Origin: Desulfurivibrio dismutans
Lineage (GTDB): Bacteria > Desulfobacterota > Desulfobulbia > Desulfobulbales > Desulfurivibrionaceae
DNA length: 64,000 nucleotides
Direction of reading: 5' to 3'
Assembly: GCF_029210385.1 (NCBI RefSeq)
Contig: NZ_JARGDQ010000002.1
Span: 299,385-363,384, forward strand
A program made the translations under genes and the position numbers. The notes beneath the pieces are model-generated. The model made no database searches. It saw nothing but the letters and a program-made list of their open reading frames with translations, and had not been told where the DNA came from. Shown in pieces: positions 1-64,000 of this stretch (the first letter of the stretch is position 1; each line of letters starts with the position of its first letter).

Positions 1-165
1 GATATGATTCTGGCTGATCAGGGGCTTTATGTCCTTGAAACCAATACCATTCCGGGGATGACGCCGACCAGCCTGCTGCCCCAGGCCGCGGCGGCCCATG
101 GCCTGAGTTTCGGAGCGTTGCTGGACCGCTTGCTTGCACTGGCACTGGAAGACAGGGGGAGATAA
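1..165 (+). CDS. ddl: D-alanine--D-alanine ligase, C-terminal end (partial)
   Basis: The reading frame is open from the first base of the window to a TAA at 163-165 and encodes the last 54 residues of a protein. The segment [19 protein letters not shown] matches the C-terminal substrate and Mg-ATP binding region of D-Ala-D-Ala ligases (family pattern ExNTxPGMT.TSL.P). The enzyme joins two D-alanines in the cytoplasm for peptidoglycan precursors. The start lies upstream of the window. The next gene begins directly after the stop codon, so the two are probably co-transcribed. Confidence 0.9.
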
Positions 166-1566
166 ATGGCGCAACCGGCAAAGGAACCATTGCTGATCGT
201 GGAGGACGATGCGGTTACCCGGCGGTTGTTCGAAACAGTGGCTGCGGGTGAGGGCTACCAGGTTCACGCTTGTGAGGGCGCGGAGAACGGCTGGGAGGTC
301 TTCCAGCAACACAACCCCCGGATTGTGGTCCTGGACTGGCTGCTGCGCGGCCTGGACGGCCTGGCTTTGGCCCGCCGGATCAGGCAGCACCCCGACGGCC
401 CTTATGTCACCATCCTGATGGTCACCACCCAGGAGAGGCCGGAGGAGATGGAGGAGGCCCTCAAGGCCGGGGTAACCTATTACCTGACCAAACCGGTAAA
501 ACGAGATTTTTTTCAGGCCTGGCTGGCGGCGGCCCGCAAGAACAGCGAAGATATGCGCCTGCTTCAGCAGCACCAGGAGGCCCGGGAGAAACACCGCCGA
601 GAACTGGAGTCGCTCAACGCCCAATTGGAGAACGCCATCACCCGGGCCAACGAAATGGCCGCCGAGGCCTCCCGCTCCTATATCGAGGTCAACCAGATCT
701 TCAAGACCGTGGCCGGCGGCATCCTGCTCGTCGATACCCAGTACCGGATTCTGCGTTTTAACGAAGCCTTTTTGCGTATGGCCGGGGTTTCTTCGATCAA
801 AGCCAAGGCCGCCAAATGTTACGAAGTCTTCCCCTCCTCCATGTGCAACACTCCGGGTTGCCCGATCCGGAGAATCAAAGCCGGGGAAGAGGCGGTGGAG
901 AACGATATCGAACGCCCCGCTCCCGATGGAGGCACGGCCCATTATCATGTGCTGGCCACCCCTTTCCGTGGCCCGGCTGGCGATCTGGTGGGTATTGTTG
1001 AGCATATCTCCGATGTCACCAGCCGGGTGCAGGCGGAAAAGGCCCTGCAGGAAAGCGAGCAGCGCTATAAGGAGCTGAGTATCCTCGATGAACTCACTGG
1101 GCTGTACAATAAGCGTTATTTCAATAAACACCTGACCCCGGAGGTGGAGCGGGCCCGGCGCTATGGTAACCCCTTAAGCCTGCTGGTGGTGGATATCGAT
1201 AACTTCAAGCACTTCAACGACACTTATGGTCATCCGCCCGGTGACCGGGTGCTGGCGGCCATGGGTAAGCTGCTGCGGGAGACGGTGCGCTTGAATGATC
1301 TGGCCTGCCGGATCGGCGGTGAGGAGTTTGCCGTCATTCTGCCGGAAACCAGCGGTGAAAACGCCTTGAAGCTGGCTGAGCGGTTGCGGCGGAAATTTGC
1401 CGCCCTGGAATTTCAACCCCAGGAAGGGGTGACGGTGCAGAAAACCATGAGTGTCGGGGTAGCGGAGCTTGAAACCGATGAAAGCACCGAAGAGCTGCTG
1501 GCTCGGGCCGACGGCAATCTCTACGCGGCCAAGGAGGCGGGCCGCAACCGCAGTATCCTCCGTTAA
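166..1566 (+). CDS. Response regulator with PAS and GGDEF domains (diguanylate cyclase)
   Basis: This 466-residue protein has an N-terminal receiver domain (about 8-125; acidic pocket EDD at 13-15, phospho-acceptor Asp57 in VVLDW, and LTKP lysine), a short coiled coil, a PAS domain (about 175-290) with a cysteine-containing MCNTPGCPI segment, and a C-terminal GGDEF domain. The active-site signature is GGEEF, and RLND five residues upstream is an RxxD inhibitory I-site. It is therefore predicted to be an active, feedback-inhibited c-di-GMP synthase controlled by phosphorylation. The ATG immediately follows the ddl stop codon. Its own stop codon lies inside the left arm of a 109-bp inverted repeat. 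The cognate histidine kinase cannot be assigned from sequence. Confidence 0.93.
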   Translation: MAQPAKEPLLIVEDDAVTRRLFETVAAGEGYQVHACEGAENGWEVFQQHNPRIVVLDWLLRGLDGLALARRIRQHPDGPYVTILMVTTQERPEEMEEALKAGVTYYLTKPVKRDFFQAWLAAARKNSEDMRLLQQHQEAREKHRRELESLNAQLENAITRANEMAAEASRSYIEVNQIFKTVAGGILLVDTQYRILRFNEAFLRMAGVSSIKAKAAKCYEVFPSSMCNTPGCPIRRIKAGEEAVENDIERPAPDGGTAHYHVLATPFRGPAGDLVGIVEHISDVTSRVQAEKALQESEQRYKELSILDELTGLYNKRYFNKHLTPEVERARRYGNPLSLLVVDIDNFKHFNDTYGHPPGDRVLAAMGKLLRETVRLNDLACRIGGEEFAVILPETSGENALKLAERLRRKFAALEFQPQEGVTVQKTMSVGVAELETDESTEELLARADGNLYAAKEAGRNRSILR

Positions 1567-1670
1567 AAGCGCGTCAGTGCCGCACCTTACGGCGATCGGC
1601 CCGACTTGCGTACTGATGTACGCGGCGCCGGGCCGCTTGCCGCAAGGTGCGGCACTGACGCGCTTTTAAC
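1562..1670. repeat. Dispersed long palindrome, copy A, at a stop codon
   Basis: This 109-bp near-perfect inverted repeat has left arm GTTAAAAGCGCGTCAGTGCC and complementary right arm ending CTGACGCGCTTTTAAC. Its centre at 1608-1623 is GCGTAC-TGAT-GTACGC. The TAA of the diguanylate cyclase (1564-1566) is part of the left arm. The A-run/T-run edges resemble a bidirectional intrinsic terminator, but the arms are far longer than a usual terminator. The core recurs elsewhere in the window (see findings). Confidence 0.9.
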
Positions 1671-1776
1671 TATCCACCTATGCCATCCTTGTCCACCAAT
1701 CCACTTACCTACCCATCTACCTACCTGCCTGCCTGGCAAGCAGACACCTGCCGGGGTGATCTTTCTTGCTTAACCA
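1671..1776. other. Intergenic spacer with pyrimidine-rich tetranucleotide tract
   Basis: The spacer between convergent genes contains a short degenerate run of TACC/TGCC-type units at about 1703-1738 and no convincing ORF. No clear terminator for serS is seen apart from the adjoining long palindrome. Confidence 0.5.
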
Positions 1777-3048
1777 TCATATTCTGGGGTTGAAATAAGG
1801 TTTGATGGCCTCGGGCAGGCGGATGGTGCCGTCGGGTTGCTGGTGGTTTTCGTAGATGGCCGCCAAGGTGCGGCCCACGGCCAGGCCGCTGCCGTTTAAG
1901 GTGTGGACCAGCGCGCTTTTGTTGCGGTCTTTGGGGCGGTAGCGGATGCCGCCGCGGCGGGCCTGGAAATCGCCGAAGTTGCTGCAGGAAGAAATTTCCC
2001 GGTAGCAGTTCTGGGCTGGCATCCAGACCTCGATGTCGTAAGTTTTACGGGCGGAAAATCCCAGGTCGCCGCGGCACAGGGTGACCACCCGGTAGGGCAG
2101 CTCCAGCATTTGCAGCACCGTTTCGGCGTTGTTCAGCAGCATCTCCAGCTCATCGTCAGATGTTTCGGGAGTGGTGAACTTGACCAACTCCACCTTGTCG
2201 AACTGATGTTGGCGGATCAGGCCCTTGGTGTCGCGCCCGTAAGAACCGGCTTCGGAGCGGAAGCACGGGGTGTAGGCGCAGTAGCGGATGGGCAGCTCCT
2301 GTTCGGCCAGGGTTTCCTCCCGGTGGATGTTGGTAACCGGCACCTCAGCGGTGGGGATCAGCCAGAGATCGGTGTCGGCGATTTTGAACAGATCCTCGGC
2401 GAACTTGGGCAACTGGCCGGTGGCGGTCATGCTGGCGGTGTTGACCAGAAAGGGGGGCAGCACTTCGGTATAGCCGTGGCGCTCGGTGTGCAGATCCAGC
2501 ATGAAGCTGACCAGGGCCCGTTCCAGGCGGGCGGCAAAACCCCTCAGCAGGACAAAGCGGGCGCCGGACAGTTTGGCGGCCCGGGCGAAATCCAGGCTTC
2601 CGTCCAACTCCCCCAGCTCCCAGTGGGCCTTGGGGGTGAAGTCAAATTCGGAGGGGGTGCCCCAGCGGCGGTATTCAACGTTGTCGGCCTCGTCGGTGCC
2701 CAAGGGGACCGAATCGTCGCAGAGGTTGGGTACCCCCATGACAATATCTTCCAGCCGGCGGTCGATGCCGGCCAGCTGCTCCTCGAGTTCCTTGAGCCGC
2801 TGCCCCAACTCCTTGGTGGCCGCCATTTTGGCCGCTGCCTCCTCTTCCCGGCCCGCCTTTTTTAGAGCCCCGATCTCCTGGGACACCCGTTTGCGGCGGT
2901 TGCGGCCACTTTCCAGTTCCTGCAGGATGTCGCGGCGCTGCTGGTCCAGTGCGTTGAAGTTTTGTAAAGGGGCGGTATCCAAACCGCGGGTGGCGGTTTT
3001 CTCCTTGACCAGTTCCAGGTTTTCCCGGATGAAACGTAGTTCCAGCAT
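1777..3048 (-). CDS. serS: Seryl-tRNA synthetase
   Basis: The 423-residue product starts [17 protein letters not shown], the usual SerRS opening. The N-terminal third is the long antiparallel coiled coil that grips the tRNA-Ser variable arm. The class II catalytic domain follows, with [23 protein letters not shown] (motif 2) and a C-terminal motif 3 ending in [16 protein letters not shown]. It charges serine onto tRNA-Ser and also supplies Ser-tRNA(Sec) where that exists. Length is normal (about 425). The ATG is preceded by AAGGA. It is the last gene of the leftward hinT-mobB-mobA-moeA-serS group, only 18 bp after moeA. Confidence 0.97.
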
Positions 3049-3066
3049 TATTTTTCCTTATCAAAT

Positions 3067-4293
3067 TCAGCAGTGTTGGCCGGCGCCAGTCAGCGGCAGC
3101 ACCCGCACCAGTTCGTCCTTTTTTAACTCCCGGCGGTTGGCTGGGGCCAGAATAATGGCGTTCATGGTGGCGCCGGGGGGCAGCGGGCGGACCAGCAGCC
3201 GGCCTTTATCAGCCTGTAGATGGGCGTCTTTAAGTTGAATGACACCGCCCCGGCGAATTTTTACCGCTTGCTGCAGATGAGCTTTGACCACCTGCGGCCG
3301 GGGGCGGTGGTACCCCTGGGCCCGGCGCAGGGCCGGGGCTACCAGCAGGTAGAACAGCAAATGTACCGCCGGCGGCGGCCCCGGCAGGCCGAAAAAGAGG
3401 GTGCGACCCAGCATGGCGGCCATGGTGGCCTTGCCCGGCCGCAGATGCAACTCCCGATAAAGCAGCCCGGCCTGCAGGCGGGCCAGCACGCCGTCCACCA
3501 GATCGTACTTGCCCGGCCCCATGCCGCCGGTGGAAATGATCATTTCCAGACCGCTTTCCGCCTGGCACGTGAGAATGGCGGCAATGGCCCCGGGGTCATC
3601 CTTGACCGTGCCCAGGTCCACCGGCACGCCGCCACAGTGCCGGATCAGCCCGGCCAGTAGAAAGCGGTTGCCGCTGATCAGGTGGCCGGCCACCGGGGTT
3701 TCCCCGGTGTCGTCCAGCAGTTCGCTGCCGGTGCAGAGCAGGCCCACCCGGGGGCGGGGGTAAGCCGCCAGTTCTCCCACCCCGGCGGTGGCCAGCCGTG
3801 GCAAGTGCTCCGGCATCACCGGCCGACCGGCGGGGACAATGATCTGCCGGCGGCGCAGGTCGGCCCCCACCGGCCTGATATAATCACCAGCCCGGCAGGC
3901 CCTTTGCAGGCTGATACAGCCTTCATCTTCCCGGTGTACCCCTTCAAAAGGGATCACACAGTCGGCGCCGGGAGGCAGCAGGCCGCCGGTCATAATCCGG
4001 TAAGCCTGGCCGGACTGCAGCCGTTTGGCGGGCCTGGTCCGGCCGGCGGCAATTTCACCGACCACCGTCAGGCGGAGACTGCCCGGATCGCCGCCGATCT
4101 CTTCGCTGTCGTTGGCCCGCAGGGCATAGCCGTCCCGGGTGGACTGGGGAAAAGAGGGCACCGCCAGCCGGGCCCGGATCGCCGCCGCCGGAATCCGGCC
4201 CAGGGCCCGGTCCAATGGGATCATTTCCGGCAGGCCCGGCCGGCTGTGGGCCAGGATTTCCCGCTGCGCCTGTTGCAGAGTGAGGATGGTCAT
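3067..4293 (-). CDS. moeA: Molybdopterin molybdenumtransferase MoeA
   Basis: The 408-residue protein inserts molybdate into adenylylated molybdopterin to form Mo cofactor. Seen: an N-terminal MoeA arm beginning MTILTLQQAQREIL, the segment QSTRDGYALRA, the MoCF_biosynth region with LLCTGSEL and IISTGGMGPGKYD, and the typical LPGPPPAVH near the C-terminus. The frame is open further upstream, but the start at 4293 makes an ATGA overlap with mobA and gives the normal family length, so I chose it. Translational coupling to mobA is likely. Confidence 0.93.
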   Translation of the reverse strand: MTILTLQQAQREILAHSRPGLPEMIPLDRALGRIPAAAIRARLAVPSFPQSTRDGYALRANDSEEIGGDPGSLRLTVVGEIAAGRTRPAKRLQSGQAYRIMTGGLLPPGADCVIPFEGVHREDEGCISLQRACRAGDYIRPVGADLRRRQIIVPAGRPVMPEHLPRLATAGVGELAAYPRPRVGLLCTGSELLDDTGETPVAGHLISGNRFLLAGLIRHCGGVPVDLGTVKDDPGAIAAILTCQAESGLEMIISTGGMGPGKYDLVDGVLARLQAGLLYRELHLRPGKATMAAMLGRTLFFGLPGPPPAVHLLFYLLVAPALRRAQGYHRPRPQVVKAHLQQAVKIRRGGVIQLKDAHLQADKGRLLVRPLPPGATMNAIILAPANRRELKKDELVRVLPLTGAGQHC

Positions 4294-4898
4294 GAAGGCT
4301 GTCGATCCAGGTCTTCCCGGAAATTGATATTGGTAAAGGCCGGGTCGGCGGCGGTGGTCAGGCCCAGTTCCGCCGCGTTCATCTCGCGCACCCGCAGTTC
4401 CTGCAACAGTTGGCCGAGCTTGCCCTCGCCCCGGGCCAGTGCCTCCTGCACCGCCGGCAGGATCCGACGATGGTAGACGGCATGCAGCGGCTCGGGACCG
4501 GTGGCGGTGGCCGGCAGGACCACATCCCAGTCGCCGGGGCAACGGCACAGCCGGCGGATGATTTCGCCGTTCAGCCGTGGCATGTCGCAGGCAACTACAA
4601 AGGCCCGGGGGGCGGCGATATGGTGCAGCGCCGCCTGGATGCCCGCCAGTGGCCCGGCGTTAAGCACTATATCGCCGGTCATGGGCCAGCCGAGAAAGGC
4701 GTATTCTGCCGGAGTATTGGTTACCAGCAGCCGTTCGGAAAAAAGTTCTTCCAGCACCATTGCCACGTGGGCCACCAGGGGGCGGCCACGGTGGCGGGCC
4801 AGGGCCTTGTTGCTGCCGAAACGGCTGCTTTTACCCCCGGCCAGAATCACTCCCGCCGTGGCGAGGGCGAAGTCGCGGGCCGCCGGCTCAGTCGGCAT
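4290..4898 (-). CDS. mobA: Molybdenum cofactor guanylyltransferase MobA
   Basis: The 202-residue product attaches GMP to molybdopterin, forming the guanine dinucleotide cofactor used by DMSO-reductase-family enzymes (formate dehydrogenases, polysulfide and thiosulfate reductases). The nucleotide-binding signature VILAGGKSSRFGSNKAL lies at residues 17-33, and VACDMPRL is the metal-binding loop. Length is close to E. coli MobA (194). It overlaps moeA by 4 bp (ATGA) and mobB by 11 bp, so the three genes form a tightly coupled module. Presence of this module implies molybdo- or tungsto-enzymes elsewhere in the genome. Confidence 0.93.
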   Translation of the reverse strand: MPTEPAARDFALATAGVILAGGKSSRFGSNKALARHRGRPLVAHVAMVLEELFSERLLVTNTPAEYAFLGWPMTGDIVLNAGPLAGIQAALHHIAAPRAFVVACDMPRLNGEIIRRLCRCPGDWDVVLPATATGPEPLHAVYHRRILPAVQEALARGEGKLGQLLQELRVREMNAAELGLTTAADPAFTNINFREDLDRQPS

Positions 4899-5625
4899 GG
4901 CCGAAATCGTCGCCGTTTTGGGACGAGTTGCCGTCGCCTTCGGTGATACTCAAGGCAATTTTGCGGGGACGGCCACAGCCCCGCAGGCTGGCGATCATCC
5001 CCTTGATGCCGCGCCGCAGCAGGGAAGCGGCGAAGCGGTTTAAAGGCACCGGCTGGCCGTCCACCTCCAAATGGATGTAAGATCGGCCGGTGGGACTGGT
5101 TTGGGCCAGCATTTTTTGCTGGTGTTGTACCAGGAAATCGGCCAATTCCCTGGTCTGGTCCGGGGCAAAGCAGGGAATCTCCAGGTTATCCGGCGGTTCG
5201 GCGCTGACCATGGCCAGCCAGGTGGTGTTGCGGCCGGGCAGGGGGGTGGGGTGCAACTCCCGGCGGTATACCTCGATTTTTGGCAGGCGAGTATGTTTGT
5301 AGCCTTCGGTAATCACCAGGTCGGCGTCATTAAGATAACGGGTGACCAGCTCGTCCACCCCCAGATCGCGATCGGTGTCACGGACCAAACCGATACCGGT
5401 TGGCGAGGCCAGCACCACGGCATCGGCGCCGGCCTGCTTGTGCCGCCAGGTATCCTTGCCCGGGGTGTCCATGGCAAACTCATGGACATGGTGCTTGATG
5501 GTGCCGATCCTCAGCCCCCGCCCTTTCAGTTCGGGCAGCAGTTGTTCCAGCAGGGTGGTCTTGCCGCAGTCGGGCAAGCCCACCACCGCCACCACGGGAA
5601 TCCGAGCCATGCGTTTAGCCTGCAT
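4888..5625 (-). CDS. mobB: Molybdopterin-guanine dinucleotide biosynthesis GTP-binding protein MobB, with C-terminal extension
   Basis: A P-loop GTPase with Walker A GLPDCGKTTLLEQLLP near residue 16, TIKHHVHEF, and DLVITEGYKHTRLPKIEVYR, all typical of MobB. At 245 residues it is longer than E. coli MobB (about 175). The extra C-terminal part (about 175-245) contains VDGQPVPLNRFAASLLRRG, a type of extension I associate with deltaproteobacterial MobB; its role is unknown to me. The listed start gives a TGATG overlap with hinT; a second ATG at 5610 (MARIPVVAVVG) is possible. Confidence 0.9.
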   Translation of the reverse strand: MQAKRMARIPVVAVVGLPDCGKTTLLEQLLPELKGRGLRIGTIKHHVHEFAMDTPGKDTWRHKQAGADAVVLASPTGIGLVRDTDRDLGVDELVTRYLNDADLVITEGYKHTRLPKIEVYRRELHPTPLPGRNTTWLAMVSAEPPDNLEIPCFAPDQTRELADFLVQHQQKMLAQTSPTGRSYIHLEVDGQPVPLNRFAASLLRRGIKGMIASLRGCGRPRKIALSITEGDGNSSQNGDDFGHAD

Positions 5626-5966
5626 CAGCCCGGGGGCCAGGTAAGAGTTCGTCCGCCAAGCACATGCATGTGCAGGTGGAAAACGGTTTGGCCCGCCGCC
5701 GCACCGTTGTTCATCACCAGACGGCAGTCGGTAATCCCCTGTTCAGCCCCCAGTTCGGCCCCTCTGCGTACCAGGGCGCCGATGATCCCGTCATCGGCGG
5801 CGCTGAGATCGCCTGGCCCGTTGACATGCTTTTTGGGGATTACCAGGAAATGCTTAGGAGCCTGAGGAGAGATGTCCCAAAAGGCCAGCAGCTGGTCATC
5901 TTCGTAAATTTTCTGGGCGGTAATCTCACCCTTGATGATTTTGCAGAACAGGCAATCTTCCGACAT
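5625..5966 (-). CDS. hinT: HIT family purine nucleoside phosphoramidase (HinT-like)
   Basis: This 113-residue histidine triad protein has CLFCKIIKGEI at the N-terminus and the HxHxHxx active site in VFHLHMHVLGG near the C-terminus. Family members hydrolyse adenosine 5'-phosphoramidates and aminoacyl-adenylates. It is first in the operon with mobB, mobA, moeA and serS. Because SerRS makes aminoacyl-adenylates, the linkage to serS may be functional, but this is inference. The Shine-Dalgarno AGGAGG (5975-5980) touches the end of a MITE-like repeat, so transcripts probably read through that repeat. Confidence 0.95.
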   Translation of the reverse strand: MSEDCLFCKIIKGEITAQKIYEDDQLLAFWDISPQAPKHFLVIPKKHVNGPGDLSAADDGIIGALVRRGAELGAEQGITDCRLVMNNGAAAGQTVFHLHMHVLGGRTLTWPPG

Positions 5967-5977
5967 GGCTTGGTCCT

Positions 5978-6140
5978 CCTTAACAGTCCGTTGAAAAAGC
6001 CATCCCTGGCTTTTTTAACTAACGGTTGGCCAAAGATGGATTTGGTCAACCTTACGAATTAATTGCCACTTTCAGTGCGAATGAATTCGGCGGCCCATCC
6101 ATGGGCCGCTAACAGCCCGTTTTTCAACGGGCTGTTAAGG
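5978..6140. mobile_element. MITE-like element with 21-bp terminal inverted repeats
   Basis: The segment is bounded by inverted repeats at 5978-5998 (CCTTAACAGTCCGTTGAAAA plus A) and 6120-6140 (its complement with one mismatch). The 163-bp interior has no ORF of note and includes smaller palindromes (GGCGGCCCATCCATGGGCCG). The right end also forms its own hairpin with AACAGCCCG at 6111-6119. It sits directly upstream of the hinT ribosome-binding site. No clear target duplication was recognised. Confidence 0.65.
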
Positions 6141-6154
6141 GGGCATCCCGTGAA

Positions 6155-6183
6155 TGTGTAGCCCCATAATCAGTTGGCTTCAA
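6155..6183 (-). promoter_or_regulatory. Candidate sigma-70 promoter for the hinT-mob-moeA-serS operon
   Basis: Read leftward, TTGAAG (6183-6178), a 17-bp spacer and TACACA (6160-6155) form a weak sigma-70-like promoter. It lies on the far side of the MITE-like element from hinT, so the mRNA leader would contain that element. Confidence 0.35.
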
Positions 6184-6301
6184 GTTCGCAGTTCAGGGAA
6201 CTTAACGGTACATGGCGATAAATGTCAAGCCGTAAACCGAAGTTGCGGGCCGGTTATCGGCCCGGAAAAGATATCGTTTTTTTGCTGGTTTTCGAGTAAT
6301 G

Positions 6302-6319
6302 TCAGCATAACTATGCTGA
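6302..6319. promoter_or_regulatory. Perfect 8-bp palindrome, operator-like
   Basis: TCAGCATA-AC-TATGCTGA is a perfect inverted repeat with a 2-bp centre, 38 bp before the small gene at 6357, and is preceded by an AT-rich stretch that could hold a promoter. Its size and position fit a dimeric repressor operator. No regulator can be named. Confidence 0.4.
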
Positions 6320-6356
6320 TTCATGGAGTTTTGGATGTTTTTAAAGGGAGTTTGTT

Positions 6357-6689
6357 ATGCGTCAACTGGTAATCGATCAGCTGAGCCGGGAAGAGCGGCA
6401 GAACATTGAAAGTTACCTGAAACGTCACCTGCGGCCCGGCCCGATGAGTGATCTGTACTGGCTGGAGTTGCCCCGGGAGTTATGGGGGGTGGGCCAGCAG
6501 GGGCACGAAGAATGCGCCCCCTTTTTCTTCGCCGTTGAGCTGACGGAAAATCAGGTGGTTTTTGAGCTGCTGGTACGCAGTTCCAGTAACTTGCACTGTA
6601 CCTGCATCGGTTATCCGGAAACACCCCAGCGCGCTTTCTTGCTCGACTTTTTTGATGGCCTGCTGGCCAGCGAAAAGATTCGCTCCTGA
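6357..6689 (+). CDS. Uncharacterised small protein
   Basis: The 110-residue product starts MRQLVIDQLSREERQNIESY and has GGGAG upstream of the ATG. It is soluble, acidic to neutral, has no signal or membrane segment, and carries the segment PMSDLYWLELPRELW in its middle. I do not recognise a named family with confidence; similar proteins of about 110 residues may be present in related Desulfobacterota. It stands alone between a MITE-like repeat and a histidine kinase gene. Codon use matches its neighbours, which supports a real gene. Confidence 0.7.
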   Translation: MRQLVIDQLSREERQNIESYLKRHLRPGPMSDLYWLELPRELWGVGQQGHEECAPFFFAVELTENQVVFELLVRSSSNLHCTCIGYPETPQRAFLLDFFDGLLASEKIRS

Positions 6690-6742
6690 GTGTTTTGTAG
6701 CGCCGGGGTTGATTCCCCCCCGCGTTGCCTGGCGCGAAGGGC

Positions 6743-6772
6743 TTGACTTTTGGCCATCCGGCCCCCTAGCAT
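6743..6772 (+). promoter_or_regulatory. Candidate sigma-70 promoter for the kinase gene at 6852
   Basis: TTGACT (6743-6748), an 18-bp spacer, then TAGCAT (6767-6772). The -35 is good and the -10 is weak. It lies 80 bp before the kinase start codon. Confidence 0.35.
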
Positions 6773-6851
6773 GATTTAACTTGCCCGGACTTGGTGCGGC
6801 GATCTTGCGCGGCCACCGGGGCGTTGCCGATTTACTTACTGGTGTTTTGTT

Positions 6852-8759
6852 ATGGCGGGTTCGACTTTAGCCGGAGTTCCACAACATATCTCCCTGGCCC
6901 CGGAACAGTTGCTCCAAGGCGGGGAGGTGGTGGTCATTGTCGACGACGATGCCGCCATCCGGGAACCCCTTCGACGCTACTTCTCCAACCAGGGGCTGGC
7001 GGTGGAGGAAAGCGCCACCGGTGCCGGACTGCTCGACCTGCTGAAGCACCGGAAAGTGGCCCTGGTCCTGCTGGACATCGGCCTGCCCGATATCGACGGG
7101 GTTACCCTGCTGCCCCAGGTGGTGGAAAAAGACCACGATATAGCGGTGGTGATGCTAACCGGGGTGGCTGATCTGCAGGTAGCTATGGAGTGCATACGCC
7201 AGGGAGCTACCGACTACATCTCCAAGCCGGCCAATTTCGATCAGATTTTCCATGTTTCCCGCAAGGCCCTGGAAAAGCGGCGGCTGGTGTTGGAAAACCG
7301 CAAATACCAGGAAGAGCTGGAAGAGGCCCACTTCCGGCTGCGGCTGCTCCATCAGCTTTCCCTGAAGATGAACAACGTATATCTCAGCACCGTGGAACTC
7401 GATGAGATCCTGCAGGCGGTGCTGGTGGGGATTACCGCCCAGGAAGGGCTGGGCTTCAATCGTGCTTTCCTGGCCATGTTCACCGAGGATGAAAAAGAGC
7501 TGCGCGGGCATATGGCCATCGGCCCGGGGTGCCGCGAGGAGGCCGGCCGAATATGGGGGGAGATGCGGGAAAAGGGCATGGACTTTGGTCAGATCGTGCA
7601 GGATATCCGGCAACGCTGCAACGATGACGACTCGCAAGTTAACCGTATTGTCCGGCATCTTACCGTGTCGGCCGAAGAAAAGGACAACCTGCTGATCAGG
7701 GCGGTGAACAGTCGCCGCAGTGTCCTGGTTTCCCGGGACTACGGCGGGATATCCCTGCTGCTGAATCGTGATTGGGGTAACGGTGAGGAGGATGGCGATG
7801 GGGGACACCTGCCCGCCGGCGAGTCGGTGCCGATACCCCACGATCTTATCGGTACTCTGGGTGAAGGCAGCTTCGTGGTGGTCCCTCTCTATTCGCCCGG
7901 ACGGGCCTTTGGGGTGATCATTGCCGACAACTACGTCACCGGCCGGAGCATCACCGGTGTCCATGTCAGCGCCCTGGAGCTTTTTGCCAGCCAGGCCAGC
8001 TTGGCCATCGAGCAGAGTCATCTGTACCAGGAGATGCAGCAGCGGTTGGCGGAACTTGAAGCCCTGTACGACGAACTCAACCGCAGCAAGGATCTGCTGG
8101 TGGAAGCCGAGCGTTATTCGGCCATCGGCCAGATGGCGGCTCAGCTGGTGCATACCATCCGTAATCCCATTACCTCCATCGGCGGGGTTTCCCGGATTCT
8201 GCAGAAAAAAACCGACGATGAAAGCTGGGGCAAGTATATCAAGGTGATTACCCGGGAAACCGCCCGTCTGGAGTCCACCTTAAATGAGCTGTTTGACTTT
8301 GTCAGTCAGGTCAAGCTGGAAAAACATCCCCTGCAGCTTTGTGATCTGGTGAACAAGACCTTGTTGCTGCTCCAACAGGAGATTAAACGTCAACAGATCA
8401 AGTGGCATATCCAGTGTCCGCCCGATGGAATGACCGCCCGGGCCGATGAACGCCAGATGCGGCAGGTCTTTTTGCAACTGCTGAAAAACAGTGTGGAGGC
8501 CATGCCCGACGGCGGTGTTTTGACCATAACCATCAACGAGGAAGAGGGGCAGGCGGTAATCCGGATCTGCGACACCGGTACCGGGCTGCTCAGTTCCCAG
8601 GTGGAACGGGCCCGGGATCCGTTCTTCACCACCAAAACCTATGGCACCGGCATGGGTCTGACCTTGGTGGAAAAAGCCGTGGAGGCCCACGGGGGCACTT
8701 TTACCCTGAAGACGGCCAAAACCGGCGGAATGGAGGCAACCGTCCGGATTCCCCTATGA
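6852..8759 (+). CDS. Hybrid response regulator / GAF / histidine kinase
   Basis: This 635-residue cytoplasmic protein has a receiver domain first (about 24-140; IVDDD, phospho-Asp in LVLLDIGLPDIDG, ISKP), then a coiled coil, a GAF-like sensory domain (about 185-395), and a kinase core with H-box AAQLVHTIRNPITSIGG, N-box LLKNSVEAMPDGG, and ATP lid ICDTGTGLL with DPFFTTKTYGTGMGL. A receiver at the N-terminus suggests the kinase is itself controlled by phosphorylation within a phosphorelay. No membrane segment is seen. It overlaps the next gene by ATGA, so the two are translationally coupled. The partner regulator is not in the window. Confidence 0.92.
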   Translation: MAGSTLAGVPQHISLAPEQLLQGGEVVVIVDDDAAIREPLRRYFSNQGLAVEESATGAGLLDLLKHRKVALVLLDIGLPDIDGVTLLPQVVEKDHDIAVVMLTGVADLQVAMECIRQGATDYISKPANFDQIFHVSRKALEKRRLVLENRKYQEELEEAHFRLRLLHQLSLKMNNVYLSTVELDEILQAVLVGITAQEGLGFNRAFLAMFTEDEKELRGHMAIGPGCREEAGRIWGEMREKGMDFGQIVQDIRQRCNDDDSQVNRIVRHLTVSAEEKDNLLIRAVNSRRSVLVSRDYGGISLLLNRDWGNGEEDGDGGHLPAGESVPIPHDLIGTLGEGSFVVVPLYSPGRAFGVIIADNYVTGRSITGVHVSALELFASQASLAIEQSHLYQEMQQRLAELEALYDELNRSKDLLVEAERYSAIGQMAAQLVHTIRNPITSIGGVSRILQKKTDDESWGKYIKVITRETARLESTLNELFDFVSQVKLEKHPLQLCDLVNKTLLLLQQEIKRQQIKWHIQCPPDGMTARADERQMRQVFLQLLKNSVEAMPDGGVLTITINEEEGQAVIRICDTGTGLLSSQVERARDPFFTTKTYGTGMGLTLVEKAVEAHGGTFTLKTAKTGGMEATVRIPL

Positions 8760-9835
8760 AGATCGGTGAACAGACTTTTCCCGCCCGGCCGCCTGAAGGT
8801 CGAGGTGATGCCCAGCCGGCCAGCCGCAGTGCCGGTCCGGCTGCAGCCTGGGAGCCTGGGCGTCTGGTCCAGGGCCGGGTGGTCAGTGCCGGTGCCGATG
8901 GCCGGGTGGTGTTGGAACTGGGCGGGGAGCGGGTCAGTGCCCGCAGTTCGGTTCCTTTGACCCCGGGCCGGGAATTCTGGTTTGAGGTTCGCCAGGGGGG
9001 CAGTGAGCCCCGGCTGGCTTTGGCGGATAATAAAGGGGCCATGTACCGCTTTCTGCAGCAAGCCGCCGGTGGCCTTGGCGACTTGAGCCGGCTGGGGCAA
9101 CTTGCCCCCCTGGTCAAGACCGCCGGCTTGTCGGCTGAACCGGCGGATCTGCTGGCTCGGCTTGCCCTGGGGGCGCAACCGGCTCCGGAAAAGCTTATTC
9201 AACTGGCTTCCTGGCTGCGACCGGGAGGAGGGGTAGGGGCCGGCGGCGGCTGGTCCTGGCCCACCAACGTTACCGGTAGCGCACACTCCCCCGCCACCCT
9301 CTCCGGGCAACTGCAAGCGATGCTGGCGCTGTTGCGGCAACAGCCGCCGGCCGGAGTCGACCGGGAGATGATGGCCGCTTTAGGCAGGGTCAGCGGTATG
9401 CTGGAGGCCATGGCCGGGATGAATGAGCAGCCGCCGTCTCTCCAGCAGTCGCCCCTGTGGCTGTTGCCCTGTTTTTTTGCCCTTGATGCCGGGGCCGGCA
9501 GCTGGCTGTTAAGCCAGGAAGAAACAGGCCAAGAGGAGGGGGAAGAGACCACGATCCTGGCCTTTTTTCTGGAGATGAGCCGGCTGGGTGAACTGCAGTT
9601 GCAGGCCCGGCTGCAGGGTGAGCGGCTGGAGGGGGATTTTTTTCTGGCCCGGCCCGAGGCTGTCGCCTTTATGCGGGGACGGCTGGGGGATTTGCGAGAG
9701 CGCCTGGCAGCACTGGGTTATCAGGCCGATTTCCGCTGTCGGCTAAGCGCGGGACCACTACTGCCGGCCCTGAAAGAGACCCTGGAAAAAGCTGCCGGCG
9801 GCGGTGAGCAGCGGTTGATTGATCTTAAAGCTTAA
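8756..9835 (+). CDS. FliK-like protein (putative flagellar hook-length control domain)
   Basis: The 359-residue protein has an N-terminal Gly/Ala/Pro-rich region and a segment resembling a small beta-barrel (LVQGRVVSAGADGRVVLELG). It ends in a region (MSRLGELQLQARLQGERLEG ... FMRGRLGDLRERLAALGY) that resembles the C-terminal domain of FliK hook-length proteins. The assignment rests on that pattern and on flgM elsewhere in the window, so it is moderate. It is coupled to the upstream kinase by an ATGA overlap. Its 3' end overlaps that of the convergent kinase gene by 4 bp. An uncharacterised protein is the alternative. Confidence 0.5.
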   Translation: MKIGEQTFPARPPEGRGDAQPASRSAGPAAAWEPGRLVQGRVVSAGADGRVVLELGGERVSARSSVPLTPGREFWFEVRQGGSEPRLALADNKGAMYRFLQQAAGGLGDLSRLGQLAPLVKTAGLSAEPADLLARLALGAQPAPEKLIQLASWLRPGGGVGAGGGWSWPTNVTGSAHSPATLSGQLQAMLALLRQQPPAGVDREMMAALGRVSGMLEAMAGMNEQPPSLQQSPLWLLPCFFALDAGAGSWLLSQEETGQEEGEETTILAFFLEMSRLGELQLQARLQGERLEGDFFLARPEAVAFMRGRLGDLRERLAALGYQADFRCRLSAGPLLPALKETLEKAAGGGEQRLIDLKA

Positions 9836-12030
9836 AGCGTTGGCGTTGTGGCCCCGGTCGGCGACCTGATGCCGGTTAAGGGCAACGCAAAAGTGAAGGT
9901 GCTGCCCCGGCCCGGGCCCTCGGAACCGGCCCGGATCCAGCCGCCGTGGTGGGCCACTATTTTCCGGCACAAAGCCAACCCCACCCCGCTGCCCGGATAT
10001 TGCTCCCGGCTTTGCAGGCGGGAGAATACCTGAAACAGGCGGTCCTTTTGCGCCGGGTCGATGCCGATACCCCGATCGCTGACCGCTACCTGCCAGTACC
10101 CGTCGCGGATCAGGCTGTTTACCTCAACCTTGGGCTGCTCTTCCGGTCGGTGGTACTTAAGGGCGTTATCAAGCAGGTTCTGAAGCAGCCGGGTGAGTTC
10201 GTCGCGGCTGGCGAAAACCTCCGGCCAGTGACCGCTGATTTTAATCTCCGCCTGTTTTTCTTTGATCACCGGATCTAAAAAGAGGACTGCTTCGTCCAAG
10301 GCCCGGCGGCTGGCTACAGGCTGCATGGGTTCGGTTTTGCGGCCCACCCGGGAGTAGTCCAGGAGGGCCACAATCATGTTGTCCAGCCGTTGGGCGCCGG
10401 CCACCGCGTAATGCAGTGATTCGGCTTCGGCGGCACTTAAGCGCGGACCCAGCTGTTTGGCCAGCAGTTGCAGGTGACCGGTGATCATCCGCAGCGGCTG
10501 GCGCATGTCGTGGGAGATGGCGTAAGCGAACTGGAACAGTTCGGCGTTGGAGCGCTTGATTTCACCTTCCGCAGCTTTACGGGCGCTGATGTCCACCAGG
10601 ATGCCTTCGGCGAACAGCGGCTTACCCGGTTTTTCGCTTACCAGGCGCGCGCTTATGGCTACCCAGATGGCCGTTCCGTCCCGGCGGCGCATGGCAACCT
10701 CGAAATCCTGCACCTCCCCCCGTTCTTGCAGGGTCTGCCACAGTTGCTGCCGGTCTTTGCCGTGCAGATACAGCTGTTTTGCCACGTTGGCAATGTCCTG
10801 CAGCATCTCACCAGGCGAATCATAGCCAAAAATTTTAGCCATGGCGGAATTAATCAGGTAAAAACGCCCTTCCGGGCTGCTCTGGAAAATACCTTGCAGA
10901 GATTGCTCAAAAATATTGCGGTAACCTTCCTCGGCCTCTTTGAGGCGTCGGGTCTGCTCCTCCAGGCTGGCGGCCATGCGGTCGAAAGCCTGGGCCAGTT
11001 GACCCAACTCGTCGGGGCTGTGGGGCAAGTCGCTGCGAGCGGCCAGGTCGCCTTCATTGAGACGCCGGGTGGCGGTGACCAGCTTGCCCAGCGGAGTCAG
11101 CAACAGGTGACCGCTGAACATCCAGATCAGTATCAGGGCGGCCAGAATGGCGCCGCCCAAAAGTCCAAGATTGCGCCACAAAGCCCAGCGGCTGGCCTGC
11201 AGGGCTTCTTCTTTCAAGATGGCAATATGGATGACCATGTAGGGCTCGGTGGTATGGGGGAGAAAAAATTGCCGGTAGGCGAACAGGCGCGGGCGTTTAT
11301 CTCCACCGGGATAAACCACGGCGCCCTGTGGTTCGGGGCCGCTGAAAAAAGACCAGGCATGGTCCGGCACCTCTTCGCCGCTGGGGAAATGGTCGGCGGG
11401 TGGAAAGCGAAACAGCCGCCGGCCCTGGTGGTCCAGAATCCCCAGCACTGTTTGCGGGGGCAGTTCGGCTTTCAGGAAAGTGTCGACGAACAGTTCAAAG
11501 CTGTAGCCGGCCTGGATTACCCCTGCCAAGTGTTGTCGGTCATCGTAAATCGGTAAGGCGAAGCGGAAGCTTGGGGTGCCGGTGATTCTGCCCATACTGT
11601 ATTCTCCGGCCGCCAGCCGGCCGGTGGCCACCGCTTGGCGAAACTGTCGGCTGGCGGCGATATTGAACGGCTCCACCGGCCTCCCGGCGGCCACCAGGTC
11701 CCCACGGGAATCGAAAAGCCCGATATTGATCAGGTGAGGCAGAGGTTCCAGCAGTTCGGCAAAAAAGTAACCGCAGGCCTCAGCGTCCAGATCTTCCACC
11801 ATGGGTAACCGGGAGATGGTTGCGAGCATGGTGCCGATGGATTCCGTCAGCAGTTTTTGCTGCTCGGCCAGAGTGTCCACCAGCAGGATCGCTTCCCGGT
11901 GGCCTTCTGCAATGGCCTCCTGGTGGCGCTCATGGCCGGTGTAGTAAATGATTGCCAGGGCTGGGGTCAGGGCGGCTGCCAGTAACAGCAGCAGCTTGTT
12001 GCGAATGGAGGGGCGAAAAAGTAGCTTCAC
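9832..12030 (-). CDS. Membrane-bound sensor histidine kinase (periplasmic sensor, HAMP, PAS, HisKA, HATPase)
   Basis: The 732-residue protein has an N-terminal membrane helix (about 12-30), a periplasmic PDC/Cache-like sensor of roughly 240 residues, a second helix (about 290-312), HAMP, and a PAS domain (about 365-490). A phytochrome-type HisKA with SHDMRQPLRMITGHLQLL and an HATPase with LLQNLLDNALKYH, VSDRGIGIDP and YPGSGVGLALCRKIV complete it. It probably senses a small extracellular ligand and phosphorylates an unlinked regulator. Its 3' end overlaps the convergent FliK-like gene by 4 bp. No response regulator is adjacent. Confidence 0.93.
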   Translation of the reverse strand: MKLLFRPSIRNKLLLLLAAALTPALAIIYYTGHERHQEAIAEGHREAILLVDTLAEQQKLLTESIGTMLATISRLPMVEDLDAEACGYFFAELLEPLPHLINIGLFDSRGDLVAAGRPVEPFNIAASRQFRQAVATGRLAAGEYSMGRITGTPSFRFALPIYDDRQHLAGVIQAGYSFELFVDTFLKAELPPQTVLGILDHQGRRLFRFPPADHFPSGEEVPDHAWSFFSGPEPQGAVVYPGGDKRPRLFAYRQFFLPHTTEPYMVIHIAILKEEALQASRWALWRNLGLLGGAILAALILIWMFSGHLLLTPLGKLVTATRRLNEGDLAARSDLPHSPDELGQLAQAFDRMAASLEEQTRRLKEAEEGYRNIFEQSLQGIFQSSPEGRFYLINSAMAKIFGYDSPGEMLQDIANVAKQLYLHGKDRQQLWQTLQERGEVQDFEVAMRRRDGTAIWVAISARLVSEKPGKPLFAEGILVDISARKAAEGEIKRSNAELFQFAYAISHDMRQPLRMITGHLQLLAKQLGPRLSAAEAESLHYAVAGAQRLDNMIVALLDYSRVGRKTEPMQPVASRRALDEAVLFLDPVIKEKQAEIKISGHWPEVFASRDELTRLLQNLLDNALKYHRPEEQPKVEVNSLIRDGYWQVAVSDRGIGIDPAQKDRLFQVFSRLQSREQYPGSGVGLALCRKIVAHHGGWIRAGSEGPGRGSTFTFALPLTGIRSPTGATTPTL

Positions 12031-12200
12031 GTTTTCTCCAGATTAAAGCGGCAGGACAGCCCTGAAAACGAAAAAATTTTTCACAGGTAAAAAGTGCAAG
12101 ATACTTTCTTGTAATGGAAAAAGGCCAAGCAAACAAGCGGGAAAACAGGGAAAAGAGATAATGGGCGGTCAGGGAGAGGCCCCGGAATAAATAACGGCAT

Positions 12201-12235
12201 AAAAAAAGGGGCTAACCTTCGCAGATTAACCCCTT
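12201..12235 (-). terminator. Rho-independent terminator of the tRNA-Lys/tRNA-Glu unit
   Basis: Read leftward, AAGGGGTTAAT pairs with GTTAGCCCCTT and is followed by a run of seven T. It lies 9 bp after the tRNA-Glu CCA end. The 12031-12200 stretch upstream of the kinase gene otherwise holds only AT-rich leader sequence. Confidence 0.8.
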
Positions 12236-12243
12236 GCTTTACC

Positions 12244-12321
12244 TGGCGTCCCCAACCGGATTTGAACCGGTGTTGCCGGCGTGAAAGGCCGGTGTCCTGG
12301 ACCTGACTAGACGATGGGGAC
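12244..12321 (-). tRNA. tRNA-Glu (anticodon TTC)
   Basis: The reverse strand begins GTCCCCATCGTCTAG, has anticodon loop CTTTCAC with TTC, T-arm GGTTCAAATCC, acceptor end TGGGGAC-G and an encoded CCA (12246-12244). All four arms are intact. It is transcribed after tRNA-Lys. Confidence 0.95.
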
Positions 12322-12395
12322 CAAGATGTAATACCTGGTCGGCGCAAGGGTTGGCGGAAAAGTTTCAACCGGCCGGCTGCCTTCCGCCTTGTCGA

Positions 12396-12471
12396 TGGTG
12401 GGTCGTGTTGGACTCGAACCAACGACTCTCTGCTTAAAAGGCAGGTACTCTACCAACTGAGTTAACGACCC
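12396..12471 (-). tRNA. tRNA-Lys (anticodon TTT)
   Basis: The reverse strand begins GGGTCGTTAACTCAGTTGG, has anticodon loop CTTTTAA with TTT, T-arm GGTTCGAGTCC, acceptor ACGACCC-A and an encoded CCA (12398-12396). It is 74 bp upstream of tRNA-Glu and shares its promoter. Confidence 0.95.
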
Positions 12472-12489
12472 CCCTTGCTGAGACGCACT

Positions 12490-12518
12490 TTTTTACAACA
12501 GCCCGCAGCCGATGTCAA
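12490..12518 (-). promoter_or_regulatory. Strong sigma-70 promoter of the tRNA-Lys/tRNA-Glu unit
   Basis: Read leftward, TTGACA (12518-12513), a 17-bp spacer and TAAAAA (12495-12490). Predicted initiation is near 12483, about 12 nt before tRNA-Lys. Confidence 0.75.
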
Positions 12519-12712
12519 GTGAAAGCTGGAGTATTCCCAAAGGTCCGCCAAGGTGGCGCCCATCCCGGTGCCAAGACCAATGACTTTGGTGGATCTCCGG
12601 GGGTATTCCGGTCGCCCTGGTGAAAGTGCTTGTCGGCGGCTCCGGCGTCTGCTATTTTGCACTTTTTTTGTATATAGAGTCCCAGTTTATCAACCTGTAC
12701 GCGGAGAAACAT

Positions 12713-13318
12713 ATGGGAATCATGTCCCGGGCGGGCGGTTTTGTCCGTTACGCGGTGGAAGGCGAGATGCCGGAGAACTTCTGGGATTTTGCCGCCGAGC
12801 GGATCGCCGCCCACGCCTTTCGCGATATCGACGACGCCTTCGACGAACAGTCGGTGGGCTGGGTTTCCCTGGCCAGCATGTTTGACCACGATTTCAGCCA
12901 GGGGCCCTTTGCCGTGGGTGATTACCTGGCCATGAGCATGCGGGTGGACGAGCGCAAGGTGGCGGCCCGGATCTTGAAAAAATTCTGCCTCAAGGAAGAG
13001 GATCGGCTGAAAAAAATGCACCAGGTGCCCAAACTCAGCCGGGCCCAGAAGATCGAGATCAAGGACAACATGCACCTGATGCTGCTGAAAAAGTCCTTTC
13101 CGGCTCCGGCGGTCTACGACCTGTGCTGGAACCTGGCGGCGGGCACCATCCTCTTTTTCTCCGGCAACCAAAAGGCCCAGGAAACCTTCGAGGAGCTGTT
13201 TCGCAACACCTTCGAGCTGGGCATTATTTTGCAGCCGCCCTATCTGGCCGCCGAACACCTGCTGCCGCCGGAACGGCATGACCGCCTGGCGGACCTGAGC
13301 CCGGCGGTTTTTGTCTAA
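12713..13318 (+). CDS. RdgC-like recombination-associated protein
   Basis: The 201-residue product resembles the N-terminal two thirds of RdgC, a ring-forming DNA-binding protein that limits RecA action. Similar features are KKFCLKEEDRLKKMHQVPKL, the SRAQKIEIKDNMHLMLLKK helix region before a SFPAP strand, and FFSGNQKAQETFEELFRNTF. It is shorter than E. coli RdgC (303) and lacks the C-terminal part. I chose ATG 12713 because GGAG lies 6 nt upstream and the family start (MGIMSRAGGFVRY) fits; the frame is open upstream from a GTG at 12620. The next gene follows after 47 bp and probably works with it. Confidence 0.65.
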   Translation: MGIMSRAGGFVRYAVEGEMPENFWDFAAERIAAHAFRDIDDAFDEQSVGWVSLASMFDHDFSQGPFAVGDYLAMSMRVDERKVAARILKKFCLKEEDRLKKMHQVPKLSRAQKIEIKDNMHLMLLKKSFPAPAVYDLCWNLAAGTILFFSGNQKAQETFEELFRNTFELGIILQPPYLAAEHLLPPERHDRLADLSPAVFV

Positions 13319-13365
13319 ATTATCTAAAAGCGCCGGCCTGCCGGTTGACACATAGGAGTAAAAGC

Positions 13366-13908
13366 GTGGATCTGGTCGACCTGATCGAAGAAAAGCATTT
13401 CCTGGGCCAGGAGTTTCTGCTCTGGCTCTGGTACAAGAGCGAAGAGCGGGGCGGGGCGGTGATGGTGCCGGAGCTGGGCCGGGAGATCCTGGTGGTGTTT
13501 GAAAAACACATGCTGCTGGAGTACGGCGAGGGCGAGGCCCACGAAAAGCTGGTCTGCCGCGGCCTGATGACCGAGCTCAAGGAGGCCCGGGCCGGCCTGG
13601 CCCTGGGCAAGAAGCCGGAGCAGGCCCGGATTCGTTTTGAAATCGACAACCATGAGTGGAGCCTGACCTTGAAGGCCCGCCTGTTTGAATTCCAGAACGT
13701 CCGCCTGCCCAAGACCGAAACCGGCAGCGGCGACAGCGACGACCCCATGGAAGTGGAAGGTCGGCTGCTGGACCAGATCGGTCTTTATGAAACGGCCCAG
13801 CGCACCATCGACCAGCTTTTCCGCGCCTTTCTGGAGCTGCGCTGCGGCGAACAGTGGCCGGCGGAATTGGAGCGGGTGCAGCAATGGGTGCGCAAAGGAG
13901 TTAACTAA
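13366..13908 (+). CDS. Uncharacterised protein paired with the RdgC-like gene
   Basis: The 180-residue product begins (GTG) [25 protein letters not shown] lies 7 nt upstream, which favours this start over the TTG at 13345. The sequence is rich in Glu, Leu and Arg, has no signal or membrane segment, and includes [20 protein letters not shown] and a C-terminal helical part. I do not recognise a named domain. Tight position between the RdgC-like gene and gatB (4 bp gap to the gatB ATG) indicates one operon. A role alongside the RdgC-like protein is an inference from gene order only. Confidence 0.75.
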
Positions 13909-13912
13909 AACC

Positions 13913-15352
13913 ATGGAACTGGAAACCGTCATCGGGCTGGAGGTGCATGCCCAGCTGAAAACCAAGAGCAAAATTTTCTGCGGCTGCAGTACCGAGTTCG
14001 GCCGCCCGCCCAACAGCAACACCTGCCCGGTCTGCTTAGGGATGCCCGGCGTGCTGCCGGTACTCAACCGCCGGGTGGTGGAGTTTGCCATCAAGCTGGC
14101 CCTGGCCACCGACTGCACCGTCAACCGGCGCAACATCTTCGCCCGCAAGAACTATTTTTACCCGGACCTGCCCAAGGGCTACCAGATCTCCCAGTTCGAC
14201 CTGCCCATCGCCGAGCACGGAAGGCTGACCATCGAGCCGGAAGGGGCTCCCAGCCGCCGCATCGGCATTACCCGCATCCACATGGAAGAGGATGCCGGCA
14301 AGCTGATCCACGACGAGCGCGAACCCCAAAGCTATGTCGATCTCAACCGCACCGGGGTGCCGCTGCTGGAGATCGTCAGCGAACCGGATCTGCGCACGCC
14401 GGCCGAGGCCGCCGCCTATCTGCGCAAGCTGCACGCCATCGTGCGCTATCTCGATATCTGTGACGGCAACATGCAGGAGGGCAGCTTCCGCTGCGACGCC
14501 AACATCTCTCTGCGCCCCAAGGGGCAGCAGGAGTTCGGCACCCGCACCGAACTCAAGAACATGAACTCCTTCCGCAACGTGCAAAAGGCCCTGGAATACG
14601 AGGAGCGCCGCCAGCGCGACCTGCTGCTGGACGGCCGGGAGGTGGTCCAGGTCACCCTGCTCTGGGATGCCGACAAGGGGGTCAGCCAGGCCATGCGCTC
14701 GAAGGAAGAGGCTCACGATTACCGCTACTTTCCCGACCCCGACCTGGTGCCGGTGGAGATCAGCGAGGCCTGGCTGGAAGAGGTCCGCGCCGGCCTGCCG
14801 GAGCTGCCTTTGGCCCGCAAGACCCGCTTTATTGAGCAGTTGGGGCTGCCGGACTATGACGCCGAGGTGCTGACCTCCAGCCGCGAACTGGCCGACTATT
14901 TTGAACAGGCCCTGGCCGCCTATCCGGCGGCCAAGAAGCTCAGCAACTGGATCATGACCGAGCTGATGCGGGTGCTGAAGGGCGATGAGGGTATCGACAT
15001 CGCCGCCTGCCCGGTCAGCCCGCCGCACCTGGCCCGCCTGCTGACCATGGTGGACGAGGGGATGATCAGCGGCAAGATCGCCAAGACGGTGTTTGAAGAG
15101 ATGATGAACACCGGGGCTGCCCCCGATGCCGTGGTCAAGGAAAAGAACCTGGTGCAGGTCAGCGACGAGGGCGAGCTGCTGACCGTGGTCCGTGAGATCA
15201 TCGCCGCCAACCCGGCGCAGGTGGAGCAGTTCCGGGGCGGCAAGAGCAAGGTCATGGGCTTTTTCGTCGGCCAGTTGATGAAGCAGACCAAGGGCAAGGC
15301 CAACCCGCAACTGGCCAACGAGCTTTTCAGCCGGGAACTCCAGGGAGAATAA
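13913..15352 (+). CDS. gatB: Aspartyl/glutamyl-tRNA(Asn/Gln) amidotransferase subunit B
   Basis: The 479-residue subunit of GatCAB binds misacylated Glu-tRNA(Gln) or Asp-tRNA(Asn) and phosphorylates the amino acid before amidation. Seen: opening [20 protein letters not shown], zinc-site region FCGCSTEFG ... [32 protein letters not shown], and the C-terminal YqeY-like tail ending [14 protein letters not shown]. The frame is open upstream, but AAAGGAG 12 nt before ATG 13913 and family length fix the start. gatA and gatC are not in the window. Presence implies indirect Gln-tRNA or Asn-tRNA synthesis. Confidence 0.96.
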
Positions 15353-15372
15353 CCCCAGCCAAAAGTCATCCT

Positions 15373-16203
15373 ATGACCAGTAAGAGCAAGGGCAAGAGCA
15401 AGGCTCATCTTGTCGGCGATAACGGTGGGTTGCAGGCGGCGGCGCCGGTCGATCCTGCACCCGGCGTCGGCCGGCAGCACAAGGGAGAAGGGCACCGCCA
15501 GCGGCTGCGGGACCGCTTTCTGGCCCATGGCGCCGACGGCCTGACCGACAGCGACATGCTGGAGCTGCTGCTCACCATGGGCACCCCGCGCCGGGACTGC
15601 AAGGAGCCGGCCCGGCAGTTGCTGGCCCGCTTCGACAACTCGCTCAGTCGGGTGCTGGACGCCTCCCAGGCGGAACTGGAGCAGGTCAAGGGGGTGGGGG
15701 CCAAGAACGCCTTTGCCGTCCACTTCGTGCAGGCGGTGGCCCGGCGCTATTTGCGGGAGCGCCTCATCGGCAAGGAGTACCTGCGCTCCAGCCGGGAAGT
15801 GGGGGATTACCTGCTGCACGCCATGCGCGGCCTGAGCCGGGAGACCCTGGTGGCCATCCTGCTGGACGCCTCCTACGGCATCCTGGCGCTGGAAGAGATC
15901 GCCACCGGCACCCTCACCGCCGCCTCGGTACACCCCCGGGAACTGGTCAAGGCCGCCATCAAGCACAACGCCGCAGCGGTGATCCTGGCCCACAACCACC
16001 CCTCCGGCAACACCAGCCCCTCCGAACAGGACCGCCGCCTGACCCGGCACCTCTTCCTGGCCCTGGCCCTGTGTGAAATTCAACTGCTGGATCACTGCAT
16101 CGTCGGCGCCGACCAGCGCCCCTACAGCTTTGCCGACCACGGCCTGATGGAGGAAATCCGTCGCAACTGCCAGCCAATAATCCAGGAAACCCCCGGCGGG
16201 TAA
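15373..16203 (+). CDS. radC: RadC family JAMM/MPN+ protein
   Basis: This 276-residue protein has a helix-hairpin-helix-like N-terminal half (LTDSDMLELLLTMGTPRRDC, VKGVGAKNAF) and a C-terminal MPN domain with the metal-site motif HNHPSGNTSPSEQD. The family is historically called a DNA repair protein, although its real activity remains unsettled. It lies 20 bp after gatB and is likely co-transcribed. The first 40 residues (Lys/Gly-rich, then Ala/Pro) are a low-complexity extension. Confidence 0.9.
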   Translation: MTSKSKGKSKAHLVGDNGGLQAAAPVDPAPGVGRQHKGEGHRQRLRDRFLAHGADGLTDSDMLELLLTMGTPRRDCKEPARQLLARFDNSLSRVLDASQAELEQVKGVGAKNAFAVHFVQAVARRYLRERLIGKEYLRSSREVGDYLLHAMRGLSRETLVAILLDASYGILALEEIATGTLTAASVHPRELVKAAIKHNAAAVILAHNHPSGNTSPSEQDRRLTRHLFLALALCEIQLLDHCIVGADQRPYSFADHGLMEEIRRNCQPIIQETPGG

Positions 16204-16237
16204 ACGTTTACCTTTTGCGCTCCCTTTTAATTGGCGA

Positions 16238-16246
16238 TGTTATACT
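16238..16246 (+). promoter_or_regulatory. Candidate extended -10 promoter before hemW
   Basis: TG-T-TATACT is an extended -10 match between radC and hemW, without a well-placed -35. Initiation would fall at about 16253, which coincides with the hemW GTG, so either translation is nearly leaderless or the ATG at 16265 is used. Confidence 0.35.
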
Positions 16247-16252
16247 ACCGCC

Positions 16253-17425
16253 GTGAAGCCGCCCATGGAACAAAATATCGGGCCCGTTGCCGGCCCGGCC
16301 GGGCTGTATGTGCATATCCCGTTCTGCCTTGGCAAGTGCTCCTATTGCGCCTTTGTCTCCTGGCCCTGCCGGCGGCCCCCCGCCGGCTATCCGGCGGCGC
16401 TGCTGAGCCAGGCCCGGCAGTTGGCGGCCCTGCCCTGGAGCCGGCAGCGGTGCTTTACCACCATCTTTATTGGCGGCGGCACCCCCACCATGTACCCGGC
16501 CGCAGTGCTCAACGAGTTGCTGGCCGAACTGCGGCAACTCTTTGCCATCAGCCCGGCGGCGGAAATCAGCCTCGAGGCCAACCCCGACACCCTGCGCCCG
16601 GAACTGCTGGCCGAGCTGCGACGAGGTGGCTTCAACCGAATCAGCCTCGGGGTGCAGAGCTTTACTGACGAGTTACTGCAAAAAATCGGCCGCCGCCATG
16701 ATGCCGTCGGTGCCCGCCAGGCGGTGGCCTGGGCCCGGCAAGCCGGCTTTGCCAACCTCAATCTGGATCTGATCTACGGCCTGCCGGGGCAAAGCCGGCG
16801 TCAGTGGGCCGCCGACCTGGCTGTTGCCCTGGAACTGGCCCCGGAACACCTGGCCATCTACCAGTTGACCCCGGAAGAGGAGACCCCCTTGGGCCGGGCC
16901 GTGGCCGCCGGCGAGCTTGTACTGCCGGATCAGGATCTCTGCGCCGAGTTTGAGCAGGATGCCCGCCGGTCCCTGCTGACGGCTGGTTACGAGCATTACG
17001 AGGTGGCCAATTATTGCCGTCCGGGTTACGCCTGCCGTCACAACCTCAATTACTGGCACAACGGCTCCTACCTGGGTTTGGGGGCGGCGGCAGTCTCTTG
17101 TCTCGCCGGGCTGCGACTGATGAATGTGGCCTCGCCGGGCCGGTACCGGCGCCTGCTGGCCGCCGGCCGGGCGCCCTATGCCGAGGCCGAGGCTTTAGGG
17201 CTAGCGGCCAGCTTTCGGGAAACGGTGATCATGGGCCTGCGTCTGCGTCGGGGGCTGCGCCTGGCCGAACTTGAACAACGCTTTGCTTTGACGCCGCGGC
17301 ACTATTATGGAACTATCCTCGATGAACTGATAGCCCAGGGTCTGCTGGTGATGGACCACGAAAGAATAGCCCTGAGCGAACGGGGCTTTGCCCTGGCCAA
17401 CCAGGTTCTCCATCGCCTGGTGTAA
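16253..17425 (+). CDS. hemW: HemW-like radical SAM protein (putative heme chaperone)
   Basis: The 390-residue protein resembles coproporphyrinogen III dehydrogenase HemN but has only the CxxxCxxC cluster motif (CLGKCSYCAF), without the fourth Cys of HemN, which marks it as HemW. Also seen are FIGGGTPTMYP, SLEANPDTLRPE, GVQSFTDELLQKIGRRHD, LNLDLIYGLPGQ, and YEVANYCRPGYACRHNLNYW. HemW is thought to bind heme and a 4Fe-4S cluster and deliver heme to enzymes. Start is uncertain: GTG 16253 or ATG 16265, neither with a clear Shine-Dalgarno. Its TAA stop is formed by the first bases of repeat copy B. Confidence 0.88.
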   Translation: MKPPMEQNIGPVAGPAGLYVHIPFCLGKCSYCAFVSWPCRRPPAGYPAALLSQARQLAALPWSRQRCFTTIFIGGGTPTMYPAAVLNELLAELRQLFAISPAAEISLEANPDTLRPELLAELRRGGFNRISLGVQSFTDELLQKIGRRHDAVGARQAVAWARQAGFANLNLDLIYGLPGQSRRQWAADLAVALELAPEHLAIYQLTPEEETPLGRAVAAGELVLPDQDLCAEFEQDARRSLLTAGYEHYEVANYCRPGYACRHNLNYWHNGSYLGLGAAAVSCLAGLRLMNVASPGRYRRLLAAGRAPYAEAEALGLAASFRETVIMGLRLRRGLRLAELEQRFALTPRHYYGTILDELIAQGLLVMDHERIALSERGFALANQVLHRLV

Positions 17426-17555
17426 CTGTCCAGCTCATTCTGGCACGTAATTGAACAGCCGTGCCCCAGGTTGCGGTAAGCCAAGTCGGCGTAGCGTACA
17501 TCAGGTACTCAAGCCGACCTGATCGCCGCAAGATGGGGTGCTGCTGGACAGTTAC
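17422..17555 (-). repeat. Dispersed long palindrome, copy B
   Basis: This 134-bp element runs from GTAACTGTCCAG to CTGGACAGTTAC. Its reverse complement aligns over the full length, with the same size, to copy F (29492-29625), and closely to copy I. It contains TTGCGGCGATCAGGTCGGCT on the minus strand. The hemW TAA (17423-17425) is inside its terminal repeat. It lies between hemW and radA. Confidence 0.9.
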
Positions 17556-17594
17556 CGCCTGGTTTAGATTAACACTCAGCCGTGTCGCAACAAT

Positions 17595-18971
17595 ATGGCC
17601 AAAAATAAAACCGTATACGTCTGCAGCGCCTGTGATGCCGAGGTGGGCAAGTGGGCCGGCCAGTGCGCCGACTGCGGCCAGTGGAACACCCTGGAGGAGC
17701 GCCGGCCCGAGCCGGCCCTGCTGCCAGGTCGTCGGGACGGCTACAGCGGGGTGGTGACCCCGGTGCAGGCCATCGACGAGGTGGAGCTGGCGGAAACCCC
17801 CCGCATCAGTACCGGCTTGGCGGAATTCGACCGGGTACTGGGCGGCGGCCTGGTGCCGGGGTCGGTGGTGCTGGTGGGTGGTGATCCCGGGGTGGGCAAA
17901 AGCACCGGTTTGCTGCAGGTAAGTTGCGCCCTGGGCGGCGGCCGCCGGGTGTTGTATGTCTCCGGCGAGGAATCTCCCCGCCAGATCGCCATGCGCGCCC
18001 GCCGCTTGGGGCTGCCCCAGGAAGGGGTAATGCTGCAGGCGGAAACGGTGGTGGAAAACATTCTGGCCACCGCCGCCGAGCTTAAACCAGGGGTGCTGGT
18101 CATCGACTCGATCCAGACCATGCAGGTGGGGGCCCTGAACTCGGCTCCGGGCAGTGTCACCCAGGTGCGGGAGGCCGCCGCCCTGCTCACCCGTTTCGCC
18201 AAGCAGAGCGGCACCGCCGTCTTCCTGGTGGGCCATGTCACCAAGTCCGGTGATCTGGCCGGGCCCCGGGTGCTGGAGCACATTATCGACGTGGTCTGCT
18301 ATTTCGAAGGCAACCTGGACAGTCGTTACCGCCTGCTGCGGGCGGCCAAGAACCGCTACGGGGCGGTCAACGAACTGGGGGTCTTTGCCATGACCGACAA
18401 GGGGTTGCGGGAGATCAGCAACCCTTCGGCCATCTTCCTCTCCCGCCAGGAGGAGATCACCCCCGGCAGCCTGGTGACCGCCCTGTGGGAGGGCAGCCGG
18501 CCGCTGCTGGTGGAGCTGCAGGCCCTGGTGGACCAGTCCCGGGCCGAGATCCCCCGCCGCCTGGCCGTAGGCCTGGAACACAACCGGCTGGCCATGCTGC
18601 TGGCCGTACTCCATCGCCACGGCCGGCTGGCCACCTACGACCAGGACGTCTTTATCAACGTGGTGGGCGGGGTGCGGGTCAGCGAAACCAGTGCCGATCT
18701 GCCCCTGCTGCTGGCGGTGGCCTCCAGCCTGCGCAACCGGACCCTGCCGGCGGACCTGGTGGTCTTTGGTGAGGTGGGCCTGGCCGGCGAGATCCGGCCG
18801 GTGCTCAACGGCCAGGAACGCCTGCGGGAGGCGGCCAAGCACGGCTTCAAGCAGGCGCTGATTCCCAAGGCCAACCAGCCGCCGGAGAAAATCCCCGGCA
18901 TGGAGGTAATCGCCGTCGGCAAACTGGCCCAGGCGCTGGAAATCCTGCCCGCAACCCCTCCCGTCGGCTGA
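17595..18971 (+). CDS. radA: DNA repair protein RadA
   Basis: This 458-residue RecA-like branch-migration ATPase has an N-terminal zinc finger (CSACDAEVGKWAGQCADC), Walker A GGDPGVGKST, Walker B LVIDSIQ, the RadA signature KNRYGAVNELG, and a C-terminal Lon-protease-like domain with NVVGGVRV and FGEVGLAGEIRPV. It helps process recombination intermediates. Size is normal. No strong ribosome-binding site is seen before ATG 17595. It is preceded by repeat copy B and followed by two tRNA-Ser genes. Confidence 0.97.
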   Translation: MAKNKTVYVCSACDAEVGKWAGQCADCGQWNTLEERRPEPALLPGRRDGYSGVVTPVQAIDEVELAETPRISTGLAEFDRVLGGGLVPGSVVLVGGDPGVGKSTGLLQVSCALGGGRRVLYVSGEESPRQIAMRARRLGLPQEGVMLQAETVVENILATAAELKPGVLVIDSIQTMQVGALNSAPGSVTQVREAAALLTRFAKQSGTAVFLVGHVTKSGDLAGPRVLEHIIDVVCYFEGNLDSRYRLLRAAKNRYGAVNELGVFAMTDKGLREISNPSAIFLSRQEEITPGSLVTALWEGSRPLLVELQALVDQSRAEIPRRLAVGLEHNRLAMLLAVLHRHGRLATYDQDVFINVVGGVRVSETSADLPLLLAVASSLRNRTLPADLVVFGEVGLAGEIRPVLNGQERLREAAKHGFKQALIPKANQPPEKIPGMEVIAVGKLAQALEILPATPPVG

Positions 18972-18987
18972 AGCGGCGAGAGTGGCA

Positions 18988-19016
18988 TTGACATCGGGCC
19001 GGGGTAATGGTAAATA
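18988..19016 (+). promoter_or_regulatory. Strong sigma-70 promoter for the tRNA-Ser pair
   Basis: TTGACA (18988-18993), a 17-bp spacer, TAAATA (19011-19016). Predicted initiation is near 19023, 20 nt before the first tRNA-Ser. Confidence 0.75.
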
Positions 19017-19042
19017 TCTCCCTTCTGCCCGAGCTTCTGCCA

Positions 19043-19128
19043 GGAGGAGTGGCCGAGTGGTTTAAGGCGGCGGTCTTGAAAACCGTTGTACGAAAGTACC
19101 GTGGGTTCGAATCCTACCTCCTCCGCCA
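19043..19128 (+). tRNA. tRNA-Ser (anticodon TGA)
   Basis: Starts GGAGGAGTGGCCGAGTGG, anticodon loop CTTGAAA, long class II variable arm, T-arm GGTTCGAATCC, acceptor CTCCTCC-G with encoded CCA. Confidence 0.95.
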
Positions 19129-19182
19129 CCCCACCGCTGTAGCCGGTAAGCCAGCGGGCATAAAAAAGATCATGATTGCTGC

Positions 19183-19276
19183 GGAGAGATGACCGAGCTG
19201 GCCGATGGTGCTCGCCTGCTAAGCGAGTGTAGGGTTTAAACCCCTACCGAGGGTTCGAATCCCTCTCTCTCCGCCA
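19183..19276 (+). tRNA. tRNA-Ser (anticodon GCT)
   Basis: Starts GGAGAGATGACCGAGCTGG, anticodon loop CTGCTAA, long variable arm, T-arm GGTTCGAATCC, acceptor TCTCTCC-G with encoded CCA. It follows tRNA-Ser(TGA) by 54 bp and probably shares its transcript. Confidence 0.95.
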
Positions 19277-19383
19277 CCCCACATAATCCGGCAAGCTCCG
19301 GACCCTTCCTATTTTGTGTTTTGATCCAATGGGTTTCCGCTTTGGTAGCTTACCAAAGCTTTTTGTGAAAGTCTGTTGGGGCG

Positions 19384-19420
19384 CAAGTAAAAAGCTCCCA
19401 AGATGGGAGCCTTTTACTTG
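19384..19420. terminator. Bidirectional intrinsic terminator
   Basis: CAAGTAAAAAGCTCCCA and TGGGAGCCTTTTACTTG form an almost perfect hairpin with A- and T-rich edges. It lies between the rightward tRNA-Ser pair and the leftward PpiD-like gene and can serve both. Confidence 0.75.
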
Positions 19421-19445
19421 CGGTGTCATTCATTACCGGTATTTT

Positions 19446-21338
19446 TTACAGATTACGCAATTCGCCTTCGCTAACGGTGATCTTGGCTTCCTGGAGCAGG
19501 TGTTGGATCCAGGTGTCGATCATGGCTTCCTGTTTGGCCATCAACAGGTCGTTTTCAACAGGCTCGGCCCAGCGCTGGAAGAGGTCTTCGTCGGCCGGTC
19601 GGCGCTGTTGCAGTTTGAGGACGTAGAAGCTGTCGTTGGCCGATTGAACCGAGGCCGGGACCGGGTTTTCCGCCGTCAGGGTCAGGCTGGTACGGGCCAC
19701 CCGGGCGGGCAGGTCGGTGGCGGCGGCGGTGGCCTGGGAAAACCAGGCGGACTCCCTTACCCGGTAGCCTTTTGCCGTGGCCAGGTTTTGTAAATCTTTC
19801 CCTTCCCGCAATTCGGCCAGCAACTCTTCCGCCGCCCGGCGGGCGGCTTGGGCCGACTGTTCCTCAATGAGATCTGCCCGGACCCGGTCGACGACGTCTG
19901 ATAGCGGCGGCGTCTGCGGCTCTTCCCGCTCCTGGACGTAGATGATGGCGTAGCCGTCCCGGGTGGTGATGATGGAACTTAGCTCGCCCCGGTTCAAATC
20001 AAAGGCGGCGGTCACCGCCTCCGGGTGGCGGCGCAGATCGGCCGGGGGCTGTCCCTCGGTGAACATCCCGGTGCTTTGCAGGCTGACTCCGCCTTCTTCC
20101 GCACCCCGCGCCAGACTGCCGGTGGTCAGGATGCTTTCATAGACTTCGTTGGCTCGGTTGAAGGCCATCTGCCGGCCACGGCTGCGCAAAATTTCCCGGC
20201 GGATTTCCGCTTCCGCCTCGGCCAGGCTGATGTTCTGCGGGGCTTGAATTTCCTCCAGCCTGATGATATGGAAACCCAGCGAGGTTTCCACGATGCCGCT
20301 GATCTCGCCGGGTTCCATGGCAAAAACCGCCTCTTCCAGGGGCTCGAGCATTTCGCCTCGGCGGAAAAAACCCAGGTCGCCGCCGCCCTCGGCGCTGCGG
20401 TCCTCGGAGTAAAGCAGGGCCAGCTCACGGAAGTCCTGGCCGTCCCGGGCCAGTTCCAGCACCGTTGCCGCCTGCTGCCGCTGGCGGGTCCGGGTTTCTT
20501 CGGGGGCGTCGTCGCGGCTGCGGATCAGGATATGACTGGCCCGCCGCTGCTCGGGGGTGTCGAAGCGGTCGCGGTTTTGCTCGTAGTAGGCGATCAGATC
20601 TTCTTCATCAAGGCTCATCTCCACGTCGTCGGCGGGGAACAGCAGGTAATCGAGGCGCACCCGGGGCGAAGTGAGATAGCGGCCGGTGTTCTCTTCAAAA
20701 TAGGCTTCAATTTCTTCCCTGGTGGGGTCCTGGGCGGTGCGGAAATCGTCGGCCTGCAGGCGCAGGTAGCTTATGCGCACCTGGTCGTGATCGCGGTGGA
20801 AACGCTCTCGCACCTCCTCTTCGCTGACCCGGGCAAAGCCCATCAGGTGCTCCAGGATTTTGCGGCGCAGCAGGTCGGTGCGCAGCCCGGCTTCAAACTC
20901 ATGGACGCTGAGCCGGCTGGCGGCCAGAATATCGCGGTAAAGCTGCATGCTGAAACGGCCGTTTTCGGTGAACTCGCCCATGCTCTGAACCGCCTGCTGC
21001 AACTCCTCACTGCTCACCGGCAGGCCGGTGTCGCGGGCGCTCTGCAACAGTAAAGTTTCCTGCACCAGTTGCGTGAGAACCTGCTCCCGGAGGCCCAAAG
21101 CCTCGATCAGCTCGCTGGGGATGGCCCCTTCAAACTGATCCCGGTACTGGCTCAGGGTATCATCGTAACGGCGCTGGAATTCACGGGAGGAGATGGGCTG
21201 GTCGTTGACCGTGGCCACCGTGCCCGGCTCGCCGTTGCCCCCCATCTGGGGGACCCAGAGGATGAAGACCAGAATGATGATGACCACGGCGGCCTGGATG
21301 ATGGGCGAACGGGCTTTACGGCGCAGTAAGGAAAGCAT
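19446..21338 (-). CDS. Periplasmic peptidyl-prolyl isomerase / chaperone (PpiD, SurA-N type)
   Basis: The 630-residue protein has a short basic N-terminus and one membrane anchor (about 14-32, AVVIIILVFILWVP), a SurA-like N-terminal chaperone domain (about 40-200), a parvulin rotamase domain (about 270-365; RRASHILIR, LALLYSEDRSAEGGGDLGFF, GFHIIRLEE) and a long C-terminal region, as in PpiD (623 residues in E. coli). It acts in the periplasm, tethered to the inner membrane, on proteins leaving Sec. ATG 21338 has AAGGA 6 nt upstream and is preferred to the TTG at 21353. Confidence 0.88.
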   Translation of the reverse strand: MLSLLRRKARSPIIQAAVVIIILVFILWVPQMGGNGEPGTVATVNDQPISSREFQRRYDDTLSQYRDQFEGAIPSELIEALGLREQVLTQLVQETLLLQSARDTGLPVSSEELQQAVQSMGEFTENGRFSMQLYRDILAASRLSVHEFEAGLRTDLLRRKILEHLMGFARVSEEEVRERFHRDHDQVRISYLRLQADDFRTAQDPTREEIEAYFEENTGRYLTSPRVRLDYLLFPADDVEMSLDEEDLIAYYEQNRDRFDTPEQRRASHILIRSRDDAPEETRTRQRQQAATVLELARDGQDFRELALLYSEDRSAEGGGDLGFFRRGEMLEPLEEAVFAMEPGEISGIVETSLGFHIIRLEEIQAPQNISLAEAEAEIRREILRSRGRQMAFNRANEVYESILTTGSLARGAEEGGVSLQSTGMFTEGQPPADLRRHPEAVTAAFDLNRGELSSIITTRDGYAIIYVQEREEPQTPPLSDVVDRVRADLIEEQSAQAARRAAEELLAELREGKDLQNLATAKGYRVRESAWFSQATAAATDLPARVARTSLTLTAENPVPASVQSANDSFYVLKLQQRRPADEDLFQRWAEPVENDLLMAKQEAMIDTWIQHLLQEAKITVSEGELRNL

Positions 21339-21458
21339 GGGTGATCCTTGCAATGTTTTTTGGAAATAGTGAGCATTCAGGCCTTTTACAGCTTGTGCCG
21401 GCTTCTGCTAAGCAGCCGGATAATCTAATTTTTTTCCGTCGATGTGTCAAGGTTATTG

Positions 21459-21575
21459 GTCTTGCCAAAGGGTGAGTGCCGCCAAGCCCGGCAGTGGCAC
21501 ACGCTCGGCGGTTTTTCTGCGCCCCTGGGTTGCCCGCTGCTACCGGGCTTGGCGGCACCCGTCCAGCGGCAAGAC
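21459..21575. repeat. Long inverted repeat between polA and the ppiD-like gene (element C)
   Basis: Outer arms GTCTTGCC / GGCAAGAC (21459-21466, 21568-21575) and perfect 15-bp inner arms TGCCGCCAAGCCCGG (21477-21491) / CCGGGCTTGGCGGCA (21543-21557) enclose about 50 bp. It lacks the TTGCGGCGATC core, so it may be a different element or a diverged relative. It ends 12 bp from the polA stop codon. Confidence 0.7.
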
Positions 21576-21587
21576 GCTTGACGTTGC

Positions 21588-24353
21588 CTACTCGGTGGAG
21601 GCCAGGTTGGAACCGGTTTTCAGGTTGACCCGCAGGGGTACCGCCAGTTCCATGACGTTTTCCATGGCCTGCTTGACCAGTTGGCCCACCGGCACAAGTT
21701 CCTCTTCCGGCACCTCGAAGATCAGTTCGTCGTGGATCTGCAGCAGGGCCTCGGCCTTGAAGCCGCCCCGGCGCAGTTCCCGGTCGCAGACGATGGCCGC
21801 CAGTTTGATAATGTCGGCGGCAGTACCCTGGATGGGGGTGTTGATGGCGGTGCGTTCGGCAAATTCCCGGCGCATCTTGTTGCTGCTGGCGATCTCCGGC
21901 AACTGCCGGCGCCGTTTGAGCAGGGTGCGGACAAAGCCGTCGCGCCGGGCCTGTTCGACGATTTCGCCCATGAAGCGGCGCACTCCCTGGTAGAGCTCGA
22001 AATAGCGGTCGATGAAGACCTGGGCCTCCTTGCGGCTGCAGTGCAACTGTTCGGCCAGGCCGAAGGCGCTCATGCCGTAGATGATGCCGAAGTTGATGGT
22101 CTTGGCCACCCGGCGCATGTCGGCGGTGACCATGGCCGGGTTGACCCGAAAGATCTCGGCGGCGGTGCGGTTGTGGATATCCTGGTCCTTTTGAAAGGCC
22201 GCAAGCAGCATGGGGTCAGCGGAGTAATGGGCCAGCACCCGCAGGTCGATCTGGGAGTAGTCGGCGGCCAGGAAACGGTGCCCGGCGGCGGCGATGAAGG
22301 CCCCTCGCAGGCGGCGACCCTCCGGGGTACGGACGGGGATGTTTTGCAGATTGGGGTTGCTGCTGCTCAGTCGGCCGGTGGCGGTGACCGTCTGGTTGAA
22401 AGAGGTATGAATGCGGCCGTCGGCCGGGTTGATCAGGGTGCTCAGCTTATCGACGTAGGTGGACTTGAGCTTGCTCAGGTTGCGTTGGGCGATGATCGCC
22501 GCCGGCAGGTCGTGGTAGGCGGCCAGCCGCTCCAGCTCCCGGATGTCGGTGGAGTAGCCGGTCTTGCCCTTGGTTTTGCGGCCGTGGGGCAGCTTGAGGC
22601 GCTCAAAGAGCACCTCGCCCAGTTGGCGGGGGGAGTTGATGTTGAACTCGGTGCCGGCCAACTGGTGGATTTTCTCGCTCAGTCGTTCCAGCTCCCGGCT
22701 GAACTCGGCGGCCAGCTCATTGAGCAAGCCGGCGTCCACCATGATACCCACCCGTTCCATGCACGCCAGGATGGGCAGCAGGGTCATCTCCACTTCATAG
22801 AAGAGTTCTTCCAGTTCCAGTTCGGCCAGCCGAGGTTGAAAAATATCCCAGAGCAGGCGGGTGGCGGCGACGTCCTCGCAGGAGTATGCGGCGGCGGCCT
22901 CGGGGGCCACGTGGGCGAAGGCCTCCGGTCGGCGGTCGCGGTCGGTGACCTCGGCAAAGGAGGTCAGTCGCCGCTGCAGCAGCTCTTCGCTGAGCACATC
23001 CAGGCCGTGGGAGCGGCGGGAGGGGTCGATGAGGTAGGAGGCCAGCATGGTGTCCGCTAAAGGCGCGGCCAGGGGCATGCCGTGGCGGTGCAGCACCTGC
23101 AGGTCGTACTTGAGATTGTGGCCCAGTTTGAGGCGCTTGGTATCGGCCAGCAGGGGAGCCAGGGCCCGGCGTACCTCGGCCAGGGGCAACTGGTCGGGGG
23201 CCGGGGTGCCGTCCGCCCGGCGGTGGGCGATGGGCAGGTACCAGCATAATAAATTGCTGTCCGACCCCGATTTTTCCCACGATTTTGCTTGTTCGTCGGC
23301 GGCAGGGGTGGTTCCGTTTACCCGGCCGGCGGCCAGGGTTAGGGAAATGCCCACCAATTCGGCCTGCATGGGGTCCAGGGAGGTGGTTTCGGTATCGATC
23401 ACCAGTACCGCGGGGTCGGCGGCCAGTTGCTCAATAAGTTCCTTGAGCCGGGCCGGATCGTTGATCAGCTGAAAATCATCGCTGGCGAGTTTTTCCGCCG
23501 GCAGTTCGCTTTTGAGCAGGCGGGTGAATTCCAGTTCGGTGAAGAGCTGCCGCAGCTTTTCCTGGTTTGGCGGCGGCAGGGTGTAGTCGTCGAGGTTGGT
23601 GGGTAGTTCAAGGTCGTCCTTAAGCCGGATCAGCTCCCTCGCCAGCCGGGCGTCGTCCCGGTGGGCAACCATTTTTTCCCGCAGCTTGGCGGCGCTGATC
23701 TGGTCCAGGTTGGCAAACAGGTTATCCAGGCTGCCGAACTGGCCGATCAGCTTGGCCGCCGTTTTCGGGCCCACCCCGGGCACTCCCGGTACGTTGTCGG
23801 AGGTGTCGCCGATCAGGGCGAAGTAATCCAGCAGGTGCTCCGGTGGCACCTGGTATTTTTTGGCCACCGCCGCCGGGTCCATGAGCGTGTCCTGCATGGG
23901 GTCCCACAGGGTCACCCAGTCGTTGACCAGTTGCAGCAGGTCCTTGTCGCCGGAGACGATGATCAGCGGCTGGTCGGGGCCGGCCAGCCGGCGGGCGGCG
24001 GCGGCGATCAGGTCGTCGGCCTCCACCCCGCGCTGTTCAAGGGTGGTGATGTGATAGGCGCTGACTACTTCCTTAATATAGGGAATCTGGCAGGCCAGGT
24101 CGGCCGGCATCTCCGGTCGGTTGGCTTTATATTGCGGGTAAATTTGGTGGCGGAAGTTGGGCCCCTTGGCGTCGTAGGCGATGGCCAGATAGCGGGGGTT
24201 TTTTTCGCGGATCACCCGCAGCAGGGTGGTGGTGAAGCCGTAAACGGCGTGGGTGGGCTGGCCGGCGGCGTTGCTCAGCGGCCGGATGGCGTGATAGGCC
24301 CGGTAGATGTAGGCACTGCCGTCGATAAGATAAAGGGGCTCCCGGCTGCTCAT
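21588..24353 (-). CDS. polA: DNA polymerase I
   Basis: The 921-residue protein has the full three-domain layout. The N-terminal 5'-3' flap nuclease comes first (YLIDGSAYIYRAYHAI, GVEADDLIA, SGDKDLLQLV, DTSDNVPGVPGVGPKTAAKL). The 3'-5' exonuclease region has DTETTSLDPMQAELVG, LGHNLKYDLQVL and DTMLASYLIDPS. The family A polymerase ends it, with DYSQIDLRVLAH (motif A), RRVAKTINFGIIYGMS (motif B) and QIHDELIFEVPEEE (motif C). The exonuclease Asp and Glu residues are present, so proofreading is probably active. The mRNA reads leftward into element C and then the ppiD-like gene. A short insert (about 340-365) lies in the exonuclease domain. Confidence 0.97.
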   Translation of the reverse strand: MSSREPLYLIDGSAYIYRAYHAIRPLSNAAGQPTHAVYGFTTTLLRVIREKNPRYLAIAYDAKGPNFRHQIYPQYKANRPEMPADLACQIPYIKEVVSAYHITTLEQRGVEADDLIAAAARRLAGPDQPLIIVSGDKDLLQLVNDWVTLWDPMQDTLMDPAAVAKKYQVPPEHLLDYFALIGDTSDNVPGVPGVGPKTAAKLIGQFGSLDNLFANLDQISAAKLREKMVAHRDDARLARELIRLKDDLELPTNLDDYTLPPPNQEKLRQLFTELEFTRLLKSELPAEKLASDDFQLINDPARLKELIEQLAADPAVLVIDTETTSLDPMQAELVGISLTLAAGRVNGTTPAADEQAKSWEKSGSDSNLLCWYLPIAHRRADGTPAPDQLPLAEVRRALAPLLADTKRLKLGHNLKYDLQVLHRHGMPLAAPLADTMLASYLIDPSRRSHGLDVLSEELLQRRLTSFAEVTDRDRRPEAFAHVAPEAAAAYSCEDVAATRLLWDIFQPRLAELELEELFYEVEMTLLPILACMERVGIMVDAGLLNELAAEFSRELERLSEKIHQLAGTEFNINSPRQLGEVLFERLKLPHGRKTKGKTGYSTDIRELERLAAYHDLPAAIIAQRNLSKLKSTYVDKLSTLINPADGRIHTSFNQTVTATGRLSSSNPNLQNIPVRTPEGRRLRGAFIAAAGHRFLAADYSQIDLRVLAHYSADPMLLAAFQKDQDIHNRTAAEIFRVNPAMVTADMRRVAKTINFGIIYGMSAFGLAEQLHCSRKEAQVFIDRYFELYQGVRRFMGEIVEQARRDGFVRTLLKRRRQLPEIASSNKMRREFAERTAINTPIQGTAADIIKLAAIVCDRELRRGGFKAEALLQIHDELIFEVPEEELVPVGQLVKQAMENVMELAVPLRVNLKTGSNLASTE

Positions 24354-24416
24354 GGCTGGCGATCATACCAGGGCCGGGCGGTCTTGTAAACTTTACGCTG
24401 ACTCGTTAAAATAGTT

Positions 24417-24443
24417 TAAAGTTTGCCCCAGCCGATCCGATAT
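24417..24443 (+). promoter_or_regulatory. Sigma-28 (FliA) type promoter upstream of flgM
   Basis: TAAAGTTT (24417-24424), exactly 11 bp, then TCCGATAT (24436-24443) closely matches the flagellar sigma-28 consensus TAAAGTTT-N11-GCCGATAA. The leader to flgM would be about 190 nt. It contains small hairpins such as AACGCT-TTC-AGCGTT (near 24487) and CAGTCGGCGGCGCCGACTG (near 24535). The rest of the 24354-24641 spacer also carries the polA upstream region. Confidence 0.7.
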
Positions 24444-24641
24444 GTTAGTACACGGACTTAATAAGGGTATGGTGTTGCGCCTTGGGAACGCTTTCAGCGT
24501 TGGGGCGAAAACGACGGACAATTTAAGTGTAGACAGTCGGCGGCGCCGACTGAAAAGATGGCGGCACGGAGGCTGCCATATTGCGCGGAAATTCACGAGG
24601 CGGCGGATGTCGTCGCGGCGGGGTGACCGGGAGCAGGGACC

Positions 24642-24947
24642 ATGAAGCTGACAAATATCTTTCCCCAGTTAAAGACCGACAAGGTGGATCAGGTCAAGCG
24701 CCAAGAGCCGGCTTCGGCCGCTAAAGAGCCCGCCGGAACCGCGCAAGGGGTCGACAAGGTCAACCTGTCCGCCGGGACCCAGGATATTCAGCGGGTCAAG
24801 GAGGTACTGGCCCAGACGCCGGAGGTCCGTGTGGAAAAGATTCAGGAACTGAAAGGCCAGATCGAGCGTGGCGAGTATCAGGTGGACGCTGATGCCGTGG
24901 CCGAGCGCATGCTGCAGACCCTGATTTCCGACCAGTCACTGTCGTAA
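24642..24947 (+). CDS. flgM: Anti-sigma-28 factor FlgM
   Basis: This 101-residue protein has a disordered, Lys/Pro/Ala-rich N-terminal half and a C-terminal helical sigma-binding region (VNLSAGTQDIQRVKEVLAQ, VEKIQELKGQIERGEYQVDA, VAERML), the pattern of FlgM. It binds FliA until the hook-basal body is complete and is then exported. The matching sigma-28 promoter upstream supports this and implies autoregulation with late flagellar genes. No other structural flagellar gene is adjacent, apart from the distant FliK-like gene. Confidence 0.9.
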   Translation: MKLTNIFPQLKTDKVDQVKRQEPASAAKEPAGTAQGVDKVNLSAGTQDIQRVKEVLAQTPEVRVEKIQELKGQIERGEYQVDADAVAERMLQTLISDQSLS

Positions 24948-24963
24948 CATAACGATAATAACT

Positions 24964-25881
24964 TCACGCCCGGCGACCTCGCCGGGCCCGGGATTTTTTC
25001 TTTTGCTGCCGGGCCCGAGTCGGTTTTTCGGGTTTGCCGGAACCGCCTTCGTCGGCGGTTCTTTTGATTAAGCGCTTGCCGGGCACCGCATTTTGCGCCG
25101 CCTGGTAAGCGCTTATTTTTTTGCTGGCCTCAGACGGTTGTGACCGAGCCAGCAACCGGCGCGCGCCGGCATACAGCAGGGCGTAAAAGAGCAGGGCCAG
25201 GGCAGTCCAGAGGGCGGCGATGGCGGCAAAGATTTGGGGGGCCTTCATGGTGGTGGTCATCAGTGAGTCCTGGTAGTAAAAAAACCAGGGATAATCGGGC
25301 GGAAAAACCCACTCGTGCAACCGGTCGAAAATCTCCTGGGGCCCCTGCCACCACAAAAGCAGCCCGCCGGCGCCCAGCAAGAGCAGCCAGGCCAGAGCAA
25401 CACCGCCCGGCGGAGGCAAAGACAACCGCCGCCACCACAGCAGCAGGCCCAGCAGCAGGGCCGCTGCGGTAAACCACCAGCCGGCGGCGGTCAGCGCCGC
25501 CACCAGCCTTTCCACGTCTTTGAGATGGCCGACCTCCTCGGCCCGCAGGAATTTTCCCAACTCCTGGCCCGTAGCGTCATGGTACACCGCTTCGGCCAGC
25601 GGCTCATCCTGGCCCTGAATGGCCCGGGCAATCAGGCCGAAAAGCCGGCGGTGTTCCGCCGGCGTGGTAACCGCGAAATCCGCCCGCCCCTGCCGGTTTT
25701 GCGGGGCATAATGGGCGATATGGTCCTCAATGGCCAGTATCCGGTACCAGACGGGATAAAGAAAATCCACCCGCGCCAGCAAAAGCCAGCCCAGCAGCAA
25801 AGCCACCGGCAGCAGACACCCGGCCAGCAGCCAGCCGGGCAGGGTCCGCCATCGCTCAAAGTTAAGGGTAAAGAAAGCCAT
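24964..25881 (-). CDS. DUF1461-like integral membrane protein
   Basis: The 305-residue product begins MAFFTLNFERWRTLPGW with AAGGA 6 nt upstream (the frame is open to 25908). Membrane helices are at about 17-38, 135-160, 172-190 and 225-250. A loop has RLHEWVFPPDYPWFFYYQDSL, resembling the HE(I/V)FFP..NW signature of the DUF1461 (TIGR01906-type) family. Function is unknown. The C-terminal 50 residues are strongly basic (ending RARQQKKKSRARRGRRA) and probably cytoplasmic. Its 3' end faces flgM with only 16 bp between. Confidence 0.6.
   Translation of the reverse strand: MAFFTLNFERWRTLPGWLLAGCLLPVALLLGWLLLARVDFLYPVWYRILAIEDHIAHYAPQNRQGRADFAVTTPAEHRRLFGLIARAIQGQDEPLAEAVYHDATGQELGKFLRAEEVGHLKDVERLVAALTAAGWWFTAAALLLGLLLWWRRLSLPPPGGVALAWLLLLGAGGLLLWWQGPQEIFDRLHEWVFPPDYPWFFYYQDSLMTTTMKAPQIFAAIAALWTALALLFYALLYAGARRLLARSQPSEASKKISAYQAAQNAVPGKRLIKRTADEGGSGKPEKPTRARQQKKKSRARRGRRA
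24968..24999 (+). terminator. Possible intrinsic terminator of flgM
   Basis: GCCCGGCG-ACCT-CGCCGGGC is a strong hairpin 20 bp after the flgM stop, but the T-run begins 6 bp after the stem. It lies inside the 3' end of the convergent membrane protein gene. Confidence 0.4.
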
Positions 25882-25935
25882 AATCCTTGAATAACCTACA
25901 CAAACCAAAAATTAACAAAAGCGCCCGCAAAAGGT

Positions 25936-26041
25936 AAAACTTGCCGCAGTGCCGCAGATTGCGGCAAGCGGGACGGCGCCGCGTACCCCAGGTACGCAAG
26001 TCGTCCCGATCGCCGCAAGCTGCGGTGCTGCGGCAAGTTTT
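25936..26041 (-). repeat. Dispersed long palindrome, copy D, at the hisD stop codon
   Basis: This 106-bp inverted repeat is bounded by AAAACTTGCCGCAG and CTGCGGCAAGTTTT. Its reverse complement has the same core as copy A (CTTGCGGCGATCGG, CGACTTGCGTAC, GTACGCGGCGCCG). Where copy A has GGCCCG/CGGGCC, this copy has GGGACG/CGTCCC, so both arms changed together. The last base of the hisD TGA (26041) is the first base of the element. Confidence 0.9.
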
Positions 26042-27342
26042 CAGGTGCGGAGCGTGGCGGAGCGGGCGTGCCCCGTCAGTCCTTCCAGCCGAGCCAGGCG
26101 GTCGATGGCCTTCTGGTCGGCCAGCAGGGCCTGCTTGCTGTAGCTGATCAGGCTGGATTTCTTGACAAAGGTCTCCACCCCCAGGGCCGAGGAGAACCGG
26201 GCCGTGCCCATGGTGGGCAGCACGTGGTTGGGGCCGGCCAGGTAGTCGCCGACCGACTCCGGGGTGTATTTGCCCAGGAAAATGGCCCCGGCATGGCGTA
26301 CCTTGGGCAGCCAGGCAAAGGGGTCGGCGATCATCAGTTCCAGGTGCTCGGGGGCCAGCCGGTTGGCCAGTTCCATGGCCTCGTCGAGATCGGCCGCCAC
26401 CAGCAGGGCACCCCGCTCGGCCAGGGAGCGGGCGGCGATTTCCCGGCGTTCCAGTTGCGGCAGCTGTTCGGCCACGGCGGCGGCAATTTGGCCCGCCATC
26501 GCCTGGTCGGTGCAGATGCACAGGGCCAGGGCCTGGGGGTCGTGTTCGGCCTGGGCCAGCAGGTCGGCGGCCACGTAAGCGGGTTCGGCGGTGTGGTCGG
26601 CCACCACCAGCACCTCGCTGGGGCCGGCGATCATGTCGATGCGCACCCGGCCGGAAACCTGGCGCTTGGCCTCGGTGACATACTGGTTGCCCGGGCCCAC
26701 AATCACATCCACCGGGGCGATGCTCTCGGTGCCGTAGGCCAGGGCGGCGATGGCCCAGGCGCTGCCCGCCTTGTAAATCTCGGTGATGCCGATTTCCCGG
26801 GCGGCGGCCAGCAGGGCGGGGTTGACCTTGCCTTCGGCATTCGGTGGGGTCAGCATCACCCGGCGCTTGACCCCGGCAATCCCGGCGGGAATGCCGTTCA
26901 TCAGCACCGAGGAGACCAACGGCGTGCTGCCGCCCTGGCCGCCGGGCACATAGAGGCCGGCGCTATCCACCGGGATCACCAGGCGGCCGGTAATCACCCC
27001 GTCTTCCCGGGTTTCGATCCAGGACTGCTCCCGTTCCCGTTCGTGAAACTGGCGGATGCGTTTTTCCGCCCGCCGCAGATGCCCCAGCAGTTCCCGGTCT
27101 ACCTGGCGGCAGGCCTCATCAATCTCCGCCTCGCTGACCCGCAGTTGGCCAAGTTCGAAAGCGGGCGAGTCGAAGCGGCGGGTGTATTCCACTAGGGCGG
27201 CATCGCCCTGGTCCCGGATTTGTTGGATAATTTCGTTAACCTGGCCGCGGCATTTATCATCGGCCAGCTGAAAGCGGTCGTAAAGGGCGGCCAGGCGGGC
27301 CTGCCCGGCCTTGGAAGCGGTGCTTACGGGGGTTAAGGCCAT
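26041..27342 (-). CDS. hisD: Histidinol dehydrogenase
   Basis: The 433-residue enzyme catalyses the last two NAD-dependent oxidations of L-histidine synthesis. Typical segments are IPVDSAGLYVPGGQGGSTPLVSSVLMN, IYKAGSAWAIAALAYGT, VDVIVGPGNQYVTEAKRQVSGRVRIDMIAGPSEV (quoted here only as landmarks at about residues 150-250), the zinc-site region LAQAEHDPQ and NHVLPTMGTARFSS. Length is normal. GAGGA precedes the ATG. It follows nadE by 102 bp, so the two may be co-transcribed; no other his genes are in the window. Confidence 0.97.
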   Translation of the reverse strand: MALTPVSTASKAGQARLAALYDRFQLADDKCRGQVNEIIQQIRDQGDAALVEYTRRFDSPAFELGQLRVSEAEIDEACRQVDRELLGHLRRAEKRIRQFHEREREQSWIETREDGVITGRLVIPVDSAGLYVPGGQGGSTPLVSSVLMNGIPAGIAGVKRRVMLTPPNAEGKVNPALLAAAREIGITEIYKAGSAWAIAALAYGTESIAPVDVIVGPGNQYVTEAKRQVSGRVRIDMIAGPSEVLVVADHTAEPAYVAADLLAQAEHDPQALALCICTDQAMAGQIAAAVAEQLPQLERREIAARSLAERGALLVAADLDEAMELANRLAPEHLELMIADPFAWLPKVRHAGAIFLGKYTPESVGDYLAGPNHVLPTMGTARFSSALGVETFVKKSSLISYSKQALLADQKAIDRLARLEGLTGHARSATLRT

Positions 27343-27444
27343 GGTATTGTCCTCTTAAAAAGTTTGTGTTTCCAGCTCATTCAAAATTATTGGTTACGGC
27401 CCCCGTCCAGTCTCCATGCGATTTTGACGTTGCCCGGTGTTTCA

Positions 27445-29370
27445 TTAACGGTTGCGGGCCAGATGGTCATAGCGGGCGGTCAGGGGGTAGCGACGGCCGG
27501 TCCCGAAGGCCTTGGCGCTTACCTTTAGGCCAGGTGGCGCCTGGTGCCGCTTGTGTTCGTTGCGGTGGATGCGCTGGATCACATCGCTGACCACCGGTTC
27601 GGGAAAGCCCAGGGCGATGATCTGGGCCGCGCTGCGCTGCTCCTCCAGGTAGGCCTGGAGGATGGGGTCCAGCACTTCGTAGGGCGGCAGGTCGTCGTCG
27701 TCCCGCTGGTCGGGGGCCAGTTCGGCGCTGGGGGGGCGCTCGATGGTGCGTCGGGGGATGATTTCCTGTTCCCGGTTGACCAGGGCCGCCAGGCGGTAGA
27801 CCATGGTCTTGGGCACGTCGGCCAGCACCGCCAGGGCGCCGCACATGTCGCCATACAGGGTGCAGTAGCCCACCGCCAGCTCCGACTTATTGCCGGTGCT
27901 CAGCAGCAGTCGGCCGCTGCGGTTGCTCTCCGCCATCAGCAGGTTGCCCCGGATGCGGGCCTGCAGGTTTTGCTCCACCAGGCCGGGTAGCGGCTCGTTG
28001 CCGGTCAGCGGGGCCAGGGCCGGACGGTAGGCGGCCAGCACCTGGTCGATGGGCAGCACCGCATACCCCAGGCCCAGGTTGGCGGCCAGGGCCCGGGCAT
28101 CTTCCTGGCTGGCGGCCGCCGAGTAAGCTGACGGCAGGGCCAGCCCCAGCACCTTGGCCCCCCCCAGGGCCCGGGCGGCGATCACCGCCGTCAGGGCCGA
28201 GTCCAGCCCCCCGGAAAGGCCGAGAATTACCTTGGAAAAGCCGCACTTGCGGACAAAATCGCCGGTGCCCAGGACCAGGGCGGCCATGATTTCGGCGGCT
28301 TCCGGGTCATGGTCGGCGCCGGGCAGCGCGGCGCCGGCATCTCCCGGCTCGATGATGGTTGTCGTTTGTCCGCCGGCAATGTTTTCCCGCCGGTCACCGC
28401 TGTCAGTTGCTGCCGTTTCTTGGCAAGCGCCATGGTTAGGCGCCATGGTGTTTGCGGTTGCCGGAGCGGCGACCGGGGTGGTGGCACCATCACCGTTTTC
28501 GCCCCCCGGGCCCGTTTGGGGCAGCGAAAAAATCTGCAAATCTTCTCGGAACCGGGTCGCCCGGCAGGCCACTTGGCCGTCGGCGCCCACTACCAGGCTG
28601 TCACCGGCAAAGATCAGGGAATCCTGCCCCCCCACCTGGTTGACAAAAACCAGCGGGATTCGGTAGCGGCGGCAGATAGCCTGGAAAATTTGTTCCCGCC
28701 GGGCCGTTTTACCGCTTTCAAAAGGAGAGGCGGCAATATTGAGCAGCAGGTCCGCCGGGGGGCTGGTGGTGCCGGTGGCCTCTTCCGACGGCCCCAGCAA
28801 TTCGGCCACCGGGTCATGGTGATAGGGCCGGCGTGATTGTTCAGCCGGCCCGGCCGTCTGCCGGGTTAACGGGTCATCAACGGCAACGGGCCGGCTGGGG
28901 GGGAGGGCAAGGTGGTTCCAGACATCCTCGCAGATGGTAATGGCCAGGCGCCGCCCCCGGAAGGTATGGATTTCCCCCGGTGGCCCGGGCTCGAAATAGC
29001 GGCTTTCATCGAAGACGTCGTAGTTGGGCAGCAACCGCTTGCCGGCGGTGGCCAGGATCTCGCCGTCGGCAAAGAGCAACGCCGCGTTGTGCAGCGGCTT
29101 GCCGGCGGCGGGATTGGGCAGCAGGGTGCCACAAAGCACCCCGATGCCCCTGATTTCCGCCAGCAGCCGCGCCATGGCCCGCTCATGGGCGGCCAGGAAG
29201 GGCGGTCTTTCCAGCAGGTCTTCCGGGGGGTAGCCGCAGGCCGCCAGCTCCGGCAGTACGGCCAGCTCGCAGCCCAGTTCGGCGGCCTGGCGGCAGCGCT
29301 TGATGATGAGGTCGGTGTTGTGCCGGAAGTCACCGATCCGCGGGTTGATTTGTATCAGGGCCAGCTTCAT
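27445..29370 (-). CDS. nadE: Glutamine-dependent NAD+ synthetase, with low-complexity linker
   Basis: The 641-residue enzyme makes NAD+ from deamido-NAD+. The N-terminal nitrilase-type glutaminase (starting MKLALIQINPRIGDFRHN) has Glu in LPELAACGYPPEDLL, Lys in GKRLLPNYDVFDE and the nucleophile Cys in ITICEDVWNH. The C-terminal synthetase has the PP-loop LGLSGGLDSALTAV, STGNKSELAVGYCTLYGDM and PPSAELAPDQRDDDDLPPY. A linker of about 75 residues rich in Ala, Gly, Thr and Pro lies between the domains (about 28290-28525), so the protein is longer than most relatives (about 540). The start was moved from upstream GTG/ATG options to ATG 29370, the family start. Confidence 0.95.
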   Translation of the reverse strand: MKLALIQINPRIGDFRHNTDLIIKRCRQAAELGCELAVLPELAACGYPPEDLLERPPFLAAHERAMARLLAEIRGIGVLCGTLLPNPAAGKPLHNAALLFADGEILATAGKRLLPNYDVFDESRYFEPGPPGEIHTFRGRRLAITICEDVWNHLALPPSRPVAVDDPLTRQTAGPAEQSRRPYHHDPVAELLGPSEEATGTTSPPADLLLNIAASPFESGKTARREQIFQAICRRYRIPLVFVNQVGGQDSLIFAGDSLVVGADGQVACRATRFREDLQIFSLPQTGPGGENGDGATTPVAAPATANTMAPNHGACQETAATDSGDRRENIAGGQTTTIIEPGDAGAALPGADHDPEAAEIMAALVLGTGDFVRKCGFSKVILGLSGGLDSALTAVIAARALGGAKVLGLALPSAYSAAASQEDARALAANLGLGYAVLPIDQVLAAYRPALAPLTGNEPLPGLVEQNLQARIRGNLLMAESNRSGRLLLSTGNKSELAVGYCTLYGDMCGALAVLADVPKTMVYRLAALVNREQEIIPRRTIERPPSAELAPDQRDDDDLPPYEVLDPILQAYLEEQRSAAQIIALGFPEPVVSDVIQRIHRNEHKRHQAPPGLKVSAKAFGTGRRYPLTARYDHLARNR

Positions 29371-29374
29371 GTCC

Positions 29375-29468
29375 GGCAACATAGCATAATTTGTTGCCCC
29401 AGACCAGTATCTTGCCGGGTCTTGTTGGCATCTCGCGCTCTGTTGCCACAACCATTAGCATTGGCAAC
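29375..29468. promoter_or_regulatory. Paired GGCAAC/GTTGCC palindromes upstream of nadE
   Basis: GGCAAC-N12-GTTGCC (29375-29398) lies immediately before the nadE ATG, and GTTGCC-N15-GGCAAC (29442-29468) about 45 bp further. The proximal one can fold in the mRNA leader. They could be operators or a leader hairpin; no regulator is identified. Confidence 0.4.
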
Positions 29469-29491
29469 CCTTATCAAAATTGTCATTTTTC

Positions 29492-29625
29492 GTAACTGTC
29501 CAACAGCACCCCATTTTGCGGCGATCAGGTCGGCTTTAGTGCCTGATGTACGCCACGTCGACTTGGCTTACCGTAACCCGGGGCATTGCTGAACAGTTAC
29601 GTGCCAGAATGATCTGGATAGTTAC
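29492..29625 (+). repeat. Dispersed long palindrome, copy F
   Basis: This 134-bp element runs from GTAACTGTCCAACAGCACCC to GAATGATCTGGATAGTTAC. It is the same length as, and collinear with, the reverse complement of copy B. Unlike most copies it lies in a divergent region, between nadE (leftward) and the radical-SAM gene (rightward), not at a stop codon. Confidence 0.9.
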
Positions 29626-29633
29626 CATTTTTC

Positions 29634-29661
29634 TTGCAAAATCCTGGTGAACGGCTAAATT
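29634..29661 (+). promoter_or_regulatory. Candidate sigma-70 promoter for the heme cluster
   Basis: TTGCAA (29634-29639), 16-bp spacer, TAAATT (29656-29661), 55 bp before the radical-SAM start codon and just outside repeat copy F. Confidence 0.45.
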
Positions 29662-29715
29662 TGCAGTCTTGCGGTCACCTGTGTCTGATCAAAGAATTTT
29701 GAACCAAGGAACACC

Positions 29716-30774
29716 ATGGAATTCACACCCAAATGGTTGGCCTGGGAAATCACCCGGCGTTGCAACCTGAAATGCGTTCACTGTCGCTCCTCCTCCGAGC
29801 TTGAGGCCAAGGAGCATCCCGACTTCAGCTTTAACGAAGCCAAGCGCATCCTGGATGATATCGCCTCCTATGCCTCCCCGGTGGTGGTGCTTTCCGGCGG
29901 CGAGCCGCTGCTGCGCGACGACGTCTTCGAGATAGCCGCCTACGGCACCGGCAAGGGGCTGCGGATGTGCCTGGCCACCAACGGCACCCTGGTTACCGAC
30001 GAGGTCTGCCGTCGTCTGAAAGAGGCGGGCATCCGCATGGTCTCCCTGAGCCTGGACGGGGCCGACGCCAAGGTGCATGACAACTTTCGCAACCAGCCCG
30101 GGGCCTTCGACGGCACCATTAACGCCGCCCGGCTTTTCAGGGAGTACGATATTCCTTTTCTGATCAACTCCTCTTTCACCAAGCGCAACCAGACCGAGAT
30201 TCCCAAGGTTTACCGGCTGGCCAAGGAGATGGGGGCCAAGGCCTGGTACATGTTCATGATCGTACCCACCGGTCGGGGCGAGGATATCATGGCCGAGCTG
30301 ATCAGCCCGGAGGAGTACGAGGAACTGCTGGAATGGCACTACCAGATGGAGAAGCAGGAAGACGAACTGCTGGTCCGCCCCACCTGCGCCCCCCACTATT
30401 ACCGGGTGGTGCGGCAGAAGGCCAAGGAAGAGGGCGAGAAGTTCCAACAGCGCACCCTGCAGTTTTCCACCGGCGGCTCCAAGGGCTGCCTGGCCGGTCA
30501 GCTTATCGCCCTGATCGACGTGGATGGCAATGTTTTGCCCTGCAGTTATTTTCCCCTGGCCGCCGGCAACCTACGGCAGCAGTCGTTTCAGGATGTCTGG
30601 GAGAACTCGAAGCTGTTCAAGGATATGCGTGATTTTAAAGGCTACAAGGGGCGCTGCGGCAGTTGCGAGTACGTCAACGTCTGCGGCGGCTGCCGGGCTC
30701 GGGCCTATGCGGTCAGCGGCGACTACCTGGCCGAGGAGCCCTTTTGCAGTCATCAGCCCCTGAAGATGGCGTAA
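29716..30774 (+). CDS. AhbD-like radical SAM protein (putative heme b synthase)
   Basis: The 352-residue protein has an N-terminal radical-SAM core with cluster motif [21 protein letters not shown] and [18 protein letters not shown]-terminal SPASM-like auxiliary cluster region carries CSYFPLAAG and [19 protein letters not shown], followed by [10 protein letters not shown]. This C-terminus is characteristic of the AhbD/NirJ group. AhbD converts Fe-coproporphyrin III to heme by two radical decarboxylations in the siroheme-dependent pathway of sulfate reducers. Linkage to hemE and hemH supports a tetrapyrrole role. NirJ-like or peptide-modifying relatives remain possible. Confidence 0.75.
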
Positions 30775-30779
30775 ACGCC

Positions 30780-31022
30780 GTAAATGAACAGCCGCACCCC
30801 ACCTTGTCGGCGGCTATCGCCGACTGGCCAAGCGCTGGTACTCTTTGCTGCCAAATACCGTCGCGAAAGCAAGTGGTGCTGGCAAGCTTTATCCCGCGCG
30901 GGCGATCAGCCAAGCCTACGTATACAGGTACGCGGCGCTTGGCTGCAAGACCTCATCTGGGGCACTGCTGAACGTTTACAGCCCGTTAAATCAACACCTT
31001 GTTGGCCCTGGTGAACAGTTAC
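30780..31022 (+). repeat. Expanded copy (G) of the dispersed palindrome
   Basis: The ends GTAAATGAACAGCCGCACCC (30780) and GGGGCACTGCTGAACGTTTA (30959-30978, then C) are inverted. A second GAACAGTTAC at 31013-31022 mirrors the double right end of copies B, F and I. Internal arms GGCCAAGCGC and GTACGCGGCGCTTGGC pair as well, around about 80 bp of extra sequence. It fills most of the 298-bp gap between the radical-SAM gene and hemE. Confidence 0.7.
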
Positions 31023-31072
31023 AAACGCTCCGCAGAACGATCAATCGCCAACCCAAAAAACAGGAACCACTT

Positions 31073-32110
31073 ATGAACACTACTTTCTTGAAGGCCTGCC
31101 GCGGTGAACCCGTTGATTACACCCCGGTGTGGATGATGCGCCAGGCCGGCCGTTATCTGCCGGAATACCATACGGTACGCCGCCAATACACCTTCCTGGA
31201 GATGTGCAAAACCCCCGAGGCCGCCGCCGAGGTGACCATTCAGCCGGTGGACCTGATCGGGGTGGATGCCGCCATTTTATTTTCCGACATCCTGGTGATC
31301 CCCGAGGCCATGGGGGCGCCCCTGGAGTTCCAGGAACAGCGCGGCCCGGTTTTCCCCGAGCCGGTGCGGGACCAGGCGGCGGTGGATCGCCTGATTGTCC
31401 CCGACCCCGAGGACAAGCTGGGCTATGTCATGGCCACCATCCGCCTGCTGCGCCGGGAACTGGCCACCAAGGTGCCGCTGATCGGCTTTGCCGGCGCGCC
31501 CTTCACCAACGCCACCTACATGATCGAAGGCGGTTCCAGCAAGAATTTCTTTCTCACCAAAAAGATGATGTACACGGCGCCTGAGCTGTACGGCCAGCTG
31601 CTGGACAAGATCACCGAAAGTACCATCCTTTACCTTAAGGCCCAGGCGGCGGCCGGGGCCCAGGCCCTGCAGATCTTCGATTCCTGGGCCGGGGTGCTGG
31701 CGCCCCGGGATTTTGCCGAGTTCGCCCTGCCGTACGTCAAGCGAATCATCACCGCTCTCAAGGAAGGGGGGGTTGAGGTGCCGTTGATCTACTTTGCCAA
31801 CAACGGCGCCACCCTGCTCGAACAGAGCAAGACCGTGGGGGCCGACGTGCTGGGGCTGGACTGGCGGATCAACCTGGATGAGGCGGCTAAAATCGTCGGC
31901 CCCGGCATTGCCCTCCAGGGCAACCTGGACCCCTGCGCCCTGCTGTTGCCCCACGACAAGCTGGAAGAGCGAGTGGCCCGGATTCTGGAGCAGGGTAAGG
32001 CGGCCCACGGCCATATCTTCAACCTGGGCCATGGCATTCTCCCCGAGATTCCGCCGGCCCAGGCCAAGTTCATGGTGGACGCGGTTCACCGCTTGAGCCG
32101 CAGGGCCTGA
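31073..32110 (+). CDS. hemE: Uroporphyrinogen decarboxylase
   Basis: The 345-residue enzyme decarboxylates uroporphyrinogen III to coproporphyrinogen III. It has the signature [10 protein letters not shown], then [41 protein letters not shown], and [13 protein letters not shown]. Length is normal. The frame is open upstream to 30845, but that stretch lies in repeat G; ATG 31073 has AGGA 7 nt upstream and gives the family N-terminus. It lies in a cluster with an AhbD-like gene and hemH. Confidence 0.97.
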
Positions 32111-32123
32111 GACCCGGAAGGTT

Positions 32124-32699
32124 ATGATTCCCGATCAGGCCGCCTGTTTACGGCTGATGGATCAGTACCGGATGCCACCCCATATCCGTGCCCATTCGCT
32201 GTTGGTGGCCCGGGTGGCTGAATGCCTCGCCCGGGCTCTGGTGGCGCGTGGTGAGCCGATCCGGGTGGAGTTGGTGGTGGCCGGAGCTTTACTGCACGAC
32301 CTTGCCAAGGTTTTGTGCCTGGATGGCGACTGTTCCCACGCCGAACTGGGCGCCGAGCTTTGCCGGGAGCATGGTTACGAGGAACTGGTGCCCCTGGTAA
32401 TGGAACATGTGCATCTGCGGGACGGGTTTACCGGGAGGTGCGGGGAGCGGGAAATCGTTTTTTACGCCGATAAGCGGGTCAACCATGATCGGCTGGTGAG
32501 CCTGGAAGAACGGCGTAACGACGTGATTCGCCGTTACGCTCCCCGGGATAAGGAACGGCAGGCACAGATCTGGCAGAACTTTGACCTTTGCCGCCGGCTG
32601 GAAGAGCATCTCTTTGCCCGGTTGGCGATGGCGCCGGATGAACTGGGTGATTGCCTGGCCGTTGACGGGGTTTTGGAAATTGCGGCTGTTCAGGCTTGA
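32124..32699 (+). CDS. HD domain phosphohydrolase-like protein
   Basis: The 191-residue protein has an HD metal-site pattern: RAHSLLVARVAECLARAL, then GALLHDLAK (the HD pair) and a downstream EHVHLRDGF with DKRVNHDRLVSLEERR. Such proteins hydrolyse nucleotides or related phosphoesters; the substrate here is unknown. It starts 13 bp after hemE and is probably co-transcribed with it. An HD protein between hemE and hemH has no obvious pathway role. Confidence 0.8.
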   Translation: MIPDQAACLRLMDQYRMPPHIRAHSLLVARVAECLARALVARGEPIRVELVVAGALLHDLAKVLCLDGDCSHAELGAELCREHGYEELVPLVMEHVHLRDGFTGRCGEREIVFYADKRVNHDRLVSLEERRNDVIRRYAPRDKERQAQIWQNFDLCRRLEEHLFARLAMAPDELGDCLAVDGVLEIAAVQA

Positions 32700-32806
32700 G
32701 GGGACCGGTCGGCTGAAAGTTATCGCCCGTTAATCGTGGTCGCATTGCGCCCTAGGATGACGGCGGTGGCAATTAAACCAGGCCTTGGTGAGGGGAGTGG
32801 CGTGCA

Positions 32807-33844
32807 ATGATCAGTAACCGGGAAAACACCCAAGCTCCGTCAGGGAGCGGTGAGTCGCCTCAGGCTGCGGCGGGGACGGGGACGTTGGGGGTGGTGCTGC
32901 TCAATATGGGCGGGCCGGAGGCCCTGGATGAGGTCGAGCCATTTTTGCTCAACCTCTTTGCCGATCGGGAGATCATCCGGCTGGGACCCTGGGCCTGGCT
33001 GCAAAAAATAATTGCCCGCCGGATCGTCCACAAAAGGGCCCCCAAAAGCCGTGAGGCCTACCGTCTGATCGGCGGCAGCTCCCCGTTGGCGCGTATCTCC
33101 GCCGATCAAGGGCGGGCCCTCGCCTCTCGACTGGCCGGCGAGGGCGACTATATGGTACGCTGCGCCATGCGCTACTGGCATCCGCTGGCCGCCGAAACCC
33201 TGGCGGAATTTGCCCGGGCCGGGGTTTCCCGGCTGCTGGCCCTGCCCCTTTACCCCCATTTTTCCCGGGCCACCACCGGCTCTTCCTTTAACGACCTTAA
33301 ACGCAGTGCCGCCGAATTTGATTTCCCCTTCACCATCCAACTGGTTGAGTCCTGGCCCGACCAGCCCGACTACCTCCGGGCCTTGGCCGCCACCATAGCC
33401 GAGGGGGCGGACGGCTTCAACGGGGAGGCGTTCACCGTCCTCTACAGCGCCCACAGTCTGCCGGTGAGCTTCATCGAAGCGGGCGACCCTTACCTGGGAC
33501 ACGTCAAACGGACCATTGCCGCCCTCAGGCAGCTCACCGGCCACGGCGGTCGACTCAGTTTCCAGAGCCGCAGCGGTCCGGTGCGCTGGCTGGAGCCCTC
33601 CACTCCGGACATGCTCAAGCAACTGGCGGCCGAGAAGGTCAAAAACGTCCTCATGGTTCCCATCAGCTTCATCTCCGATCACGTGGAAACCCTCTATGAA
33701 ATCGACATCCAGTACCGGGAATTGGCCCGGAGTCTGGGCATCCGCCTGGTTCGCCCCCCGGCCCTGAACACCCACCCCGACCTTATCGAAGCCCTCGCCC
33801 AACTTGTTCTGAGCGCCCAACCAAAGCAAGCACCCAAGGCGTAG
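32807..33844 (+). CDS. hemH: Ferrochelatase (protoporphyrin or coproporphyrin type)
   Basis: The 345-residue protein has GVVLLNMGGPEALDEVEPFL near the N-terminus (after a 24-residue polar leader), LPLYPHFSRATTGSS, the catalytic-His motif LYSAHSLPVSFIEAGDPY and ISFISDHVETLYEIDIQY with the Glu partner. It inserts Fe(II) into a porphyrin. Sequence alone does not tell whether the substrate is protoporphyrin IX or coproporphyrin III, which matters given the AhbD-like neighbour. It is separated from the HD gene by 107 bp and faces rodA across a hairpin. Confidence 0.93.
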   Translation: MISNRENTQAPSGSGESPQAAAGTGTLGVVLLNMGGPEALDEVEPFLLNLFADREIIRLGPWAWLQKIIARRIVHKRAPKSREAYRLIGGSSPLARISADQGRALASRLAGEGDYMVRCAMRYWHPLAAETLAEFARAGVSRLLALPLYPHFSRATTGSSFNDLKRSAAEFDFPFTIQLVESWPDQPDYLRALAATIAEGADGFNGEAFTVLYSAHSLPVSFIEAGDPYLGHVKRTIAALRQLTGHGGRLSFQSRSGPVRWLEPSTPDMLKQLAAEKVKNVLMVPISFISDHVETLYEIDIQYRELARSLGIRLVRPPALNTHPDLIEALAQLVLSAQPKQAPKA

Positions 33845-33916
33845 GCGCCTACGGGACAAACCCGGTGGTTGGTTCCCGCTGAGAAGTTGATTGGCATATA
33901 TGCGCCAGCGAAAAAG

Positions 33917-33963
33917 CTGAAAGGGCAGCAGTGCCGCAAAATGCGGCACTGCTGCCCCTTCAG
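33917..33963. terminator. Bidirectional hairpin terminator E, sharing the repeat boundary motif
   Basis: CTGAAAGGGCAGCAGTGCCG (33917-33936, then CA) and its complement ending CTTCAG enclose an AAA loop; one mismatch in 22 bp. The rodA TGA (33962-33960) lies in the right arm. The apex GTGCCGCA/TGCGGCAC is the same sequence that opens the core of copy A. This may be the empty or core-deleted form of the element. Confidence 0.75.
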
Positions 33964-35072
33964 CCGCTGGTCATAAACCTTCGCATTCTGATATTCATTA
34001 AAATGCCGATGGCAGCCAAAGTGGTGAGCAGCGATGAGCCGCCATAGCTGAACAGCGGCAGCGGCATCCCCACCACCGGCAGCAGTCCCAGTACCATCCC
34101 CAAATTGACAAAGGCCTGCCAGAAAAGCAGTGAGACGATGCCGAAGGCCAGCAATACCCCGAACTTGTCCCGGGCGGTGAGGGCGATGTTCAGCCCCCAG
34201 AGAATGATGAAAAAGTAGCAGGCCAGAAAAAAGAGCGAACCGACAAAGCCCCACTCTTCGGCCCAGACCGAAAAGGCGAAATCGGTATGGCGTTCAGGCA
34301 GAAAGTCCAACTGGGCCTGGGTGCCCTGCATGTAGCCTTTGCCGAAAGTGGCGCCGCTGCCCACGGCGATTTTCGACTGGGCGATATGGTAGCCGCTGCC
34401 CAGGGGGTCGCTTTCCGGGTTGATAAAAGTAAGAATGCGCTGCCGCTGGTAGGGTTTAAGATAAAAGAGCCAGACCAGGGGAACGAAGGAGAGAGCAACG
34501 CCGGCCAGGGTAACCAGGGTGGACCACTTGAGCTTCACAAAAAGGGTCATGGAAACAAAAACGATGATCATCATCATGGCGGTGCCCAGGTCGGGCTGCT
34601 TGACGATCAGGGCAAAGGGCAGGATGGTCAGCCCCATGGGAATAATAAGCTCCTTGAAGGCGAAGCCGGCGCCGGTATCTTTGCGGTAGTAGTAACTGGC
34701 CAGGGTGATCACCAGCATTAGCTTGGCCGGCTCCGAGGGCTGCAGGCGAAAAAAACCGAGGTTGATCCAGCGCTGGGTGCCGGCCACTTCGGTGCCGAAA
34801 AAGAGGGCCGCCAGCAGCAAAAAAATGGTCATGATATAAAAGGGATAGCTCCATTTGGTGAGTACCTTGTAATCCACCATCAGGATCGTCAAAATGACGC
34901 AGAAACCCAGCAGATAATAGTAAATCTGTTTGACAAAAACCGAGGTGCCGAACCCTTTGTGCAGGGAAGCTGCACTGTACAGGTTCAGCAGGCCCAGCAG
35001 GGCGATGATGATTACTGCGACCAGCATTACCCAGTCGAAGCTTTGCAGCAGACGTCGGTCAAAACGAAACAT
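33960..35072 (-). CDS. rodA: Rod-shape peptidoglycan polymerase RodA (MrdB)
   Basis: The 370-residue SEDS-family protein has ten predicted membrane helices. Landmarks are WINLGFFRLQPSEPAKLML, IVKQPDLGTAM, SKIAVGSGATFGKGYMQGTQ, FLPERHTDFAFSVWAEEWGF and MPLPLFSYGGSS. It polymerises glycan strands in the elongasome together with PBP2. It is last in the leftward mreB-mreC-mreD-mrdA-rodA operon, 6 bp after mrdA. Its stop codon forms part of hairpin E. Confidence 0.96.
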   Translation of the reverse strand: MFRFDRRLLQSFDWVMLVAVIIIALLGLLNLYSAASLHKGFGTSVFVKQIYYYLLGFCVILTILMVDYKVLTKWSYPFYIMTIFLLLAALFFGTEVAGTQRWINLGFFRLQPSEPAKLMLVITLASYYYRKDTGAGFAFKELIIPMGLTILPFALIVKQPDLGTAMMMIIVFVSMTLFVKLKWSTLVTLAGVALSFVPLVWLFYLKPYQRQRILTFINPESDPLGSGYHIAQSKIAVGSGATFGKGYMQGTQAQLDFLPERHTDFAFSVWAEEWGFVGSLFFLACYFFIILWGLNIALTARDKFGVLLAFGIVSLLFWQAFVNLGMVLGLLPVVGMPLPLFSYGGSSLLTTLAAIGILMNIRMRRFMTSG

Positions 35073-35078
35073 GTTTTA

Positions 35079-36971
35079 TTACTCCTCGCCCTGGCTTAGC
35101 TGGTCGGGCGGCTCCGGAAGATCCAGCTTTTTCTGCTGGCGGAAGTAAGCTTCCAGCACTGCTTTGGCCAGAGGGGCGGCCACCGCGCCACCGCTTCCAC
35201 CGTGCTCCACCAGCACCGTAACCGCCACCTCCGGCTTTTCCGCCGGGGCATAAGCCGTAAACCAGGCATGATCTCTCAAATGGTAGGGGATTTCATCCTC
35301 TTCGTAATGCTCAATCTGGGACAGTCGTACCACCTGGGAGGTCCCGGTTTTGCCGGCCACGGTGATATCTTGGATCCGAGCGGAACGGCCGGTGGCCCGC
35401 TGGTCCATGACCGCAGCCACCATGGTTTCCCGCAGCAGCCCCCAGGAGCTGTCTGGGATTTCCGTTATTTCTTTTTCCGGTTCCGGCTGGAATTCTCGTA
35501 CCACTTCGCCTTCGGGGTCGATGATGGCAGCCACCAACTTGGGCTGGTAAAACCGACCGCCATTGGCGATGGCGGCAGTCATGCGGGTTATCTGCAGAGG
35601 GGTGGCCAAATTAAAACCCTGGCCGATGGCCACCGACAGGGTTTCGCCGTCCTGCCATGGCTCCCGGTGTCGCTGTCGTTTCCATTCGGCGGTTGGCACC
35701 AGCCCTTCCTTCTCATGTTCCAGCACGATCCCGGTTTTGCGGCCCAGGCCCAACAGCCTGGCGTACTTGGCCAGGGTGTCGATCCCCAGGCGCTGTCCCA
35801 GCTGGTAAAAATAAACATCGCAGGATTCGGCCATGGCCTGGCGCAGTTTGACTTGCCCATGGCCGCGTCGTTGCCAGCAATGATAGCGCCGGCCCTGGAA
35901 AATAATGCTGCCATTGCATTGAAAAGAAGTGTCCGGGGTGATTACTCCCTCTTCCAGGGCGGCCAGGGCAGTGATGGCCTTGTAGGTTGAGCCCGGCGCG
36001 TACTGTCCCTGCACCGGCTTGTTGAGCAGTGGTGCCCGGCGGTCGTCCAGCAAATCCTGCCAGACCGTGCGCGGGATTCCGCCAACAAAGTTTTCCAGCG
36101 GCAGATGTGGGGCGCTGGCCATTACCAGTAATCGGCCGGTGTTTACCTCCATGGCCACCACTCCGCCGGACTGATCCCGCAGACCCTCTTCCGCCGCCTG
36201 TTGCATCTGCAGATCCAGTGTCAACTGCAGGTCGTTGCCGGGCAGCGGTTCCTGGATCTGCAGTTGTTTCTGGGTAAAGCCGCGGACATCAACTTCAACG
36301 TAGCTGCGTCCCTTCTCGCCACGCAGGAAGGGTTCAAAGAGCTTTTCCAGTCCCATTTTGCCGATGGGGTCACCGGCGCGGTAATCCTCGGCCCGGTGCA
36401 GTTCCAGTTCGCGGCGGTTGATTTCCCCCAGATATCCCACCAGGTGTGAGGCCATGTTGCCGTACAGATAGTTCCGGCTGGGCTGTACCTCGATCTGCAC
36501 CCCGGGCAAGTTGAAACTGTTGTTTTCAATCTGTACCAGGGTGCGCCAGTCGATGTCCTCCTTCAGGCGGGTAGGGATAAACCGCGGCTGGTCGGCCCCG
36601 GCCCGGATGCGGTCCAGCAGTTCGCTGATATCCAGTTCCAGAATCCTGGCCAGTTGCCTGATAACCTCATCGGGATGGGGGGCGTCCTCACGAATCCAGA
36701 TGACGTTGAAACGGGGACGGTTGGTAACCAGGGTTACGCCGTGGCGATCCAGCAAGTTGCCGCGGGGGGCGGCCAACTGCTGCACCCGGATGCGGTTGCT
36801 TTCCGAACGCTGCAGGTATTCACTACCCTGCTGGATCTGCAGATGCCATAGCCGCAGAACGAGAATAGCCACCACCAAAAAGATAATGGCGGTGGCGGCA
36901 TCGGTCCGTTTCTTGAGCATCTTGAGCTCGGCCGGATCCATTTTAGTGATGTTGCCAACGGGTCTAAGCAT
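35079..36971 (-). CDS. mrdA: Penicillin-binding protein 2 (elongation transpeptidase)
   Basis: The 630-residue protein has one N-terminal membrane anchor (about 28-46), a PBP dimerisation domain, and a transpeptidase domain with APGSTYKAITALA (S-x-x-K nucleophile), ESCDVYFYQLG (SxN-type SCD) and AGKTGTSQ (KTG). It cross-links peptidoglycan during rod elongation in partnership with RodA. It lies 9 bp after mreD. Confidence 0.96.
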   Translation of the reverse strand: MLRPVGNITKMDPAELKMLKKRTDAATAIIFLVVAILVLRLWHLQIQQGSEYLQRSESNRIRVQQLAAPRGNLLDRHGVTLVTNRPRFNVIWIREDAPHPDEVIRQLARILELDISELLDRIRAGADQPRFIPTRLKEDIDWRTLVQIENNSFNLPGVQIEVQPSRNYLYGNMASHLVGYLGEINRRELELHRAEDYRAGDPIGKMGLEKLFEPFLRGEKGRSYVEVDVRGFTQKQLQIQEPLPGNDLQLTLDLQMQQAAEEGLRDQSGGVVAMEVNTGRLLVMASAPHLPLENFVGGIPRTVWQDLLDDRRAPLLNKPVQGQYAPGSTYKAITALAALEEGVITPDTSFQCNGSIIFQGRRYHCWQRRGHGQVKLRQAMAESCDVYFYQLGQRLGIDTLAKYARLLGLGRKTGIVLEHEKEGLVPTAEWKRQRHREPWQDGETLSVAIGQGFNLATPLQITRMTAAIANGGRFYQPKLVAAIIDPEGEVVREFQPEPEKEITEIPDSSWGLLRETMVAAVMDQRATGRSARIQDITVAGKTGTSQVVRLSQIEHYEEDEIPYHLRDHAWFTAYAPAEKPEVAVTVLVEHGGSGGAVAAPLAKAVLEAYFRQQKKLDLPEPPDQLSQGEE

Positions 36972-36980
36972 GAGAGTTGG

Positions 36981-37517
36981 TTAGACCTTGAAACGATTGG
37001 GTGGGTGGCGGCGGAAGGGCATCCAGATCATGGGAGGTCGCTTGTCCAGCAGGGTCATCAGACCCTGGCAAAGTTGAAAAAAAGGCAGACAGACAATGCC
37101 CAGAATAATGATATTCTGCAGCAATAGAGGCCAGTTCCAAAGAACCGGGTTTTCCGGAGCAAGCAGGGTGGCCAGCAGGTGCACAAAGCTGGTGGTGGCC
37201 AAAAAGCCGGCAATTACCAGGGGGATCTGGTGCAGGCTGCCCTGGATCGCCAGATTGCGGACCATGGTGCGCAGAACCAAAAAGAGCAGCAGGTAGGCCA
37301 GCGAGTGCAGTCCCAGGTGAACGCCGGAAAAAACATCCACCAGCATGCCAAGCAGAAGGGTGAGAATCAGGCCGGGACCGGTTTCAAAATAAATGATGAT
37401 GAAGCAGAGCAGCAAAAAGAGCAGGTCGGGGCGCCCCAGCCACGATGGCAACAGATGAAAAGTCGTGGTCTGCAAAACCAGCAGCAGTATGCCGAAGCCG
37501 AAAAAAACGGGGCCCAT
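36981..37517 (-). CDS. mreD: Rod shape-determining protein MreD
   Basis: The 178-residue hydrophobic protein has about five or six membrane helices (for example LLFLLLCFIIIYF and SLAYLLLFLVLRTMVRNLA). Sequence conservation in MreD is low, so the call relies on size, topology and position between mreC and mrdA. It is part of the inner-membrane elongasome. Confidence 0.9.
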   Translation of the reverse strand: MGPVFFGFGILLLVLQTTTFHLLPSWLGRPDLLFLLLCFIIIYFETGPGLILTLLLGMLVDVFSGVHLGLHSLAYLLLFLVLRTMVRNLAIQGSLHQIPLVIAGFLATTSFVHLLATLLAPENPVLWNWPLLLQNIIILGIVCLPFFQLCQGLMTLLDKRPPMIWMPFRRHPPNRFKV

Positions 37518-37526
37518 TAAAAAAAA

Positions 37527-38360
37527 TTATTCCGCCAGTGATGATTTTTTCATGATGATAATAAGGTGTTCCAGCCGGGAAAAGTTGGCGGCCGGTTCCA
37601 CCTGGATGCTCTGAAACATGCCCCGCCGGGCCCTTACCACCTCCGATACCTGTCCCACCGGCAGTCCCTTGGGGAAAACTCCGCCCAGGCCGGAGGTGAT
37701 GACATGGTCGCCCTCGGCCACGTCGGAAGTGCGCAGAACGTAATGCAGGGTGAAGCCGTCGCTGTCGCCCCTGACTATACCCTGAACCCGGTTTTTTTGC
37801 ACGATCACATCGATGGCGCTGTTGGGGTCGTTGGCCAGCAGGACCTTGGCGTAGTTGGGTGAGGTGTTGATTACCTGGCCCACCACACCCTCGACAGTGA
37901 CCACCGGCATGCCGCGTTCAACGCCGTCGCTGCTGCCCCGGTCTATGGTGATGGTTTTGAACCATAAGGACGAGTCCCGGCCGATGACCCGGGCGGTGAT
38001 GGTGGGGTCCGGCAGGGACTCCCGCAGTTCCAGCAGCTTCTTGAGGCGGACATTGGTGGCCACCGCCTCGCGGTACTGGCTGGTGGCGGCCTTGTGCTGG
38101 CGCAGTTCTTCCCGCAGGCGCCGGTTTTCTTCCCGGACATTGATCAGCTCACGGTAGTCGGTCCAGATGCCGCCGAAGTAGCCGCCGATGCCGGTGCTGA
38201 CTGCCTGGGCCACCCCTACCACTTCCAGGCCGAGCTTGTGGAAGACGTTGAACTCTTTGCGCCCCAGCGAGGTAAAAATGATAATCACCAGCAGGGCGGC
38301 GACAAAACCAAAAACCAGCAGGTTACGTGCCTGACGGGCGCGTTTGCCTCTTTTTTTCAT
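37527..38360 (-). CDS. mreC: Rod shape-determining protein MreC
   Basis: The 277-residue protein has a basic N-terminus, one membrane helix (about 13-32), a coiled coil (about 70-105, ELINVREENRRLREELRQHK) and a beta-rich periplasmic domain with VIGRDSSLWFKTITIDRGSSDG, GVVGQVINTSPNYAKVLLAND and GLGGVFPKGLPVGQV. It links MreB, MreD and PBP2. It follows mreB by 51 bp. Confidence 0.96.
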   Translation of the reverse strand: MKKRGKRARQARNLLVFGFVAALLVIIIFTSLGRKEFNVFHKLGLEVVGVAQAVSTGIGGYFGGIWTDYRELINVREENRRLREELRQHKAATSQYREAVATNVRLKKLLELRESLPDPTITARVIGRDSSLWFKTITIDRGSSDGVERGMPVVTVEGVVGQVINTSPNYAKVLLANDPNSAIDVIVQKNRVQGIVRGDSDGFTLHYVLRTSDVAEGDHVITSGLGGVFPKGLPVGQVSEVVRARRGMFQSIQVEPAANFSRLEHLIIIMKKSSLAE

Positions 38361-38411
38361 AATAAATCGTTCACCAGGCTCAGCGTGCGCCGGGGTGGCG
38401 ACCGTCCGGAC

Positions 38412-39704
<1,293 letters not shown>

Positions 39705-39744
39705 TCACCGGGGCCCATATCTCTGCTGTATCCGATTTTGACGT

Positions 39745-39820
<76 letters not shown>

Positions 39821-39915
39821 CTTCTTTTTTTGGCTTACTTTTTTTTAAAAGTTGAATAACATGTTGCCGCTGGTTAAAGCGGGGAGGGCCTGGCCGGTTT
39901 TTCTCGAAACCAGGG

Positions 39916-39971
39916 GCCTCTGCCGTTGCCTGTTGAATTGGCCTTCTTCTCAACGGCAGGGGCTTTCTTTT
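39916..39971 (+). terminator. Intrinsic terminator downstream of tRNA-Ala
   Basis: GCCTCTGCCGTTG pairs with CAACGGCAGGGGC (one G-T pair) across a 22-bp loop, followed by TTTCTTTT. It lies about 95 bp after the tRNA. Confidence 0.65.
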
Positions 39972-40029
39972 CTGTAAAAACGTCTGCAAACGCTTGTCGG
40001 CGATATTTACATCAGCGAGGTGTCTGGTT

Positions 40030-40215
40030 ATGGGTACTGGTTCCGGGGAAAATACTGGTCAGGCGGTAGGGCGGCCGGTAAGCGATGAAGCCGTGCTTAA
40101 GGTGGCCAAGGAGATTGTGGTGAAATTTATTGAAGTCGGTCGGCTCTCTCCGACCAATTTTAGTGAGACCTTTCGCGAGATCCACGGAACCGTTCGCGAC
40201 ACCGTGCGCTCCTGA
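40030..40215 (+). CDS. Small conserved hypothetical protein
   Basis: The 61-residue product starts MGTGSGENTGQAVGRPVSDE and continues as two amphipathic helices (AVLKVAKEIVVKFIEVGRLS, then FSETFREIHGTVRDTV). GAGG lies 9 nt before ATG 40030; an earlier start at 39994 is possible but less convincing. I think similar short proteins occur in other Desulfobacterota, but I know no function. It ends 16 bp before mpl and may be co-transcribed with it. Confidence 0.6.
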   Translation: MGTGSGENTGQAVGRPVSDEAVLKVAKEIVVKFIEVGRLSPTNFSETFREIHGTVRDTVRS

Positions 40216-40231
40216 GGCCGGCTGCCTGCTT

Positions 40232-41722
40232 ATGTCGTCCGTCGCCCATGCCGCTGCCGGCCCGTCGCTGGACCCGGCCCTCAATTGTCCCCCGCCCGGG
40301 GTAAGGCATGTCCACCTGATGGGCATCGGCGGTACCGGCATGGCGGCACTGGCCGGGATGCTGCAGGAGGCGGGCTGGCAGGTCAGCGGTTCCGACCGGA
40401 AAGTCTATCCCCCCATGAGCGACTACCTGGTCCGGCTGGGGATTCCGGTCATGGAGGGTTACGGGCCGCAGAATCTGGCCGCCGGCCCTGATCTGGTGAT
40501 CGTCGGCAATGTTATCCGGGCGGATAATCCCGAGGCCCGGGAGTTGGCCCGCCGGCGCCTGCCCTATCTTTCCTTTCCCCAGGCCCTGCGCCATTATTTT
40601 CTGGCCAACCGGCGATCCCTGGTGGTGGCCGGTACCCACGGCAAAACCACCACATCTTCTTTGCTGGCCACTCTGCTCGATCATGCCGGGTTGGATCCCG
40701 GCTTCATGGTCGGCGGTATTGTCCAGGCCTTCGGGCGCAGTTCCCGTGCCGGCAGCGGCCATTTTTTCGTCAGTGAAGGCGATGAGTACGATACCGCCTT
40801 TTTCGACAAGGGCCCCAAGTTCCTCCACTACTGCCCTGAGGTCTGTATTCTCACCGGGGTGGAGTTTGATCATGCTGACATCTATCCCGATCTGGCGGCG
40901 GTCAAGGCCTCCTTTGCTCGGCTGGTGGCCCTGATGCCGCCGGCCGGCCGGCTGGTGGCCTGGGTCGATGACCCGGTGGTGCGCGAGCTGGTGGCTGCCG
41001 CGCCCTGTCCGGTGCTGGGTTACGGGGAAAGCCAGACCGCCGGCTGGCGGATGCGCGACCTGGCGATAAGCCCCGAGGGCACCCGGTTCACGGTGGAGCG
41101 GGACGGGGCGCATTTTGGCGACTTTTTCAGCCGGATGCCGGGACGACATAATGCTTTGAATGCGCTGGCGGTAATCGCCGTCCTGGACCACCTCGGGGTG
41201 GCGTCGGCGACCATGGCCGCCGGGTTGGCGGCTTTCGTCGGGGTGCGGCGGCGGCAGGAGGTGCGCGGGGTTGCGGCCGGAGTCACGGTGATTGATGATT
41301 TTGCCCATCATCCCACGGCGGTGCGGGAAACATTAAGCGCCCTCAAGGCCGCTTATCCCGGCCGCCGACTGGTGGCGGTGTTTGAGCCCCGGACCAACTC
41401 CAGCCGTCGGTCGGTGTTCCAGGAAGCCTATGTGCCGGTGTTTGCTGCCGCCGACCGGGTCTTGCTCCGTGAGCCCGAAGGGTTGGAAGCTATTCCCGTC
41501 GGCGAGCGTTTTTCGGTGACCCGTCTGGCGGCCGATCTTGCCGCCACCGGCCGCCAGGCTCAGGCCTTTGGCGATGTTCAGGCGATCATCGACGAACTGG
41601 CAACCAGTGTCCGACCCGGTGATGTGGTGGCGATTCTGTCCAACGGCGGCTTTGATAATATTCACCAGCGCTTGCTGGATCAATTGCGTCAACTTCCGGG
41701 CTCGGCGGTTTTTTCTGAATAA
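40232..41722 (+). CDS. mpl: UDP-N-acetylmuramate:L-Ala-gamma-D-Glu-meso-diaminopimelate ligase
   Basis: The 496-residue Mur-ligase-family enzyme attaches recycled tripeptide to UDP-MurNAc. It has an N-terminal HVHLMGIGGTGMAALAGML (Rossmann-like UDP site), the ATP loop VVAGTHGKTTTSSLLATLLD, FVSEGDEYDTAFFDKGPKFL and LTGVEFDHADIYPDL typical of Mpl, and DDFAHHPTAVRETL. It differs from MurC by the SEGDEYDTAFFDK region. Start is chosen at MSSVAHAAAGPS; no strong Shine-Dalgarno is near, so it may be translated by coupling to the upstream small gene. Confidence 0.92.
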   Translation: MSSVAHAAAGPSLDPALNCPPPGVRHVHLMGIGGTGMAALAGMLQEAGWQVSGSDRKVYPPMSDYLVRLGIPVMEGYGPQNLAAGPDLVIVGNVIRADNPEARELARRRLPYLSFPQALRHYFLANRRSLVVAGTHGKTTTSSLLATLLDHAGLDPGFMVGGIVQAFGRSSRAGSGHFFVSEGDEYDTAFFDKGPKFLHYCPEVCILTGVEFDHADIYPDLAAVKASFARLVALMPPAGRLVAWVDDPVVRELVAAAPCPVLGYGESQTAGWRMRDLAISPEGTRFTVERDGAHFGDFFSRMPGRHNALNALAVIAVLDHLGVASATMAAGLAAFVGVRRRQEVRGVAAGVTVIDDFAHHPTAVRETLSALKAAYPGRRLVAVFEPRTNSSRRSVFQEAYVPVFAAADRVLLREPEGLEAIPVGERFSVTRLAADLAATGRQAQAFGDVQAIIDELATSVRPGDVVAILSNGGFDNIHQRLLDQLRQLPGSAVFSE

Positions 41723-41737
41723 CTATTCATTTTTTTC

Positions 41738-41766
41738 TTGACCTTGCGGTTTAGCCCGGCTAAAAG
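41738..41766 (+). promoter_or_regulatory. Sigma-70 promoter of the nuo operon
   Basis: TTGACC (41738-41743), 17-bp spacer, TAAAAG (41761-41766). Predicted initiation near 41773 gives a leader of about 57 nt, with AAGGAGAGG before the nuoA GTG. Confidence 0.6.
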
Positions 41767-41829
41767 CAGGGGCAGATTCTGTTTTCCGGAGGGGTTCGGG
41801 GGAAAGTTTCTGGGGAAAGGAGAGGAAGA

Positions 41830-42222
41830 GTGGAACAGGAATACCTGATTGATCTCTTGTACGTGGTCGCGTTCTTCCTCGGAGGTGTGGGCTTTGCCCT
41901 GGGGCCCATCATCATCTCGCTGCTGCTGGCCCCCCGTACCCGTCAGCCGCAAACCGACACCCTCTACGAGTGCGGCATGCAGCCCATCGGCGAAGCCTGG
42001 GTTCGCTTCGGTATCGTCTACTATCTTTACGCCCTGGTTTTTCTCGCCTTCGCCGTCGACGTCCTGTTTCTTTTCCCAGTCGCCCTGATCTACGCCCAAG
42101 AAGTCATCCTCGGTTCCGCCCTGCTCGACTTTATCGTCATTTTTCTTTTCATTGATACCCTGGCGCTGGCCGTGGTCTACGCCTGGAAAAAGGGAGTTTT
42201 TCAGTGGGAACGGAGAGTATGA
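41830..42222 (+). CDS. nuoA: NADH-quinone oxidoreductase-type subunit A
   Basis: The 130-residue protein has three membrane helices and the typical [24 protein letters not shown] loop region (about 45-68; quinone-site Cys loop). It starts at GTG with AAGGAGAGG upstream. First gene of the nuo operon, with an ATGA overlap into nuoB. Confidence 0.95.
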
Positions 42223-42752
42223 TCAAAATGCCCAACAACCCTCTTGCGCGGCAATCGGATGAGCATCCGCCGGTGGTGCAGTTTGCCGCGCTGGACAAGC
42301 TGCTGAACCTGGGGCGGGCCAATTCGCTGTGGCCCCTGACCTTCGGCCTGGCCTGCTGCGCCATCGAAATGATGGCCACCGGCGCCTCCCGGTTTGACCT
42401 CGATCGTTTCGGAGCCGGAGTCTTCCGGCCCGCCCCCAAGCAGTCCGACGTGATGATCGTGGCCGGCACCATCAGCAAAAAGATGGCCCCGGCCATCGTT
42501 ACCCTTTACGAACAGATGCCTCATCCCAAATGGGTGATCGCCATGGGTAACTGTGCCATTTCCGGCGGCCCTTTCGTTTTTGAAGGCCAGTATGGAATTG
42601 TCGAAGGGGCGGACAAGATCCTGCCGGTGGACGTCTATATCCCCGGTTGCCCGCCGCGGCCCGAAGCCCTGATCGAGGGTCTGCTGCAACTGGAAGAAAA
42701 ACTCACCGGCCACCGCCGTTTTCCCAGGGTTGAGCCGGAGGTGGCGTCATGA
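42219..42752 (+). CDS. nuoB: Complex I subunit B (N2 cluster)
   Basis: The 177-residue protein carries the ligands of the terminal 4Fe-4S cluster N2 ([29 protein letters not shown]). It passes electrons to quinone at the junction with NuoD and NuoH. ATG 42219 overlaps the nuoA stop and has GGAG upstream; the frame is open to a GTG at 42204. Confidence 0.96.
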
Positions 42753-43375
42753 AGGCCGCCGACGTGCAAAAGAGCCTGGCGGCCGTAGCTGGGGTCCAGG
42801 TTGGCGCCGTCGATTATGCCGCCCGGGGTTTTCATGTTGACGTGACCCTGCCTTCCCAAGAGATCACGGCGGTGGTGCAGGTGCTCGACCAGGAAGGATT
42901 TTTCATCGAGTCCATCACCGGGGTCGACTGGCTGGGCGAACAGGAGGCCCTGGCCAAGGAAGCAGCCAAACAGGCCGCCGCCGCGAAAAAAGCCGCGGAA
43001 AAAGCCGCCGCCGAGGCCGCTGAACAGGCAGCAGGGGAGGCGCCCGGTGATGCCGGGGCTGTCGCAGCCCCGGCGGCCGAGCCTCCGCCCGCGCCGGCCC
43101 CGGAAGAATCACCCGAACCCGAGGAAGACAGTTTCGAGGTGGTTTACGATTTTAATCATTTCCGGGAGCTTTGCCGGGTCACCATCCGCGTTCGGGTGCC
43201 CCGCAGCCTGCCGGAATTGCCCTCCATCTCCGACATATACCCCGGCGCCAATTGGCACGAGAGGGAAGCCCACGATTTTTTCGGGCTGGTGTTTACCGGG
43301 CATCCCGATCTTTCGCCGCTGCTGCTGCCGGAAGACGCCGATTTTCACCCCTTGCGCAAGGATTATAAGCCATGA
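42749..43375 (+). CDS. nuoC: Complex I subunit C with a long Ala/Pro/Glu-rich insert
   Basis: The 208-residue protein matches NuoC at both ends: [14 protein letters not shown] near 51-64, and [20 protein letters not shown] with [22 protein letters not shown] at the C-terminus. Between them, residues about 66-127 are a low-complexity Ala/Lys/Glu helix then an Ala/Pro/Glu stretch (42944-43129), not usual in the family. It is separate from nuoD, which it overlaps by ATGA. Confidence 0.92.
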
Positions 43376-44490
43376 GCGTATTGGCCGCTGATCCAACCTA
43401 CGAGACTTTCGTCCTCAACATGGGGCCACAGCATCCGGCCACCCACGGCGCCCTGCGGGTCAAGCTGGTGATGGACGGCGAATATATCGTCGAGGCCGAG
43501 CCGGTGCTGGGATACATCCATCGCATGCACGAAAAGATGGGGGAAAACCGCACCTATCACCAGTATCTTCCCAATCCCAGCCGGCTGGATTACCTGTCGG
43601 CCATGGCCTGCACCCATGGTCATGTGGCGACGGTGGAGCGGGCCGCCGGCATTGCGGTGCCGGAGCGGGCCGAATATCTGCGGGTAATTACTGTTGAGCT
43701 GAATCGGGTTTCCAGCCATCTGTTGTGGTTGGGGGCCTTTGTCCTCGACCTGGGTGGCTTTACCCCGTTGCTGTACGCCATGGATGATCGTGAGCAAATT
43801 CTCGATCTGCTGGAGAGGGTCACCGGTTCTCGCCTCACTTACTGTTATTTCCGCTTCGGCGGCCTCTATAACGATGTCGATGATGATTTCGTGGACGGTG
43901 CCAGGGCTCTTGTCAAGCGGATTCGCGACAAGATGCCGATGTATCACAACCTGATCACCAAAAATGTCATTCTCCGCCAGCGGTTGGAGGGAATCGGGCC
44001 GATCAGCGCCGAGATGTGCCGCAAATACGGGGCCACCGGCCCGGTGGCCAGAGGCTCCGGCATTCCTTACGACGTGCGTAAACACGAACCTTATTCAGTG
44101 TATCCCGAGTTTGATTTTGATGTTCCCGTTTATGAACAAGGGGATTCCATGGCCCGTTACCTGGTGCGCATGGATGAAATCGAACAGAGTCTGCGCATTG
44201 TCGAACAGGGTCTCGACAAACTGCCCGAGGGGCCGGTGATGGCGGAAAAGGTGCCCAAGATCATCAAGCCGCCCAAGGGCGACTATTATTGTGCCGTGGA
44301 AGCGGCCCGGGGATCCTTCGGGATCCGGCTGGTCAGCGACGGCACCAATACCCCCTATCGTCTCAAGCTGCGCTCACCATGTTTCAGCAACGTCAGTCTC
44401 TTTGGCGAAGCGGCCCGCGGTCTGCTGTTGGCCGATGCGGTGGCCCTGTTCGGCAGCCTGGACCTGGTAATTCCGGATATCGACCGCTAG
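43372..44490 (+). CDS. nuoD: Complex I subunit D (49-kDa quinone-site subunit)
   Basis: The 372-residue protein has FVLNMGPQHPATHGALRVKL (quinone-site His loop), GYIHRMHEKMGENRTYHQ, RGSGIPYDVRKHEPYSVYP, PKGDYYCAVEAARG and the C-terminal FGSLDLVIPDIDR. It is close to the usual length. It forms the quinone pocket with NuoB. Confidence 0.97.
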   Translation: MSVLAADPTYETFVLNMGPQHPATHGALRVKLVMDGEYIVEAEPVLGYIHRMHEKMGENRTYHQYLPNPSRLDYLSAMACTHGHVATVERAAGIAVPERAEYLRVITVELNRVSSHLLWLGAFVLDLGGFTPLLYAMDDREQILDLLERVTGSRLTYCYFRFGGLYNDVDDDFVDGARALVKRIRDKMPMYHNLITKNVILRQRLEGIGPISAEMCRKYGATGPVARGSGIPYDVRKHEPYSVYPEFDFDVPVYEQGDSMARYLVRMDEIEQSLRIVEQGLDKLPEGPVMAEKVPKIIKPPKGDYYCAVEAARGSFGIRLVSDGTNTPYRLKLRSPCFSNVSLFGEAARGLLLADAVALFGSLDLVIPDIDR

Positions 44491-44502
44491 GAGTCCCGTG
44501 TG

Positions 44503-45492
44503 ATGAGTGAACTTCCAGAAATATTCCGGGTTTTGGCCTTCGTGGGCGGCATCATGGCTCTGGTCGGCCTCAACGCCGCCTTCTCGGTCTGGCTGGAACG
44601 GAAGGTGGCCGGCCATATTCAGCGCCGCATCGGGCCCAAGGAGGTCGGGCCGTTTGGAATTTTCCAGTCCCTGGCCGACGGTATTAAGCTGATGAGCAAA
44701 CAGCTGGTGGTGCCGGCCAAGGCCGATCCGGTGCTCTACCGCCTGGCCCCGGCCCTGACCATGATCACTGCGGTGATGGTCTTTGTGGTAATCCCCTTCG
44801 GCCCGGCCCTGGTGGCCCGGGATATCAATATCGGTTTGCTGTTGATTTTCGCCATCGCTTCGGTCAACGTGCTGGCCCTGCTCATGGGCGGCTGGGGTTC
44901 CAACAACAAGTATGCGGTTATTTCCGCCACCCGGGCGGTCTCGCAAAACGTCGCCTACGAGGTGCCGATGCTGATCACCGTGGTGACCATGGTGATGATT
45001 GCCGGCAGTATGAACCTCAACACCATCGTCGGCCAGCAGCAGAACCTGCTGCAGTGGTATATCTTCCCCTGGAACGGCAGTCTCCTGCTGCCGGTCTCCT
45101 TCCTGATTTTCTTTGTCTGCGCCATGGCCGAAACCAACCGGGCGCCTTTCGACCTGGGTGAGGCGGAAAGCGAACTGGTGGCGGGTTTTCACACCGAGTA
45201 CGGAGGCATGGGTTTCGGACTGTTCTTCCTGGGCGAATACGGCCACGTTTTTGTCGGCTGCGCCTTGGCCAGCATACTTTTTCTCGGTGGCTGGCAGTGT
45301 CCTTTCGGTTGGCTGCCGGGCATCCATTGGCTGCTGTTGAAGACCTATCTGCTGGTGTTTGTGGTGATGTGGGTTCGCTGGACCTACCCCCGAACCACCC
45401 TTTACGGCTTACTTAACCTATCCTGGAAAGTGCTGGTGCCGTTTTCCCTGGCCATCCTGGTGCTTACTGCGGCCATGCTGAAGGTGTTTTAA
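44503..45492 (+). CDS. nuoH: Complex I subunit H
   Basis: The 329-residue membrane protein has eight helices and the conserved ERKVAGHIQRRIGPKEVGPFG, ADGIKLMSKQ, ETNRAPFDLGEAESELVAGF and VMWVRWTYPR. It couples quinone reduction to the proton channels. GTG 44500 and ATG 44503 are both possible; AGGAG is 7-10 nt upstream. It follows nuoD directly: nuoE, nuoF and nuoG are absent. Confidence 0.96.
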   Translation: MSELPEIFRVLAFVGGIMALVGLNAAFSVWLERKVAGHIQRRIGPKEVGPFGIFQSLADGIKLMSKQLVVPAKADPVLYRLAPALTMITAVMVFVVIPFGPALVARDINIGLLLIFAIASVNVLALLMGGWGSNNKYAVISATRAVSQNVAYEVPMLITVVTMVMIAGSMNLNTIVGQQQNLLQWYIFPWNGSLLLPVSFLIFFVCAMAETNRAPFDLGEAESELVAGFHTEYGGMGFGLFFLGEYGHVFVGCALASILFLGGWQCPFGWLPGIHWLLLKTYLLVFVVMWVRWTYPRTTLYGLLNLSWKVLVPFSLAILVLTAAMLKVF

Positions 45493-45493
45493 G

Positions 45494-45940
45494 ATGAGCG
45501 GCTACTTCAGAGAAGTTTACGACGGTTGCAAAAGCCTGCTGGTGGGCCTGGGAATCACCTTCAGGTACATGATCCAGCCGGTGGTGACCCTGCAATACCC
45601 CCGCCAGGCGGTTAAGATGGCGCCCCGTTACCGGGGCCATATCGACCTGATTCCCGACGCGGAAGCGGAGAGCGGCAACAAGTGTATTGCCTGCGGCATG
45701 TGCCAGCGCAACTGTCCTTCCGGCTGCATCACCCTCAAAAGCGAAAAACCGGAAGGGGCCAAGAAGAAGGTACTTACCGGTTACCGGCTGGACTTTACCA
45801 AATGCAGTCTCTGCGGGCTTTGCGTGGAAAGCTGCCCCACCAATGCCCTGGATTTTTCCAAAGAGTACAACCTGGCCGGCTTACAGGCCGAAAATTTCGT
45901 TTTTGACCTGCTAAAACGTTGTGAGGAACGGAGGCGATGA
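45494..45940 (+). CDS. nuoI: Complex I subunit I (2 x 4Fe-4S)
   Basis: The 148-residue protein has two ferredoxin-type motifs, CIACGMCQRNCP and CSLCGLCVESCP, which bind clusters N6a and N6b. As the outermost iron-sulfur subunit present in this operon it is the likely entry point for electrons if no NADH module is used. Confidence 0.96.
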   Translation: MSGYFREVYDGCKSLLVGLGITFRYMIQPVVTLQYPRQAVKMAPRYRGHIDLIPDAEAESGNKCIACGMCQRNCPSGCITLKSEKPEGAKKKVLTGYRLDFTKCSLCGLCVESCPTNALDFSKEYNLAGLQAENFVFDLLKRCEERRR

Positions 45941-46461
45941 CGCCATTACTTACCGTAGAGGGATTGGCCGGGGTGGTTTTTTTCGGCTTTATCCTGCTGA
46001 TCATCTTCGGCGCCCTGGTCGCCACCAACGCCGTCAATCTGATCCGGGCGGTGTGCGGTCTGGCCCTGTGCCTGGTGGGAGTGGCCGGAATTTATTATTT
46101 CCTGCAAAGCCCCTTTCTGGCCCTGATGCAGATCCTGATATACGCCGGGGCGGTGTGTGTGGCCATCGTCTTTGCAGTGATGCTGGCCGAGCCGCAAGGG
46201 GTGCAGAGATTGGAGCGGGCGCATCCTCTGGCCGGGCCGGGAGCTTTTGCCGTCGCCGCCCTGATGACCTGGGGGTTGGCTGCTCTGGCACTGAGGACTT
46301 CCTGGCCGGAAGCGGCGGCGCGGGTTAACGCCGGCGCCCTGGAGGATGTGGGACGGGCGATGATGACCACCTTTGTGGTCAGTTTTGAACTGATTTCCCT
46401 GATTTTGTTGGTGGCCATCTTGGGTTCACTGGTGTTGGCCCGCCGCGGTCGCCGCCGGTAA
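45937..46461 (+). CDS. nuoJ: Complex I subunit J
   Basis: The 174-residue protein has five membrane helices, with ALVATNAVNLIRAVCGLALCLVG and LMQILIYAGAVCVAIVFAVML (the pi-bulge helix 3 region). It overlaps nuoI by ATGA. Its TAA (46459-46461) is inside the left arm of repeat copy H, after which 218 bp separate it from nuoK. Confidence 0.94.
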   Translation: MTPLLTVEGLAGVVFFGFILLIIFGALVATNAVNLIRAVCGLALCLVGVAGIYYFLQSPFLALMQILIYAGAVCVAIVFAVMLAEPQGVQRLERAHPLAGPGAFAVAALMTWGLAALALRTSWPEAAARVNAGALEDVGRAMMTTFVVSFELISLILLVAILGSLVLARRGRRR

Positions 46462-46567
46462 AACGTTCGCCAGCACCGCATCTTGCGGCGATCGGCCCGG
46501 CTTGCGTGGTGATGTACGCGGCACCGTCCCGCTTGTCGCAACCTGCGGCACTGGCGAACGTTTTACC
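46457..46567 (+). repeat. Dispersed long palindrome, copy H, inside the nuo operon
   Basis: This 111-bp inverted repeat has outer arms GGTAAAACGTTCGCCAG and CTGGCGAACGTTTTACC. The core reads CATCTTGCGGCGATCGGCCC then GATGTACGCGGC, as in copies A and D. The nuoJ stop is in the left arm. About 110 bp of further spacer with no ORF follow before nuoK. Confidence 0.9.
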
Positions 46568-46679
46568 CCGATTCCCGTGGGGGGCTGGAAAGTTAAACCG
46601 GGTTTTACGGCTCCTGTCCTCGGTGCCGGGTCCGATGACGTTGGGCTCTTGTAGTTTTTGTTATTTATTTGGAGAAGAC

Positions 46680-47006
46680 ATGGAAATACCGGTTGTTTAC
46701 AATACGCTTGAGACCTATCTGCTGATCGCCGCCCTGCTGCTTGGCTTCGGGATTTACGGGATCCTCAAAAATCGTAGCCTGATCGGGATTCTGATTTCCG
46801 CCGAGTTGGTGCTTTGCGCTGCATCGGTGAACTTCATGGCATTCAACCGTTTTCTGGTGCCCGACCCGGTGGTGGGCCAGATCTTTGCCCTTTTCATCAT
46901 GGGCCTGGCGGCAGCGGAGGCGGCCATTATTCTTAGTATCATTGTCGCGGTTTACCGTAACTACAAGTCCATCGACCCCGAAGAGACGGCGGAGCTGGCG
47001 GGGTAA
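46680..47006 (+). CDS. nuoK: Complex I subunit K
   Basis: The 108-residue protein has three membrane helices. The helix-2/3 acidic residues lie in ISAELVLCAASVNF and GLAAAEAAIILSIIV, the conserved proton-path Glu residues. GGAG is 5 nt before ATG 46680; the frame is open upstream into the spacer but that part is not NuoK-like. Confidence 0.95.
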   Translation: MEIPVVYNTLETYLLIAALLLGFGIYGILKNRSLIGILISAELVLCAASVNFMAFNRFLVPDPVVGQIFALFIMGLAAAEAAIILSIIVAVYRNYKSIDPEETAELAG

Positions 47007-47024
47007 CCCAAGGATTGCCTGATT

Positions 47025-48512
47025 ATGGAACCAATTGTTTCGTCAAAACCGTTGCTGGCCCTGCTGGTCGCCCTGATCGGGGCCATCCTGGTGATGCTTT
47101 CCGGCCGCAATCCCAATATCCGGGAATCGTGGTCCATGCTGGCGGCCGTGGTGATGTTCACCATCATCGCTTCCATGGTGCCGGTGATTCTGGCCGGCCA
47201 GACCCTGGTCTATCCCATTTTCCAAATCCTGCCGGGGGTTTCAGTCACCCTGCGGGTGGACGCCTTTTCGCTGATTTTCGCCCTGGCCGCTTCCTTTCTC
47301 TGGATTCTGGCCGTCTCCTATTCCGCCGGCTACATGCGGGGGCTGCATGAACATGCTCAGACCAGGTTCAACACCTGTTTCGCCCTGGCCCTTTTCGGGG
47401 CCATGGGGGTGGCCTTTTCCGATAACCTTTTCACCCTCTATCTCTTCTACGAGATCGTCAGCATTGGCACCTACCCCCTGGTGGCCCATCATCAGGACCA
47501 GGAGGGCTACGAGGGGGCCAAGAAGTACATCGTTTATCTGACCACCACCGCCAAAGGCCTGGTGCTGCCGGCCATGATTTTGATCTACGTGCTCACCGGC
47601 ACCCTGGAGTTTGCCGACAACGTCAGCACCGGCATCCTGCCCGAGGGGGCCAACACGGTTCTGGTCACCGTGCTGTACTTTTTCTGCCTGCTGGGCTTTG
47701 CCAAAAACGGGGTGATGCCGTTCCACGGCTGGTTGCCCGGCGCCATGGTGGCCCCCACCCCGGTTTCCGCCCTGCTGCATGCGGTGGCGGTGGTCAAGGT
47801 CGGGGTTTTCTGCACCACCCGGGTGATGCTCTACGTCTTTGGCGTCGATATCATGGATGATCTCAACCTCGGGATAATGACCGCCTACCTGGTCTCTTTT
47901 ACCATCCTGGCAGCGTCGATAATCGCTCTGACTAAAGACAACCTCAAGGCCCGGCTGGCCTATTCCACAGTGAGCCAGCTCAGCTACATCATCCTCGGGG
48001 TGGCCCTGCTGACCCCGGCGGCGGTGGAAGGCGGCCTTATCCACATCACCAACCACGCCTTTGCCAAGATCACCCTCTTCTTCTGCGCCGGCGCCATTTA
48101 CGTGGCGGCACATAAGAAAAATATCTCCGAGATGGGCGGCCTGGGCCGGGTGATGCCCTTTACCTTCGGAGCCTTTGCCATCGCCTCGCTTTCCATGATC
48201 GGGGCGCCGCCGGTGGCCGGTTTCGTCACCAAATGGTATCTGTTGATCGGCTCCCTGGACGCTGCCCAGTTGGGCATTGTGCTGGTGCTGCTGACCTCCA
48301 CCCTGCTCAACGTGGGTTACTTCGCCCCTATTACCTACAAGGCCTTTTTCGGTCGGCCCCCGGCTGGCGAAACCTTGCCGGCGGGGATTAAAGAGGCGCC
48401 GTTGGCGATGGTGATCCCCATTATGATTGCCGTCACCATTTCGGTGATTATCGGTATTTATCCGGACTTTATGCTGCAGTTTGTCAAGATGGTAACTGCG
48501 GGACTGATGTAA
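47025..48512 (+). CDS. NuoL/MrpD-like antiporter subunit (first of two)
   Basis: The 495-residue membrane protein has about 14 helices and belongs to the proton-antiporter-like family (NuoL/M/N, MrpD, HyfB). Landmarks are LFYEIVSIGTYPLVAHH (helix 5 Glu), FAKNGVMPFHGWLPGAMVAPTPVSALLHAV, AYSTVSQLSYIILG and MIGAPPVAGFVTKWYL. At this length, and without a long C-terminal lateral helix, it resembles MrpD more than NuoL. It lies where nuoL is expected, 18 bp after nuoK. It is predicted to translocate H+ or Na+. Confidence 0.85.
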   Translation: MEPIVSSKPLLALLVALIGAILVMLSGRNPNIRESWSMLAAVVMFTIIASMVPVILAGQTLVYPIFQILPGVSVTLRVDAFSLIFALAASFLWILAVSYSAGYMRGLHEHAQTRFNTCFALALFGAMGVAFSDNLFTLYLFYEIVSIGTYPLVAHHQDQEGYEGAKKYIVYLTTTAKGLVLPAMILIYVLTGTLEFADNVSTGILPEGANTVLVTVLYFFCLLGFAKNGVMPFHGWLPGAMVAPTPVSALLHAVAVVKVGVFCTTRVMLYVFGVDIMDDLNLGIMTAYLVSFTILAASIIALTKDNLKARLAYSTVSQLSYIILGVALLTPAAVEGGLIHITNHAFAKITLFFCAGAIYVAAHKKNISEMGGLGRVMPFTFGAFAIASLSMIGAPPVAGFVTKWYLLIGSLDAAQLGIVLVLLTSTLLNVGYFAPITYKAFFGRPPAGETLPAGIKEAPLAMVIPIMIAVTISVIIGIYPDFMLQFVKMVTAGLM

Positions 48513-48524
48513 GAGAGGTCGGCC

Positions 48525-48776
48525 ATGATTGTGGACATTATCGATAAACTGCGCCGGCATCTGCCCCTGCTGGCCAAGTTTGGCCTTGCCCTGCTGGTTG
48601 TGCTGCTGCTGTGGGATATATTCCTGCTGGACAAGAGCAAGGCCTACACCGCTGTGGAGAGTTTACCGGGGTTCTGGTCATTTTTCGGGTTTGCGGCGGC
48701 GGTATTGATTATTGTCGTGGCCAAAACCATTGGTCTGATCGGCCTGCAGACCGACGAGGATTATTATGATAAGTGA
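48525..48776 (+). CDS. Small membrane protein of the nuo operon
   Basis: The 83-residue protein has two membrane helices (about 17-35 and 50-72; FGLALLVVLLLWDIFLL and FFGFAAAVLIIVVAKTIGLIG). It ends in the acidic LQTDEDYYDK, with GAGAGG upstream. It sits between the two NuoL/MrpD-like genes and overlaps the second by 11 bp, so it is probably an accessory subunit. I know of no named family. Confidence 0.75.
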   Translation: MIVDIIDKLRRHLPLLAKFGLALLVVLLLWDIFLLDKSKAYTAVESLPGFWSFFGFAAAVLIIVVAKTIGLIGLQTDEDYYDK

Positions 48777-50550
48777 CTTCTGGCTGCATCCGGCCTTGAT
48801 TCTGATCATCGGCGCTTGCGCCGTGCCCTTCTTTCGTGGGGCGCTGCGGGTTCCCTTCCTGCTGCTGATCCCCACCCTGTCGTTTGGGGCGGTGTTGAGC
48901 ATGACCCCCGGGGTTTACGGCGTCATTAATTTTGCCGACTGGGAACTGGTCTTTGGGCGGGTCGATTCCCTGAGTCTGATTTTCGCCTATATCATGGCCC
49001 TGATGTGCATTCTGGGTACCATCTACGGTCTGCATGTCCGGGATCCTTACCAGCACATGGCCGCCTGGTTTTATGTGGCCGGCTCGCTGGGGGTGATCTT
49101 TGCCGGGGATTTCCTGGTTCTTTTTCTCTTCTGGGAAATCATGGCCTTTGCCTCCACCTTCCTAATCTGGTTCAGGGGCCGGGCCCGGTCGCTGGCCGCG
49201 GGGTATCGCTATCTGATGGTCCATACCGCCGGCGGTCTGGCGCTGCTGGCCGGGATCATTCTGCACTACCACGCCACCGGCGGTGACTTGAGCTTTACCG
49301 CTTTGGATGTCAGTCAGCCCACTATCGCCACCTGGTTGATTTTAATCGGCTTCATGCTCAACGCCGCCGTCTTTCCGCTACACTCCTGGCTGCCCGATGC
49401 TTATGGCGAGGCCTCGGTGGTGGGGGCGGTGTTCATGTGCGCCTTCACCACCAAAACCGCGGTCTACACTCTGGCTCGCGGCTTTGCCGGGATGGAAATC
49501 CTGATCCCCCTGGGGGTGATCATGGCCGTGGTGGGGGTCATTTACGCGGTACTGGAAAACGACGCCCGCCGGCTGCTGGCCTACAGTATCATCAGCCAGG
49601 TGGGGTACATGGTGGCGGCGGTGGGGATCGGCAGCACCCTGGCCATCAACGGTGCAGCCGCTCATGCCTTTGCCCATATCCTGTACAAGGGCCTGCTGTT
49701 CATGGGGGTCGGTTCGGTATTGCACATGACCGGCACCAGCAAATTCACCGAACTGGGCGGGCTGTATAAGAAGATGCCCCGTACCCTGCTCTTTACCCTG
49801 GTGGGTTGCGCCTCCATTGCCGCCTTTCCGCTTTTTTCCGGCTTTGTCAGCAAGTCGATGATCATTTCGGCGGGCTTCTACGGTGAGCATTACTGGGCCA
49901 CCTTCATTCTGCTGGCCGCCTCCGCCGGGACCTTTCTTTATAACGGTCTCAAGCTGCCCTACCTGATCTGGTTCGGGGAGTCCCGCTGCTCGGCGGAAAC
50001 CTATGAACGGGCCGCCGATCCGCCCTGGCACATGCAACTGGCCATGGGGCTGGGCGCCTTCTTCTGCGTCCTGGTCGGGGTGTACTACCCCTATCTCTAC
50101 GGTATGCTGCCCAACCCGGTTCATTATCAGCCTTACAACGCCTATCAGTTGGCGGAAACCCTGCAACTGCTCGGCTTTACCGCCCTGGCTTTTTACGTCA
50201 TGCGCCGGCTGCTGCTGCCCATTCCCACCATTACCCTGGATCTGGACTGGCTCTACCGCAAGGCCGGGACCGTCTTCCTGTGGCTGGCTCGCAAGCCAAT
50301 CCAGGGGACCGATACCGCAGTGAACAACGCTTACAACACCTGGGGGCTTAACCCCTTGATGACCATCTCCCGTTTCTGGTCGTGGTTTGACTGGCACGCC
50401 ATTGATGGCGTGGTGGACGGCGTGGCCCGGACGGTGCGGGGAGTCGGCGACCGGGTTCGCCACCTGCAGGCCGCCAGGATCCAGGTCAACGTGTTTACCA
50501 CCGTAGCCATTGTGGCCGTGCTGCTGATCCTCTACGTCTTTGCCAACTGA
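48766..50550 (+). CDS. NuoL/MrpD-like antiporter subunit (second), with NuoL-type C-terminus
   Basis: The 594-residue membrane protein has LFLFWEIMAFASTFLIWFRG (helix 5 Glu), NAAVFPLHSWLPDAYGEASVVGAVF, AYSIISQVGYMVAAVG and AAHAFAHILYKGLLFM. Its last 90 residues (WFDWHAIDGVVDGVARTVRG, HLQAARIQVN) resemble the C-terminal lateral-helix anchoring part of NuoL. It may carry the NuoL structural role while the preceding gene supplies an extra antiporter module. It lies 18 bp before nuoM. Confidence 0.85.
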   Translation: MISDFWLHPALILIIGACAVPFFRGALRVPFLLLIPTLSFGAVLSMTPGVYGVINFADWELVFGRVDSLSLIFAYIMALMCILGTIYGLHVRDPYQHMAAWFYVAGSLGVIFAGDFLVLFLFWEIMAFASTFLIWFRGRARSLAAGYRYLMVHTAGGLALLAGIILHYHATGGDLSFTALDVSQPTIATWLILIGFMLNAAVFPLHSWLPDAYGEASVVGAVFMCAFTTKTAVYTLARGFAGMEILIPLGVIMAVVGVIYAVLENDARRLLAYSIISQVGYMVAAVGIGSTLAINGAAAHAFAHILYKGLLFMGVGSVLHMTGTSKFTELGGLYKKMPRTLLFTLVGCASIAAFPLFSGFVSKSMIISAGFYGEHYWATFILLAASAGTFLYNGLKLPYLIWFGESRCSAETYERAADPPWHMQLAMGLGAFFCVLVGVYYPYLYGMLPNPVHYQPYNAYQLAETLQLLGFTALAFYVMRRLLLPIPTITLDLDWLYRKAGTVFLWLARKPIQGTDTAVNNAYNTWGLNPLMTISRFWSWFDWHAIDGVVDGVARTVRGVGDRVRHLQAARIQVNVFTTVAIVAVLLILYVFAN

Positions 50551-50568
50551 CCTTAGGACTAGTGACTT

Positions 50569-52098
50569 ATGGATTTTCTGCTGATCAACCAAGGGTTCCC
50601 GATTCTGAGCGCCCTGGTATTTTTACCGCTGCTGGGGGCGCTGGTGATGCTGGCCATGCCCGGTGACAATGCCTGCCGAAACTGGTCCCTGATCATCACG
50701 GTGGTCACGGCCCTGGTCAGTCTGCCGCTCTTTTTCATGTTCGACACTTCCACCCACCTTTATCAGTTTGGTGAACACCGCAGTTGGATCGCCGCCTGGA
50801 ACATCAACTACACCCTGGGAATCGACGGCATCAGTCTGCTGCTGGTGCTGATGACCACCCTGATCATGCCGTTGTGCGTGCTGGGCTCCTGGCGCTATAT
50901 CACCACCCGGGTCAAGGAGTTCATGTTTTGCCTGTTGCTGATGGAAACCGCCATGCTGGGCGTTTTCATGGCCCTTGATTTCGTGCTTTTTTACATCTTC
51001 TGGGAAGCGATGCTGATTCCCATGTACCTGCTGATCGCCGTCTGGGGCGGGCCCCGCAAGATGTACGCCTCCATCAAATTTTTTCTGTACACCCTGGCCG
51101 GTTCGGTGCTGCTGCTGGTGGCCATCATCGCCCTTTTTCTCACCTCAGAGCCCCAGACCTTCAGCATTCCGATACTGATGGAGCAGCACTTCTCGACCAC
51201 CTTCCAAATCTGGGTCTTCCTGGCCTTTTTTCTGGCCTTTGCCATCAAGGTGCCGATGTTTCCCTTCCACACCTGGTTGCCGGCCGCCCACGTGGAAGCC
51301 CCCACCGCCGGCAGCGTGATCCTGGCCTCGGTACTGCTCAAGATGGGCACCTACGGCTTCCTGCGTTTCTGCCTGCCCATCACCCCAGAGGCCACCTTTA
51401 TCTTCATGCCCTATGTCCTCTGGCTGTCCATCATCGGCATTCTCTACGGCGGCTTTACCGCTTTGGCCCAGCAGGACATGAAGAAGCTGATCGCCTATTC
51501 CAGTGTCGGGCACATGGGGTTCGTTACTTTGGGGATTTTCGTGCTCAACGCCCAGGGTATTGAAGGATCGATCCTGCAGATGATCAACCACGGTATTACC
51601 ACCGGGGCCCTGTTTTTCTGTGTGGGCATGCTTTATGAACGGACCCACAGCCGGGAGTTGGCGCTCAATGCCGGGGTTGGTAAGCTGATGCCGATCTATG
51701 TGGTCTTTCTGGGGTTTTTCTCGCTTTCTTCCCTGGCCTTCCCCGGTACCAACTCCTTTGTCGGCGAATTCATGATTCTGGCCGGCGGCTTTGAACGCTC
51801 AATCCTCATTGCCGCTTTTGCCATCCCCGGGGCGGTGTTAGCCGCTGCCTACATGTTCCGCCTGCTGCAGCGAGTGGTCTGGGGTGGCACCGATAACCCC
51901 AAACACACCGGATTGATCGATTTGAACACCAGGGAAATCGTGGTGCTGGCCCCCCTGCTGCTCTTTGTTTTCTGGATCGGGCTTTCTCCCGGCCCTTTCC
52001 TGGCGGTGATGGAGGTCAGCGTGGCCCACCTGCTGGAACAGGTTGGGGTGGCGGCCCAGACCGAAGGCATGGGTCTGGCCCGCCTGCTGATCCCATAA
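50569..52098 (+). CDS. nuoM: Complex I subunit M
   Basis: The 509-residue membrane protein has LGIDGISLLLVLMTTLIMPL, FYIFWEAMLIPMYLLIAVWG (helix 5 Glu), KVPMFPFHTWLPAAHVEAPTAGSVILA, AYSSVGHMGFVTLG and FPGTNSFVGEFMIL, all typical of NuoM. It is predicted to form one of the proton channels of the membrane arm. Confidence 0.96.
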   Translation: MDFLLINQGFPILSALVFLPLLGALVMLAMPGDNACRNWSLIITVVTALVSLPLFFMFDTSTHLYQFGEHRSWIAAWNINYTLGIDGISLLLVLMTTLIMPLCVLGSWRYITTRVKEFMFCLLLMETAMLGVFMALDFVLFYIFWEAMLIPMYLLIAVWGGPRKMYASIKFFLYTLAGSVLLLVAIIALFLTSEPQTFSIPILMEQHFSTTFQIWVFLAFFLAFAIKVPMFPFHTWLPAAHVEAPTAGSVILASVLLKMGTYGFLRFCLPITPEATFIFMPYVLWLSIIGILYGGFTALAQQDMKKLIAYSSVGHMGFVTLGIFVLNAQGIEGSILQMINHGITTGALFFCVGMLYERTHSRELALNAGVGKLMPIYVVFLGFFSLSSLAFPGTNSFVGEFMILAGGFERSILIAAFAIPGAVLAAAYMFRLLQRVVWGGTDNPKHTGLIDLNTREIVVLAPLLLFVFWIGLSPGPFLAVMEVSVAHLLEQVGVAAQTEGMGLARLLIP

Positions 52099-52172
52099 AA
52101 GAAGTAATTGTTTTAGTGGCTGTATATTGATCGTCAGCCCTGCCGGGGCTCACTTATTGGAACAGGACTGGT

Positions 52173-53600
52173 ATGAAAATTCTTCTTTTTCTTCCCGAAC
52201 TTACTCTCCTGCTGGGGGCGCTGGTGCTCTTTCAGTTGAGCGTAGCCGGAGCCGATGGTCGTAAGGCCCGCCTGACGGCGCTGCTGTTTGCCGCCGGCGC
52301 GGCGGTGTTTAGTCTGGTCTGCCTGGGCCAGCAGGGGACACTCTTTTTTGAAGCCCTGCGCATGGACTTCTTCTCCCAGCTGGTCAAGCTGATCCTGGCT
52401 TTGGGCCTGGTGGCGGTGCTGGTAATTGGGCGGGAGTTGAAAGACATCGCGGACGGGGTGCGGCCGGAATACTATCTCTTCATGCTCTGTTCGGTGGTGG
52501 GCCTGATGATGCTGGTCAGCAGCGCCGAATTGCTGACCCTGTTCATGGCTTTGGAACTATCTTCTTACTGCCTGTACCTGATGGTGCCCATGCGGGATGA
52601 CCGCAAGGGGCTACGGGTACAGATGGAAGCGGCGGTGAAGTATGTGATCTTCGGGGTGTTGGCCAGTGGCATTATGCTTTTTGGCATGAGCTATCTCTTT
52701 GCCTTGAGCGGCTCCACCCACCTGCCCGAGATGGTGCCGGTGCTGGCCGCCATGCTGGACAACCCCGCCGTACTGGTGGGGATTGTGATGGTGATGGCGG
52801 GCTTTTTCTACAAGCTGGCGATCTTCCCCTTCCATTTCTGGGTGCCGGACGTCTACCAGGGCGCCTCCAACGAAACCACCACCTTTATCGCCTCCCTGCC
52901 GAAAATCGCCGCCGCCGCCATGCTGATTAAAATTTCCACGCTGGCCGCACCGGGCGCCGGCGCCGATACCCTGGTGGTGCTGTTGACCCTGCTGGCGGTA
53001 CTGTCCATGTTTTACGGCAACCTTTCGGCCCTGGTGCAGACCGACATCAAGCGGATGCTGGGCTTTTCCGGCATCGCCCACGCCGGTTTTATCCTGGTGG
53101 GGGTGCTGACCCTCGATGTCATGGGTTATGCCGCCGCCCTCTATTATGCCACCGGTTACGTGGTGATGAGCCTGGCCTGTTTCCTGGTGATCTGCAATGT
53201 TTCCCGTAACGGGGAAAATGTGCAGATCGAAGACCTCAGTGGCCTCTATCAGCGGGCGCCGCTGCTGGCTCTGGTACTGGCGGTGGGGCTGTTCGCCCTG
53301 GCCGGGATTCCGCCTTTTGTCGGCTTCATGGGTAAATTCTTCCTGCTTACCAGCGCCCTGAACCAGGGGCACCTGGCCCTGGTTATCCTGGCGGCCATTA
53401 ACACTGCCATCGCCATCTACTACTACCTCTCAGTGGTGCGGGTGGTTTATACCGCCGAGCCGGAATCACGACCGGCCATCGGGCTGAATATTCCCACCCG
53501 GGCCCTGGGGATTGTCCTGGTGCTGATTATCATCGCCCTGGGGGTGCTGCCCGGTTCCGCCCTGGATACAGCGGCCATGGCCGTCCGTTCACTGGGGTGA
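52173..53600 (+). CDS. nuoN: Complex I subunit N
   Basis: The 475-residue membrane protein has LFMALELSSYCLYLMVPMR (helix 5 Glu), AAVKYVIFGVLASGIMLFG, FPFHFWVPDVYQGASNETTT, GFSGIAHAGFILVG and IPPFVGFMGKFFLL, typical of NuoN. It ends the operon; a strong terminator follows 68 bp later. A 74-bp gap separates it from nuoM. Confidence 0.96.
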   Translation: MKILLFLPELTLLLGALVLFQLSVAGADGRKARLTALLFAAGAAVFSLVCLGQQGTLFFEALRMDFFSQLVKLILALGLVAVLVIGRELKDIADGVRPEYYLFMLCSVVGLMMLVSSAELLTLFMALELSSYCLYLMVPMRDDRKGLRVQMEAAVKYVIFGVLASGIMLFGMSYLFALSGSTHLPEMVPVLAAMLDNPAVLVGIVMVMAGFFYKLAIFPFHFWVPDVYQGASNETTTFIASLPKIAAAAMLIKISTLAAPGAGADTLVVLLTLLAVLSMFYGNLSALVQTDIKRMLGFSGIAHAGFILVGVLTLDVMGYAAALYYATGYVVMSLACFLVICNVSRNGENVQIEDLSGLYQRAPLLALVLAVGLFALAGIPPFVGFMGKFFLLTSALNQGHLALVILAAINTAIAIYYYLSVVRVVYTAEPESRPAIGLNIPTRALGIVLVLIIIALGVLPGSALDTAAMAVRSLG

Positions 53601-53668
53601 AATACGCTCGGCAACCACGGTTTGCTTCTGGTTGTTGATGGGCCTGGGTATATTTGCATCTCAGCATT

Positions 53669-53719
53669 CCGGCCACTCCGATCGCCCTTTTGGGCGGTGG
53701 AGTGGCCGGTTTTTTCTTT
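53669..53719 (+). terminator. Rho-independent terminator of the nuo operon
   Basis: GGCCACTCC pairs with GGAGTGGCC and CGCCC with GGGCG around a TTTT loop, followed by TTTTTTCTTT. The remaining spacer to 53883 has no gene that I can support. Confidence 0.9.
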
Positions 53720-53883
53720 AGTCGAAGAACAAAACGGGTTACTATAACTCACCGCAACGTGCTGGCCGGTAAGACCAATTCTTAAGTTGGGACACAGGCC
53801 CGGCCGGTAGCGTGTCATGTGGCGATGCCGACATCTATCAGTTTTTAAAACGTTTTCTGGCTGCCTTGGGAGGGTTGTGTGCG

Positions 53884-54492
53884 GTGAGTGAAATTAAAAG
53901 TACCATGGAGAAGGTGATGGAGCGGTTGGCGGCCATGGACGCCAAAGATAAGGGCGCTGGTGCCGCTGGCGGGAGCCTGGCCGAAGAAGAGCTGGTTCGG
54001 GAAGGAATGCGGCGGGCCGCCGCCTATCTGAAAGGAGAGCAAGTTGCTCTGGTCACCGAACTGGAAGCCGCTCCGGCTGAGAAGCAGGCGGCCTTGCGCC
54101 GCGGCATGTTTAAGACCCTGGCCCGTAACATCGTGCTGCCCCGCGATGAGGAGCAGCTGGGGCCGGCGGAACGGGCCATGACCGGTATGCTCGACTTGGC
54201 CGGCGGCAGCGGCGAGTTGACGAGCTTTCTGGGCGAGTTGAAAAAAGTCCTGGAGCAGTATCTGAGCCACCAGCAGCAGTTGCGCCAGCAGCTCAGTGAA
54301 CAGTTCGCCCAAGAGATGGCCCGGCTGGAGGGCCAAGTTGCTGGTCAGACCGGGATGCAGCCCACGATGCGGCCAGAGCAGCACCCCAAATTTCAGGAGG
54401 AGTGGCTGCGGGTGCAGGATGAATTGAACAGTCAGTACGGTCGGGCCCTGGAACAGTACAAAAAGCAGATTCAGCAGTTTCTGGGCGCCTGA
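53884..54492 (+). CDS. Conserved hypothetical coiled-coil protein (DUF6657-like)
   Basis: The 202-residue product (GTG start, GGGAGG upstream) begins MSEIKSTMEKVMERLAAMDA and is almost wholly helical and charged, with Gln-rich coiled-coil segments near the C-terminus (QYLSHQQQLRQQLSEQFAQE). The N-terminal SEIKST...VMER pattern resembles a short conserved family in Desulfobacterota, possibly DUF6657; function is unknown. The frame is open to 53812, but that part is unconvincing. It begins a new rightward group after the nuo terminator. Confidence 0.7.
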   Translation: MSEIKSTMEKVMERLAAMDAKDKGAGAAGGSLAEEELVREGMRRAAAYLKGEQVALVTELEAAPAEKQAALRRGMFKTLARNIVLPRDEEQLGPAERAMTGMLDLAGGSGELTSFLGELKKVLEQYLSHQQQLRQQLSEQFAQEMARLEGQVAGQTGMQPTMRPEQHPKFQEEWLRVQDELNSQYGRALEQYKKQIQQFLGA

Positions 54493-54529
54493 GAAAATTT
54501 TATTTATTTATCCTTAGAGAGGTGGGGCC

Positions 54530-54790
54530 ATGGAAGTGGAGATCCTGCTGGACGTGGATGAAGTCAAACCCGAAGACCTGCCCCAGGTGGAAGAGCGTTT
54601 TCGTCAGTGGTACAACGATGGCAGTGAGGCCCGTTACGGGCGGCACAAGTTTGAGTACCTGCAGATGATGGACAAACCCCACCGCTACCAGGTTGACTTT
54701 GGTCAGGCCGACCCCACCAAAGCCCTGCAGCAGCTGCACGGTAAATTGTTTCGCTACGGAGTCAAAGTCTTTGTTCACTTTCTGCATTAA
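54530..54790 (+). CDS. Uncharacterised small protein
   Basis: The 86-residue product starts MEVEILLDVDEVKPEDLPQV; GAGGTG lies upstream of the ATG. It is acidic, with a predicted mixed alpha/beta fold and no signal or membrane segment. No family is recognised. It is located between the coiled-coil protein and the peptidase gene, 11 bp before the latter, so it is probably in the same operon. Confidence 0.7.
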   Translation: MEVEILLDVDEVKPEDLPQVEERFRQWYNDGSEARYGRHKFEYLQMMDKPHRYQVDFGQADPTKALQQLHGKLFRYGVKVFVHFLH

Positions 54791-54801
54791 GTCGCTGCCC
54801 C

Positions 54802-57025
<2,224 letters not shown>

Positions 57026-57108
57026 ACCGGAAACCAGCAACCAGCACAATCACAAGTAACCTTGCAGCGGTGCTGCTGCCAGGTTGTAACTACACTGGAG
57101 GATGTCTT

Positions 57109-57438
57109 ATGGTAAGCGTAGCTCACGCGGCGGAAGCGGCTCCGGCGGCCGGCGGATTCGGCGCCTTTATTCCCCTGATTCTGATTTTTGTGATTTTTTA
57201 TTTTCTGCTTATCCGCCCCCAGCAGAAAAAGGCCAAGGAGCATCAGCAGTTTCTCTCGGCTCTGAAGATCGGTGATGAGGTAATCACCAGCGGCGGCATT
57301 CAAGGTACCGTTACCGGCCTGTCCGATAACGTGGTAACCGTGGAGATCGCCGATAAGGTGCGGGTCAAGGTGGCCCGGCCCTATATCATGGGCGCGGTCA
57401 GCCAGGATCTGGGCATGGCCAAACCCGCCGGCGGCTGA
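57109..57438 (+). CDS. yajC: Sec translocase accessory protein YajC
   Basis: The 109-residue protein has one membrane helix (about 17-38) and the signature FLLIRPQQKKAKEHQQFL, KIGDEVITSGGIQGTV and VEIADKVRVKV. GGAGG lies 7 nt before ATG 57109. It binds SecDF at the inner membrane. Here secD and secF do not follow; a terminator and a convergent gene do. Confidence 0.95.
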   Translation: MVSVAHAAEAAPAAGGFGAFIPLILIFVIFYFLLIRPQQKKAKEHQQFLSALKIGDEVITSGGIQGTVTGLSDNVVTVEIADKVRVKVARPYIMGAVSQDLGMAKPAGG

Positions 57439-57474
57439 TAAAACGGCGGCGATTGTAGTTACAATCGTTTTATC
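57437..57474. repeat. Small inverted repeat overlapping the yajC stop codon
   Basis: GATAAAAC and GATTGTA on the left pair with TACAATC and GTTTTATC on the right, with a short bulge. It includes the last two bases of the yajC TGA. It has the same stop-codon overlap and A/T edges as copies A and H but lacks the repeat core. Confidence 0.6.
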
Positions 57475-57484
57475 GGGCAAAAAA

Positions 57485-57525
57485 GGCCCGGCGGTGGTCA
57501 TCCCTGGCTGCCGCCGGGCCTTTTT
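57485..57525. terminator. Bidirectional rho-independent terminator
   Basis: GGCCCGGCGG pairs perfectly with CCGCCGGGCC, flanked by AAAAAA on the left and TTTTT on the right. It separates yajC from the convergent M1 peptidase gene. Confidence 0.9.
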
Positions 57526-57583
57526 ATTGGTTGATAACGTTCGTCGGCGGTTACCGTTACCGTTGAACGGTTTTTGCTGACTG

Positions 57584-59761
57584 TTACAGATCGCGGTGCA
57601 GTGGGGAGGCATGGGCCGGCCACCGGTGGCGAAATATGTTTTCCGCCTGGTCGCCTTGGAACACCAGGGCTCCATAACTGTGATAATGGGGCAGCCGGCG
57701 GATTACCCCGGCCAACATGGCCGGCCGGTCCAGGGCGATCCAGCCGATGGTGCCATCGGGGTTGTCGGGGTGGGGCAGGGCCAGGGCAAAGGCGTGGCCG
57801 ATCCGGGAAAATGCCTGTTCGTCCACCTGCAGCGCGCCGGGAGCCGTGGCTGCTGCCGGTTCTCTGCCGACTTCCAGCAGTTCGGCCCCAAACTGGGCCA
57901 GGGCTCGGCCCGTTTCGGGCTGAAAGCGGTTTTCCCAGCCCAGGATGATGCTTTCCCGGGTCGGTGGCAGTTCCTCCAACTCATGGTCCAGCACTATCTC
58001 CACGCCGGCGGAGCCGAAACTGCCCAGAGCCCGCGCCAGTTCCCGGTAGGTCGGCAACAGTGGCTGCTCGCGGCCGGGCAGGATTACCAGCAGATCTTCT
58101 TCGGCCCCGAACAAACGGGAGAAAACGGCGGGGATCTCCCGTTGGTCCAGCCGGCGGAACAGGTCGAAGTCCGGGTCCAGGGCCAGGTGCCGTGGCCGCT
58201 GGGCAAAATCGGCTCGCCAGTCGACCCGGCGGTCGGTCAAAGGGACCAGGAAACGTCGAGGTTCCTTTTCGTTTTCCAGGGTTACCGCCACCGGCAGTTG
58301 TAAGCGGTAGGGAGGGTCCGACTGCCTTTGCCCGAAGGTGGCCGCCAGCCGCCAGCCTTGATCGTGTTCTTCCACCTGCACGGCTTCCATCACCAGTTCC
58401 GGCGCCCCCGGGCGTTCCAGCCACTGCCGGAAAAAAACATTCAGGTCTTGCTCCGTGGTCTGTTCGAAACGGTGCTGCAGATCATCAAAAGAGGCCACCT
58501 GGAAAAGGTATTGCCGGTAAAAATCGGCCAAAGCGGTCTGAAACAGCTCATGGCCCAACTTCTGTTCCAGCATGTGAAAGAACATCAACCCCTTGCCGTA
58601 GCCCACCGCCTCGCCGGCCGGGCTGTGGCGGGCGGTGAACCGGCGCAGGGGGAAATCCCGCCCGCCGGCGGCGTAATCGGCGTATTTCTGCAGCACCCTC
58701 AGGCGGTATTCCATCCCCCGGCCTTGCCGGGCCATCAGCAGGTGATCGGCCAGATGGGCGGTCAGTCCTTCACTCCAGTTGCCGCGGGCATAATCGGTAA
58801 AGACCCCGTTGCCCCACCAGTTGTGCAGTATTTCATGGGGATAGGAGGTGCGCAGAATAAAGGGCAGGTGGATCACCCGGGAGCCCAGCAGGGTGAAAGA
58901 GGGCATACCGAAGCCCGATTCCCAGGCGTTTTCCACCATGGCAAATTTGGCATAGGGGTAAGGGCCGATCATTTGGCTGTAAAGCTGCAGATATTCAGTG
59001 GTGGCGTCCAGGTAGCGGCGGGCCAGTTCCGGGTCGGGTTGCCGCAGGAAAACCTGCCGGGCTACCCCGTCGGACTCTTCTTCGTAGACGCTGTAGCGGT
59101 CGGCCACCAGAAACACCCCTTGCTGGGGGTTGAGTTCCTCCCAAACCGTTTCGTTGTCCGTCACCTCGGGCCGTGGCTGATGGCGCCGGCCCTGGCTCAC
59201 CGCCGTCCAGCCGGCCGGCAGAACCGCTCGCAGCCGGAAACTGACAACATGAGCGCCCGTCGGCCGAGGGTACCAGAAGGTGCCGGGGGTCAGATAAATT
59301 CCGTCTGGATCAATGCGCCCGGCGGTGTGGCGTACCCCGCGGGCGTACTCCTGGCCGGCAAAGCCCAAGGGGTGGTGGATTTCGCCGTCATACAGCAGGA
59401 CAAAGGTGTCAAGATCCGGCGGCAGGTTAATGGTGAACCGCTCCGGCCGGTGTGCTGCGGTTTGGCCGCGCTCACTTCCTGGGTCGGGGGAGTTACGGGG
59501 GGTAAGTTCAACTTCCGGATGCTCGGCGACGGGGTTGAGGCCGGGGTGGAGGGCCAGGTCAAACTGCCGCGGGTAATCGGGGGGCAGGGTGATGGCCACC
59601 CGGGCCTGCAGGCGATGGCGGTCCGGTTCCAGCGTTGCCAGGATTTCGTAATGCAGCCGGTTCGGGTCGTCGGTGGCCGGCGATCCGCCTGGGGCGGGGC
59701 CGGCAAGTAACAGCAGCGTCAAGGTGCATACCAGAGCAACAAAGGAGCGGGGCCGATTCAT
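57584..59761 (-). CDS. Secreted M1-type zinc aminopeptidase
   Basis: The 725-residue protein has an N-terminal signal peptide (about 1-25, VALVCTLTLLLLAGPAPGG). It has an M1-like beta domain and a gluzincin active site HEILHNWWGN with the third ligand in NWSEGLTAHLAD. The substrate-site region MVENAWESGFGMPSFTLLG stands where GAMEN occurs in other family members. A C-terminal alpha/beta part follows. It probably cleaves peptides in the periplasm. It is preceded by the U32 gene with a 1-bp gap, so the two form an operon. Confidence 0.85.
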   Translation of the reverse strand: MNRPRSFVALVCTLTLLLLAGPAPGGSPATDDPNRLHYEILATLEPDRHRLQARVAITLPPDYPRQFDLALHPGLNPVAEHPEVELTPRNSPDPGSERGQTAAHRPERFTINLPPDLDTFVLLYDGEIHHPLGFAGQEYARGVRHTAGRIDPDGIYLTPGTFWYPRPTGAHVVSFRLRAVLPAGWTAVSQGRRHQPRPEVTDNETVWEELNPQQGVFLVADRYSVYEEESDGVARQVFLRQPDPELARRYLDATTEYLQLYSQMIGPYPYAKFAMVENAWESGFGMPSFTLLGSRVIHLPFILRTSYPHEILHNWWGNGVFTDYARGNWSEGLTAHLADHLLMARQGRGMEYRLRVLQKYADYAAGGRDFPLRRFTARHSPAGEAVGYGKGLMFFHMLEQKLGHELFQTALADFYRQYLFQVASFDDLQHRFEQTTEQDLNVFFRQWLERPGAPELVMEAVQVEEHDQGWRLAATFGQRQSDPPYRLQLPVAVTLENEKEPRRFLVPLTDRRVDWRADFAQRPRHLALDPDFDLFRRLDQREIPAVFSRLFGAEEDLLVILPGREQPLLPTYRELARALGSFGSAGVEIVLDHELEELPPTRESIILGWENRFQPETGRALAQFGAELLEVGREPAAATAPGALQVDEQAFSRIGHAFALALPHPDNPDGTIGWIALDRPAMLAGVIRRLPHYHSYGALVFQGDQAENIFRHRWPAHASPLHRDL

Positions 59762-59762
59762 T

Positions 59763-61016
59763 TTACTTTCCTCCGATGCTTTGGCGCAACAGGCCGTGGC
59801 GGGGGTAGTTGCCGGGGTGGTCCAGGGTGAGGCGCAGCAGGCTGTTGGGGTTGGCCCGTGCCACTTCCCGCCCTTGCTGGTCGTGGATGGCGGTGATCCG
59901 GCAGGTAATGTTATTGAGGCGTCGGTCGAGAAATTCGATGCTGTCTCCCTGCTGGAAAGGGTTGCGGGCCTCCACTAGGGGGGTTGCCCCGCCTTCGCGG
60001 ACAATCCCCGCCGGGGCCCAGTGGGGGTTAACGGTGGTGCCGTCGTAAAGCATCTCGGTGGTGGCCGGGGAGTGGTCGAAAAAATTTTCGCTCTGGCCCC
60101 GGCCGCCGATCTTCATTAACTCCTCGGCAAAGACTGGCGGCAAGGGAGTGTGCAGGCCCTGCTGCCGCCAGAAATCCAGGGCCGCCCGGTAGAGGCGGAC
60201 CACCGTGCCCACATAAAAAAGGCTTTTCATTCGTCCCTCGATCTTAAGAGCGTCGGCCCCGGCACCGATCAACTCCGGCAGCCGAAAAAGCAGGCAGAGG
60301 TCTTTGGCGTTGAAGATATAACTGCCCCGCTCGTCCTCTTCGATGGGGAAAAGCTGCCCCGGCCGCTTTTCTTCGATCAGCCGGTAGCGGTAGCGACAGG
60401 GGTGGGCGCAGTCGCCCCGGTTGGCGTCCCGGCCGGTGAGATAAAGGCTTAAAAAGCAGCGGCCGGAGTAGGAGATGCACAGCGCCCCGTGGACGAAGAT
60501 CTCCAACTCGGCGGCCACCCTTTGCCGCAGGCCCTTGATTTCCGCCAGGGAAAGTTCCCGCGCCGGGTTGATCCGGCTGACCCCGCAGGCCTCCCAGAAG
60601 GCGGCGCTTTCCGGGTTGGTGACGTTGGCCTGGGTGCTCAGGTGCACCGGCAACTCCGGCACCACCCGGCGGGCCACCGCCAGGATGCCGGGGTCGGCGA
60701 TGATCAACCCGTCCACCGCCGTTTCCCGCAAAAAGATCAGGTACTCTTCCAGGCCGGTAAAGTCCTGCTGGTGGGCAAAGATGTTGACCGTTACGTATAC
60801 CTTGACGCCGCGGTCATGGGCCATGGCGGTGGCCGTCCGCAACTCATCATCGCTGAAATTGCCGGCATGAGCCCGCAGGCCGAAGCGGCGTCCGCCCAGG
60901 TAAACGGCATCGGCCCCGTAGTGGATCGCCACCTGCAGCTTTTCCAGGTTGCCCGCCGGGGCCAGCAGTTCCGGCATGCGGGGCAGATGTTGTTCCGGTG
61001 ATCGGGTGGGCAGCAT
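59763..61016 (-). CDS. U32 family peptidase-like protein
   Basis: The 417-residue product has MPELLAPAGNLEKLQVAIHY near the start, GADAVYLGGRRFGLRAHAGN, DPGILAVARRVVPELPVHLS, and the signature LYLTGRDANRGDCAHPCRYR with GALCISYSGRCFLS. These match the U32 group (YegQ/RlhA/TrhP-like). Family members are linked to tRNA or rRNA hydroxylation with prephenate-derived cofactors, so it may act on RNA rather than as a protease. Start at 61016 is chosen; 39 bp separate it from the divergent mnmA start. Confidence 0.85.
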   Translation of the reverse strand: MLPTRSPEQHLPRMPELLAPAGNLEKLQVAIHYGADAVYLGGRRFGLRAHAGNFSDDELRTATAMAHDRGVKVYVTVNIFAHQQDFTGLEEYLIFLRETAVDGLIIADPGILAVARRVVPELPVHLSTQANVTNPESAAFWEACGVSRINPARELSLAEIKGLRQRVAAELEIFVHGALCISYSGRCFLSLYLTGRDANRGDCAHPCRYRYRLIEEKRPGQLFPIEEDERGSYIFNAKDLCLLFRLPELIGAGADALKIEGRMKSLFYVGTVVRLYRAALDFWRQQGLHTPLPPVFAEELMKIGGRGQSENFFDHSPATTEMLYDGTTVNPHWAPAGIVREGGATPLVEARNPFQQGDSIEFLDRRLNNITCRITAIHDQQGREVARANPNSLLRLTLDHPGNYPRHGLLRQSIGGK

Positions 61017-61055
61017 TTTTTGCCTTCGGAGATTGATTCTGGTAGAGTAGCGGCC

Positions 61056-62195
61056 ATGTTGTCGGACCAACCGTCTTTATACCAGAAACGGATCGCCGTT
61101 GCCATGAGCGGTGGGGTGGACAGCTCGGTTACCGCCGCCCTGTTGCTTCAGGCCGGGGCCGAGGTGGAGGGGGTCTTCATGCGGTTGGCCCAGCCGGGGA
61201 TTGATGATCACCAGCGGCGGGTGGAGGGGGTGGCGGCCCACCTGGGCATTCCCCTGACCGTGCTGGACTTGAGCGAATCCTTTGCGCAAAAAGTTTTGCA
61301 GCCCTTTGTCGCGGCCTACCTGGCCGGGGTGACCCCCAACCCCTGTGTGTTCTGCAACCGGCAGATCAAGTTCGGCCTGTTGCTGGAGGCCATGCTTGCC
61401 CGCCGGGCCGATTTTCTGGCCACCGGTCACTATGTTCGTCTCACTCCGGCGCCGCCGGGGATTGCCGGTGCCGCCGGAGCGACTGATGCCGACGATCTGG
61501 CCCTGCGCCGGGGGGGCGATCCCCGCAAGGATCAGTCCTACTTTCTTTGTCGGCTAAAAAGGGAGGTGCTGCCCCGCATCCTCTTCCCCCTGGGGGAGAA
61601 GCGCAAGACCGAGGTTTATGAAATGGCCGCCGGCTTGGGCCTGAGCGGTCGCCACGGCCCGGAGAGTCAGGATGTCTGTTTCCTGGGAGGGCAGTCGGTG
61701 GCCGATTTCCTGACCGCTTATGTTGAACGGGCCGAGGCGGAGCAAAACGGGCCGGTCGTGGCCGCCGAAGGGCTGATCGTCACCGTCGAAGGCCGGCAAG
61801 TGGGACGCCACCGGGGAGTTTTTCGCTACACCATCGGCCAGCGCCGGGGCCTGGGGATTCCCGACGCCACCCCCTATTACGTGGTGGCCCTGGACGTAAA
61901 AGCCAACCGGGTGGTGGTGGGTAAACCCGAAGACCTGCTGCGGCGGCAAATCCGCCTGGCCGATCTCAACTGGCTCATTGATCCGCCGCGGTTGCCCGGC
62001 CGTTTTACCGTGCAGTTGCGACATCGTCACCGCCCGGCCCCGGCCCTGGTGGAAGCGGCCGCCGACGGTACCATCACCCTCACCTTCGACCAGCCCCAAA
62101 GGGCTCCGGCCCCCGGCCAGTACGCCGCCCTCTACCACGACGACCAACTCCTGGCCGGCGGCGAGATTTTACCTCTACTTTCTTTGTCGGCTTAA
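61056..62195 (+). CDS. mnmA: tRNA-specific 2-thiouridylase MnmA
   Basis: The 379-residue enzyme thiolates U34 of tRNA-Lys, tRNA-Glu and tRNA-Gln. Features are the PP-loop AVAMSGGVDSSVTAALL, first catalytic Cys in TPNPCVFCNRQIKFG, DQSYFLCRLK, SQDVCFLGG with the second Cys, and GVFRYTIGQRRGLGI in the central domain. ATG 61056 is preferred to TTG 61020. The extreme 3' end (62175 on) repeats an internal stretch of the same gene and overlaps the convergent toxin gene by 21 bp, so the last residues may be altered. Confidence 0.95.
   Translation: MLSDQPSLYQKRIAVAMSGGVDSSVTAALLLQAGAEVEGVFMRLAQPGIDDHQRRVEGVAAHLGIPLTVLDLSESFAQKVLQPFVAAYLAGVTPNPCVFCNRQIKFGLLLEAMLARRADFLATGHYVRLTPAPPGIAGAAGATDADDLALRRGGDPRKDQSYFLCRLKREVLPRILFPLGEKRKTEVYEMAAGLGLSGRHGPESQDVCFLGGQSVADFLTAYVERAEAEQNGPVVAAEGLIVTVEGRQVGRHRGVFRYTIGQRRGLGIPDATPYYVVALDVKANRVVVGKPEDLLRRQIRLADLNWLIDPPRLPGRFTVQLRHRHRPAPALVEAAADGTITLTFDQPQRAPAPGQYAALYHDDQLLAGGEILPLLSLSA
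61538..61571 (+). repeat. 34-bp direct repeat inside mnmA, unit 1
   Basis: CTACTTTCTTTGTCGGCTAA and the next 14 bases match 62175-62208 at 30 of 34 positions, including the first 18 without a mismatch. It encodes YFLCRLK...VL of the MnmA active-site region. Confidence 0.7.
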
Positions 62196-62208
62196 AAGAG
62201 GGGTGTTG
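62175..62208 (+). repeat. 34-bp direct repeat at the mnmA/parE junction, unit 2
   Basis: Second unit of the repeat at 61538-61571. In mnmA it is read in a different frame, giving the C-terminal LLSLSA. Its left edge coincides with the end of the toxin gene. Confidence 0.7.
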
Positions 62209-62498
62209 GGTGTAAGGTGGCGGACCGCGTCCATCAGGTGGTGCAGAACGCGCACGATCAGGATGTCGCCCGCATTTTCCCGGCGATAAAAGATCAAATG
62301 ACTTTGGTGGGGAAACTTTCGGTAGCCCGGCCGGATTTCCTCGATCTCCCGCCCCATCTCGGGATTTTTTGCCAATAATTCAAGGCAGCCGTGCAGGGAG
62401 GCAAGATACTTGCCGGTCTGCGCCGAGCCGAATTCGACCAGCGAATTTTCGGCGATTTTTTCGATATCAGCCGCCGCCGCCCGAGAGAGTTTATACAT
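62175..62498 (-). CDS. parE: ParE/RelE-family toxin
   Basis: The 107-residue product begins MYKLSRAAAADIEKIAENSL and has the compact RelE/ParE fold signature (GREIEEIRPGYRKFPHQSHL, then IFYRRENAGDILIVRVLHHLMD). ParE toxins poison gyrase, whereas RelE toxins cut mRNA; the sequence favours the ParE group. Start 62498 gives normal length and an 8-bp overlap with the upstream antitoxin gene. Its 3' end overlaps convergent mnmA by 21 bp. It appears complete. Confidence 0.88.
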   Translation of the reverse strand: MYKLSRAAAADIEKIAENSLVEFGSAQTGKYLASLHGCLELLAKNPEMGREIEEIRPGYRKFPHQSHLIFYRRENAGDILIVRVLHHLMDAVRHLTPNTPLLSRQRK

Positions 62499-62736
62499 CC
62501 GGCCCGCTTCCGGATTTGACTTTTTGCCAGATATCCAGCACCGAATTTTCGGCAACACCACTCTCCTCGCCGGCCGCCAAAGCCTGACGCAAGGCATTAA
62601 CCTTGGCCTGATATTCTTGATCCTGCCGGACCAGAGAGCGGACATAGTCGCTGACATTACTGTAATGCCCGGTGCCGATTTGATTTTCTATCCACTGTTT
62701 CATGGGAGCCGGGAGGGAAACATTCATCGTCGCCAT
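62491..62736 (-). CDS. parD: ParD-like antitoxin
   Basis: The 81-residue product begins MATMNVSLPAPMKQWIENQI, then SNVSDYVRSLVRQDQEYQAK, the ribbon-helix-helix DNA-binding pattern of ParD antitoxins. The C-terminal half would wrap the toxin. GAGGT lies 7 nt before this ATG; two upstream in-frame starts are less likely. Antitoxin-first order and overlap with parE are typical. Likely autorepressed with ParE. Confidence 0.88.
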   Translation of the reverse strand: MATMNVSLPAPMKQWIENQIGTGHYSNVSDYVRSLVRQDQEYQAKVNALRQALAAGEESGVAENSVLDIWQKVKSGSGPDV

Positions 62737-62816
62737 GGTCATCACCTCTTTTTGCGATAACCATGCCCCTGATGGCAAACTTTGTCAAATATTTTCTGCG
62801 CGGAGATTAATAAAAC

Positions 62817-63296
62817 GTGGGAAAACGTGGTCTGTGGCCGATTCGCTACTACGGCTGGTACTCGAACCGGGGCCGGGGGGAACGGGTGAACCGCCTGGCC
62901 GATGCCGCCGCTACCACCACCGGCCAGTCACCGCCTCCGGCTGCGGTGGAAGTGCTGGAAGTGTCCGACTACCACCCCCGCAAGATTCCGTCCCCGACCT
63001 GGCGGGAGTGCATCAAGAAGGTCTGGGAGATCGATCCGCTCACCTGCCCTAAATGCGGCGGGGAGATGAAGATCATCAGCTTCATCTCCGAGGCGGCGAT
63101 CATCCGGCGGATTCTGGAGCACCTGGGATTATGGACGACCAAGAAGCCAAAGCCAGCCGCGCCCCCGCCAGCCCTTGACCGTGAAAGGCGATATGAACCG
63201 TTCGACGATGGCTGGTCTCAGTATGAAGAGCATGATGAGCCGTCTTTTTTGGGGGTGGAATTTTTCGTCGACATGCCAGTCGGCAGCCGTTATTGA
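62817..63296 (+). pseudogene. IS91-type transposase remnant (C-terminal fragment)
   Basis: The open frame encodes a C-terminal piece of a transposase: IRYYGWYSNRGRGER, SDYHPRKIPSPTWRECIKKV, and a zinc-ribbon-like DPLTCPKCGGEMKIISFI, then IIRRILEHLGLW. These segments match the end of IS91-like Y2 transposases. The catalytic N-terminal half (two Tyr, HUH) is missing, so the gene is truncated and non-functional. It lies next to the toxin-antitoxin pair and repeat copy I, marking this as an accessory patch. Confidence 0.75.
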
Positions 63297-63499
63297 CAAA
63301 AGCATCGGCTTTTGAGGGGCAATTTGCGCGGGGTATTCTCTGATGCCCCGTTTTTTTGCCAGGGTCGAGAAAAGCAACTTCACTATCACCCTCACCTCAC
63401 CCTCACCTATCACCTCACCGGACAGAGCAAATAAATTGACCGGCTCGCACTTCCTGCTTGATCAATTTGGCCTCTCCCTGCCGTTGTACTTATACTATC

Positions 63500-63631
63500 G
63501 TAACTGTCCAGCAGCACCCCATCTTGCGACGATCAGGTCGGCTTGAGTACCATATGTACACTACGCCGACCTGCTTACCGCAATATGGGGCACTGCTGGA
63601 CAGTTACCACAGGCATGAGCTGGATAGTTAC
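63500..63631 (+). repeat. Dispersed long palindrome, copy I
   Basis: This 132-bp element runs from GTAACTGTCCAGCAGCACCC to ATGAGCTGGATAGTTAC and is closely similar to copies B and F. An inner CTGCTGGACAGTTAC ends at 63607, so the right end is doubled as in F. It lies in the 525-bp gene-free region 63297-63821, which otherwise holds short CTCACC repeats (near 63385-63420) and an AT-rich stretch. Confidence 0.9.
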
Positions 63632-63700
63632 AGGCTATCTCCCTTTTTTTGCAATGCGTTTTTTCTATGGGTGAGCCAGGAGCTTATCACTATTTCCTAT

Positions 63701-63730
63701 TTGCCATATTGGCTATACCTAAACTATATT
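63701..63730 (+). promoter_or_regulatory. Candidate sigma-70 promoter for the gene at 63822
   Basis: TTGCCA (63701-63706), 18-bp spacer, TATATT (63725-63730), in a locally AT-rich stretch, about 90 bp before the start codon. Confidence 0.45.
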
Positions 63731-63821
63731 GCCCTCCTTTGCATGAGCATGACAGCTCTATGCTTCGAGGCACCCTGAAATCAGGGTTAACATGACAACC
63801 TAAGAAGCAGAGAATAACAGA

Positions 63822-64000
63822 ATGAACTTACTGAAAAAAGTAACCTTTTGCTCCACCCCAAAAACCGTAAGCAACTGTCATTGCCGACCACCTAAAGAAA
63901 AAGTCGCGAAGTTGGCGTTCACGGGACTTGCCCTCGCGCTCACTCTGGTTCTTTCATTCAGCGTCTTTCTTGCCGAGGCCACTGCTCAGCAAAAAGATTT
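63822..64000 (+). CDS. Putative exported protein, N-terminal part (partial)
   Basis: ATG 63822 opens a frame that runs to the end of the window. The N-terminus MNLLKKVTFCSTPKTVSNCH is polar and basic, followed by a hydrophobic stretch FTGLALALTLVLSFSVFLAE and then ATAQQ, which looks like a signal peptide with a cleavage site near AEATA-QQ. The signal region is preceded by an unusually long n-region (about 30 residues). The mature protein is outside the window, so no function can be given. The upstream region is AT-richer than the rest of the window. Confidence 0.55.
   Translation, partial: MNLLKKVTFCSTPKTVSNCHCRPPKEKVAKLAFTGLALALTLVLSFSVFLAEATAQQKD

What the first reader, a model, noticed from the sequence alone, without database searches (positions are those of the whole stretch)
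1562..1670. Family of dispersed long palindromes with copy-specific but complementary stems
Copies at 1562-1670, 17422-17555, 25936-26041, 29492-29625, 46457-46567 and 63500-63631 share a core: TTGCGGCGATC, a C/G stem, a central GTAC...GTAC palindrome, then CCGCAA. Stem blocks differ between copies yet remain paired: GGCCCG/CGGGCC in copy A against GGGACG/CGTCCC in copy D, and GTGCCGCA/TGCGGCAC in A against CCCCA/TGGGG in B, F and I. The outer arms (GCGCGTCAG, CTTGCCGCAG, CGTTCGCCAG) are different in each but always matched by their complement. Many leftover mismatches are transitions that would be G-U pairs in one RNA strand. This is what selection for structure, or repeated repair into a palindrome, would leave. 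I know of no named family with this core.
Basis: seen in the sequence. Interest (0 to 1): 0.85.

Follow-up and report, generated by a model that had tools for sequence, protein, structure and literature searches.

The report
Jumping hairpins settled at gene ends
Desulfurivibrio and related bacteria carry a transposon-like DNA element of roughly 130-150 letters that contains a long hairpin, and in three Desulfurivibrio genomes more than a hundred copies of that hairpin without the rest of the element sit at the ends of genes, often supplying the stop codon, with arms that differ in matched pairs, which likely means that the cells now use them as RNA end signals.

Summary
The six copies belong to a family with 146 core matches in the window's genome (control 0). 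Two forms exist. (1) A MITE of about 130-150 bp: a ~107-nt hairpin starting GTAA, a short tail and a TTAC-ending inverted repeat, with 8-bp target duplications (47 of 133 perfect; 0.05 expected). Window copies 17422 and 29492 have perfect ones; D. alkaliphilus lacks both insertions. The ends fit IS66 elements; in one relative an IS66 transposase fragment sits beside an end sharing 14 nt with the MITE's. (2) Solo hairpins without detectable 3' repeat or duplication (173 in three Desulfurivibrio genomes): 122 of 166 placed start at a stop codon, 59 supplying its TAA; codirectional ones share the gene's strand 89:14. They recur at orthologous loci, where paired bases change together (88 double changes; 1-9 in slid controls), while internal loops mostly stay unpaired. 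A third of the main type has TTTT at its base, against 1 of 27 duplication-flanked copies. Best reading: a MITE hairpin domesticated as mRNA 3'-end signal (terminator or exonuclease shield); function untested. Against it: wobble pairs favour the opposite strand.

The parts
1562..1670 (+). Solo hairpin (canonical strand +) between convergent genes; the TAA at 1564-1566 is the stop codon of the upstream diguanylate-cyclase gene
   Evidence: orthologous copy in G001 (L089); outside 8-mers TATCCTCC/TATCCACC match 7 of 8 (by eye)
17422..17555 (-). Full MITE, canonical strand -; its GTAA supplies the TAA stop (17423-17425) of hemW
   Evidence: D. alkaliphilus hemW ends GTC TAA without the element
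17414..17421 (.). 8-bp target duplication CGCCTGGT, left copy (right copy 17556-17563)
25934..26042 (-). Solo hairpin, canonical strand -; directly behind the TGA stop (26043-26041) of hisD; arms differ in three species, each complementary
29492..29625 (+). Full MITE in a divergent spacer; absent at the orthologous site of G002 and of G001
29484..29491 (.). 8-bp target duplication CATTTTTC, left copy (right copy 29626-29633)
30882..31022 (+). Decayed or chimeric copy with MITE-type tail, no target duplication (4 of 8); the G002 spacer lacks it
33916..33964 (.). Short stem sharing the inner arm (CAGTGCCGCA) without the core, at the stop codon of a convergent gene; its sequence is found at the orthologous place in G002; kinship to the family unproven
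   Evidence: 35.8 bits
46458..46566 (+). Solo hairpin; the TAA at 46459-46461 is the stop codon of the upstream gene; copies in G001 and G002 with compensatory arm changes
63500..63631 (+). MITE copy with tail and 3' inverted repeat; eroded target duplication (ATACTATC/AGGCTATC)

Best explanation
The palindromes are copies of a transposon-like element (a MITE with GTAA...TTAC ends and 8-bp target duplications, probably moved by an IS66-type transposase) whose ~107-nt hairpin persists in Desulfurivibrio without the rest of the element at the 3' ends of genes, where it likely acts as an mRNA 3'-end signal (terminator or exonuclease shield) and is likely kept folded by selection. Shown by calls: ends, tail, target duplications and empty sites of the MITE form; the solo form, its stop-codon position, strand bias and recurrence at orthologous loci; paired changes in the arms. 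Inferred: that solos descend from MITEs by loss of the tail; that the hairpin is read as RNA; that it ends transcription or blocks 3' exonucleases. Proposed course: a MITE lands at a gene end, where its GTAA can itself serve as stop; copies that put the hairpin right behind the stop are kept; tail and 3' repeat decay; the arms drift in complementary steps, gain stability and, in a third of the main type, a TTTT tract.
For: MITE: of 133 copies with a 3' inverted repeat 47 have 8/8 and 29 have 7/8 direct repeats (expected 0.05 and 0.42); reversed-sequence control for the stricter 3' repeat 1 of 279; empty sites for 17422 (G002) and 29492 (G002, G001); same plan in other genomes of the order with exact duplications in 10 of 14 hits, read by eye. 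IS66: ends GTAAGCG and 8-bp repeats (PMC11946415, passages); IS66 elements of G000/G002 end GTAAGCGCTCA; in G215 an IS66 transposase C-terminus (PF03050) is followed after its stop codon by AGCTGGATAGTTAC, the same 14 nt that end G215's own MITE copies. Solos: 122 of 166 start within -6..+8 of a stop, 59 at -4; codirectional 89:14 on the gene strand (p 1.6e-14) against 17:16 for duplication-flanked copies; stop at 5' end 122/166 against 14/57 (p 1.5e-10). Orthologous copy held: G000 solos 24/80 against 1/25, G002 24/70 against 1/21. 38 orthologous solo pairs: 88 Watson-Crick to Watson-Crick double changes against 1-9 slid. Solos of the main type: mean -74.8 against -65.4 kcal/mol, TTTT 45/135 against 1/27 (p 0.0009).
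Against: Wobble cells favour the strand opposite to the upstream gene (A.C 329 against G.T 84; one-sided changes in orthologous solos 52 against 16), and that strand folds better in 155 of 173 solos; mRNA-level selection alone does not predict this, though duplication-flanked copies already show it (55 of 59). Most solos (126 of 173) lack a run of 4 T. Only 12 of 173 solos keep a recognisable tail (controls 1 and 2). Duplication-flanked copies also lie near stops more often than chance (18/57), so position alone does not prove function. One-sided mismatches occur in the orthologous pairs too (49), and the pairs from three species are not independent. IS66 transposase is absent from several genomes with the MITE. 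No RNA data.
Confidence: 0.63

Rival explanations
1. Selfish MITE without host function: copies survive best just behind stop codons because they do least harm there, and the complementarity of the arms is kept by hairpin-templated repair or gene conversion, not by selection.
For: Active MITE with exact duplications and identical hairpins in 8 of 8 fetched G003 copies; duplication-flanked copies already enriched at stops (18/57); a few copies have repaired loops (L037, L019); core exchanged at the 46458 locus in G001.
Against: Internal loops stay unpaired in most copies (Watson-Crick in 14-30 of 217-219 per column); solos recur at orthologous loci while their tails are gone; strand bias and TTTT tracts are found in solos and not in duplication-flanked copies.
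Confidence: 0.17
2. REP-like control of translation: the hairpin right behind the stop slows terminating ribosomes or sets mRNA decay, lowering expression of the upstream gene, rather than ending transcription.
For: Position within 8 nt of the stop in most solos; E. coli REPs less than 16 nt from a stop are reported to lower translation (PMC12306157, passages, citing Liang et al. 2015).
Against: Many solos lie between convergent genes (53 of 166) and a third of the main type carries T-tracts at the base, as expected of terminators; not excluded.
Confidence: 0.12
3. Integron attC-like recombination sites: stop codon at the 5' end, orientation with the gene, better folding of the reverse strand.
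For: G000, G001 and G002 encode integron integrases (446-450 bits, cut-off 265); strand asymmetry.
Against: The G000 array region behind the integrase has no hairpin of this family and contains sites of ordinary attC look (TAACGCC...GGCAGCGTTA, by eye); RYYYAAC/GTTRRRY boxes do not frame the solos; solos sit at genes such as hisD at orthologous loci; genomes without such an integrase (G013, G054) carry the family.
Confidence: 0.02
4. REP element moved as single-stranded DNA by a Y1 (RAYT-type) transposase.
For: GTAA tag at the foot, conserved unpaired bases, one strand folding better; Y1 genes in G000 (3), G001 (3), G002 (2), G013 (3).
Against: No copy in the nine Y1 neighbourhoods examined (L129-L137); inverted terminal repeats and 8-bp duplications.
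Confidence: 0.03

Closest known systems
IS66-family insertion sequences and MITEs mobilised in trans
   Same: GTAA(GCG) inverted ends and 8-bp target duplications; in G215 an IS66 transposase fragment is followed by the same 14-nt end as the MITE
   Different: No coding capacity; the left end is a 107-nt hairpin whose 3' arm repeats the end; no complete autonomous partner seen
Bacterial folding MITEs next to genes (NEMIS/Correia, ERIC, RUP, Bcr1, as named in PMC3733652)
   Same: Small, repeated, intergenic, fold as RNA, inverted ends
   Different: Here bare hairpins without transposon ends are fixed at stop codons and show compensatory divergence between sister species
GTAG-type REP elements with RAYT transposases
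   Same: Tagged palindromes whose termini provide stop codons to flanking genes (PMC3733652, passages)
   Different: REPs are 20-40 bp with a GTAG or CGTC tag; these are about 107 nt, have 8-bp duplications and no Y1 gene nearby
Intrinsic (two-way) transcription terminators
   Same: GC-rich stem; A-tract at the 5' base (42 of 135) and T-tract at the 3' base (45 of 135) of main-type solos; many between convergent genes
   Different: Stem much longer, conserved internal loops, most copies without a run of 4 T

Membership tests
MITE | Short non-coding element with terminal inverted repeats | tested here: met
   GTAA...TTAC ends; 93 of 279 held copies have the 3' repeat with at most 2 errors, control 1 of 279
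MITE | Target-site duplications of fixed length | tested here: met
   47 of 133 at 8/8 and 29 at 7/8; expected 0.05 and 0.42
MITE | Empty orthologous sites | tested here: met
   17422 (G002) and 29492 (G002, G001)
MITE (solo hairpins) | Inverted ends and target duplications | tested here: not met
   146 hairpin-only copies: 0 at 8/8, 2 at 7/8 (0.35 expected); filed as likely relics, not as MITEs
IS66-type MITE | Ends beginning GTAAGCG and 8-bp direct repeats | tested here: met
   Exact GTAAGCG in the C class; GTAA with other following bases in A, B and D; 8-bp repeats
IS66-type MITE | An IS66 transposase gene bounded by the same ends | tested here: inconclusive
   G215: transposase C-terminus followed by the B-type end, 14 nt identical; the rest is cut off by the contig end. 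G000/G002 IS66 share only GTAAGCG.TCA. No IS66 transposase in G001, G003, G013 and others
REP/RAYT | 20-40 bp palindrome with GTAG or CGTC tag, Y1 transposase gene nearby | tested here: not met
   About 107 nt, GTAA tag, 0 of 9 Y1 neighbourhoods
attC site | RYYYAAC / GTTRRRY boxes and cassette array | tested here: not met
Intrinsic terminator | Stem followed by a U-tract | tested here: inconclusive
   Run of 4 or more T in 47 of 173 solos, 3 of 59 duplication-flanked copies
Intrinsic terminator | Ends transcripts in vivo | not testable with these tools
   No RNA data
Rfam families | Match at the curated threshold | tested here: not met
   Only five tRNAs in the window

The most novel reading that the evidence does not exclude
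A transposon has built a genome-wide mRNA 3'-end system: in Desulfurivibrio one MITE hairpin has been fixed at the stop codons of many tens of genes per genome, supplies the stop codon itself in a third of them, has lost its transposon ends, and is now maintained as host terminator or 3' shield by compensatory evolution of private arms around a shared core that can be exchanged between loci.
Probability: 0.45. Interest if true: 0.78.

Novelty: new variant of a known kind. Interest (0 to 1): 0.63.

Why it matters
How mobile hairpins become host parts is usually argued from single cases. Here one genome holds duplication-flanked, orientation-neutral, mostly species-specific insertions beside conserved, stop-linked, strand-biased hairpins, with three sister species to compare. 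That makes domestication and compensatory evolution of a structure countable and testable. It also explains many gene ends in this genus, gives annotation a named repeat, and accounts for assembly breaks in at least one draft genome (G003).

Tried and rejected
RAYT mobilisation: Y1 genes are common, but no copy lies beside the nine examined. attC: integrase present, array sites of another kind; my strict attC expressions found nothing, so that statement rests on reading by eye. Solo hairpin as a self-transposing unit: no duplications at its ends. Strand polarity along the G002 chromosome: a first impression was an effect of the capped list. Class-wide scan: 137 of 257 genomes match at E<=1e-6, at most 15 scored per genome; weak matches may be any long palindrome, so I rely only on copies that I read. 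G013: of 27 distinct places (29 rows, two printed twice) 12 have duplications of 7/8 or better and most others show the tail; solos as in Desulfurivibrio are few there.

Limits: the first sorting (up to 3 errors in the 3' repeat) called some solos MITEs; (up to 2 errors) replaced it. 'Solo' therefore means no 3' repeat detected. The p-values for stop proximity used summed ends (127:39, 20:37); one search repeats them with the right counts (123:43, 18:39). About 60 of 279 held copies are outside the 219 full-length set. 7 of 173 solos and 2 of 59 duplication-flanked copies lacked a gene on both sides or lay inside a called gene. Gene positions come from my own codon-usage caller. Held copies are a part of all copies (listing caps), so ortholog counts are lower bounds.

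Papers: searches; no listing showed this family, but the library holds open papers only. Passages (not whole texts) seen of PMC12306157, PMC3189936, PMC5016858, PMC12142623, PMC11946415, PMC3733652, PMC4853749; in PMC5016858 'palindrom' and 'transposase' occur 0 times.

Full report
WHAT IS THERE. All six palindromes exist as described. A search of the window's genome with one copy scored 40 of 157 candidates and found matches in all of the listed places; the core pattern with up to three mismatches occurs 146 times, its reversed control never. The window's genome (2,838,417 bases, 33 contigs) fits Desulfurivibrio dismutans AMeS2 as described in PMC12142623 (33 contigs, 2.8 Mb, N50 330 kb; passages). 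G002 has the length of D. alkaliphilus AHT2, 3,097,763 bp (PMC5016858, passages). G001 has contigs of the same length and match position as MAG CSSed10_361. Core counts: G001 145, G002 113, G013 (another genus of the family) 128, G054 12, the other relatives of 58 searched 0-4.

STRUCTURE. An alignment of 40 copies gives 42 pairs in one long imperfect stem. 94.0% of cells pair; 216 cells differ on both sides from the commonest pair, against 51.5 +/- 5.5 in shuffles and at most 37 when the partner is slid. Over 219 full-length copies many of the fifteen outer pairs show three or four pair types. Six internal-loop columns, by contrast, stay unpaired: Watson-Crick in 14 to 30 of 217-219 copies.

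A MOBILE FORM. Many copies continue 3' of the hairpin into a tail of some 25-45 nt that ends in an inverted repeat of the 5' end (GTAA......TTAC). Of 133 such copies 47 have a perfect 8-bp direct repeat just outside and 29 have 7 of 8; shuffled pairings give 0.05 and 0.42. In the window, 17422-17555 lies between two CGCCTGGT and 29492-29625 between two CATTTTTC. D. alkaliphilus lacks both: hemW there ends GTC TAA, while in the window the insertion gives GTG TAA with the TAA taken from the element; the 29492 site has a single CATTTTTC in G002 and CATTTTCC in G001. Twelve loci from eight other genomes of the order and from G013 show the same plan with diverged stems; by eye 10 of their 14 hits have exact 8-bp duplications and one has 7 of 8. 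In G003 the 15 matches scored all have the same score and the eight fetched hairpins are identical and lie at contig ends, which suggests a recent burst. Ends and duplication length are those reported for IS66 (GTAAGCG, 8 bp; PMC11946415, passages). The IS66 elements of G000 and G002 end GTAAGCGCTCA. In G215 a contig starts inside an IS66 transposase (PF03050, E 1.6e-12); 25 nt behind its stop codon comes AGCTGGATAGTTAC, the 14 nt that also end G215's MITE copies. A complete autonomous partner was not seen.

A SETTLED FORM. In G000, G001 and G002, 173 of 257 classified copies have no detectable 3' repeat; I call them solo hairpins. Hairpin-only copies show no target duplication, and 12 of 173 keep a tail relic (controls 1 and 2). 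Of 166 with genes on both sides, 122 have a stop codon within -6..+8 of the hairpin's 5' end, 59 at exactly -4, where the TAA of GTAA is the stop. Codirectional solos lie on the gene's strand 89:14. Duplication-flanked copies differ: stop at the 5' end 14 of 57, orientation 17:16, divergent spacers 14 of 57 against 10 of 166. Solos recur at orthologous places: 24 of 80 G000 solos have an orthologous copy among the held G002 copies, against 1 of 25 duplication-flanked ones; 24 of 70 against 1 of 21 the other way; 13 of 23 G001 solos have one in G000. In G013 most places read still carry the tail.

HOW THE ARMS CHANGE. In 38 orthologous solo pairs 88 pair positions differ as one Watson-Crick pair against another (47 in the outer fifteen, 41 inside), against 1-9 when partners are slid; 49 have a one-sided change to a mismatch, 52 to A.C and 16 to G.T (some loci are counted in more than one species pair). 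At hisD the three species read CTTGCC/GGCAAG, CGTGGA/TCCACG and CGTTCA/TGAACG in the same block; at the 46458 locus an A-T pair of the window is G-C in the other two species, and a G-C pair is T-A in G002. Within G000 the solos have 148 double-changed cells in the outer fifteen pairs against 32.0 +/- 4.3 shuffled; G002 102 against 18.1. 99 distinct 15-nt arms occur among 144 solos, against 21 among 49 duplication-flanked copies. Solos of the main (non-B) type are more stable (mean -74.8, n 135, against -65.4 kcal/mol, n 27) and have TTTT at the 3' base in 45 of 135 against 1 of 27 (p 0.0009). Core and arms can part company: at the 46458 locus G001 has a C-type core inside orthologous arms.

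HOW IT LIKELY WORKS. The simplest account is that MITE insertions at gene ends were kept where they placed the hairpin directly behind the stop codon, that the rest of the element then decayed, and that the hairpin now serves as a 3'-end signal of the mRNA, either as terminator (two-way between convergent genes) or as a block to 3' exonucleases. Position, strand bias, recurrence, paired change and acquired T-tracts agree with this. 126 of 173 solos lack a run of four T, so shielding of Rho-made or processed ends may matter as much as intrinsic termination; that is untested. A REP-like effect on translation is possible, since E. coli REPs less than 16 nt from a stop are reported to lower translation (PMC12306157, passages citing Liang et al. 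2015).

AGAINST THIS READING. If the mRNA strand alone were under selection, G.U should outnumber A.C on it. The reverse holds (84 against 329; 54 against 132 without the common states), and the reverse strand folds better in 155 of 173 solos. The mobile form already shows it (55 of 59), so it may be inherited, but I cannot explain it. Descent of solos from MITEs is inferred from shared sequence, a few relics and a few mixed orthologous pairs. Block-like differences such as hisD may reflect conversion or re-insertion rather than single steps.

WHAT IS KNOWN. Repeats that provide stop codons are known: termini of GTAG-type REPs do so (PMC3733652, passages). MITEs that fold next to genes are known (same source). 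In the searches listed under Tried and rejected I found no description of this family, nor of a MITE hairpin fixed without its ends at stop codons with compensatory divergence. I call it a new variant of a known kind.

Noticed in passing
window 62817-63296: ORF weakly resembling the C-terminus of IS91/ISCR transposases (28.8 and 20.7 bits, far below curated cut-offs), about 200 bp before the MITE copy at 63500.
   Followed up: no
window 5975-6143: Second repeat family: TTAACAGTCCGTTGAAAAA and its inverse about 120 bp apart; similar strings follow the hairpins in L030 and L049.
   Followed up: no
G000:C23:323910-324860, G002:C1:2830311-2831261, G001:C259:1244-2194: Integron integrase genes; in G000 a region of 6 kb behind it with atypical genes and attC-like sites; in G002 group II intron parts nearby.
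   Followed up: partly
L156:1521-1630 against window 46458-46566: Orthologous solo hairpin with a C-type core inside conserved arms: core and arms evolve separately.
   Followed up: partly
L255:1228-1575; L291: Tandem copies: three hairpins about 120 bp apart in G000:C31 and a tandem pair in G054, so local amplification occurs.
   Followed up: no
L088 (PWWA01000024.1): A contig filed under a Woesearchaeota MAG carries a B-type MITE with a 7/8 duplication; probably a misbinned Desulfurivibrio-like contig, not archaeal.
   Followed up: no
G003 contig ends, e.g. L274-L281: Identical hairpin copies sit at contig ends, so the repeat breaks this draft assembly.
   Followed up: partly
whole family: Non-Watson-Crick cells are mostly C.A on the strand shared with the upstream gene, so the opposite strand folds better; no explanation found.
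   Followed up: partly
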